The notes under the pieces are model-generated. The model had not been told where the DNA came from. It did not search any database and saw only the letters and a program-made list of their open reading frames with translations. The translations under genes were made by a program, and so were the position numbers. From Methanothrix sp. (lineage in GTDB: Archaea; Halobacteriota; Methanosarcinia; Methanotrichales; Methanotrichaceae), in the NCBI GenBank assembly GCA_030611205.1, contig JAUWQF010000003.1:1-42917 (forward strand): 42,917 nt of DNA. Direction: 5' to 3'. How positions within the stretch are numbered: the stretch's first letter is position 1; each line of letters opens with the position of its first letter. This document shows positions 1 to 42,917 of this stretch, one piece after another.

Positions 1-292
1 GGGAGAGAACCCTGGCCGTATCGGCGATGGTCTCCCCGCGCCCCAGCTGGAGGTCGCTGCTGCTCAGGTGGAGAGCATGCCCCCCCAGGGCCGTCATGGC
101 CACCTCCAAAGAGACCCTGGTCCGGGTGGAAGGCTTCTCGAATATGGTCGCCAGGCTCTTTCTGGCCAGCACCTGCCCCGTCTCCGACCGGCTCCTGCTC
201 CTGCTCCTCTTGAGCTCGTCTGACCTGTCCAGGATCTCCAGGATCTCTTCTGCCGTCAGGTCGGTTATGGATACCAGGTTCATCGTCGTCAT
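1..292 (-). CDS. argF: Ornithine carbamoyltransferase, N-terminal part (runs off window edge)
   Basis: Hand translation of minus strand from ATG at 292 or 283: [28 protein letters not shown]...[26 protein letters not shown]; carbamoyl-phosphate site motif STRTR. Not in ORF track because truncated. Confidence 0.9.
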
Positions 293-318
293 ACGTCATA
301 CGTCCGGTCTAATCTGCT

Positions 319-714
319 CTAATCTGCTCTTATCCTCTCCACCAGATCCGATATGGTATCGACCTCTTTGTCGGTGGCCGATACCTTGGCCCTGATCCTC
401 TTGAACTCGGGTATCTTGCTCGTCCCGGTATCCCCGGATACGAGCTGGTTCGACCAGGGGCTGTTGGGCATGAAGGCCAGGCCAGGATGCTCTTCGTCCT
501 CCTCCGAGAGCTTGGCCGTCACCACCACCGTTCCCCAGTCGGTATCCACCTGGACGGTCTGGCCGTCCTCCGTTTCGATCAGCTTCATATCGCCCCTGTC
601 CAGCAGTATCAGCGCGCTCAGGTCCCGGTACTCGTCGCTGTAGCGCCCGATCTCCTTTGCCTCCTCCTGGAAGATGTCCCTGTAGGTCACTATGGTAACC
701 TCGACCTTCGCCAT
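319..714 (-). CDS. fwdD: Formylmethanofuran dehydrogenase subunit D-like (molybdopterin dinucleotide-binding domain)
   Basis: 131 aa; '...GDTVQVDTDWGTVVVTAKLSEEDEEHPGLAFMPNSPWSNQLV'-type MPT-dinucleotide-binding fold; directly follows fwdB. Confidence 0.85.
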   Translation of the reverse strand: MAKVEVTIVTYRDIFQEEAKEIGRYSDEYRDLSALILLDRGDMKLIETEDGQTVQVDTDWGTVVVTAKLSEEDEEHPGLAFMPNSPWSNQLVSGDTGTSKIPEFKRIRAKVSATDKEVDTISDLVERIRAD

Positions 715-1953
715 CTAGACCGCCTCCATTATCCTGGACAATATCTCCGCATCCGATCGATAACCGCTCTCTATCACCGGCTCGAACTCGATCTTCACCC
801 CGTCCATCCGCAGAGCGCTCCCGCCTGCCTCTAAGCCCGATAGGGCAGAAGGGATCGTCACCCGAGCCATATCGGTGGTCAGGTTACGGTGAGGGTCTAT
901 GGCTACGGTCGGGATCCGGGCCACCTTCCTGGATATGGCCGCAGGCAGGGCAGATATGAGATCCGATCCGATCACCATCAAAGCATCGCAGTCGTTCACG
1001 GCCTCGGTGACGGCAAACTGGGGGCCGTGCTCTACCCCATCTTTGAACGAGACCCTGTTTATGTGGCCGGTCTCCTCCAGCAGGGTCTGGTTGAAGCCCC
1101 GCATATTATAGTGGCCCACCATGGGGATCAGCTTGTAGCTGGCAACCTCGTTCAGCCTGGTTATCAGAGGCGTGAGTTTGTCAATTTCGTCCTTGAGGGA
1201 GTAGATCAGGCCCAGACCGGGGAAGATCACCCCGAACTCCGCCTTTCGGAGGGTGCTTCCCAGCTTCAGGATCTTCTTCTTCATCTTCTTATCCTTGACT
1301 TTGGGCATCTTCCCGCCCAGAGCCGCCAGCAGGGCCTCTATGAACTCTGCGTCGCCGCCCGGCGGGATCCTGAAGAAGCCATCTGCGGTGATGACGACCG
1401 TAGGCGACTTCCTGACGTCGATCGCTATGGCCGTCCGGTCCTCCTCGTACCCCCTCTGCCTCTTCTCACCCCGGGGGAAGTAGGAGAACCGGGACATATG
1501 ACGGGGCTGGCTGCTGGATGGATCGGACCCCCAGTAGATCAATACATCGGCGAAGTTCCGAACTTCGTCCAGGGTGCAGGTCGGGTACTCACCCCGCAGA
1601 ACCTTCTCCATGAGGTACCCCTGGCAGAAGGAGGAGGTATCATCGATGGTCGCACCGAGCTTCTTGGCCAGATCTATGCCGATCCTCTGAGCTTCCAGGG
1701 TGGAGTTGCTCCAACCGAAGAGAAGAGGATTTTCTGCGTCGCCCAGCATCTCCGCCGCCTTGGATATGGCCTCGTCGAAGCTCACCTTCACACCGTCTAC
1801 GGCGGGGACCAGCCGGTCTTCGCGAAGGGACCGGTAGCGTCCCTCTCCCTTTCGGCAGAGGTTCTTGGTAAGGCTTATCTTTCCGTCATCGCACTCCAAC
1901 TCAATATCATCACATAACAAAGAACAACCGGTACAAACTGCCATAAAGACCAC
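715..1953 (-). CDS. fwdB: Formylmethanofuran dehydrogenase subunit B
   Basis: 412 aa; N-terminal 4Fe-4S motif CTGCSLLCDD..C, YWGSDPSSSQPRHMSRFS, GHYNMRGFNQ, C-terminal AGGSALRMDGVKI. Confidence 0.92.
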   Translation of the reverse strand: MVFMAVCTGCSLLCDDIELECDDGKISLTKNLCRKGEGRYRSLREDRLVPAVDGVKVSFDEAISKAAEMLGDAENPLLFGWSNSTLEAQRIGIDLAKKLGATIDDTSSFCQGYLMEKVLRGEYPTCTLDEVRNFADVLIYWGSDPSSSQPRHMSRFSYFPRGEKRQRGYEEDRTAIAIDVRKSPTVVITADGFFRIPPGGDAEFIEALLAALGGKMPKVKDKKMKKKILKLGSTLRKAEFGVIFPGLGLIYSLKDEIDKLTPLITRLNEVASYKLIPMVGHYNMRGFNQTLLEETGHINRVSFKDGVEHGPQFAVTEAVNDCDALMVIGSDLISALPAAISRKVARIPTVAIDPHRNLTTDMARVTIPSALSGLEAGGSALRMDGVKIEFEPVIESGYRSDAEILSRIMEAV

Positions 1954-2421
1954 CTAGATAAACTCGATCGCCCTGCCAGGGCAGGTTACAACACAAGCGT
2001 TGCACAGGATCTTTTCAGGACCAAAACGCCTGCATTCTTCCACGTTGACGCACTTGATCACCCCGTCTTCTACCATCAGGATGGCCCTGCCGCTTTTCGG
2101 GCCAAACCCCAGTGCGGTTCCCTTGGGGTCGTTCGCCACGTTTACGGGACAGGCCACCACACAGTTCCCACACCCATAACACTTGTCGGTGTGAATTATC
2201 ATCCCCGTCTCGGTGGCGTCGGCGGACATCAGAGGTGCGAGAAGCTCCCGAAGTTTTTCCAGCTTCTTCTCGTATTTGGGATTCTCGATGAGGGGGGGAC
2301 AGTCCTCGATGATCTTCTCCTTGCCCAGAAGCGCAACCGCGAAAGCCATGCAGGTGGGGTATCCACACTCTTTGCAGTTCGTCTTAGGCAAAAGCTGATA
2401 GACTTCCATGACGTTGGCCAT
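1954..2421 (-). CDS. Fe-S protein: N-terminal CdhE-type 4Fe-4S domain fused to a ferredoxin domain (FwdG-like)
   Basis: 155 aa; LLPKTNCKECGYPTCMAFA, CYGCGNCVVACP and CNACVVTCPGRA motifs; upstream of fwdB in same direction. Confidence 0.75.
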   Translation of the reverse strand: MANVMEVYQLLPKTNCKECGYPTCMAFAVALLGKEKIIEDCPPLIENPKYEKKLEKLRELLAPLMSADATETGMIIHTDKCYGCGNCVVACPVNVANDPKGTALGFGPKSGRAILMVEDGVIKCVNVEECRRFGPEKILCNACVVTCPGRAIEFI

Positions 2422-2543
2422 AACCTAGACACCTCAATGTGAGAGATCGAACAAGACTAGGCCCCTTAATCGTATTAAGAATATTGGCCCGGAAGAGAGA
2501 CCCTGCGCAAACCTTTTCACGTTTATTTACATCAGATATACCG

Positions 2544-4292
2544 ATGCCCTTCATAAACCCCCTCGCCCTCCTGGGACTGCTCAGCGTCGTGCCCCTGATA
2601 ATACTCTACATGATCCGGGCCAAGCCGAAGGACCTTTTTTTTCCCTCTCTCCTCTTCATCGAGGAGGACGAGGCCCGGCCCTCTGTCGCGATCAGACGGT
2701 TTATCACCGACCCCTTGTTCTGGATACAGCTCCTGGCGATCTGTCTGCTGGTGATATCCGCCGCAGGACCCTTCGTCGTGGCCGAGGGTGCTCGCGGCAG
2801 CCATCTGGTGGTGGTCATGGACGTCTCGGCCAGCATGGAGACCAGCTTCGAGGAGGCGGTGAAGATCGCCGGCCGGTACGTATCCGAGCACGATAGGATC
2901 AGCATCGTCCTGGCAGAGAACGTGCCCCTCGTGGCCCTCAGCGAGGGGAGCCTGGCCGAGGCGGGGGCCGTCCTGGCGAGGATATCGCCAAGAGCAGTTC
3001 CCGCGGACCTCTCGGGTGGGATGATCATGGCCAAGAGCCTCCTGGGTGCCGATGGTGGGCAGATACTGGTGGTCTCCGACTTTCTGAGCTGGGTGGGCGA
3101 TGACCCCGAGACAACCCGGGGCCTGATCGAAAACAAAGGGACTCAGGTGGTCTTCGCGGACTCAGGTGGGGGCGGCGAGAACGTGGCCATGGTGAGCGGT
3201 TGGATCGAGGAGTCGGGCGTCGGCATAAAGTACGAGGGCCTGATACGGAACTTCGGGAATACTAGACGCGTCCCCATAGAGATCAGCGGGCCCGGTGGTT
3301 CGATCGCCAGCTCGGTAACCATCGAATCGGGATCCGATCACTACCTATCCTTCGAGGCATCTCCGGGGATCAACGTCCTCTCTCTGGACGTCGAGGACGC
3401 CATCTTCGCGGACAACAAAGTATACATCTACGCCCCCGAGCACAGTCCCAGAAAGGTCCTCTACCTGGGCGAGGTGGGTCCTGCCCTCGCCGCGCTGGAG
3501 TCGCTGCCCAACGTCGACGTCAGCCGCTCCGGCGATTATGATAGCTTCGACCTGGTTGTGACGACCAACGCCACCGCTGACGGCAAGCTGAACAGGTACG
3601 TCCACCGAGGAGGCAGGGTGATCTACCTGGCCACCAACCCGAATATCAGCCCGGAATACCTCCCTGTGAGGGTCGAGGGCATGATCAACGGTACCGCTCT
3701 CCTCTGGGTCAGGTCGCCGGTCTTCACCGAGGGAATACACTTCGACGAGATCGGAGTCTACGGCCGCCCCGACGCCAGGCCTCGCAGCCGCTCGGTGACC
3801 ATGGTAGAGGCCAACGGCGTTCCGGTTCTGTCCTACTGGAGGCTGGGGGCGGGTACTGTGATATACCTGGGGTTGGTGCCCGGGCAAAGCGACTTCCACG
3901 AAAGACCGGAGTATCCCATATTCTGGTACAAGATGATCAACTGGCTTACAGACGTGCCCGACGCATCGGAGGCGAACATGCGCACAGGTGAGATCATAAG
4001 GCTGGGCGAAACGACGGCGGTGGAAACGCCCGAGGGCATAATCACCACGGAAAACCTGCTGCTGGACATGGTGGGCGTCTACAAGTTCCAGGGCAAAACC
4101 GTGGTAGCCAACATGTACGACCCCAGAGAGTCGGACCTAAGCTGTGGCGAGAGCTTCACCACAGGCACCTTCACCACCGGGACCGCCTCTGAAAAGCTGA
4201 TCGAGAAGGATCTGTCGCCTTGGCTGATCCTGATAGCGGCGGCGATGATAGCTTTGGAGCTGGTCATCATAAAGAGGAGGGGAGAGGCTTGA
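2544..4292 (+). CDS. BatA-like membrane protein with vWA domain
   Basis: Start reset to ATG 2544 (MPFINPLALLGLLSVVPLIILYMIRAKPK); MIDAS-like DVSASMETS; TM segments at both ends. Confidence 0.8.
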   Translation: MPFINPLALLGLLSVVPLIILYMIRAKPKDLFFPSLLFIEEDEARPSVAIRRFITDPLFWIQLLAICLLVISAAGPFVVAEGARGSHLVVVMDVSASMETSFEEAVKIAGRYVSEHDRISIVLAENVPLVALSEGSLAEAGAVLARISPRAVPADLSGGMIMAKSLLGADGGQILVVSDFLSWVGDDPETTRGLIENKGTQVVFADSGGGGENVAMVSGWIEESGVGIKYEGLIRNFGNTRRVPIEISGPGGSIASSVTIESGSDHYLSFEASPGINVLSLDVEDAIFADNKVYIYAPEHSPRKVLYLGEVGPALAALESLPNVDVSRSGDYDSFDLVVTTNATADGKLNRYVHRGGRVIYLATNPNISPEYLPVRVEGMINGTALLWVRSPVFTEGIHFDEIGVYGRPDARPRSRSVTMVEANGVPVLSYWRLGAGTVIYLGLVPGQSDFHERPEYPIFWYKMINWLTDVPDASEANMRTGEIIRLGETTAVETPEGIITTENLLLDMVGVYKFQGKTVVANMYDPRESDLSCGESFTTGTFTTGTASEKLIEKDLSPWLILIAAAMIALELVIIKRRGEA

Positions 4293-6670
4293 TGGAGGAT
4301 ATATTCTTCGCCGAGCCCGGGCTTCTCTGGCTGCTGCCCCTCATCCTCGTGGCGGGAGCGATAATTATCAGGCGATGCAAGAACAAGGTCCTCGTCCTGA
4401 GCAGGGCGGTCGTATTCGCCCTCTTGGTGGTAGCCCTGGCCAACCCCTACGTGGTGGTCACCCAGACCACCCAGACCAAGCGACCCATGATCACCGTGAT
4501 ATCGGACGAGACGGACTCCATGGACATATTCGACCCGGGCACGGCTCAACGGGTCTATGACCAGCTGCCAAACTCCCAGCTGAGAACCTTCTCAGGAACC
4601 TCGACCCCCCTGGGGGACAAGATACTCCAGTACGCCCAGCAAGGAAGCACCCAGGTCCTGGTATCAGACGGGTACAACAACAAAGGCAGAGACCTGGAGG
4701 AGGCGCTCGTCCTGGCCCGGTCGGCCAACACCACAGTCTTTGCAATCGTAATCGAACCGATAGCCAAAGACGCCAGCGTGGAGATCGACGGGACGTACAC
4801 CGCCGTTCTGGGTGGGGACTACCCCTTCAACGTGATATTGAGATGGGCGGGTGGAAATTTCGAGGGCATCCTCACCGTCCGCGCCGACGACAGGATAATC
4901 TATCAGAATCACCTCTACGAGGAGGGCAGGTCGAGATCGATCAGGATGTCCCATACATTCCTGACCACGGGACCTCACCTCCTCAAGGCGACCATATATC
5001 CTCAAGAAGATAGAGAACGAATGAACAACCAGTACCAAAAAGCGGTCTACGTCGTACCCAAGCCGGATGTACTACTGGTAATGAAGGGCTCTTCACCCCT
5101 CGCCAGCGTTCTCTCCAAGCAGTACAAGGTCACCGAGGCCTCCGATTACGATCCCGATAAAAGGTACAAGGCCGTAGTCCTGGACGATCAAAAGTACCGG
5201 TCCGACCTCGACGCCCTCGATGAGTACGTGAGCGAAGGGGGCGGGCTGGTGGTGGTGGGCGGCAGCAACTCCTACGACTTCGGGAACTATCTAAACTCGT
5301 CCCTGGAGAAGTTCCTGCCCGTGAGGTCTGCACCCAGCATCTTCGAAGGTGGGAACGTCGTGATCCTGGTCCTAGACATCTCGGGGAGCACCCGGCGCGA
5401 GATGGCCGTGGGCGGGACGACCTTTCTGGAGTACGAAAAATCGCTGGCGATCGAGCTGCTCAAGTCGCCTCAGTTCCAGGACGACCAGATAGGTGTGGTG
5501 ATCTTCGGGACCGAGGCCAGGGTGGTATCTTCACCCGCACCTCTTTTCAGGATCGGGACCATGATCAAAGATCGGATAAGACACCTCGACCCCATGCCCG
5601 GATCGCAAGAGGAGACCCAGCTGGATGCCGGTCTGAATCTGGCCTGGGATATGCTGAACTCGACGGGGACCGAGGGCGAGGTCGTCGTGATCTCCGACGG
5701 GAGGGTGAAGGAGTACCCCGAAACATATCAGCGATCCATCGGGATGATCAATAACATGGGCGCAAACGTATACCTGATAGAGGTCAAGTCCTTCGAAGGT
5801 GCACCCGGCGGGTTCGTCGACCTGGCAGAGAAGACGGGGTCGGCGTACTACTCCGCGGTCTATCCGGGATCGGTGACCATAAAGACAGGAGAGCCCACCG
5901 AGGCAGAGGCGGTGGTGGAAGAAGAAGCACCAGTGAGCGCGTATAACCTGATGATCTTCAACCCCAGACATTACATCACCTCGGATCTGGATCTGAAGGC
6001 CAACGTAACCGGGTTCAATGACGTCACCCCCAGATCGGGATCTCAGAGACTGGTGGTCATGGCTAGCGGGAAACCCATCCTCACCACCTGGAGATACGGC
6101 CTGGGCAGGGTGGCCTCTCTGGCAACCGATGACGGCACCATGTGGTCTCCGGAGCTCTACTCCGCCCAGAACTCGATTTTCATCTCCAGAACCGTGAACT
6201 GGGCGGTGGGCGACCCCAGGCCAGAGTCCGGAAGGATAGATGCCACCGATGGATGGGTGGGTACGCCCATGGAGATCTCCATAATCAGCGAGAGCCCTCC
6301 TAGTATAGGATCGGGCCAAGATCTAGACCTGGAAAAGGTGGGAGATAATCGGTACAGGGCCACCCTGACCCCAGAAAAGAAAGGAGTATACCGCATCGGC
6401 GATTATGCGATCGCCGTGAACTATCCCATCGAGTTCAGGGATATTGGGCCCAACCCCGAGTTTTCAAGGCTGATAATGGCCAACGGCGGGAGAATATTTT
6501 CCGAGGCGAAGGTGAGGAGCGAGCTGGTGGAAGAAGCAAGAAATAGAAGCACCGTTACCACCCAGCAGAGGGTGAGCAGGCGAGGGGCGCTTCTCTTCAC
6601 CGCGTTGGCCATATTTCTCGTGGAGGTGCTCATCAGGAGGAGGAGAGAGCTCAAAGGAAGAGGCGGCTGA
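4292..6670 (+). CDS. Membrane vWA / class I glutamine-amidotransferase-like fold protein
   Basis: Start reset to ATG 4292 (TGATG overlap with previous gene); MIDAS-like VLDISGSTRREM, GGGLVVVGGSNSYDFGNY segment, C-terminal TM. Confidence 0.75.
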   Translation: MEDIFFAEPGLLWLLPLILVAGAIIIRRCKNKVLVLSRAVVFALLVVALANPYVVVTQTTQTKRPMITVISDETDSMDIFDPGTAQRVYDQLPNSQLRTFSGTSTPLGDKILQYAQQGSTQVLVSDGYNNKGRDLEEALVLARSANTTVFAIVIEPIAKDASVEIDGTYTAVLGGDYPFNVILRWAGGNFEGILTVRADDRIIYQNHLYEEGRSRSIRMSHTFLTTGPHLLKATIYPQEDRERMNNQYQKAVYVVPKPDVLLVMKGSSPLASVLSKQYKVTEASDYDPDKRYKAVVLDDQKYRSDLDALDEYVSEGGGLVVVGGSNSYDFGNYLNSSLEKFLPVRSAPSIFEGGNVVILVLDISGSTRREMAVGGTTFLEYEKSLAIELLKSPQFQDDQIGVVIFGTEARVVSSPAPLFRIGTMIKDRIRHLDPMPGSQEETQLDAGLNLAWDMLNSTGTEGEVVVISDGRVKEYPETYQRSIGMINNMGANVYLIEVKSFEGAPGGFVDLAEKTGSAYYSAVYPGSVTIKTGEPTEAEAVVEEEAPVSAYNLMIFNPRHYITSDLDLKANVTGFNDVTPRSGSQRLVVMASGKPILTTWRYGLGRVASLATDDGTMWSPELYSAQNSIFISRTVNWAVGDPRPESGRIDATDGWVGTPMEISIISESPPSIGSGQDLDLEKVGDNRYRATLTPEKKGVYRIGDYAIAVNYPIEFRDIGPNPEFSRLIMANGGRIFSEAKVRSELVEEARNRSTVTTQQRVSRRGALLFTALAIFLVEVLIRRRRELKGRGG

Positions 6671-6732
6671 CCCTATCCAACAGTCTCACCATCAAACTTT
6701 AATAGCATACCGCCTTACCCATTTTCCATATG

Positions 6733-6856
6733 GTACATAAAGTATAACTTTATGTGCCCAAGTAAATGTGAGCGTAAGTGAGCATTTTCTTGTAGTACAT
6801 AAAGTATAACTTTATGTACTCGAGTAAATCCGACCGAAGGGAGGATTTTCTCGTTA
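6733..6856 (+). repeat. Composite palindrome-hairpin repeat, locus A (two 62-bp units)
   Basis: GTACATAAAGT-ATA-ACTTTATGTRC at 6733-6757 and 6795-6819, each followed by 37 nt with an AGTAAAT..ATTTTCT hairpin (6758-6794, 6820-6856). Confidence 0.85.
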
Positions 6857-6877
6857 GGCGGAGGTAAATACCAGAAG

Positions 6878-7192
6878 ATGAGTTCTGAGATGTGCCCTGT
6901 ATGCGGTCTTCCCAAAGACCTTTGCATATGCGAAGAGGTAGCCAAGGAGCAGCAGAGGATCACAGTGAAGATTAACAGACGAAGGTACGGCAAAGAGGTT
7001 ACGGTGATCCAAGGGATAGATCCTCATGAGATAGACCTTCACGAACTCTCGACGTATCTAAAGTCGGAGCTTGCATGTGGCGGGACCGTGAAGGACGTCC
7101 GCGGCGTCATCGAGTTGCAAGGCAACCATATCGGGCGTATAAAAAAGATATTAGTCAAAAAAGGCTTCGGGGAAGACCAGATAAGTGTCTGA
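6878..7192 (+). CDS. Translation initiation factor aIF1 (SUI1 family)
   Basis: 104 aa; [16 protein letters not shown]-terminus then SUI1 core [13 protein letters not shown]...[13 protein letters not shown]...IELQGNH. Confidence 0.93.
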
Positions 7193-7204
7193 TAGATTTT
7201 TATT

Positions 7205-7229
7205 GTATATGATGTATTACATTATATAC
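7205..7229. repeat. Solitary 25-bp near-palindrome related to the composite repeat
   Basis: GTATATGATGT-ATT-ACATTATATAC, same 11-3-11 layout, between convergent genes. Confidence 0.65.
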
Positions 7230-7336
7230 TAGTTAGTCGGGCTTTGCCGTTTGGCTCCTTTGAGCTTTGTAGGGAGGATGTCCCCGGGAGACTCCTTATT
7301 GAGATGCCCTATCTTTGGTGCATAACAGAAGGGCTC

Positions 7337-7717
7337 TCAAGGCTGGATCCCGGTCGGGACTTTTTTGGCACTGTGATCCAGATCGGCGTTTCCAGATACT
7401 ATGATGGTAAATATCCACTCGCTTAGCTCTGGACAGTGCTCGGGAACGCAGTCTAAGATGCACCCTGCACAAGGCTCAAATATGTTATCTGTGAGGAGCG
7501 ACTTGAACCGATTCGAATTAGGAACCTCCGTACAGCGTAACCTATAGGTCCGAACTCCTTTAACCGATTCCGGCTCCCTGGTGATGAGTTGTTTATTCAT
7601 CAACTTGATGACTATACGAGAGCACTTGCGAGAATCGATATCGAGTCTCTTCCACAGATCGCACTGCAGAACACCATCTTCGCTGGCCTTGATACACTCC
7701 AGCGCCTCCTCAAACAT
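7337..7717 (-). CDS. Winged-helix protein with C-terminal Cys4 cluster, TFE-beta/RPC34(RPC39)-like
   Basis: 126 aa; WH-like N-terminus (QCDLWKRLDIDSRKCSRIVIKLMNKQLITRE) then EPCAGCILDCVPEHCPELSEWI (CxxCx3Cx4C followed by EW). Confidence 0.55.
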   Translation of the reverse strand: MFEEALECIKASEDGVLQCDLWKRLDIDSRKCSRIVIKLMNKQLITREPESVKGVRTYRLRCTEVPNSNRFKSLLTDNIFEPCAGCILDCVPEHCPELSEWIFTIIVSGNADLDHSAKKVPTGIQP

Positions 7718-7733
7718 CGAGACACCCGGACGT

Positions 7734-7958
7734 TCACTCTACGGGGCGTATCATGATTATGTTGTTTCCCCGGAGTACAACCGAACCCAGCGATCGCATC
7801 CTCTTCCCGTTCACTACCTCCACGGTCTCCTGTAGATGGATGTTGAGATAGTCGTCCACACTGTTGAGGGTACCCTCAAGAACGTGACGCAATGGTCCCT
7901 TCATTTCTACCTGGATCTTAGATCCTATCAACGACTGAACTTTCTTTGTTGGAAACAC
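7734..7958 (-). CDS. LSm/Sm-like archaeal RNA-binding protein
   Basis: 74 aa; GSKIQVEMKG...LEGTLNSVDDYLNIHL and LGSVVLRGNNIIMI (Sm1/Sm2). Confidence 0.92.
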   Translation of the reverse strand: MFPTKKVQSLIGSKIQVEMKGPLRHVLEGTLNSVDDYLNIHLQETVEVVNGKRMRSLGSVVLRGNNIIMIRPVE

Positions 7959-8062
7959 AGGTTAAACCTCGGTATTTTGAATCATCATATCGATGACAAC
8001 ATGCACCAAAAGCACCATCTACCGCGAGGCATCTCATAGATGGAAATGCTCGCTGGCAGGTT

Positions 8063-8293
8063 CTATGCCGCCACAACTTCCTTTACGCCAACGACGTTGC
8101 TCTTCAACTCTCTTTCCACGAAGTTCTTCAGGGTCATCTGAGAGAAGGGACAGCCGGCACAGCTGCCCAGCAGCTTCACCCTGACGACACCCTCCTCGCT
8201 GACATCAATCAGATCGATATCGCCACCCTCCATCCGCAGCGCGTTCCGGATGACCCCAAGAACGGACTCCACATCTTCTTTCAAATCCGGCAT
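8063..8293 (-). CDS. NifU C-terminal domain-like protein
   Basis: 76 aa; LRMEGGDIDLIDV...VKLLGSCAGCPFSQMTLKNFVE. Confidence 0.92.
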   Translation of the reverse strand: MPDLKEDVESVLGVIRNALRMEGGDIDLIDVSEEGVVRVKLLGSCAGCPFSQMTLKNFVERELKSNVVGVKEVVAA

Positions 8294-8299
8294 GACAGA

Positions 8300-8626
8300 T
8301 TAATCCCCTTTTACCTTCATGATAGAAACAGTATGCCCCAATACCGTATACCTTATTCCTTTTAAAGCTTGCTCCAGCACTTTGACCACGCGTTCACATT
8401 CACCGTCATCGATTACGGTATTTACCAGCACCCCCGGCTCTGCATGATGTTTGATAGCCTTTACGGTCTTCTCCGGATCTTCGCTCAGCTGGAAATTTCT
8501 CCAGGTCTTGGGTGCCATCCCCTTGTACTCGTATAGGTAAAAGCCTGTTATCCCCAGTTCGGTCAATGTGTTCATCACGCGACCCAGGTGTTCGTGATCG
8601 ACAAATATCTTTACCAAAGTCTTCAT
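8300..8626 (-). CDS. Small conserved archaeal protein (PII-like / MJ1244-type, tentative)
   Basis: 108 aa; MKTLVKIFVDHEHLGRVMNTLTELGITGFYLYEYKG...; PII-like alpha-beta pattern. Confidence 0.5.
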   Translation of the reverse strand: MKTLVKIFVDHEHLGRVMNTLTELGITGFYLYEYKGMAPKTWRNFQLSEDPEKTVKAIKHHAEPGVLVNTVIDDGECERVVKVLEQALKGIRYTVLGHTVSIMKVKGD

Positions 8627-8700
8627 AAAAATCCCATATAATACCTGGACATAAAACTTTAAATAACTTCTCCCAAGAGGCGCGGATACCCTTTTATCCG

Positions 8701-8720
8701 GTCAGGACACTTACCCTGAC
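8701..8720. other. Inverted repeat just upstream of cobZ
   Basis: GTCAGG-acacttac-CCTGAC, 7 nt before ATG at 8728. Confidence 0.45.
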
Positions 8721-8727
8721 GATAGAC

Positions 8728-9195
8728 ATGGCGCCTGGTAGAGATATCCGAGATGTACTCCAGGAAGTAGGCATATCCATCGATGAGATCGTTTTTGCTG
8801 CTCTGGAGCTTTATGTACCCCATCCAGGAGTGGAGACCCGTGAGAAAGCCGAAGAGGTCTTCAGACGAGAGCTGGACCTGGCCCTCTCCGACCCCAACCT
8901 CTGTCTCTTGATATATGCTGGGGTTCTTCTGGAAGATGAAGGAAGGAAGGCCAACCTCCCCAGCATGAACAGCTCAGACTACGAGCGGGACCTGACCTAC
9001 CTCATAGCGGACGAAGTGCTGGGGATGAGCATCGCCAAGTACGTAGGAGGATACAAAGGAACCTTCGACTACGTCAGATACGACAAGGCCAAACCAGGGA
9101 TCCTGGGCAGGCTCGGTCCCTTCATGGACGATGTGATCGGCGGTCTGATAGGAGGGGTCTCTGCGAACATGTATACCAGGGCGGTGTTTTACTGA
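8728..9195 (+). CDS. cobZ: Alpha-ribazole phosphatase (archaeal CobZ type)
   Basis: 155 aa; VFAALELYVPHPGVETREKAEE...FDYVRYDKAKPGILGRLGPFMDDVIGGLIGG; next to cobS/cobY. Confidence 0.8.
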   Translation: MAPGRDIRDVLQEVGISIDEIVFAALELYVPHPGVETREKAEEVFRRELDLALSDPNLCLLIYAGVLLEDEGRKANLPSMNSSDYERDLTYLIADEVLGMSIAKYVGGYKGTFDYVRYDKAKPGILGRLGPFMDDVIGGLIGGVSANMYTRAVFY

Positions 9196-9956
9196 GGGAC
9201 CTCTTCTTCGCTCTCAGATCGGGTTTCGGTTTTCTTTCCACCATACCGGTGGGCATCTCCATGGAGGGGATCGAAGCCCTGATGAGGCATATCTACATCT
9301 TCCCGGTCATAGGAGCGGTCCTGGGACTGATATTTGCCCTCACCGCCTGGGTTCTGGCAGAGTTTGCGCCCCAGGGCGTAGTCGCCGTCCTGGTACTGGT
9401 GGTGATCTACAAGATCTGCGGGATAAACCATGCCGACGGCCTGGCCGACTTCGCAGACGGGGTGACCGTCCATTCCACGAGGGAGAAGAAGATCAGCGCC
9501 ATGAAGGACGTCTACATAGGGACAGGAGGCGTGATCTTCGTGGTGGTCACCATACTCGCCATCTTTGCCGCCCTGGCCGTCGTGCCTCTGGCCTTGCTTC
9601 CTCTGATCCTGATAGCAGCCGAGGTCTCTGCCAAGCAGTCCATGATCACCTTTGCCGCATTCTCCGACCCGCTCCATAAAGGGTTCGGCCAGATAGCCAT
9701 CGAGAACACCACATCGTCCGACTTTCTGATCGGTCTGGTCATAGCGTCATTGATCTGTGGAGCGATCCTGGGCGCTCTGGGGCTGGCGGCGATCGTAACC
9801 TCTCAGATCTCTGCCTTCTACCTGGTGAAGGTATCGAAGAGAAACTTCGGCGGCGCTACCGGCGATGGTTTCGGAGCCGCGAACGAGATCGGCCGGGCCA
9901 TGGCACTGGTAACATCTGCAGCTATGGGGGGGGCGCTGACCTGGATGCCGTGGTGA
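9192..9956 (+). CDS. cobS: Adenosylcobinamide-GDP ribazoletransferase; conserved N-terminus implies a CTG start
   Basis: Reading back from ATG 9249 in frame: (CTG)RDLFFALRSGFGFLSTIPVGISMEG...INHADGLADFADGV; no ATG/GTG/TTG close upstream. Confidence 0.85.
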   Translation: MRDLFFALRSGFGFLSTIPVGISMEGIEALMRHIYIFPVIGAVLGLIFALTAWVLAEFAPQGVVAVLVLVVIYKICGINHADGLADFADGVTVHSTREKKISAMKDVYIGTGGVIFVVVTILAIFAALAVVPLALLPLILIAAEVSAKQSMITFAAFSDPLHKGFGQIAIENTTSSDFLIGLVIASLICGAILGALGLAAIVTSQISAFYLVKVSKRNFGGATGDGFGAANEIGRAMALVTSAAMGGALTWMPW

Positions 9957-10546
9957 TGGCAGGCGGCCTGGGAACCAGGCTCCAGATGGGCGAGAAGCCG
10001 ATGGCGAGGTTGCTGGAGCGGCCTCTCATCGATTACGTCATTAGAGCCCTGGAAAAAAGTTTGATAGAGAGGATCTTCGTGGCCACCACCCCAAACGTCC
10101 CAAGAACGAAGAAGTGGGCCGAGGAGAGAGGCCTGATGACGGTGGAGACCCCCTGCAACGGATACGTCCCCGACATGATCATCGCGGTAGAGACGGCAAG
10201 AATAAAAAGACCGGTTCTCATAGTGATGGCCGACCTGCCGCTCCTGAAAGACCGGATCGTAGACGAGATCCTGAAGGTCTACGAGAAGGTGACAGAACCT
10301 GCGCTCTCCGTGCACACCCCTCTTGAGATCCATCGCAAGATAGGGAGCAGACCTGACGCCCTCTTCAACTACCAGGGAGAGTTCATCGTCCCTGCGGGGA
10401 TCAACGTGCTCAACGGAGCGCGGATCAAAGAGGAGCAGGAAGATTACCATCTGATAATGGATAAAATCGAGCTGGCGGTGAACGTGAACACGTCCCGGGA
10501 CCTGGAGATATGCAGATCGATCTTGAAGAAGGATATGAAGATATGA
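9941..10546 (+). CDS. cobY: Adenosylcobinamide-phosphate guanylyltransferase (archaeal CobY type); start CTG 9941 or GTG 9950
   Basis: (L)DAVVMAGGLGTRLQMGEKPMARLLERPLIDYV nucleotidyltransferase motif; gene context. Confidence 0.85.
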   Translation: MDAVVMAGGLGTRLQMGEKPMARLLERPLIDYVIRALEKSLIERIFVATTPNVPRTKKWAEERGLMTVETPCNGYVPDMIIAVETARIKRPVLIVMADLPLLKDRIVDEILKVYEKVTEPALSVHTPLEIHRKIGSRPDALFNYQGEFIVPAGINVLNGARIKEEQEDYHLIMDKIELAVNVNTSRDLEICRSILKKDMKI

Positions 10547-10896
10547 ACTACACGATCATAGACGGCGAAAGGTACTCGATGAGTGACCTGGAAACGCTGA
10601 CCGGCAAGAGCGAACCTTCCGAGCCGAGAGGACACGTACTTCTCCTGGCCAGGGTGCTGAAAGACCCCGTGAGCTTGCCCCGGTTTCTGGAAGAGATATG
10701 TTCCCTCGAGCTCGACAAAGAGGATAAGCGTGACCTCAGGATGGCTCTGATCAGGGTCCAGATTGATAGCGAGCTGAGGATGACCGAGGACCTCCAGAGG
10801 TACCAGCAGAGGCGGTACGTGGCCCAGGTCGTAGAGATACTGCTGTTCAAAGAGCTTCTTTTGGCTCCGGGCGAGCCTGAGGTGCTGGACGAGTAA
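10543..10896 (+). CDS. Conserved hypothetical protein
   Basis: ATGA overlap with cobY stop; 117 aa MNYTIIDGERYSMSDLETLTGKSE...; family not recognised. Confidence 0.6.
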   Translation: MNYTIIDGERYSMSDLETLTGKSEPSEPRGHVLLLARVLKDPVSLPRFLEEICSLELDKEDKRDLRMALIRVQIDSELRMTEDLQRYQQRRYVAQVVEILLFKELLLAPGEPEVLDE

Positions 10897-10919
10897 CTCC
10901 TTCCTTTGGTTGGAAACTA

Positions 10920-10952
10920 AAAAAAAATGTGGGTGTGCCCCCCCGGGCACAC
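10920..10952 (-). terminator. Hairpin plus T-run terminating the cdh operon
   Basis: GTGTGCCC-cccc-GGGCACAC at 10933-10952; on minus strand followed by ATTTTTTT; lies between convergent genes. Confidence 0.7.
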
Positions 10953-10964
10953 TTAACACTTAAC

Positions 10965-12398
10965 TTACTCCTCTTCCCATTTTGGTGGCCACTGCGTTTT
11001 CATCCAGCCAGGGATACGTCCCGAGTCTTCAGGACCCACGAGGGCCTTCACCTTGTATTTGTAAAGTTCGTCCAGCTCGCCGCTGAACCTGGCGCACATC
11101 CCCGGGAGGATGAACGACCTGTGGCTGGTCTTCTCGAAGTCGACCCCGGCCTCCGCGAAGGAGTCCTTGATCTTGCTGGGGGTTATCTGACCGCCTGCCA
11201 CAGAAGCCTGGACGCCGATGCCATCGGTATCCACGGCCAATAGGTAGGAATCTATCTCGTTGGACCCCAGGTCAGACTCCACCGTGTAGTAGGTCAGGGC
11301 GAAGTTGGTGGTGAGGTATATGGGCGAAGTCTCGTCCGGCTTGCCCACCTTGTTCAGACCTGGTTTGACCTTCACAGGCGACCTGGGGTCGGTATAGATG
11401 TTGAACCTCAGGTGCATGTCGGGCATGACGCTGTGGGGCTCCATTGAATGCCTGATCATTATGTCTGCACCACGGATCACGAAGGTCGCGGACAGGACGC
11501 TCTCCCAGTAAGCACCCCTCACCGGGTCGTCGGTGGTGAACCAGGCGTTGAGGGGGATGGACATGACCGGATAGTTAAAGTCCTTCTGACCCTCATCCAC
11601 GGCAGCTCTCCTGAGCTTTATGAAGTTCTGGAGGCTCTCCTGGAGCTTCTCGCCGTTGGGCGCGGTGCCTGGATCGAGTACCAGGTCTTTGAGCCCCATC
11701 TCCCTGAAGGTGATAGCCAGCGACTTCAGACCGTCCAGATCGAAGGGCGAGCTCAGGGTCACGGGGACCTTGTAGTCGTAGGCTAGCTGTGCGACCTCCT
11801 TCCAGTTGTCCTTGTTGGCGGCGTAGATGAGAGGCCTCTTCTCGGCGGCCAGCTCGAGGCCTGCCTTCAGGACCTTGGGGTCGAAGGAACAGAGGATCAG
11901 GGGCTTGTCGGTGTTCTCCATGACCTTCTTGACGCACTTTGCGAACTTGTCGGGGTCGCCGGTAACGGACCTTACGGCCACCATCTCCACATTTTCCCAG
12001 TTGCCGATGTAGAACTTCTTCCAGCTGTGGATGAGCTTGACCCTCTCTACCAGGTCGGCCTCGTCCATCGCGTCGGTCACGTCATAGGCAAATGGTGGCT
12101 TGTTGAAGTACGTCATCTGATGGCGGTACATAACGTCCTCGCCACCGACCTTGATCTGTTGGTCGCCGGTACCGAGGTAGATCAGAGACACCTCTGGTGC
12201 GAGGACCTCCTTGAGCTGGGCCAGCTTCTTGCCGTACTTCTTCTGTTTCTCCGGATCGAAGAGAGGCTTGCACTCGTCGATCGTTCTCTCTCTTGCGATC
12301 AGACCCGCGGCAAAGGCCATGCAGGTCTCATCACCACACTCGCCACAGTTTGTCTTAGGCAGGAACTTGTACAGGTTGAGAGGGCTAGATTCCTTCAT
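10965..12398 (-). CDS. cdhE: CODH/ACS (ACDS) complex gamma subunit, corrinoid Fe-S protein large subunit
   Basis: 477 aa; FLPKTNCGECGDETCMAFA, YRHQMTYFNKPP, C-terminal ITPSKIKDSFAEAG. Confidence 0.96.
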   Translation of the reverse strand: MKESSPLNLYKFLPKTNCGECGDETCMAFAAGLIARERTIDECKPLFDPEKQKKYGKKLAQLKEVLAPEVSLIYLGTGDQQIKVGGEDVMYRHQMTYFNKPPFAYDVTDAMDEADLVERVKLIHSWKKFYIGNWENVEMVAVRSVTGDPDKFAKCVKKVMENTDKPLILCSFDPKVLKAGLELAAEKRPLIYAANKDNWKEVAQLAYDYKVPVTLSSPFDLDGLKSLAITFREMGLKDLVLDPGTAPNGEKLQESLQNFIKLRRAAVDEGQKDFNYPVMSIPLNAWFTTDDPVRGAYWESVLSATFVIRGADIMIRHSMEPHSVMPDMHLRFNIYTDPRSPVKVKPGLNKVGKPDETSPIYLTTNFALTYYTVESDLGSNEIDSYLLAVDTDGIGVQASVAGGQITPSKIKDSFAEAGVDFEKTSHRSFILPGMCARFSGELDELYKYKVKALVGPEDSGRIPGWMKTQWPPKWEEE

Positions 12399-12403
12399 CG
12401 GTA

Positions 12404-13753
12404 TCAGGCCTCCGTCGTAATCCAGTTGGTGGTATCCGGCGTCTTTGCCTCGATTAGACCCATCAGCGACTGTGTGATCTCCTGGAGGTAAGCAACTGCA
12501 ATCGGGTTCATCATCATGAAGATGTCAACACCGGCCATGGCCAGCGAGAACCCGGTCAGGATCTCCCAGATGGGACCTCTCAACATCCTGTCACCCCAGT
12601 CGGAATCTTCTTTGTTCGGGGAACCTATCATCCAGGCCTCTCTGACACCCCAGGCGTTGGTGGTACCGGAAGACATGGGGAAGGCCAGCTCTTGGTCGCC
12701 CTTGAGAGCGCCTATCCTTATCCTCTCCATGTTGCTGTAGGCGAAGTCCAGACCGTAGGCCAACGCCGCTGTCGTCGGGTCTATCACGATGGAGTCCCTG
12801 GGCACGCCAGCGACCTTAATCAGCTTCCTGTCCAGCTCCTTCTGGGCGTTGATCTCCAGCTGAGTCCAGGACAGACAGACGTTGTTGTTCTCGGCGCAGG
12901 ACCTGCCAATTGCCTCCCAGTCCAGGTTCAAGCTGGCGCTGGCGATGAGGGCGCGCTCGCCCTGAGCCGTCTCTGAGGCCCTGGTCAGCACCTCGACGTC
13001 CTTCTCGGGATTGCCGCTGCCGCCGATACAGATGGGCACGTCGACCGCCTGGAGGACATCCTCCACGACCTTGACGGCTTCCTTGGCGGAGGTGTCCTTG
13101 ATCAGAGGATCGGTGCTGATCAGGTGGGTGGTGATCATGTCCGCGCCGAACTCGTTGACGCACTTCTTGGCCCACTCCGCAGGATCGTTCATGACCTCTT
13201 CATAATGCATCTTGACCGCCTTGGCCATGCCGATGGGCATGTCGAAGACGTCCATGGTGACCACGGGCCTGTTGGGCATTGCCGCATCGTAGAAGAAGGG
13301 CATTGCCTTCTCACCGCCGATCTTGATGACGTGGCCTCTCGATCCGCCCTCTGCCTTTGTCGCTCCGAGCTGGACCTCCTGGATCTGATGTTTCCAGGTC
13401 GCGTCCGTGCCCACCTCGAACTTGGCCTTGGCCAGGGTGTCGGGTATCTTGAAGGCAGGTATCTCCGGCGCCGCCGCTTTGATCTCCGCGGGCGCTATGG
13501 CTCCGGCGACCGCAACCGGCTGAAGCAGGCTATCTATCGGATAGCCGAACGCCTTGGCCATGTTGACCAGCTGAACCGCGACCTTTGCTACCTCCGCTCC
13601 GAAGTAGTAAGCGAAAAGAGGCCCAACGCCACCAGCCCCGGTCTCGATCTCCAGCTCGATATCTCCCTCGATCTTGATACCCTCGAGGGACTTCACACCC
13701 ATATCTGCTAACTGCTTGTTTAAGTCGGATAGCTTTATTTTTTTCTCTCCCAT
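12404..13753 (-). CDS. cdhD: CODH/ACS complex delta subunit
   Basis: 449 aa; [48 protein letters not shown]. Confidence 0.96.
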
Positions 13754-13783
13754 GTTAATCTCCCCATAGAACCGGTCCGATCA

Positions 13784-14029
13784 TTAATTGGGCGACTGTA
13801 GCCGACTTTCGACCGGATAACCGGTGGATCCGGCCACCTCGATCAGCTGGATCGCGGCCTTTGCTACTTCTTCTCCCAAGTAGTAGCCCAATACGACCCC
13901 GATATCACCACGACTGGTATCTATCTCCAGCTCGAAGTCTCCCTCGATGGTGACGCCCTCAAGGGCCTTTATTTCCGATCCCGCCAACTGCTTGTTCAGG
14001 TCGGCCAAGCTCAGTCTTCTATCTGTCAA
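13784..14029 (-). CDS. Stand-alone paralog of the CdhD N-terminal domain
   Basis: 81 aa, ungapped hand alignment to CdhD residues ~1-78 with about half identical (LADLNKQLAG..LEGVTIEGDFELEID..YYLGEEVAKAAIQL..GYP). Confidence 0.85.
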   Translation of the reverse strand: MTDRRLSLADLNKQLAGSEIKALEGVTIEGDFELEIDTSRGDIGVVLGYYLGEEVAKAAIQLIEVAGSTGYPVESRLQSPN

Positions 14030-14035
14030 AGATAA

Positions 14036-14800
14036 TCACCCTCCTAGACCGATTTCTTTGATAATATTCTCTACCTCGACGACGGCAGGCGAGTCATCTG
14101 GCAGGCCGATCAAGGGGTCGCCAACCAGATCAAGCCGGGCTATATTCTCGTCGTAGGGGATCATACCGATAACCTTCAGGTCGAGACCGTTCGCCGCATT
14201 GAGAACCTGATCTCTGCTCTGTTCATGTACCTTGTTCACTATCACGTAGAGGTTCTCGTACTTCAGATCGAGCTCATCGGCAAGCTGCCGTATCGTCTCT
14301 GCGGTCTTGAGGCCTCTACGAGATTCATCGGAGACCACGATCAACGACTCCAGGTCGGTGATAGTCTTGCGACTCAGGTGCTCCAGGCCTGCAGGGGTGT
14401 CTACGATGATCATACCGTAGTCATCCATGGTCTCATACATGATACCCTTCAGCAAGGAGTTGAGATAACAGTAGCACCCCGAACCTTCAGACCTACCCAT
14501 CACGAGCAGATCGTATCCGTCCTTCTCCAGAAGGGACTCGAACACCTTTGCTGCAAGGTATTGTTTTTTGTCGTAGTCGGGTGGCAACGAGGCCATCGAC
14601 TCCTGGATGTCCTCCCTTATGTCTCCCACAGTGATCTCCACATTGTCCCCCAGCGTATCTGCCAGGTTTGCATCAGGGTCTGCGTCTATGGCCAGTATGG
14701 CGCGCTTGCCGTCTCTCTTCAAGAGGGAACGGAGGAACATCGCGGTGACGGCGGTCTTCCCGGTGCCGCCTTTACCGGTTATCGCTATAATTCGCCCCAA
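14036..14800 (-). CDS. cooC: CooC/AcsF-like CODH/ACS nickel-maturation ATPase
   Basis: 254 aa; deviant Walker A GKGGTGKTAV, GSGCYCYLN CxC motif. Confidence 0.93.
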   Translation of the reverse strand: MGRIIAITGKGGTGKTAVTAMFLRSLLKRDGKRAILAIDADPDANLADTLGDNVEITVGDIREDIQESMASLPPDYDKKQYLAAKVFESLLEKDGYDLLVMGRSEGSGCYCYLNSLLKGIMYETMDDYGMIIVDTPAGLEHLSRKTITDLESLIVVSDESRRGLKTAETIRQLADELDLKYENLYVIVNKVHEQSRDQVLNAANGLDLKVIGMIPYDENIARLDLVGDPLIGLPDDSPAVVEVENIIKEIGLGG

Positions 14801-14815
14801 GGTATTAGCCCTTCC

Positions 14816-15007
14816 TCACTTCTTCTTCTTCGACTTCGCCTTTGCTTCAGTCGGCTTTATTATGACTTCCTCTATGGTAATATCGGCGCCTCTCAGCTCC
14901 AGGGTTATGCCACCTGCGCCACCCTGTGGTGCCGCGGCACCTGGTGCTGCTGCAGGAGCTGCTTCGTCTCCCTTCTTCTTCAACTTAAGGCTCAGTTTCT
15001 TGGCCAT
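14816..15007 (-). CDS. Small Ala/Pro-rich basic protein x2
   Basis: 63 aa MAKKLSLKLKKKGDEAAPAAAPGAAAPQGGAGGITLELRGADITIEEVIIKP...; paralog of adjacent 60-aa ORF. Confidence 0.8.
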   Translation of the reverse strand: MAKKLSLKLKKKGDEAAPAAAPGAAAPQGGAGGITLELRGADITIEEVIIKPTEAKAKSKKKK

Positions 15008-15093
15008 GATAATATCTCCCTCTACCTATCTAAAAGTCAACCAACTTGCGTAATTGACAGAACCAACCAAAGATATGAAGGAAAAGGTGATGC

Positions 15094-15276
15094 TCACTTG
15101 GCGAGCGTCACCTTTTCGATGTTGATCTTGGCGTCCTTCAGCACCAGCTTGATGCCTCCCCCGCCTCCTCCGGCGGGTGGTGCGAACGCCGGTGCTCCGG
15201 CAGCAGGTGCGGCTCCAGCAGCAGGAGCTGCTTCGGGTTCCTTCTTCTTCAACTTAAGGCTCAGTTTCTTGGCCAT
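15094..15276 (-). CDS. Small Ala/Pro-rich basic protein x1
   Basis: 60 aa MAKKLSLKLKKKEPEAAPAAGAAPAAGAPAFAPPAGGGGGGIKLVLKDAKINIEKVTLAK; first 12 aa identical to the neighbour. Confidence 0.8.
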   Translation of the reverse strand: MAKKLSLKLKKKEPEAAPAAGAAPAAGAPAFAPPAGGGGGGIKLVLKDAKINIEKVTLAK

Positions 15277-15327
15277 TCTTATAATCCTCCTACACCTGTT
15301 GTAATACTCCGTTGTGAACTACTCTTT

Positions 15328-16734
15328 TCACTCCAGAATGCCCTCGTCCTGCAGATACTCGACGACCTGCATGAACTGGCCTTCGCTCATCAGCAGCTTC
15401 TCTTTTATCACGTCCACGTCGAGGTCGCCACCGCTCTCCTCGATGTACGCGATGACCTCGGCCTCGAACTCTGAGGGGTCTTCCAGGGTCCAGCCCTCGG
15501 TGATCTGCTTGTCGTCCACGGGCCTCGTGACGCCGTCTACAACAGGGTGGTCGACATTGAGCAGGAACTTCTTGAGGGCGTTGATGTCGGTTGCGTCAGC
15601 TTCCGTGGCGATCTTGTTCAGCATGTCCTCGTCGATGCCTTCTTTCACCCGCTCCTTGAGGTGTTCGGGCATCCAGACGATCCGTCTCCAGCCACCGTCT
15701 GCCTGGATGAACTTGGACGAGAAGTAGTACAGGATCCCCATCCCCAGGAAACCGATGACCTGCTTGCCGCCACCTGCCTGACCTGCCATGGTGGAGAAAG
15801 GCAGACCGTTGGGCGTTGGGCTCGTGAAGTCACGGTCTACGATACCGATGCCGTCAACCTCGGGCAGGTAGAAGCCGATGGTCTCGAAACATCCACAGGA
15901 AGTATGAGGTGCCTCGAAGAACGTGTACATGGCCATCCTGTTGTACTCGCCACCGGACCTCTCCTCGACCATCTTGTTAATCGACTCATATTCGCCGGTG
16001 ATCTCGTCGATCAGGCCTTCCTTGGGTATGGGGAACTGGGGTCCTTCCGGATCCACCTTGGCTGCCGCCCTGCCGTCGAACCAGCTGATGGCACCACATA
16101 GAGACGGTCTGTCGGGGGTCACACAGCAAGCACTGGTGGGAGCGAAAGACTGACATAGAGTACATCCATAGAAGACGTCAACCTCATCGTCGTGCAGTCC
16201 CTTGGCACGCTCATCTCTGGTATTGTATATGACGTGAGCCTGCTCCAGACCTTCCGTTACGGCCTCCTGTGTGGTGAGTACCGTAACTTCCATCTTCTCG
16301 ATGAAGGGCAGCTCTGCCTTGAAGAGCTTCATTACACCCGTCATGATATTCTCGAACGAGGTTGCACCCGCCTTCTTGAGATCTTTGCTCGCCCTCATCC
16401 AGATGGTGTCCCTCTGGTTCAGGTGCATCAGGCCATGGACATAGGAGAGCAGCTCATGATCTCGCCTCTCGATGATGGCCTCCAGATCCGTCTCGATCAG
16501 CTCACCGGCCACCTTGTAGATAAGGCCGAATGGTATGGTAGATCCTTCTTCGATCTCGCTGAGATCCGGTCCCTTGACGGTGACCTTGCCATCATCCACC
16601 TCGTCCATCTCTGCCGATACCACAAGCTCAAACCCGTTCGCTTTGGGACCGCCCATCTCTACCCAGATCTCTTCTTTCCTGACGCGCTCCCCCTCATACA
16701 TAGGGGACATGTCCAGTACAATTTCTTCTGCCAT
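15328..16734 (-). CDS. cdhC: CODH/ACS complex beta subunit (acetyl-CoA synthase)
   Basis: Start at MAEEIVLDMSPMYEGERVRKEE; CTLCQSFAPTSACCVTPDRPSLCGAISW; FETIGFYLPEVDGIGIVDR; GCFE. Confidence 0.96.
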   Translation of the reverse strand: MAEEIVLDMSPMYEGERVRKEEIWVEMGGPKANGFELVVSAEMDEVDDGKVTVKGPDLSEIEEGSTIPFGLIYKVAGELIETDLEAIIERRDHELLSYVHGLMHLNQRDTIWMRASKDLKKAGATSFENIMTGVMKLFKAELPFIEKMEVTVLTTQEAVTEGLEQAHVIYNTRDERAKGLHDDEVDVFYGCTLCQSFAPTSACCVTPDRPSLCGAISWFDGRAAAKVDPEGPQFPIPKEGLIDEITGEYESINKMVEERSGGEYNRMAMYTFFEAPHTSCGCFETIGFYLPEVDGIGIVDRDFTSPTPNGLPFSTMAGQAGGGKQVIGFLGMGILYYFSSKFIQADGGWRRIVWMPEHLKERVKEGIDEDMLNKIATEADATDINALKKFLLNVDHPVVDGVTRPVDDKQITEGWTLEDPSEFEAEVIAYIEESGGDLDVDVIKEKLLMSEGQFMQVVEYLQDEGILE

Positions 16735-16770
16735 TTTCATATCTCCGTTTTTAAAAATAATTGAAAAAGT

Positions 16771-17325
16771 CTACTTCTTCAGTACCGCGATTACCTCATC
16801 GATCGCCGCATGGTAATCATCTGGCTTGAACGCCAGGTTACCAAAGCTCATCTCCGCACTTACATGGTAGTACCTGTCTATGGAGATCCGCCTGATATCC
16901 CTCTTAAAGTTCTTCAGCGCAGAGAACGTCGCGCTGGCAAACTTGTAGAAGATACCCATGAGGATGAACGTATCATACTGCCCTTTGCCATCCAGTCCCA
17001 TCCAGTCATCAAACCTGAGGTAGTTGGCCAGAGGATTGAAACCGATCTGGTAGACGTTCTCCGTGTAGCCTCTATCGATGAACCCCTTTATGGAATGGGC
17101 CGTAGCGGCTATTGTGATTCCGGTCTTCCCGATCTCGATCGCCTTGTCGAACATCACCGGGTCGTCGAAGAGTTCCGCACCCACAACAAGCAGTGGTCGT
17201 TTCGATTTCTTGATTATGGACCCTATCACCTTTGTATTATAGGTCTTGGCCATCTCCGGCCCGTGAAACTCGGCCATATCAAAGGGTACCGGGTTTTTGG
17301 TTGTGTCAACCGCCATCTCCATCAC
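16771..17325 (-). CDS. cdhB: CODH/ACS complex epsilon subunit
   Basis: 184 aa; KKSKRPLLVVGAEL, RGYTENVYQIGFNPLANYLRFDDWMGLDGKGQYD. Confidence 0.94.
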   Translation of the reverse strand: MMEMAVDTTKNPVPFDMAEFHGPEMAKTYNTKVIGSIIKKSKRPLLVVGAELFDDPVMFDKAIEIGKTGITIAATAHSIKGFIDRGYTENVYQIGFNPLANYLRFDDWMGLDGKGQYDTFILMGIFYKFASATFSALKNFKRDIRRISIDRYYHVSAEMSFGNLAFKPDDYHAAIDEVIAVLKK

Positions 17326-19739
17326 TTCCTCACTCGTATCTTTCTCTCAATGTTCGTGGGATCGAAGGCGACTTCGGCCGGCCTGATCGGACCCTCGAGA
17401 ATCTTCTTTCTCTTCCAGTCGATCTTCCAGCCGTACTTCTCCTCGAGCTCCTTCATCATCTTCTCTTTATACACGAGCGGGAGATCTCCAGCGCTCCTGA
17501 CATAGATGGGCCAGTCAGGGGGCATCTGGCCGAAGTACTTCATGTTGATGTCGCAGTAATGGGTCAGCTTGATCATCCTGCCCGAGCTGTTGTCGCTCGG
17601 CCTGATGCAGAGCTTAGCCAGCATCAACATGGCCTCTTCCTTCGTCTCCGCCACATAGAGGAGGTGTTCAGGCGCAGGCTCGCAGTATACCTTGGACCCG
17701 TCTCTGGCATCGATGAGCTCCCAGTCCTCCTTGACATCGGTCCTGCCCAGGTACGCCCTTCTGTACATCACGCCGTGGGGCTCTACCACGACAGGAACGC
17801 CCAGCCGGTTGAAGCCTGTGGCGATCGATGCAGCCTTCTGGGACATGGCACCCCATGCAATTCCGCAGACACCGACCTTATTCAGGACGTAATCCGCTAT
17901 GTCGTCGTAGTTGGCACGCTCGTTTCTGCCCGCATAGATGGTGGCGACCTTTATCCCTGCACCGTGAGCGTGTGCATTGGACACGCACGAGCCGATGTTA
18001 CAGACGTTCCCGCCATCGAAGGCTCCCGGGAACTCCTCCCATATCGTTCTGCCTTCTTCATCCGTATAAAGGGACATATCCATGGCCATGCAGCCGGTGG
18101 TCACCACGATGTAACCACGCCTTGCAAACTCCCTGGCGATGTCGTAGCACTCTTTTGTGCCGTTGGGGTAGTTTGCACAGCCGACGAGGGCGATGATCCC
18201 TGGAATAGTGCCCAGACAGAGCGGAGCACCCACGATCCTTATTTCTGTGTCTAGGACGGGACCTCTGCCTGCCCGCATCTTGAACTTCTGGTTCTTGATG
18301 TACTCCTGGTTGGCGTAGGCATAACACTTCAGTATGGGTATGTCCTGCGGACAGACCTGCTCGCATCGCCTGCATCCCACACATATCTCATACGTAGACG
18401 AGAACGGCTCAAGGTTGCCCTCTGCAGCCTCCTCCATCGCTCTAGCGATCCTTATGTGCGGTGGACAGACGAAGGCGCATGTATTGCACTGGGTACAGGA
18501 CTCGACATGCTTCTTGAACTCCTCCTCGGTGAGGAAGATATTCGCCTGTGCCTCGGTACGCTTTGGCTTGACGGCTATGGCGGTTCTGATGCCAACCTCG
18601 CCGGCCTTGATCGGATCCAGAACTATGACGCCAGGCACCCTGTAGTTGACAAGATCATCCACGATCTCGTCCGCGGGATCGTTTGTTCTGTCCACCAAGC
18701 CGAGAAGGATCTTCTCGTTCGAGGCGATCACAGGGACCTTTATTGCAGAGCATTCCTCGAGGACATCGCAGTATACGCACTGCTCATCCACCATGACGCA
18801 GTCCATGACTCCTGCCCTGACCATCTTGCGCCACCATCCCATGGCGCCAGCCACCTTGGACTTCGTGCCTATGTTCTTCTTGATCGTTGGATGACCCAGC
18901 CCCTCTCCGATCCGGGTGTTATCGATGGCGGTACAGCATACACCACCTATGTCTACCTGGTCCCAGAGGTTGTTATCCTCAGCGTAAAATATCGACTCTG
19001 CGGCACCGGCCACGTTGTGGCCATATGTAATAAAGATGGCCTTGCTCTGGTCCAGGGTACCCATGCCGATCTCCACCAGAGGCGCATCCGGGTCGCCACG
19101 TGGCATGTCATAGGCGATGATCTGGATCATGTCGGATACTTCTTTGCCAAGGGAGTCCAGCATTCCTGCATGGAGCGCCTTGGAGTCGAAGTCCTTGTAG
19201 CTGGCCTCCTGCCCGGTATGGCAGCATGCCAGAAGCTGAGCCACCTCCTCCTCTATGTAGCTCAGTACAGGCCCGAAGTCCTTTATGGTCTTGGGCTTGA
19301 TACCGCATATGGTCCGCGTCAGGGGTGCGTCCACCAGGATCTGGGGTCCCATATCGAAGGGCATGTCCCCGTACTTCTCCAGAACCCAGTGGTACAGGTG
19401 CCTGCCGTGCGCACAGTGAGCGCAGCAGCCTATCAGGACTGCCAGCAACACAATCTTTCCCTGATGAGCCTCCTGAGTGATGCCGCATGCACCGCGCTTA
19501 TTGCCTGTCAGGTCGCACGGTCCATAGGTACAGAGTGTGCATCTGTCACAGATGGGGTTGTAGTATATCCGGTATCTATCGGTCAGCTTAAAATCCCAGT
19601 CCCGGAGCGTTGCGATGCTAGGATTTGGGAATGGCCCCATCGGCTGATCCCATTCATCCTCTTCCTTAACGACAGCTCCTATGTTGATCTGGACGTTCTT
19701 CATGTCCTCAACAGTAAAGCTGCCCTCCACTTTGCCCAT
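17322..19739 (-). CDS. cdhA: CODH/ACS complex alpha subunit (carbon monoxide dehydrogenase)
   Basis: 805 aa; CDRCTLCTYGPCDLTGNKRGACGI; CTQCNTCAFVCPPH and CVGCRRCEQVCPQDIP; NIGSCVSNAHAHG. Confidence 0.97.
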   Translation of the reverse strand: MGKVEGSFTVEDMKNVQINIGAVVKEEDEWDQPMGPFPNPSIATLRDWDFKLTDRYRIYYNPICDRCTLCTYGPCDLTGNKRGACGITQEAHQGKIVLLAVLIGCCAHCAHGRHLYHWVLEKYGDMPFDMGPQILVDAPLTRTICGIKPKTIKDFGPVLSYIEEEVAQLLACCHTGQEASYKDFDSKALHAGMLDSLGKEVSDMIQIIAYDMPRGDPDAPLVEIGMGTLDQSKAIFITYGHNVAGAAESIFYAEDNNLWDQVDIGGVCCTAIDNTRIGEGLGHPTIKKNIGTKSKVAGAMGWWRKMVRAGVMDCVMVDEQCVYCDVLEECSAIKVPVIASNEKILLGLVDRTNDPADEIVDDLVNYRVPGVIVLDPIKAGEVGIRTAIAVKPKRTEAQANIFLTEEEFKKHVESCTQCNTCAFVCPPHIRIARAMEEAAEGNLEPFSSTYEICVGCRRCEQVCPQDIPILKCYAYANQEYIKNQKFKMRAGRGPVLDTEIRIVGAPLCLGTIPGIIALVGCANYPNGTKECYDIAREFARRGYIVVTTGCMAMDMSLYTDEEGRTIWEEFPGAFDGGNVCNIGSCVSNAHAHGAGIKVATIYAGRNERANYDDIADYVLNKVGVCGIAWGAMSQKAASIATGFNRLGVPVVVEPHGVMYRRAYLGRTDVKEDWELIDARDGSKVYCEPAPEHLLYVAETKEEAMLMLAKLCIRPSDNSSGRMIKLTHYCDINMKYFGQMPPDWPIYVRSAGDLPLVYKEKMMKELEEKYGWKIDWKRKKILEGPIRPAEVAFDPTNIERKIRVRK

Positions 19740-19854
19740 GTAGCTCTTGACCTCCTTTTCATCTGAGTATGGTGGTCTAAGTTGTCATCGGGATACATAA
19801 AACCCTTTCGGTTTTCATCCAGAAATCTAACACACGGCTTTTTTTTAAAAAATT

Positions 19855-19879
19855 ATATATAATGTACAACATTGTCCCC
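19855..19879. promoter_or_regulatory. Half-conserved 25-bp palindrome with TATA-like core upstream of cdhA
   Basis: ATATATAATGT-ACA-ACATTGTCCCC; AATGTNNNACATT core as at 25976-26000; 116 bp upstream of cdhA start. Confidence 0.45.
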
Positions 19880-20118
19880 TCGTCTGCATATTTAACGCAC
19901 CTGAAACGAGCTTGACATACGATGTATTAAAAAAAGAAGGAATTGTATATCGGTCGAATCAAAAATCATTACAGTATGTTTATATTTTTTAACTTCTGAA
20001 ACTGTGTTCAATTTATTGCATTTAATTTAAAATGTTAAAAAAAACTCTTCCATTATTATTCGAGAATATGATATTCCGCCAGGTTAAAATGGGAAAAGGC
20101 TGCAGGTGGGGTGAGACC

Positions 20119-21219
20119 ATGATACATCTCATCCGTGAGGGCTTCGCCACCGCGAAGACATGTCGCCACGGGGGTAGGATCAGGAAGATCGCTTCTCGCC
20201 TGGGCGCCGATGATGAGCTGCTGGACTTCAGTGCCAACATAAACCCGCTGGGTGCGCCGCCACTGGATGATGTGATCCGGCGGGAGATGAAGTGGATATC
20301 CCATTATCCCGATAATGAGTATAATGAGTTCAAGCAGGCAGCATCTGCATTTGTGGGCGTGAATCCCGAAAACATAGTGCCGGGCAACGGCTCGTCCGAG
20401 CTCATCAGGCTGTTTGCGGAGATGATAATAGAGGAGGGCGATACGGTTGTGATCCCGGCCCCCACCTTCGGGGAGTATGAGGCACAGTCCAGGCTATTCG
20501 GCGCAGATATAGCGTACATCGATCAGCTCGACAAAAGTCTGGTTATAGATAATTCGCTTCTAAAAGATGCCAAGGCTCTCTTCATATGCAACCCCAATAA
20601 CCCCACAGGAACGTTACTTCCCCGCCAAGAGATTGTGGACCTGGCCCGGAGGTGTGAGCACCATCAAACATTTTTGCTGGTGGACGAGGCCTTCATAGAG
20701 CTTTCCGATCCGGATCAGAGCGTGGCCACGATGGCACCCGGTATGGAGTATCTTTTTGTGATGAGGTCGCTGACCAAGTCCTTCGGGGTTCCCGGGATCC
20801 GGCTCGGGTTCGGCGTGGCGAACCGGACGCTGGCAGAGGTGATGGACAAAACGCGGATACCATGGAGCATAGGCACGATCGGAGCTGCAGCAGGGGCTCA
20901 TCTCCTCGGTGAGACCGAGCATATCGAGAAGAGCAGGAGGTACATAAAAGTTGAGCTGCGGTGGTTGAAAGACGAACTTGAACAGCTTGGCCTGGAGCCG
21001 GTCAAAAGCAGCGTCAACTTCATCCTTGTGAAGATCGAGGCGACCGGTTTTAGCTCCGAAGAACTCACAGAACGTATGCTCAAAGAGGGGATCCTCGTCA
21101 GGGATTGCAGCTCTTTTGTGGGTATGGGGACCGGCTACATCAGGGTGGCTGTCAGGAAGAGAGAGGAGAATGAGCGGCTGGTTTCGGCCATGAGAAGGGT
21201 CCTGGGATGCGCAGACTGA
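20119..21219 (+). CDS. cobD: Threonine-phosphate decarboxylase / HisC-like PLP enzyme
   Basis: Start reset to MIHLIREGFATAKTCRHGGRIRKIA; HGG, LDFSANINPLG, RSLTKSFGVPGIRLGF; next to cbiB. Confidence 0.83.
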   Translation: MIHLIREGFATAKTCRHGGRIRKIASRLGADDELLDFSANINPLGAPPLDDVIRREMKWISHYPDNEYNEFKQAASAFVGVNPENIVPGNGSSELIRLFAEMIIEEGDTVVIPAPTFGEYEAQSRLFGADIAYIDQLDKSLVIDNSLLKDAKALFICNPNNPTGTLLPRQEIVDLARRCEHHQTFLLVDEAFIELSDPDQSVATMAPGMEYLFVMRSLTKSFGVPGIRLGFGVANRTLAEVMDKTRIPWSIGTIGAAAGAHLLGETEHIEKSRRYIKVELRWLKDELEQLGLEPVKSSVNFILVKIEATGFSSEELTERMLKEGILVRDCSSFVGMGTGYIRVAVRKREENERLVSAMRRVLGCAD

Positions 21220-21467
21220 ATTGTGAGCGTTATCCATGCCATTTTCCCGATCAGGACGGTACCTTCTATCAGGACTGCACCTTCTGTTTCTGTCCGTTCT
21301 ATCCATGTTTCGAGCAGCGGACCGGTGGGCGTTTTGAGGACGGGACGTGGTCCTGTGAGCGCTGTACGGTGATCCACCGTGAGGACGTGGCTGAGATGGT
21401 TATGGATTCTCTCATGCAGGGCGAAGCTCTCGATGATATCTGGAAGAAGGTTGCGAAGCTTCTATGA
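21207..21467 (+). CDS. Cysteine-rich small domain protein
   Basis: 86 aa; CERYPCHFPDQDGTFYQDCTFCFCPFYPC...CERCTVIH, in a cobamide context. Confidence 0.8.
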   Translation: MRRLNCERYPCHFPDQDGTFYQDCTFCFCPFYPCFEQRTGGRFEDGTWSCERCTVIHREDVAEMVMDSLMQGEALDDIWKKVAKLL

Positions 21468-22378
21468 TTCTGGAGGTACTTCTGCTGGCAGTTGCACTGG
21501 ACATACTGCTGGGAGAGCCACCTGCCAGGATCCATCCTGTCGTACTGATAGGATTGATGATATCCGCACTCCAGAGGCGTGCACAACCCACCCGGGCTTA
21601 CGGGCTTGCAATCGCCCTTATCGTAGTCTTCTGCACGGTGGCGACCGGGCATCTGCTGCTGAAGGCGGCCAGCTACGTAGATATCTTCGGCCTGAGCCTT
21701 GGTATCGTCTTATCAGCCTATCTCCTCAAGTCAACCATCGCCATCAGGAGCCTTCTTGTAACCACCGCCAGGATCGGGCATATGGTCGAGAGCGATCTCG
21801 CCGAGGCGAGAAAGATGCTGCCGGCACTGGTCAGCCGTGATGCAGAAGATCTCTCCAGAGCACAGGCCAGTTCTGCGGTGATAGAATCGCTCTCGGAGAA
21901 CTATGTGGACGCTATACTCTCGCCAATCTTTTATTTCTCCCTCTTCTCGGTTGTAGGGCTGGGTGTTGAGGCCGCTCTGGCCTACAAGGCCGTGAACACG
22001 CTGGATAGTATGCTCGGTTATAAAACAGAGAATCTGATCAAACTTGGGTACGTCTCAGCCAAGGTGGATGATCTGGCCAACTGGATCCCGGCCAGGCTGA
22101 GCGTCATGATAATGGCCGTTGCAGTTCCCTGGCGGGCCCTGCCCACCATAAAGACTGCGCTGCGATATCATCGTGCGCCTGCCAGCCCCAACTCCGGATG
22201 GCCAATGGCAGGAGTGGCTGGCGCCCTGGGTATCAGGCTGGAGAAGTCGGGAAGCTACACGATCTTGTGTGACGGAAGAGAGCCAACCACCGCAGATATA
22301 CCCAGAGCGCTGAGATTTATCGGCGCAGCAATTGTACTGACGCTTGTTCTCGCGACCTTACTACCGATGGCTCTATAA
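21464..22378 (+). CDS. cbiB: Adenosylcobinamide-phosphate synthase (CbiB/CobD family)
   Basis: 304 aa; DILLGEPPARIHPVVLIG, SRDAEDLSRAQASSAVIESLSENYVDAILSPIFYF, NTLDSMLGYKTE, APASPNSGWPMA. Confidence 0.93.
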   Translation: MILEVLLLAVALDILLGEPPARIHPVVLIGLMISALQRRAQPTRAYGLAIALIVVFCTVATGHLLLKAASYVDIFGLSLGIVLSAYLLKSTIAIRSLLVTTARIGHMVESDLAEARKMLPALVSRDAEDLSRAQASSAVIESLSENYVDAILSPIFYFSLFSVVGLGVEAALAYKAVNTLDSMLGYKTENLIKLGYVSAKVDDLANWIPARLSVMIMAVAVPWRALPTIKTALRYHRAPASPNSGWPMAGVAGALGIRLEKSGSYTILCDGREPTTADIPRALRFIGAAIVLTLVLATLLPMAL

Positions 22379-22443
22379 ATGGCCTGGCCATCCTCAATCG
22401 GTATAACCGCAGATGCTTCTTCATTAAACAGGACGTATAAATC

Positions 22444-23334
22444 ATGATGCATACCGGCGAAAGAATAAAAGGTGGGGACATGCCCGATGACCTGATCGCA
22501 AAGGTCGACGGGCTGATGGACCAGTTCATGGACGTGGTCGAAGATATAGTTGAGGATCGCAAGCTTCTGAGGGGGGTTGCGAGGAGCCAGAACCCCAGCA
22601 GCATAGTGGTGGTTCTGGAAAAGAAGAACCTATACGTATTGGCTCAGCATCATGCTGGAAGCCTCAGCACCATGTACACCTATCATCCTGACAGGCATAT
22701 CTCACCAGAGAAGGCAATGAGCAGCGCCAGGTGGGAGTTCAAGTTCGAGGACCCCCTCATGCTGGTATTCCCCAATAATGTGCTGGATCAGACCGAGAAG
22801 GATCGGTACGATGCCTTGAGGGTAATCGCCATATCTCACGTAGAGTCCGAGATTCAGAGGGCCCTGAGCCTGATGAGCCTGATGCAGATCAGGCCGCTCT
22901 TCGGTCACGCCTCCTACATAGTGGACGACCGATTGGCCTGCGTCCTGGTGCCCGCCACAGAGGGATCCTCCCAGGTCTACGACGACGCCATCAAGCCAGT
23001 CCTGGAGAGCGGGGGCCTCACGGTTCATCGGGCCCAGGTCTTCGGACATGACGAGAAGAAGCTCAGAGAGGTGTGGCTAAATATCTGCCGGGCCAGGATA
23101 GTGGTGGCGGACCTGACCGGTGCAGATCCTCTGGTGATGTACGAGCTGGGCATCGCCCACACTGTGGGCAAGGAGGCTCTAGTGCTCTACAAGCGCGGCG
23201 AGCGACCCGAGTTTCCCATCGCACTGATCAGAGCAGGTTTCATAGAGTACGACGAAGGTGAGGAAGGTATGAAGACGCTAAGGGCAGATATGAGCGGCAT
23301 CCTCAATGAGATCTTCAAGTTGCTGGATAGTTAG
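22444..23334 (+). CDS. Hypothetical protein with C-terminal TIR-like / nucleoside deoxyribosyltransferase-like domain
   Basis: 296 aa; CVLVPATEGSSQVYDDAIKPVLESGGLTVHRAQVFG...IVVADLTGADPLVMYELGIAHTVGKEALVLYK. Confidence 0.65.
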   Translation: MMHTGERIKGGDMPDDLIAKVDGLMDQFMDVVEDIVEDRKLLRGVARSQNPSSIVVVLEKKNLYVLAQHHAGSLSTMYTYHPDRHISPEKAMSSARWEFKFEDPLMLVFPNNVLDQTEKDRYDALRVIAISHVESEIQRALSLMSLMQIRPLFGHASYIVDDRLACVLVPATEGSSQVYDDAIKPVLESGGLTVHRAQVFGHDEKKLREVWLNICRARIVVADLTGADPLVMYELGIAHTVGKEALVLYKRGERPEFPIALIRAGFIEYDEGEEGMKTLRADMSGILNEIFKLLDS

Positions 23335-23437
23335 GTTACTGAGCTCAAGTCCGGAGCGGATCTCGATTGATCCGTCGAGAGGGGTAGACGTTGCGAAAAT
23401 GGAGCATGGCCTGGGGGTATGGCACCTAATAATTCAA

Positions 23438-23770
23438 CTAGAGTTCATCGCAACGGCCACACCCTTCACATCCGAGGGTCCCGCAGACCTCTGGTTGAGG
23501 GGTGTGAACTATGAACCCTCTGCTTCTCTCATCGTCTATATAATCCACCAGGGCAAACCGCATCTCCTCAGCCTCTATGGGATTTATGTGGATGCTGATC
23601 CCATTGCTCTCAAGTATCACGTCTCTCTTATCTGTCACACCGAGGCCCAGACTGTAGGATGGCACAGGATTCACACTGTTGGTTATGTAGAGCCTGATCA
23701 CTTTGCCTTCAACCAGGTGTGCCTTCAGCTTCTCCGCAGCGGCATCGGTAATGTCTATCATCCAGGTCAA
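23438..23770 (-). CDS. HesB/IscA-like protein with Cys-rich C-terminus
   Basis: 110 aa; IDITDAAAEKLKAHL...IRLYITNS..., tail CGTLGCEGCGRCDEL. Confidence 0.65.
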   Translation of the reverse strand: MTWMIDITDAAAEKLKAHLVEGKVIRLYITNSVNPVPSYSLGLGVTDKRDVILESNGISIHINPIEAEEMRFALVDYIDDERSRGFIVHTPQPEVCGTLGCEGCGRCDEL

Positions 23771-23918
23771 GTTCTCAACTAACTATATTTAAGCACTTCC
23801 AGTAGTACCAGACGAAAAAAAAATCCGACACAGATAACCTCTGAGAGAGCTGGACGAGGACCTGTGCAAGGTCCTGGGCCTCCTCTGCCCTTCAGGTTGA
23901 GGATAAGCCGGAGAAGGG

Positions 23919-24305
23919 CTACTTCAGGATCAGCCTCAGGGCGCGCTGAGGGCAGGCCTCGATGCATGCCCCGCACTGGACGCACTTTCCAGCGTCCTCT
24001 ATCACCTTGAAGTCCTCGAACCGGAAGGTCCCGGTGGGGCATATGGATATACAGGCACCGCAGTGGATGCACTCCATATCGTCTCTGATCACCGGCACCT
24101 CCAAGAGAACGACCTTGACGCCCCTCTGCTCGAAGGCCTTCTTCACCTCCATGCATTTATCAGACGAGACGTCGATCACGATCTCGCCGGAGACCGCGTC
24201 CACCTTGGCCCGCTCTATGTTGACGAGAGCGCCTGTTTCCAGTATTACCGACGATACCAAGGGCTGGCGCACGATCCCGGGCTCCACGTGAAGCATCAGT
24301 TTCAA
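23919..24305 (-). CDS. NIL domain-4Fe-4S ferredoxin (homocysteine biosynthesis partner)
   Basis: 128 aa; NIL-like N-terminus; CIHCGACISICP and CVQCGACIEACP; follows the DUF39-CBS gene. Confidence 0.85.
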   Translation of the reverse strand: MKLMLHVEPGIVRQPLVSSVILETGALVNIERAKVDAVSGEIVIDVSSDKCMEVKKAFEQRGVKVVLLEVPVIRDDMECIHCGACISICPTGTFRFEDFKVIEDAGKCVQCGACIEACPQRALRLILK

Positions 24306-25810
24306 CCCGACCGCCTCCTGCTGAAGAACCTGCTCATATCGTCGCTGGTGATCATCCCCATGACGTGGTTGTCTTTGTCTACAACAGGCAGCGCGGATAT
24401 CTTGTGGTGGTCCAGCTTTCTGGCCGCCAGCTCCAGGGGCTCATCAGGGCTGGCCACGAATACCCTCCGGGTCATTATCTCCGAGATCTGGGATATCTTG
24501 CCGTTGGCCACCGCCTTTGATATGTCCCAGGCGGTCACGATCCCCATCAGCTTCTCGCTTTCAGATACCACCGGCAGGTGGTCGTAGGTGCCGCCGACTA
24601 TTATCCGTGCCACCTCGCTTATGCTGATGTCTTCATGCACGGTCACCACGTCGCGGCTCATCACGTCCCCCACCAGGGGGAACTCCCTGGTCTGTCTCAT
24701 GGGATCGTTCTTGCCGGTGAGGGAGAGCTGTTCCACCGGAGCGGATAAAAAGAACTTGCCCTTCAGGATCAGATCGCGAAGGGCATCGGCCACCTGCCGA
24801 GCCATATAACGACTGGAGAGGGGTGACGTCTTCACCTCCTTGCCTTCGATATCCACGAACCCGGTGTAGAGGTCTTCGTAGCTCACGGTCTTGACCACCG
24901 GCCGGGATCGTCGGGGCACCCCGTAGTCCAGGATATCGGTGGAGATGTCTCGGTCTCTGACCGCAGTATTTCCGGCGATCCTCTCGTTCAATACCGGGAT
25001 GGGGACACCCAGGCCCACATAGAGCGAGGGACCGTAGTCCTGGAAGGTGGCCGCCCTGAGATAATCGTTGCTCATCTCCTTGAGGTCGCCCTTCACCATC
25101 AAGGTGGAGAAATTATCCTGAGGATTGTGCTGGGTTCCGGTGCCGATGATGTAACCCTGGGTCCCGCAGAGAAATATCCTGGTACCTATGCCGAGGTACT
25201 CAAGGTTGGGATCGTTGGAGATTGGGTTGAGCACTCCTGCCCCGCTGAAGCTGATGTTGCCATGACGAGGAAGAAGGGTTCCCATGTAGGTATGCAAGGT
25301 TCTTTCCGAGGAGTTGATGGCAGCGTCGTATCTCTGATAAGCGTTTCTGGGATTGACCATCGTGGCCTGGTTGAAGTCATCGAGCCGCATGCCGGTCTCC
25401 AGATCGAGTCGCGGATAACAGTCGGTGATCGATCCCTGTGCCTTGATCTCCACCTCTCTGCCCGTGACCAGGTCTTCGATCACATGTGCTCCACCGTACT
25501 CGTCCCCTTGGTCCTCGGAAGGCTGGGTGGCACCCAGGAATAGGTCGACCGCCGCAACGCCTCCATAAGCTTCTACACGGTTCAGCCAGGCTCTGGAGAT
25601 CTTTATGGGCGGATCGCTGTGGCCCAGGTTGAGAAATACGCCTGAGGAACACATGGCCCCGAAGGTCCCTGTGGTGACGACGTCCACCTCGCGCACGGCA
25701 CCGTCTGTGCCCAGCTCGTCCACCAGGTCCGGCATCTCCTCCGCGGTAACTACACAAACATTGCCCTCTCGGATGCGCTCGTTGATCTCAGATAATGATT
25801 TCTCTTCCAC
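24302..25810 (-). CDS. DUF39/HcyBio-CBS protein, L-aspartate semialdehyde sulfurtransferase-like; probable GTG start
   Basis: Start VEEKSLSEINERIREGNVCVVTAEEM; GTFGAMCSSGVFLNLGHSDPPIK; tandem CBS at C-terminus; adjacent NIL-ferredoxin. Confidence 0.85.
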   Translation of the reverse strand: MEEKSLSEINERIREGNVCVVTAEEMPDLVDELGTDGAVREVDVVTTGTFGAMCSSGVFLNLGHSDPPIKISRAWLNRVEAYGGVAAVDLFLGATQPSEDQGDEYGGAHVIEDLVTGREVEIKAQGSITDCYPRLDLETGMRLDDFNQATMVNPRNAYQRYDAAINSSERTLHTYMGTLLPRHGNISFSGAGVLNPISNDPNLEYLGIGTRIFLCGTQGYIIGTGTQHNPQDNFSTLMVKGDLKEMSNDYLRAATFQDYGPSLYVGLGVPIPVLNERIAGNTAVRDRDISTDILDYGVPRRSRPVVKTVSYEDLYTGFVDIEGKEVKTSPLSSRYMARQVADALRDLILKGKFFLSAPVEQLSLTGKNDPMRQTREFPLVGDVMSRDVVTVHEDISISEVARIIVGGTYDHLPVVSESEKLMGIVTAWDISKAVANGKISQISEIMTRRVFVASPDEPLELAARKLDHHKISALPVVDKDNHVMGMITSDDMSRFFSRRRSG

Positions 25811-25913
25811 AAATACAATGTAAAGGCAGGGCGTATTAAAGAGTTGTGGGATAACGACCGTCCCGATACCGGGACCGCCAGATCCTTTTGGTGTGCTGCC
25901 ATTACCTGGTTGA

Positions 25914-26000
25914 GTATACAATGTTCTATATTATATACAACGAGTAAATCCTCCCGTTGATCGGATTTACTCTGAGCATACAATGTTCTACATTATATAC
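25914..26000 (-). repeat. Composite palindrome-hairpin repeat, locus B (palindrome-hairpin-palindrome)
   Basis: 25-mers at 25914-25938 and 25976-26000 (62-bp offset) around GAGTAAATCC..GGATTTACTC at 25942-25972. Confidence 0.85.
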
Positions 26001-26046
26001 AATAACAAAAAGATGCGTTCCACCAGACCTATGTCAGAGGACGGGA

Positions 26047-26352
26047 CTAATAAGATGCCAGAACCAAACCCACGATATCCCGGTGGCCGGGTTTGAGAGA
26101 ATAGACGTTGTGATCACCCGAAACGTCGATGCTCAGGATGCCCAGTCTGGTATTCATCAATCCCACCATCGCAGAAACCCCACGATAGCTCACGTCGAAG
26201 CCTTCCTTGTCCAGATGGGTGTAAACGTCCTCTGTAGTGAAGGATTTGTCGTTCAAGAATAGCGTCAAAACCGCTTTTCTGATGCCCATTCCATCGCGTT
26301 TGAGGTAGTTCCTCAGACGCTCCTGAACCTGTTCTCCTGCGCTAGCCTCCAT
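26047..26352 (-). CDS. DUF2551-like winged-helix protein
   Basis: 101 aa; VQERLRNYLKRDGMGIRKAVLTLFL...TTEDVYTHLDKEGFDVSYRGVSAMVG. Confidence 0.65.
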   Translation of the reverse strand: MEASAGEQVQERLRNYLKRDGMGIRKAVLTLFLNDKSFTTEDVYTHLDKEGFDVSYRGVSAMVGLMNTRLGILSIDVSGDHNVYSLKPGHRDIVGLVLASY

Positions 26353-26390
26353 CCCGTAAGCTCACCATCCCTCCGTTTGCAGCTATGGAT

Positions 26391-27434
26391 TTATAAAGGT
26401 ATTCTCTCCACCACCGGCCCCCCCTCGACGGGGTAACGCTCTTCGAGGGCCAGGATAGATCCCGTCGCCTTCATATCCTCAGAGATCGACTCCAGGATCC
26501 AGCCTGCCATCTCCAGCCGACCGTCTACCAGGGAGTACATCTCCGGGGGGACGTCCAGGCTCTTCAACATATCCAGGGCCAACCCCAGATCGTCACAGGC
26601 TACGGTCCCATAAACCAGAGTCCCGTCGGCAGTGGGAATGTCGAAGGGGCGAGAGGTTCGTTCTGCCCGGCGCTTCAGTCGTTCCCGGAGCTGGACGGCA
26701 TCCTTGAACCGGGAGGAACAATAATGGACCCGAAGACCGTCTATCATGAAATGCTCCCTGGCCATCTCTTCGCTCCCCACTGCACCGCAGTCAAACTCTT
26801 TGGATATAAAACCTTGCTCTTCCAGTCCGAGACGGTTCGTCTCAGAGAACTCCAGCTCGTTCAAGTTCAGGAAGGCGTCTGCCCTCTTCACGGCTTCCAC
26901 CACGAGGGGCGCGGGCTCCAGCACGGGGATCTCAACCCCTGCTGCCAGGCCCATCGACTTCGCCTCTTTCAGGGTATCCTCCAGCCGATGAGGACGTGCC
27001 CAGTCCGATACTGGAGGATGAAAGCGTATCTCGTCCAGGCCTGCCTGGCGCAGCTTATTCATGACCGAGGATCCTGGCAGAGATCCGGTGTACAGGTGGA
27101 CGTGATGCTCTTCCCCAAACTCTTTTTTCAGGCTCTTCAGGTACCGGACCACGAGGTCCAGCTCCAGCAGAGGCTCGCCACCGGTTATCCCCGTGCCCAG
27201 GGCGCCGATGGCATGAGCCTCGTCCAGTATATCTTCCACGCCCCCCACCCGGCGCTCGTTGGCGAAGATCAGATCTTTGCCTCGCCTAGCCGCAGAGAGA
27301 GGACAGTAGAAGCAACCCCGCCCGCAGTGACCGGTCACGAACAAGACCAGAGAAGCGCCCTGGTGGCAGATCCTACAGCCAGGAGAGAGATAGTTGTGGA
27401 AGGAAGCGGTGAAGTCAAAGGTCCATTCGGTCAT
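26391..27434 (-). CDS. Radical SAM protein
   Basis: 347 aa; GHCGRGCFYCPLS (CxxxCxxC-type), GITGGEPLLELD. Confidence 0.9.
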   Translation of the reverse strand: MTEWTFDFTASFHNYLSPGCRICHQGASLVLFVTGHCGRGCFYCPLSAARRGKDLIFANERRVGGVEDILDEAHAIGALGTGITGGEPLLELDLVVRYLKSLKKEFGEEHHVHLYTGSLPGSSVMNKLRQAGLDEIRFHPPVSDWARPHRLEDTLKEAKSMGLAAGVEIPVLEPAPLVVEAVKRADAFLNLNELEFSETNRLGLEEQGFISKEFDCGAVGSEEMAREHFMIDGLRVHYCSSRFKDAVQLRERLKRRAERTSRPFDIPTADGTLVYGTVACDDLGLALDMLKSLDVPPEMYSLVDGRLEMAGWILESISEDMKATGSILALEERYPVEGGPVVERIPL

Positions 27435-27545
27435 TTTGCTACCCTCTGGTGCCTCCTGGGTTAAGTAAGTTTGTCATCTAAACCGCAGATAACGCCCTGC
27501 CAACGGCACGTGAAGTTTATTTATGTTGGCAAAGATGGTCAGACC

Positions 27546-28808
27546 ATGGCTGGTCAAACCCTATCCGAAAAGATTTTTTCCAGAGCTTCGAAGAAAGAAG
27601 TTCGGGCCGGCGAGTTCGTGATGGCCGATATCGATAAGGCCATGATCCACGACATCACCGGCCCTCTGGCGGTGAAGGGGTTTCACGAGATAGCGGGCGA
27701 GGACGCCACGGTCTGGGACCCTTCCAAGATAGTGATACTCTTCGATCATCAGGTTCCTGCCGATAGCCTGAACGCTGCCAAAAACCACCTCCTTCTCCGG
27801 AAATTTGGCCGGGAGCAGAATATTTTCAACTACGACGTCTTCGAGGGGGTGTGCCACCAGGTAATGCCGGAGAAGGGGCATGCCCTTCCTGGCAAGTTGG
27901 TCGTGGGCTCCGACTCTCACACCTGTACCTACGGTGCGCTGGGTGCTTTTTCTACGGGCATCGGAAGCACGGACATGGCCTCGGTCTTCGCCACAGGCAA
28001 GCTGTGGTTCATGGTTCCTCAGACGTTGCGGCTCATGGCAGAGGGTCGTCTCCCCGGCCGTGTCACCTCCAAGGACCTGGTGTTGAGGATGATCGGGGAC
28101 ATCGGTGCCGACGGCGCCACCTACATGGCATGCGAGTTTGCCGGGTCTGCGGTATCCAGGATGAACGTGCCGGAGAGGATGACCATGACAAACATGGCCA
28201 TCGAGATGGGGGGCAAGACGGGACTGATAGAGCCGGACGAGATAGCCTTTGCCTACTTACGGGAAAGGGTCGATGACCTCGACGAAGACGCCGTTCTTCG
28301 TGGTGACGAGGACGCCCGGTTAGATGAGCGGATCTGGGACGTGGACGACCTGGAACCCCAGGTGGCGGTGCCCCACAACGTGGACAACGTCAGGCCGGTG
28401 GGTGACCTCGTTGGGACGAAGATCGACCAGGTCTTCCTGGGTTCCTGCACCAACGGCAGGTTCGAGGACTTCGAGCTGGCCTGCGAGGTCATGAAAGGTG
28501 AACCTCTGGCCAGGGGGGTGAGGATGATCGTGATCCCTGCCAGCAGGACCGAGTACATGAAGACGCTCCGGGCCGGCCTCGTCGAGCGGTTCATGGAGTC
28601 CGGCGCCATCGTGGAATCGCCCTGTTGCGGTCCTTGCATGGGAGGAAGCTTCGGGCTCTTGGGCCCTGGCGAGGTCGGTCTCTCCACATCCAACAGAAAC
28701 TTCCGCGGGCGCCAAGGCAGCCCGGACTCTTTCGTCTATCTCTGCTCCCCGGCGACCGCTGCTGCCGGGGCCGTGACTGGAGAGATAACCGACCCCAGAG
28801 ACTTCTAA
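27546..28808 (+). CDS. Homoaconitase / 3-isopropylmalate dehydratase large subunit
   Basis: Start reset to [69 protein letters not shown]. Confidence 0.93.
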
Positions 28809-28826
28809 ACCAGCACGAAGGAAGCC

Positions 28827-29624
28827 ATGAGGATCGCACTCCGGCTGGGGTACCTGGGCGGCAGATATCATGGGTTTCAGCGCCAGCCGGGCTTGTCGAC
28901 GGTAGAGGCCACGGTGAGAGAGGCGCTGGAGAGCCTGGGCCTGATCAAAGAGGAGTTCTGCTACGCCGGGAGGACGGACCGAGGGGTCAACGCCCTGGGC
29001 CAGGTGATATCGTTCCCCGTCGATCCGGTGAAGAAAAAGCTGGCCGCCCCCCGGGTGATCAACAGCAGGCTACCCGAGGACGTCTGGACCTGGGCCTGGG
29101 CTCCGGTGCCGGAGAGCTTCAGCTCCAGGCATGGCGCCCTCTGGCGAGAGTATAGGTATGTCCTCTATGGAAGAGGACTGGATCCGGACCGGATGAGGGC
29201 GGCTGCTCGAAAACTAGTGGGGCGTCATGACTTTCGGAACTTCTCCGCGGAAAAGAAGCGAGATACTGTCAGGAACCTGATGGGACTGGAGATAAAAACG
29301 CGGGGTGACATCGTCGTCTTCGACCTCAGAGCCGAGGCGTTCTTGTGGAATATGGCAAGAAGAGTAGTCAGCGCCCTGGAGACGATCGGATCGGGAGAGA
29401 GGGACATGGAGTGGATCGAAGATCTTCTCGATCCTCAACTGAACCGGGGTGTGACGGCAGCGCCGCCCGAGGGTCTGATCCTCATGGATGTCAAGTACCC
29501 AGGAGTAAGATGGATCGAGGATACCTACTCTAAGAAGATGGCCTCGGAACGGCTCTCCAGGGAGATGAAAAGAAGGACGGCCCTGGCAGAGGCCGTCGGC
29601 GAGATCAAACAGGCGATGTTATAG
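28827..29624 (+). CDS. truA: tRNA pseudouridine synthase A
   Basis: 265 aa; [29 protein letters not shown]. Confidence 0.93.
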
Positions 29625-30632
29625 GATGATCTCGATGCCCAGTTCCTCTGCCAGCTCTTTGTACCGGTTGCGTATGGTGACCTCCGTAACCCCGGCGACG
29701 TCGGCCACTTCTCGCTGGGTGCGTCGGTCATTGCAGAGGATGGAGGCGATGTAGATCGCTGCTGCTGCCACGCCGGTGGGTCCCCTGCCGCTGGTAAGTT
29801 CTTTCTCCGCCGCCTGGCGCAGGATCTCTATACCCTTACCCTGAACCTCACCCTTCAGACTGAGGCCTGAACAGAACCGAGGTATATAGTCTATAGGGCT
29901 GGTGGGCATGAGCTTCAGTGACAGCTCCCTGGAGACGAAACGATAGGTTCTCCCGATCTCCTTCCTGCTGACCCTGGAGACCTCGGCTATCTCGTCCAGG
30001 GTGCGGGGCACGTTACACTGCCGACAGGCCGCGTAGAGGGCAGCGGCGGCCACGCCTTCGATGCTCCTGCCCCTGATCAGGTTCTTGTCCACAGCCCTCC
30101 GGTAGACCACGGCCGCGGTCTCTCTGACGTTTCTGGAGAGACCCAGAGCCGATGCCATACGGTCGAGCTCCGATAGGGCGAAGGCCAGGTTTCTCTCCGT
30201 GGCGTTGCTCACCCGGATCCTTCGCTGCCACTTTCGAAGACGATATAGCTGGGCCCTGTTCTTGGAGGATATGGTCTTGCCGTAGGAGTCTCTATTTCTC
30301 CAGTCGATCATGGTACTAAGGCCCTTGTCGTGGATGGTATAGGTCATGGGAGCGCCCACCCTCGACCTCTTCATCCGCTGGTCATGGTCGAATGCGCGCC
30401 ATTCGGGACCCTGATCGATGATGTTTTCGTCGATCACCAGGCCGCACTCGTTACATACCAGCTCGGCCCTCTCATAATCATGAACCAGGGTGTGGCTCCC
30501 ACACTCGGGGCATTCCACGATGACCTCCTCAAACTCATCGCTTCTCTCCTTCTCGCGCTTGAGCTTTATCCGCTCCTGGATCTTCTCTTTCTCATACCGC
30601 TCGATTTCTCTTATCTTTTCTAACTCTTCCAC
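29619..30632 (-). CDS. tfb: Transcription initiation factor IIB
   Basis: 337 aa; [26 protein letters not shown] zinc ribbon; two cyclin-like repeats. Confidence 0.97.
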
Positions 30633-30906
30633 TGAATCTACTCTCCTCGACGTAGAGTTTTGTTCCCAGGTGAACCGACGCGTCGATCTTTCGATAGGGC
30701 TTGACCACGATGTAGGGATGATCCACCGGACCGAATATCTCAGAAACCCGGCCGATCCGCAACCGCTTATGGCTTACAACGACAGAATTGAATTTTGGGA
30801 GTTTTGTGGTGTTCTTCGCCCTGACGAGATCTCCACGTACGATCAGCTTGTTCTGAACTACATGAAGCACGGTGCCCAACCTCTTCAAGAGGTCACCTCT
30901 CCCCAT
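30592..30906 (-). CDS. H/ACA RNP component Gar1-like
   Basis: 104 aa; [17 protein letters not shown]...[21 protein letters not shown]. Confidence 0.88.
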
Positions 30907-31008
30907 AACGTCGAGTACATAGTATATAACTATTTCGCAAACACTTTATTTAATGAGATCCCGCTCAATCTCAAAGTATATCAATCTTCAAGGATCTCAT
31001 AGAAAGTC

Positions 31009-31953
31009 ATGTTCGAGAGGTTGCCAACCGCACCCACCTCCCAGGAGTTGATCGATCGCGCCTTCAGGCGGGCGAAGAAGAATGCCGGCAAGAAGAAGAA
31101 TAGAGATGAGCCGATGCTCCAGATCGCCGGGAACATCCTCTCGGATAACCTGGCAAACCTGGTCGGGAAGTACCCTTCATTCGAGTCGATCCCTCCTTTC
31201 TACCACGATCTGGTAGACGCTGAGGTGGGTGTCGATGATATGAGGATCCATCTCTCTCGAGTGGGATGGGCCTCCAAACAGATCAAGATCGTGGCCCGAG
31301 AGTACCTCACCAAGATGCGGAAAAGCCAGGATAAGGCAGTGCTCAGGAGAGCCGCCTTCGGCCGCATGGCCTCGATCACCAGGACCATCGGACCCGATCT
31401 GATCTTCTTGAACGATAGCAGGAAAAAGCTCCGCAAGATGCCCACCGTAGACCCAGACCTGCCTACGATCATCGTGGCGGGATATCCAAACGTGGGAAAG
31501 TCCAGTTTTTTGATCAGGGTAACCGGAGCCAGGCCCGAGATCGCCGAGTATCCCTTCACCACCCAGGGCATAGGCGTAGGCCACTTCAACCACCGTAACC
31601 AACGATACCAGGTAATAGACACCCCCGGGCTCCTGGACAGGCCGCTATCCAGAAGGAACGATATTGAGCTAAAGGCCGTGGCTGCACTGCACCATCTGCC
31701 GGGGGTGGTGCTATACATCCTTGACCCCAGCGATTACTGCGGCTTCCCCCTGGATGAGCAGCTCGCCCTTCTGGAAGATATCAGGAGCTGGCTCGACCTC
31801 CCGATACTGGCGGTGGCCAACAAGAAAGACCTGGCCGGATACCCGGGCGCAGATCTTTCTATGGCGACCCAGACAGGCGAGGGCGTCGCCGAAGTGTTAG
31901 CCCGGCTGATCGAGATCCTGGAACATACAGAACGCGATGATCCAGGCGCTTGA
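31009..31953 (+). CDS. Nog1-like GTPase
   Basis: 314 aa; GYPNVGKSS G1, DTPGLLDRPLSRRNDIE, NKKDL. Confidence 0.92.
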   Translation: MFERLPTAPTSQELIDRAFRRAKKNAGKKKNRDEPMLQIAGNILSDNLANLVGKYPSFESIPPFYHDLVDAEVGVDDMRIHLSRVGWASKQIKIVAREYLTKMRKSQDKAVLRRAAFGRMASITRTIGPDLIFLNDSRKKLRKMPTVDPDLPTIIVAGYPNVGKSSFLIRVTGARPEIAEYPFTTQGIGVGHFNHRNQRYQVIDTPGLLDRPLSRRNDIELKAVAALHHLPGVVLYILDPSDYCGFPLDEQLALLEDIRSWLDLPILAVANKKDLAGYPGADLSMATQTGEGVAEVLARLIEILEHTERDDPGA

Positions 31954-31960
31954 GCATGCT

Positions 31961-32362
31961 CTAGACGTGCTGCTTGACGATGTACTTGATCAGACCCGGT
32001 GAGAGCTTCGTCTCCCTCGAGACCTTCATAGCGATCTCATCAACGTCCGCCCCCATCGATTGAAGATCGCTTATCCTCTCGAAGGCCCTATCGTTTACCG
32101 TATAATATTCGTTTATATCCTTTCTGTGGCCCCATACATCGCCTTCGATTATGTCCACGCCCTGCATCTCCAGGAACATATGACCTGCACGAGACATGGT
32201 CTTGTGATAAGACGAAGGAACCTGGATAGCCCTGATCCGGGGGCAGGTCTGGAGGAGCTTGAATATGTCCGTGTTCGAAGCCCTGAAGGCCAGATGTATC
32301 ATCTGTTCGTTTCTGTTGAGCTCTTCGATCTCTTTTTTCGAACTGACTACCCTGATTCTCAT
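31961..32362 (-). CDS. DUF1699-like conserved archaeal protein
   Basis: 133 aa; MRIRVVSSKKEIEELNRNEQMIHLAFRASNTDIFKLLQTCP. Confidence 0.6.
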   Translation of the reverse strand: MRIRVVSSKKEIEELNRNEQMIHLAFRASNTDIFKLLQTCPRIRAIQVPSSYHKTMSRAGHMFLEMQGVDIIEGDVWGHRKDINEYYTVNDRAFERISDLQSMGADVDEIAMKVSRETKLSPGLIKYIVKQHV

Positions 32363-32430
32363 AACCGGAACACCTCTCCTAATGACTTTGTTATTGCTCT
32401 TGACATATAAGGTTGTTGTGTTGTAAAAGA

Positions 32431-32449
32431 ATTGCTCGGTCCGAGCAAT
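32431..32449. other. Perfect 9-1-9 palindrome between DUF1699-like gene and the upstream gene
   Basis: ATTGCTCGG-t-CCGAGCAAT. Confidence 0.6.
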
Positions 32450-32480
32450 AACATCTCGTATACGAACCTGATGGCGCTCG

Positions 32481-33161
32481 TCACGCCAGTCTCCACTTAG
32501 GGTTTATGGAATCGAGATATCCGATATCTTCGAAACTGTATTGTGCGGCGTAGTACTCGTTGCCGCTCAGAGCGCCATCGTAGCTATCGACCGCCAGCCA
32601 GGTACCCTGATTATCCGGATCCTCCACCATAACCCAGATAGTCCCCCGCGTATCCCCCCCGTCCGGGTCGTACATGTACTTTACGTGATAACCGAGACCT
32701 CTGCCCATCTCGGCCAACCTTTGAGATCTGCTATAACGCATCCCAGGAGTAGCCACCAGGAGAGTAAGACGTTCATCGATGGCGTCGACGAACTCTCTGT
32801 TTGTCGTCTTGCTATAGACAGCATCTTTTTGTACGGCACCGGCAGGGATCACCGCATCCATGCCAGAAGACGCCGGTGGCGACGCCCATAGATCCGCCAG
32901 CCTGGGTGTGGCTCCGTTCGGCGTCAGGTATAGGGTCTCATCATCTGAGAGATTCACGGTTACATAAGACCCATTAGGTCTTGCGTCATAACCGTGGGTC
33001 GCCAGGAAGAACGCGAGATCTTGTACGGTAATGTCGATATCTTCGTAACTGGAGATGAAGATCCAGAGATCGTTATCCTCGCTACAAGACGATGTGCATG
33101 GGAATGCTCCAATACAGAGCACCAGAAAGATCATGATGTGCCTTGATGTAACACATATCAT
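32481..33161 (-). CDS. Putative secreted protein, possibly transglutaminase-like
   Basis: 226 aa; hydrophobic N-terminus with Cys; RSQRLAEMGRGLGYHVKYMYDPDGG...TWLAVDSYDG pattern. Confidence 0.5.
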   Translation of the reverse strand: MICVTSRHIMIFLVLCIGAFPCTSSCSEDNDLWIFISSYEDIDITVQDLAFFLATHGYDARPNGSYVTVNLSDDETLYLTPNGATPRLADLWASPPASSGMDAVIPAGAVQKDAVYSKTTNREFVDAIDERLTLLVATPGMRYSRSQRLAEMGRGLGYHVKYMYDPDGGDTRGTIWVMVEDPDNQGTWLAVDSYDGALSGNEYYAAQYSFEDIGYLDSINPKWRLA

Positions 33162-33628
33162 CTGTACCTACCGGGTGCTAGATGACATATCCAGTAGATA
33201 AATCTGCAAGAAGCAACTTTAAGTAGGAATCATATATAACAAAGTTATGAATTGCGGTTTAGGATGTGTTGTGCTTATCAATAGTCAGGAGATCTGTTGA
33301 GGGTGGATCTCCGCAGCTAGCCGATTTTCGTACAGTGTTCAATTGCTTAGGCAGGAGATATTTGGTGGGGGGACTTCCGCACCTGTTTACTTGTAAAACA
33401 TATTCATGCCCCCTCAATCGATCCACGCATGAACGGCACAGGTGGTCTCTGTCAGTGTATCTTGCCCGTCCACCCTCACTGCGCGCACTGGACTCGATCA
33501 CGATGTGACACCACTTTTTCAAGCTATGGTATCCTCCCCATACGCTCCTCAGAGCTTCTCTCCAGGAGATGCCGGGACGATCAAAGGTCGTCTCCGATGC
33601 CCCTCAAGATCCGAACATTCATACCGGC

Positions 33629-35173
33629 TCAAAGCACGCTGTTCAGCCTTGGCGAGAGACAGTAGTCGCACTTCGCAGGCAGGTATCTGCTTGTAGCGCA
33701 GTTCTTGCAGAGCTGGACCGGTGCCATAGGCACATCAGGATGGAGCGCAGTTGCATTCACCAGCCCGGCGATGCTCGGCGGTTCGGGCGCCAAAAGACAC
33801 GGCTGGTCCAGAAACCTGAGCAGCGCCGTCGTCCTGACGGTTATCGCCGTATATGGGTAGGTGTACCACTGCGGGTTGTTCAGCCTCGAATTGAACCTGA
33901 TGGCTGCAAGATCTATCGGAACCCCCATCACCTTGCCATCTGAGCCTCTGGGCAGTTGTGCATTTATCGAAGCGCCCCGGGTGGCAAAATCGAGCCAGTC
34001 GTTTATGTGCAGCTCGCCCACCATCGGTCGATCATAGGGATGAGCCAGCTTGTAGTTGTTGAACCTCTTCTGGAGCATATCCTGGATCATGTCCGGTGTG
34101 AACCCCTCCCACGCCAGTATCTCCGCCATCGCAGAAGCGCTGGCACCGGTTGCCACAGATGTCACGTCAAAGGGGCTTTTTATCTTGCCCATGGCCAGCG
34201 CCCTTCTGAGGGTACCGTAGACGGTTTCAGAGACGGCCTCCAAAATCGCCATGCACATATCATCCCTGCAGATGTGATAGTAGGAGGGACCTATGTGATG
34301 ACCTATATCGCCCACGTGCGTCGGGAGCATCACGATGTTGGCCACATGAACACCGGCATCCTGAGCAGCTTTTATGTAAGGCGTGAACCTCTTCCCGTAC
34401 ATCTCGAAGTATCTGAACCTGTCATAGGAGCTCTGACCCAGCGCACCCATGAGACCGAGCATCGCCTTCGACGGCTCTGTCCAGATCCACTTCAGGTACC
34501 GCTTCTCCTCCTCGATCGCCCTCTGGACGTTCCCGCAGCTTTTGAGCACACTTGTGTATCTGTCACCGAAGACGTAGATGCCGTTGAGCCCCCACGATTT
34601 GGCAGCCATTATCGCCTGCTTGTACTCCTTAGGTATCGAAGTTCTCTCGATGATCTGGGCGATAACGTTCAGAGTGCTTCCTGGAAGGGCCGCAAAGTCG
34701 GTTGCGGAGATGATCCCGTAGAAGCCGGTGTGTATCCTGGCGGCCTCTACCCCGATTATATCATCTGACTCTTCTATGACATCTACGAACTCGGAGATGG
34801 CCTGCCTGAAGTCCGGATCCAGGTCGTACATGACATCGAGGGTGATCGGTGTCTGTTGCCACTCCAAAAAGGCACAGTCCAATGGGGACACGGTCTTCGT
34901 GAGCGATGTGAGAACATCGTAGTGTATGAGCACCGACTGCTGATAAAGGTCCATCGCCTCCTTTGACTGGTCGGGATGAACCCTGATATCCCTGACGGCC
35001 TCCACAAAAGGCAGGGCATGCTCCAGCAAGAAATCGCTGTACCTGTTATCCTTTATACATCTTACAGATGCTTTCTGGGCAGCTATGGCCTCGCCGACCA
35101 CCTTCTCCTCAAGCGATATCTCAGTTGTACTCACGTACTTCGCCCCCCAAGTCCATATCTTCTCAAGGTCCAA
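33629..35173 (-). CDS. DUF2193-like protein of methanogens
   Basis: 514 aa; FYGIISATDFAALPGSTLNV, VGDIGHHIGPSYYHICRDD, C-terminal CKNCATSRYLPAKCDYC; resembles the DUF2193 family from memory. Confidence 0.6.
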   Translation of the reverse strand: MDLEKIWTWGAKYVSTTEISLEEKVVGEAIAAQKASVRCIKDNRYSDFLLEHALPFVEAVRDIRVHPDQSKEAMDLYQQSVLIHYDVLTSLTKTVSPLDCAFLEWQQTPITLDVMYDLDPDFRQAISEFVDVIEESDDIIGVEAARIHTGFYGIISATDFAALPGSTLNVIAQIIERTSIPKEYKQAIMAAKSWGLNGIYVFGDRYTSVLKSCGNVQRAIEEEKRYLKWIWTEPSKAMLGLMGALGQSSYDRFRYFEMYGKRFTPYIKAAQDAGVHVANIVMLPTHVGDIGHHIGPSYYHICRDDMCMAILEAVSETVYGTLRRALAMGKIKSPFDVTSVATGASASAMAEILAWEGFTPDMIQDMLQKRFNNYKLAHPYDRPMVGELHINDWLDFATRGASINAQLPRGSDGKVMGVPIDLAAIRFNSRLNNPQWYTYPYTAITVRTTALLRFLDQPCLLAPEPPSIAGLVNATALHPDVPMAPVQLCKNCATSRYLPAKCDYCLSPRLNSVL

Positions 35174-36912
35174 TCCTCGACCAGCCCCTCTTTCGACCAG
35201 CCACGCAGCGCATAGTACTCTCTGAGCATCATCTTCAACCGCACCGTGCGGCCCATGGCAGGCCCGGACCGAACTTTCTCGTCGAGGAGCCTGTCAGGCA
35301 GCGTATCCACAGTGCTGCCTGCTCTTGTATTGAAGAGCCTCTCCAGGTTGTATACTCTGCCGCCGGTCTCCATCAGGTCTGCAACATCAAACTCCGTGCC
35401 AACGGCGGCCGAGTACAGCTCCGCGTAGTTATCGCTTCCCATAGCGAACTGACCGAACCTGCATAGAACAAGCGAATCGACAAAGGCGCACAGGTCCTGG
35501 AGGTCCACCACCCACTCGGCCTTCTTCCGCGTGGCGAACCTGTCCAGAAGCTCCTTCGGTCTTCCAAAAACCTCAGGCGCTATCATATAGGCTTCCGTGT
35601 GGCTGCCGCCTATGCTGGAGGTTGCATAGGCCAACCCCATACCCTGCGCCCCTCTGGGATCGTACCCCGGCAGCTCCAAACCCTTAACGTCCATGGAGAC
35701 CTCGGGCGCGCCGTGCCTCTCGCAAAGGCTTTTCGCACCCGACGCCAGGTCGGCGCCTATACCGGATCCATGCGCTATCTTGCTTATGAGATCCAGCATT
35801 CTCTGGGGATCGTTCCATCTGAGACCTTCAGAGATCTTTCCTCTTTCCTCCAGCTCGATGGCAGCAGCTATGGCCGCACCTGTGGATATGGCGTCCAGGC
35901 CGTATTCGTCGCAGAGCGCGCTGCCTTCGACGATGGAGAAGAGATCCGAGTTGTCGATGTTCGCGCCGAGGGACCATACGGTTTCATACTCGGGAGACGT
36001 CACCTCTCTCCCATCCGGCAGATTGACCATGTGGCCGCACAAGATAGGACACATATGACATCCATGACGACCCTGCGCAAGCCTACCCAAACGCTCGCCG
36101 CTTGTGAGTTCGGCCTTCTCCTCAGGCCACCGGGACTGCTGGAAGTTCCTCACAGGATAGATCCCGTTCATGTTCATCATCTGGACAAGTGATGCGGTTC
36201 CCATGGTCCGCAACATCGCCCCTGTGATCGGCTCCTCATCGATGAGGGCGTTGGCATATTGAAGGGCTCGATCGAACCTCTTTTCATCTGCAACCTGAAC
36301 CTTCTGATCGCCAGATACCACGAGGGCCTTCAGCTTCTTGGAGCCCATCACAGCGCCGATACCGCCCCTGCCGGATGCATATATCCCGTTCATGATGAGG
36401 TTCGATATGGGTGAGAGCCTCTCACCGGCAGGCCCGATCGAGGCCACCTTGCCGTCGTGTCTCTTCTCCAGAAGACGATTCGTCTCTTTTGTCTTCATCC
36501 CCCACAGCTCCCCTGCATCGCATATCTCATTGGTATCGTCCGATACGAGCAGATACGAGGGCGATTCGGTACATCCCTCTATGATTATGACGTCGTACCC
36601 GGCCCTCTTGACCCACGGCCCGAAGAAGCCTCCGCAGTTGGAGTATGTAAGCAGCCCCGTGAGCGGGGATTTGAAGGTGACGGTAAACCTGCCTGAAGTC
36701 GGGGCTCTCGTACCGGTAAGCGGACCTGTGGCAAATACGAGCCTGCTCTCCTCGCCGAGGGGATCTTTTGCCGGATCGAACTCGTCGAAGACCAGCTTGG
36801 CACCCAGACCTCTACCCCCCACAAACTTACGTGCCAGTTCCTCATCGAGGGACTCCTCGGTGATTCTATTCCGGCTCAGATCGACCCTGAGCATCATACC
36901 CATATAACTCAT
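35131..36912 (-). CDS. Aldehyde:ferredoxin oxidoreductase (AOR)-family tungsten enzyme
   Basis: 593 aa; GGRGLGAKLVFDE, GPLTGTRAPTSGRFTVTFKSPLTG, GRGGIGAVMGSKKLKA, CHMCPILC, C-terminal DLQDLCAFVDSLVLC. Confidence 0.93.
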   Translation of the reverse strand: MSYMGMMLRVDLSRNRITEESLDEELARKFVGGRGLGAKLVFDEFDPAKDPLGEESRLVFATGPLTGTRAPTSGRFTVTFKSPLTGLLTYSNCGGFFGPWVKRAGYDVIIIEGCTESPSYLLVSDDTNEICDAGELWGMKTKETNRLLEKRHDGKVASIGPAGERLSPISNLIMNGIYASGRGGIGAVMGSKKLKALVVSGDQKVQVADEKRFDRALQYANALIDEEPITGAMLRTMGTASLVQMMNMNGIYPVRNFQQSRWPEEKAELTSGERLGRLAQGRHGCHMCPILCGHMVNLPDGREVTSPEYETVWSLGANIDNSDLFSIVEGSALCDEYGLDAISTGAAIAAAIELEERGKISEGLRWNDPQRMLDLISKIAHGSGIGADLASGAKSLCERHGAPEVSMDVKGLELPGYDPRGAQGMGLAYATSSIGGSHTEAYMIAPEVFGRPKELLDRFATRKKAEWVVDLQDLCAFVDSLVLCRFGQFAMGSDNYAELYSAAVGTEFDVADLMETGGRVYNLERLFNTRAGSTVDTLPDRLLDEKVRSGPAMGRTVRLKMMLREYYALRGWSKEGLVEDWTLRRYGLGGRST

Positions 36913-37901
36913 GAATTACCCTCCTGGAAGTGAGGTATTATCTCTTCACCCACCAGCCTTATGGCCTCCTTTCTATCAGGCCCGATGGGCGATCCGATCA
37001 CAACCTGGGTGACCCCAGCCTTCTCAAGCTCTGATATTCTGTTTATGCATTCCTCGGGAGTACCGCATATCGAGAAAGACGAGATCATCTCGGGGGTGAC
37101 CAGCTTTGCAGCCTCACGAATACCGTGCCCGAAGGCCCCGGTGAGTGCCTTTGCATCTGCATCGGAAATCTCATGTTTCTCCAGGACGCTCTTCGGCGAT
37201 CCCGCGACTATGAACGCGACCACGGGTCTTGCGGCCCTCTTTGCCTCTTCAGAATCCGGGGATACCGAGAAGCTGGTGTAGGCCCCCACATCAAAATCAT
37301 CGAGGTTGTGGCCAAAGCGGCCTTCCCTGAGCAGCTCAAGGGCTGTCTCGAAGTCCCCTGGATGGGATGCATTTACCAGGGCGCCATCCGCCACTTCACC
37401 GGCAAGCCTCAGCATCCCGGCACCTTGCGCACCTATGTAGATGGGAATATCACCTTTTCCAAAGGAGAGCTTTGCCCCCCTGAGCTTGAAGAGCTCGCCC
37501 TCGGATCGCACCATCTGGCCATGGGTGAGCTGGCGCACGATCTCCACGCTCTCCCTCATCCACCTCAGAGGCCTCTCCCAGGCTATATTCAGAGCGTCGA
37601 AGGTCATTCTGTCGCCTGGACCGATCCCGAAGACGGCTCTGCCCCCCGATATCTCATTGACCGTGGCAATGGCCGAAGCGAGCTGGGCAGGGTGCCTGGT
37701 ATAAGGGTTTGTCACCCCGGGCCCCAGCATTATCCGGTCCGTCTTCGCGGCGATATAAGTCAGGAGAGAGAAGGAGTCTCGGTTGTTGTAGTGGTCTGTT
37801 ATCCATGCATAATCTATCCCGCTCTTTTCGGATAGCCTGATCATACCAGCGAGCCTCTCAGCAGTTTCTGCAGCAAGAAACTCGATCCCAAATCTGATCA
37901 T
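36909..37901 (-). CDS. mer: F420-dependent methylene-H4MPT reductase (Mer)
   Basis: Start MIRFGIEFLAAE; IDYAWITDHYNNRDSF, LGPGVTNPYTRHPAQLASAIAT, GIGPGDRMTFDAL, VIGSPIGPD. Confidence 0.88.
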   Translation of the reverse strand: MIRFGIEFLAAETAERLAGMIRLSEKSGIDYAWITDHYNNRDSFSLLTYIAAKTDRIMLGPGVTNPYTRHPAQLASAIATVNEISGGRAVFGIGPGDRMTFDALNIAWERPLRWMRESVEIVRQLTHGQMVRSEGELFKLRGAKLSFGKGDIPIYIGAQGAGMLRLAGEVADGALVNASHPGDFETALELLREGRFGHNLDDFDVGAYTSFSVSPDSEEAKRAARPVVAFIVAGSPKSVLEKHEISDADAKALTGAFGHGIREAAKLVTPEMISSFSICGTPEECINRISELEKAGVTQVVIGSPIGPDRKEAIRLVGEEIIPHFQEGNS

Positions 37902-37909
37902 ATAACACC

Positions 37910-38839
37910 TCAAGCCAGCATAGACGGATGCTCCTCTGCATGTTCGATCCCCAGGTCGGCAACTGAGTCTGCCATCAGTATATCCATCATGGCAGCCGTA
38001 GGCGCTGCATACTTCGCGTTCTCAATCGGCCCTATGAAGAGAGAGTTCGCACCGGCAATGATGCCGGCAGCGTTGGCAGAGATGTCTGTGATCCTTCTTG
38101 TCTCTCTGTCGGCGTTCTTCCTGAGCCAGGCCCATGAACTGGGGATGTTGTGCGCACCGACACCGGTGGGAAGCCCGTAAATCGCCTTCACCGCTGCCAG
38201 AAGTCTGAAAGATGCGCCAGCACCCTGGCCGAAGGGCTGGACACCGGGATCGTAGAGTATCTTATCGAAGCCGCACTCCCCGGCGATGGTGAGCAACCCC
38301 TTCTCCACAAACCCGCCGCCGTTCTCCAAAAGGTCTATCCTGGCTTTGACCGATGGATCCTGCATATTGAACCCCAGGATCACTACGGCCTCTATCCGGG
38401 ATCTGGTGAGAGCCTCTATCTCCTCATCATCGATCATCATGTTGATCGCATTGTACATCGTCCTGTCTGCATATCCGCTATCGGAGACATGAGCCAGACC
38501 CACAATCCTGGCCACCTCGTCGGCGGAGTCGATCACTATCGGAGCATCGGTATGGTCTGCAACGAAGTCCAGCCCCTTTATCATCAGCTCCGGTGTGAGG
38601 CCCACCACCTGGAACAGATAGGGCAGGATATGTTTGTCCCCGGCCTCCTCTACTTCTCTGATAAGCTCCTCGGCTTTCTCCTCATCAAAGGTGTTTCTCT
38701 TTGTGTCAACGATACGGTGACCATCATAGAATATCGTCGGGATGACGGCCGTGGGGTTCTCTCCGATCTGACCGCCGATCTTCACCCTGCCGATCTCCAT
38801 CACCTTCTGCTCCCTCGCAAATTTGTACAAAGCCACCAC
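37910..38839 (-). CDS. mtrH: Tetrahydromethanopterin S-methyltransferase subunit H
   Basis: GTG start; REQKVMEIGRVKIGGQIGENPTAVIPTIFYDGHRIV. Confidence 0.96.
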   Translation of the reverse strand: MVALYKFAREQKVMEIGRVKIGGQIGENPTAVIPTIFYDGHRIVDTKRNTFDEEKAEELIREVEEAGDKHILPYLFQVVGLTPELMIKGLDFVADHTDAPIVIDSADEVARIVGLAHVSDSGYADRTMYNAINMMIDDEEIEALTRSRIEAVVILGFNMQDPSVKARIDLLENGGGFVEKGLLTIAGECGFDKILYDPGVQPFGQGAGASFRLLAAVKAIYGLPTGVGAHNIPSSWAWLRKNADRETRRITDISANAAGIIAGANSLFIGPIENAKYAAPTAAMMDILMADSVADLGIEHAEEHPSMLA

Positions 38840-38840
38840 C

Positions 38841-38999
38841 TCAGATCACATTTATCAGAAAAAGAGCCGCAACCACGCCGTACAGAAACCCGATCCATCT
38901 GCCCACCGTGGTCCCCCTCTGCTGGAGGATCTCTCCGGAGGAGAACTCGACGGAGTTCTCAATCCTGTCCAGCCGCTCCATAATTGTGTTGTAATCCAT
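38841..38999 (-). CDS. mtrG: Tetrahydromethanopterin S-methyltransferase subunit G
   Basis: Hand translation (below ORF-track cutoff): MDYNTIMERLDRIENSVEFSSGEILQQRGTTVGRWIGFLYGVVAALFLINVI*. Confidence 0.88.
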   Translation of the reverse strand: MDYNTIMERLDRIENSVEFSSGEILQQRGTTVGRWIGFLYGVVAALFLINVI

Positions 39000-39003
39000 C
39001 TCA

Positions 39004-39207
39004 TCACCTCAGCAGATAGGCCATGAAGACCAGTGCTGCTGCCGCCAGAAACCCGATAACAAACCAGGACCGTGCGGCCAGGTTGTTCACGCCTGAGAAT
39101 ACACGCTGATCGCGACCGATTATCATGACCCTGCGCTCGGTCTCCGCAACCATCCTGTCGAGTTCCCTGCTATCAGGGTTTCCAATGCCAGGTATCTTCT
39201 CGCTCAT
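39004..39207 (-). CDS. mtrF: Tetrahydromethanopterin S-methyltransferase subunit F
   Basis: 67 aa; single C-terminal TM, position between mtrA and mtrG. Confidence 0.85.
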   Translation of the reverse strand: MSEKIPGIGNPDSRELDRMVAETERRVMIIGRDQRVFSGVNNLAARSWFVIGFLAAAALVFMAYLLR

Positions 39208-39899
39208 ACAAACCGCCTCAGCGCCATGATCAGCAGCGTCAGGACGAAACCTGCGACAAATCCCTGAGCGAGTCCTGAGGTGAGCCCGGCCATCACCTTC
39301 TGGATCTTCCCAAGATCTTTTACCTCGCTCTCGATGCTTCTCACTCGCGCCTCTATGGCGACAAGCTCAGGCGAGAGTATACGAGCCTCTTTTACACTTT
39401 CTGTTTCAGCCTTGCCAAGCATGGCTTTGATCGGCTCTTCGGGATAGGGTTCTCTCGGCTCCAGGGAATCTATAACTTCCAGGATCCTGGCAGGGTCCTC
39501 GATGTTCACCAGGTCCACGACATCCACCTGGTCATGCCACCTTTCGATCGCGTCATTGTCCAGGTTGGTCAGGTAGGGTATCGCACCCTTTGCGCCTATG
39601 ATCCGGCCGGCGTCATCGATCCCGTTTTTGTGGAGCGCCAGTATCGCATCTCCGGCCAGGTGGCCGTGAACCTCTGCACCGCAGACCACCACGTATCTTA
39701 TGCTGGTGTTGGAGATCGTATTGGCAACCACCTTCTCGATCCCTATGTTCTCCGTCTTCATCGTACCCATGAGGGCCACTTTATCGAGAAACTTCGACCT
39801 GTCGAGCTCGCTTGCAAGTGTGACCAGCACAACCTGGCTCTCGGGATCGCCGACTTGATATTCACCGGAGAATGAGGGCCAGCCTTCGATCATCGCCAA
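39204..39899 (-). CDS. mtrA: Tetrahydromethanopterin S-methyltransferase subunit A (corrinoid)
   Basis: 231 aa; YVVVCGAEVHGHLAGDAILALHKNGID; C-terminal TM. Confidence 0.96.
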   Translation of the reverse strand: MAMIEGWPSFSGEYQVGDPESQVVLVTLASELDRSKFLDKVALMGTMKTENIGIEKVVANTISNTSIRYVVVCGAEVHGHLAGDAILALHKNGIDDAGRIIGAKGAIPYLTNLDNDAIERWHDQVDVVDLVNIEDPARILEVIDSLEPREPYPEEPIKAMLGKAETESVKEARILSPELVAIEARVRSIESEVKDLGKIQKVMAGLTSGLAQGFVAGFVLTLLIMALRRFV

Positions 39900-39901
39900 G
39901 G

Positions 39902-40192
39902 TTACACCACCAGCAGGATGAGAGCCGAGATGATGAGTCCCAGGGCAAAGCCATAGCTGAAGTTGGTAACCCTGCCGAGGTTGAGGTAGATCCCCTCTCG
40001 GTTCGGATAGGAGTCCCTGGGCGTTGTCGTCGGATCGAGGGAGTTGAGCAGATCTCCGGCAGTCGCTTCCAGCCGATCGATTCTGTCAAGAAGCGCCGGA
40101 AGGTTCGGCACAACCTTATCCTTATCCATCTCACCCACCACGCCGGTGTAGGGGTCAAGGGCCACCAGTCCATCCTCGATTATTGCGTACAT
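39902..40192 (-). CDS. mtrB: Tetrahydromethanopterin S-methyltransferase subunit B
   Basis: 96 aa; IDRLEATAGDLLNSLDP...; C-terminal TM; operon position. Confidence 0.9.
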   Translation of the reverse strand: MYAIIEDGLVALDPYTGVVGEMDKDKVVPNLPALLDRIDRLEATAGDLLNSLDPTTTPRDSYPNREGIYLNLGRVTNFSYGFALGLIISALILLVV

Positions 40193-40201
40193 ACAGGAAC
40201 C

Positions 40202-40939
40202 TCACTCTTCGGCCGGGAAACCGGTCCATCTGATCTCGTAGATATCGTCCTTTACCGAATTGAACCAGAGCACGGCGAAGATTATAAAGCCTGCACAGCT
40301 CACGGCCGCAACCGAAAGACCGATCCCATGAGCACCGCCTATGGCGGCCAGAGATCCCAGAAGGGCTGTGGTCATGGAAGCTTCGGCGGCCGCCAGCCGG
40401 ATCGTTCTCCGCCTGTTCTCCCCGGCACCCATGCTCCCGTTGAAGGGATGGATGACGGCCAGGGTGACTGCGATGTAGATCAGCGGCGATATCGTCGATG
40501 GGCACGATGGGAAGAGCTCCAGCAGGAAGCTGATCGCCAGGGCAGTCGATGCGGCGAGCATCGCGCTCTCCCTGATCATCACAGGTATCCCCATCCTGAT
40601 GATCTTCTGGGCACAGAGTCCTGTTATCGCTCCGCCGAGAAAGGCCACACCTACCCCTGGGAAAGGACCGAGACCGGGGTCAACAAGGTGCACGGTGTAG
40701 ACTGCAGTGGCTCCAAGAGCTGCACCCCAGTAGCCTATCGATGAGGTGCCTGTCCCCAGGCCGTACCTTGCAAGCTCCCTGACGGAGTTGGCCCCGCTCA
40801 GAAAGGCAGGCCAGATCAGGATGGTGGCAAGTGGAGATGCTGCAGGGCAGAATCTTATCAGCAGGATCGCTCCGATGCCAACGAGCAGAGAGATGACGAA
40901 GAGTCGATAGGACGAGATATTCGTTGTAGATGGGATCAA
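40202..40939 (-). CDS. mtrC: Tetrahydromethanopterin S-methyltransferase subunit C
   Basis: 245 aa polytopic membrane protein; ANSVRELARYGLGTGTSSIGY; operon position. Confidence 0.93.
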   Translation of the reverse strand: MIPSTTNISSYRLFVISLLVGIGAILLIRFCPAASPLATILIWPAFLSGANSVRELARYGLGTGTSSIGYWGAALGATAVYTVHLVDPGLGPFPGVGVAFLGGAITGLCAQKIIRMGIPVMIRESAMLAASTALAISFLLELFPSCPSTISPLIYIAVTLAVIHPFNGSMGAGENRRRTIRLAAAEASMTTALLGSLAAIGGAHGIGLSVAAVSCAGFIIFAVLWFNSVKDDIYEIRWTGFPAEE

Positions 40940-41649
40940 AACAGAACCACCACCGTGTAAAGGACGAGCGCAAAGAACGTGCTGACGACCAGGCAGGAGG
41001 AGAAGGTCTTGTGGATTCGCCGGATCTTCTGGTCGAAGAGACCCTCGGTCTTTCCCACAAGCGTGTAGGCAGGGAGCACACAGTTGATCAGAAACACGCC
41101 GGCTGCGAGCAGACCTGCCGCTGAGATGGCATCAATCATGGTGGGATGTATGAGTGTATATATGCCATAGAAGACCATTCCGCCGCCTGCACCGCCCATA
41201 ACCCCTCCCGCGATCCCGCTCAGATGTGTCTGGACGGGCATTCCATGACCATCGGTTCCCGGGGTGACAAAGCCTTTCTGCTCCCAGCCGGTGATGATAT
41301 CTTTTGTACCGCGGGCGAGGACCGACTGACCGCTGGCGGTCTGGCCTGACGCCGGGGGAACCCCTATGCCAAAGATGTTCACAATGTTGCTTCCAAGTAT
41401 GGTAAGCGTGACCATCAGGGCCGATCCGACAGCACCCGATGCCATAACCAGGCTCAGACCCTCATCGACGGCATATGAGGCTGATAGGATACCCGTCAAT
41501 CCTGCGCCGAAGGAGAGCATCGACGGGCCTGTCGCGATACCTGTGGAGGCCGACATCGCGCCCACGGCGCTGGTTGGAATGAAGTGGACGCAGACTCCCA
41601 CTAGGACGCCGCCCGCGATCACGAGCATAGATGCTGCCAGTGGATCCAT
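40936..41649 (-). CDS. mtrD: Tetrahydromethanopterin S-methyltransferase subunit D
   Basis: Start MDPLAASMLVIAGGVLVGVCVHFIPTSAVGAMSAS; operon position. Confidence 0.93.
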   Translation of the reverse strand: MDPLAASMLVIAGGVLVGVCVHFIPTSAVGAMSASTGIATGPSMLSFGAGLTGILSASYAVDEGLSLVMASGAVGSALMVTLTILGSNIVNIFGIGVPPASGQTASGQSVLARGTKDIITGWEQKGFVTPGTDGHGMPVQTHLSGIAGGVMGGAGGGMVFYGIYTLIHPTMIDAISAAGLLAAGVFLINCVLPAYTLVGKTEGLFDQKIRRIHKTFSSCLVVSTFFALVLYTVVVLF

Positions 41650-41660
41650 GTAAATCACCA

Positions 41661-42542
41661 TCATCCGTAAGGACCGTACCTCCTGCGGGCGTACCATTCG
41701 ACGTATGTCGCAATCCCGAACAGGAGACATATCATCATCGCCGCTATCAACACAAACGTCCAGCTTCCTGCAAAATGGAAGCTCCTTGAGAGGGCGTCTA
41801 AGAAGATGAGCATGCCGAAGGTGAGGCCGGTTATGGGGCCGCCGAAGCGGAGCGTGAAATATGGGGTATCCACGGAGTTTCTATGGCCGTACTCGCCCCT
41901 GATGTCGATGTCTCCCTGCTTTGATATCGCGATTCCTGAGCCGAATATGTACTGTTGATAGAGCCTTTCTGCTCCGTAGAAGACGTCTCCGGTTGAGGAT
42001 CCTATGGCCCCCAGGGTGAAACCGATGAACATTGCTATGAGCGGAACCGGGAAGGGATTTCCCATGAGGTGATGTATCACGAAGGAGAGGAGCGTCATGG
42101 TGAAGGCCGAAAGAAATAGATACGCCATGCTGAGCGGCAGAGGTACCAGCAATGCATCCCAGTAGAGCGGCTGCTTGAAGTTCTTCATGCTGGCGGTCCT
42201 GGAGATGTGGGCAAATGATCCGTATGCGCACTGGAGCAGCATCGCCGTTACGGCACCTGCTGCGGACGCTATCACGATCGATCCGGAGCTTGTCGCATCA
42301 AAGAAGTCCAGCAGAAGAAGTGCAGTCGTGGCGGCAACTGTCGCCCAGAGCGCATTTTGAGGTGGCTCCCCGGAGATGGCCTTGTTGTAGTACCTGTGGA
42401 TATGACCGATCTGGGGGGCAAGCTGGACCTGAGAGTTCGGGTTACTGGCGGAGCCCGCATCTGACTCTTCGTTCTCAAATACGCCGGCCAGAAATGCGAG
42501 CGCACCTCCGAGTGCGGCCCCTGCAAGTAACGTCTCGACCAT
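41661..42542 (-). CDS. mtrE: Tetrahydromethanopterin S-methyltransferase subunit E
   Basis: 293 aa; GSASNPNSQVQLAPQIGHIHRYYNKAISGEPP. Confidence 0.95.
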   Translation of the reverse strand: MVETLLAGAALGGALAFLAGVFENEESDAGSASNPNSQVQLAPQIGHIHRYYNKAISGEPPQNALWATVAATTALLLLDFFDATSSGSIVIASAAGAVTAMLLQCAYGSFAHISRTASMKNFKQPLYWDALLVPLPLSMAYLFLSAFTMTLLSFVIHHLMGNPFPVPLIAMFIGFTLGAIGSSTGDVFYGAERLYQQYIFGSGIAISKQGDIDIRGEYGHRNSVDTPYFTLRFGGPITGLTFGMLIFLDALSRSFHFAGSWTFVLIAAMMICLLFGIATYVEWYARRRYGPYG

Positions 42543-42750
42543 ATTGATCCTCCAGAATGCTGATGTCGCTTATGTCAGCCGATGTGCCTCTCTCTGAGCC
42601 TCCTCGATATACCTTTTGGTTATGGGCGACGAGCTGAGCTTGTGCATGAGATATGAGCAGCTGCACGACAGCTCCAGCAATCAAGTAGGAACAAGAAACG
42701 CCCAGGGGCCACCCATGACGATGTAAATGGATGGTCACGTGACCTATTTT

Positions 42751-42812
42751 CAGACCAAAATGCTCGCTTATGCTCGCATTTACTTGAGCACATAAAGTTA
42801 GTGCGACAAGAA
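42751..42812 (-). repeat. Composite palindrome-hairpin repeat, locus C (single degenerate unit upstream of mtrE)
   Basis: Reverse complement: ...ACTTTATGTGC + TCAAGTAAATGCGAGCATAAGCGAGCATTTTGGTCTG, near-identical to 6747-6790. Confidence 0.75.
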
Positions 42813-42917
42813 GCTGAATTCCAGATTGCTTGATGCTATCCCATTCGTTCGGGATATCCCTACTGCAGCATGCGTTTCTGGTAACGGATTCGTGTGAAGC
42901 CTGCGGGACAACGTGGA

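What the first reader, a model, noticed from the sequence alone, without database searches (positions are those of the whole stretch)
25914..26000. Locus B: same palindrome-hairpin-palindrome layout with the same 62-bp offset but different palindrome sequence
GTATACAATGT-TCT-ATATTATATAC (25914-25938) and GCATACAATGT-TCT-ACATTATATAC (25976-26000) flank the perfect hairpin GAGTAAATCC..GGATTTACTC. Reverse-complemented, the hairpin matches locus A unit 2 almost completely including the loop: GAGTAAATCCGA(C/T)C(G/A)A(A/C)GGGAGGATTT(T/A)CTCGTT, 4 differences in 34 nt. The flanking palindromes are alike within each locus but differ between loci (GTACATAAAGT vs GTATACAATGT), which suggests the palindrome pair is homogenised or selected as a unit while the hairpin core is shared. 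It lies about 100 bp upstream of the HcyBio gene and about 50 bp after the DUF2551-like gene.
Basis: partly seen in the sequence, partly recalled or inferred. Interest (0 to 1): 0.75.

Follow-up and report, generated by a model that had tools for sequence, protein, structure and literature searches.

The report
Two-hairpin mobile repeat of methane archaea
The palindrome-hairpin-palindrome is one copy, plus a leftover piece, of a roughly 61-letter jumping DNA unit with no genes that is scattered through this methane archaeon and several methane-eating relatives, lands next to runs of T, and builds tandem rows because its own end looks like its landing site.

Summary
The sequences are at the stated coordinates, but the natural unit is different. 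It is an oriented 60-63 bp unit, palindrome (P) then hairpin (H), and locus B is one unit plus an extra P. The genome has at least 167 units and its sister species (Methanosaeta sp. UBA204) at least 150. Comparing the two genomes shows precise solo-unit presence/absence at three well-resolved sites and one-unit differences in array length at five loci. There is no target-site duplication. The left flank is specific (TTTYTYR), the right flank is not, and the unit's own 3' end (TTT[T/A]CTYG) mimics the target, so units insert behind units and form 61-62 bp arrays. A test of this passed: units followed by another unit carry the target-like T far more often (41/45 versus 91/151, p=5e-5). P subtypes do not match within arrays (12/25 versus 13.2 expected), which refutes homogenisation. 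Clear matches occur in 33 of 240 genomes of the class, including an ANME-2b genome; P's sequence turns over while its pairing persists, and one 26-nt H sequence recurs identically in four genomes. It resembles haloarchaeal PATEs and REPINs. No parent transposase was found, so a single-strand (HUH-type) mechanism is inferred, not shown.

The parts
25941..26002 (-). Locus B: one complete P-H unit (62 bp)
   Evidence: Covariance model R1 match, 77.4 bits, E=1.5e-15
25976..26000 (-). P palindrome (subtype B) of that unit
   Evidence: Direct reading; 25-mer, inverted arms with a 3-nt centre
25941..25974 (-). H hairpin (subtype H1) of that unit; 3' end reads TTTACTCG
25914..25938 (-). Extra P without an H after it; the orthologous P is the only one in the sister genome, where an insertion sequence interrupts it
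26003..26013 (-). T-rich target tract (TCTTTTTGTTA on the minus strand) directly left of the unit
   Evidence: Direct reading; target consensus TTTYTYR
6731..6792 (+). Locus A unit 1 (P subtype A, H subtype 2)
   Evidence: R1 match E=6.6e-15
6793..6853 (+). Locus A unit 2 (P subtype A, H subtype 1); the sister species has three units here
   Evidence: R1 match E=7.4e-19
7203..7230 (+). Solo P, no H, directly after a T run
42757..42800 (-). Truncated unit (half of P plus H2)

Best explanation
This is a non-autonomous mobile element made of nothing but two hairpins, P then H. SHOWN: the unit is dispersed, it differs by whole units between sister genomes, its boundaries are precise, no target duplication is made, it sits 3' of a T-rich TTTYTYR motif with no rule on the right side, and its own 3' end carries the same motif. 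SHOWN by sequence turnover: both hairpins are kept by compensatory change. INFERRED: a transposase acting in trans recognises the folded P-H strand, cuts 3' of TTTYTYR at the target and 3' of the same motif at the unit's end, and joins the unit as a single strand or single-strand circle, as HUH transposases of the IS200/IS605 kind do. Because the 3' end recreates the target, later insertions land behind (or in front of) earlier ones and build head-to-tail arrays of 61-62 bp pitch. The enzyme has not been identified.
For: Copy number and layout: at least 167 units in the genome, at least 150 in UBA204 (G061 = UBA204), spacing 60-63 bp. Mobility: clean presence/absence at L084 vs L185 and L094 vs L151, and at L105 vs L150 (the last also explicable by slippage); one-unit array differences at window 6732, L151:9992, L145, L146 and L137; in SMBSF02 a unit interrupts a tnpA copy exactly at AGGTTTTTCG| where a related tnpA copy of HR1 reads straight through. 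Target: T at -7, -6, -5 and -3 in 77-90% of 172 copies, right flank near random. Self-targeting: units followed by another have T rather than A at column 59 in 41/45 versus 91/151, p=5e-5; at L137 and L145 the extra unit is of another subtype than its neighbour, so it is not a tandem duplicate. Folding: 94.2% and 93.2% of cells paired, covariation above all 500 shuffles; in P, G-T wobbles on the P-H strand outnumber A-C mismatches 197 to 34, 8 pairs versus 1, sign p=0.04.
Against: No transposase carries P/H ends. Y1 TnpA (PF01797) is a single broken copy in this genome and is not flanked by P/H where it was examined. It was not found in Zod_Metabat.786, which has 21 units (an incomplete genome). 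TnpB is missing from six of eight carriers. No base-level covariation between the H 5' arm and the left target was found (p=1.0), contrary to a simple IS608-type guide rule. P and H differ in sequence, whereas IS200/IS605 end hairpins are usually alike. The strand signal in P weakens to 98:76 (p=0.11, both helices) when four subtype-fixed pairs are left out.
Confidence: 0.66

Rival explanations
1. RNA-mediated mobility: the P-H strand is transcribed, folds, and is inserted by a reverse transcriptase (group II intron type), with the left TTTYTYR acting like a 5' exon-binding site.
For: Left-only target specificity and no target duplication also fit reverse splicing. H keeps RNA-like features: a GA/GA internal loop in 134 of 171 distinct units and GAA or GUAA loops. 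G-T wobbles favour the P-H strand in P. A group II intron fragment, just below the family's gathering score, lies near one array (L027).
Against: The unit is far too short to be a ribozyme, no reverse transcriptase association was tested or seen, and a group II fragment at a contig end may be coincidence.
Confidence: 0.13
2. Circular P-H units integrate by a site-specific recombinase, integron-cassette-like, with folded single-strand sites.
For: Insertion of exactly one unit, a junction of the G|TT type, head-to-tail arrays, folded-strand signature.
Against: Targets are degenerate T-rich tracts spread over the genome, not one attI, and the units carry no genes. No integrase was sought.
Confidence: 0.07
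3. Not mobile by itself: a structured RNA or DNA element whose number changes by slippage and unequal recombination between repeats.
For: Array lengths differ by one unit between sisters; two near-identical units at L146 look like a tandem duplication; L105 could be slippage between 8-bp repeats.
Against: Solo units are present or absent at sites without flanking repeats (L094, L084), a gene copy is interrupted (L267), and copies are dispersed and target-specific.
Confidence: 0.07
4. A paired protein-binding operator or chromatin site.
For: Near-perfect palindromes in intergenic DNA; only 15 of 188 arrays overlap a called gene.
Against: P turns over in sequence while keeping self-pairing; there is no within-locus matching; copies move.
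Confidence: 0.05

Closest known systems
PATEs (palindrome-associated transposable elements) of Haloquadratum walsbyi (PMC3119063)
   Same: No terminal inverted repeats, palindromes near both ends, no target duplication, no gene, mobile although intact tnpA is scarce, terminal-only forms of about 52 bp, palindromes preferred by other inserting elements.
   Different: PATE palindromes match those of resident IS605-type elements; here P and H differ from each other and from the resident IS200 elements examined. Head-to-tail self-targeted arrays and a recurrent identical H sequence across families were not found in the PATE passages read.
REP / REPIN elements with RAYT transposases (PMC3116915, PMC2817692, PMC6006769)
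   Same: Short, intergenic, high copy, folded in single strand, arrays, precise unit excision.
   Different: REPINs are inverted REP pairs with a GTAG-type foot and a RAYT nearby; here the order is fixed and direct, the end motif is CTYG, and no RAYT is associated. TnpAREP-like classes were not observed in Archaea in PMC6006769.
IS200/IS605 (IS608, ISDra2) ends
   Same: Target motif flanks only the left end, a similar motif closes the right end, no duplication, subterminal hairpins.
   Different: Hairpins reach the very ends and differ from each other; no tnpA inside; no guide-target covariation detected.

Membership tests
PATE | No terminal inverted repeats | tested here: met
   Ends TTGTA... 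and ...CTYG are not inverted copies
PATE | Palindromes close to the termini | tested here: met
   P and H fill the unit
PATE | No target duplication | tested here: met
   L094/L151, and L267 against uninterrupted L266; a 2-bp TT ambiguity at L084
PATE | Too short to encode a transposase | tested here: met
   60-63 bp
PATE | Terminal palindromes related to a resident IS605-type element | tested here: not met
   tnpA loci of this genome, UBA204 and other carriers lack P/H ends
IS200/IS605 family | Encodes Y1 TnpA | tested here: not met
   No coding capacity; trans-acting TnpA not excluded
IS200/IS605 family | Left-flank target motif plus like motif at the right end, no duplication | tested here: met
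IS200/IS605 family | Guide sequence pairs with target (covaries) | tested here: inconclusive
   H 5' arm pairs with the unit's own 3' end but does not covary with the left target
REP/REPIN | GTAG/CGTC-type tag and inverted REP pair | tested here: not met
   Direct order, CTYG end
REP/REPIN | Associated RAYT | tested here: not met
   No recurrent transposase-like ORF within 1.5 kb of arrays
Classical MITE | Terminal inverted repeats and target duplication | tested here: not met
Rfam RNA family | Match above gathering score | tested here: not met
Integron attC/cassette | Integrase and attI | not tested
   No integrase search made

The most novel reading that the evidence does not exclude
A minimal mobile element consisting only of two dissimilar hairpins, shared by several families of methane archaea and moved by an enzyme of no known transposase family (possibly through an RNA form), with tandem arrays generated because the element's end is its own target.
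Probability: 0.25. Interest if true: 0.8.

Novelty: new variant of a known kind. Interest (0 to 1): 0.58.

Why it matters
It replaces a puzzling regulatory-looking motif with a mobile element that can be followed between sister genomes base by base. It offers a simple, testable rule for how short repeats form regular arrays (the end equals the target), extends transposase-free single-strand-type elements to methanogens and ANME archaea, and poses a sharp question: which enzyme moves a 61-bp unit whose H sequence recurs identically across families while its P turns over.

Tried and rejected
Within-locus homogenisation of palindromes: rejected. Known RNA family: no match. IS200 TnpA as the parent: its loci lack P/H ends, and in SMBSF02 tnpA copies are targets. 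IS91-type Y2 transposase: no match, but the control rang nowhere, so inconclusive. TnpB/IS605 parent: no match in six of eight carriers. A longer parent element with P and H separated by a gene: P...H gaps were either a recurrent ~84-bp nested insertion or long, unlike stretches. Guide-target base covariation: none. Insertion at gene 3' ends (poly-T terminators): rejected; the gene left of the unit is more often on the opposite strand, 47:29 and 50:21. Plasmid, phage and viral collections: no match to the tested unit.

Full report
CHECK OF THE OBSERVATION. The palindromes, hairpin, 62-bp offset and locus A similarity are exactly as described. Searching the window's own genome (2.19 Mb, 181 contigs) with the 99-bp stretch gave 55 places, and a pattern for the hairpin alone gave 17 with none in the reversed control. 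Lining up the copies shows that the repeating unit is P (25 nt) - 3 or 4 nt - H (about 31-34 nt), always in that order on one strand, alone or in arrays. At locus B the unit is 25941-26002 on the minus strand and 25914-25938 is an extra P.

ANATOMY. P occurs as GTACATAAAGT-ATA-ACTTTATGTGC (A) and GTATATAATGT-ATA-ACATTATATAC (B); H as GTAAATCC-GA-CC-GAA-GG-GA-GGATTTAC (H1) and GTAAATGY-GA-GC-GUAA-GC-GA-RCATTTTC (H2). Both fold strongly (z about -6 to -7) and the pairing is kept by two-sided changes, more so across families (11 pairs, 0 of 500 shuffles, slid controls far lower). In the P helix, deviations from Watson-Crick pairs are G-T on the P-H strand 197 times against A-C 34 times; by position 8 against 1, sign p=0.04. 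In H the two are about equal (70 and 61), so the strand argument rests on P alone. Much of the P count comes from subtype-fixed wobbles: leaving four such pairs out, it is 98 to 76 over both helices, p=0.11.

MOBILITY. The only other genome of the genus reached, Methanosaeta sp. UBA204 (identified; NCBI family Methanotrichaceae), is about 92.6% identical in alignable stretches and carries at least 150 units. Of about 20 syntenic places compared, several are unchanged and others differ by whole units. Clean cases...TTTTA|TTGTAC...TTTTCTTG|TTCCG against ...TTTTA|TTCCG (L084/L185)...TTTTTTTA|TTGTAT...TTTTCTTG|CTTCTC against ...TTTTTTTA|CTTCTC (L094/L151, no duplication possible)...TTTTCTCG|TTGTAT...TTTTCTCG|ATCATC against ...TTTTCTCG|ATCATC (L105/L150, also explicable by slippage). 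Window locus A has two units against three in UBA204. At locus B, UBA204 has only the single P, interrupted by an insertion sequence with an 8-bp duplication TGTAGAAC, so the unit at 25941-26002 is the part that differs. In the distant archaeon SMBSF02 a unit interrupts a tnpA copy at AGGTTTTTCG|, while a related tnpA copy in the ANME-2b genome HR1 (L266, from G064) reads straight through; two further degenerate SMBSF02 tnpA copies (L269, L275) have P or a P-H unit at the same point.

TARGET AND ARRAYS. Over 172 first or solo units the left flank reads TTTYTYR, while the right flank is nearly random. The unit ends TTT[T/A]CTYG, the same motif. The T form breaks one pair of the H stem (column 34 with 59) yet is common here and nearly universal in a cross-family sample (24 of 27 unpaired there). 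If the end acts as a target, units with T should more often be followed by another unit: 41 of 45 against 91 of 151, p=5e-5. This fits arrays formed by insertion behind existing units; at L137 and L145 the extra unit is of another subtype than its neighbour. Insertion in front is also seen in the geometry of locus B.

P subtypes agree in adjacent units no more than by chance, 12/25 against 13.2. The spacing rule holds; the homogenisation rule does not.

DISTRIBUTION. R1 at E<=1e-4 rings in 33 of 240 genomes of the class and in 10 of 39 genera: both genomes of this genus but none of the other members of its family that were searched, many genomes of another family that includes Ca. Methanomarinus HR1 (ANME-2b) and SMBSF02, and two genera of a third family, one of them with Zod_Metabat.786. 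A 26-nt stretch of H occurs identically in UBA204, Zod_Metabat.786, SMBSF02 and HR1. Whether this is horizontal transfer or old inheritance was not tested. No match in plasmids, phages or viral contigs.

MECHANISM. One-sided target, matching 3' end, no duplication and conserved folding point to HUH single-strand transposition, as described for IS200/IS605 (PMC6006769). This is inference: no enzyme was found. TnpA (PF01797) is present in most carriers tested, but also in some non-carriers, and not with P/H ends; in this genome it is one broken copy. PATEs of Haloquadratum pose the same puzzle, with strain-specific insertions although nearly all tnpA genes are disrupted (PMC3119063). The guide-target rule of IS608 was not detectable.

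CLASSIFICATION. By the features in the PATE table of that paper the unit qualifies; by relation to a resident IS605-type parent it does not. I therefore call it a new variant of a known kind rather than a member.

Noticed in passing
L153:2426, L177, L172, L222, L072, L171 and others: An insertion sequence with ends GTAACTACTCAGGTA repeatedly sits in the centre of P palindromes (8-bp duplication at locus B of UBA204), as well as elsewhere.
   Followed up: partly
L089, L075, L131, L164, L166, L194 (P...H gaps of 84-90 bp, one of 160): A second short element, starting about CATGATACCCAGTCTC, is inserted again and again at about the same place inside the H stem.
   Followed up: partly
Ends of UBA204 contigs L094, L096-L102: Eight contigs share an identical 268-bp end that contains a P-H unit: a larger repeat carrying the unit along.
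   Followed up: partly
L001, L002, L013, L144: Units flanked by tandem GCGAATGAAC / TTAGCGTTCA repeats in several places.
   Followed up: no
G000 and UBA204 arrays: The gene on the P side of an array is on the opposite strand more often than not (47:29 and 50:21), from a rough gene caller.
   Followed up: no
window 26047-26352, minus strand: The DUF2551 protein also shows a sub-threshold similarity to the FUR regulator family (E=4e-4).
   Followed up: no
window 19840-19875: An AT-rich P-like stretch after a T run, without H.
   Followed up: no
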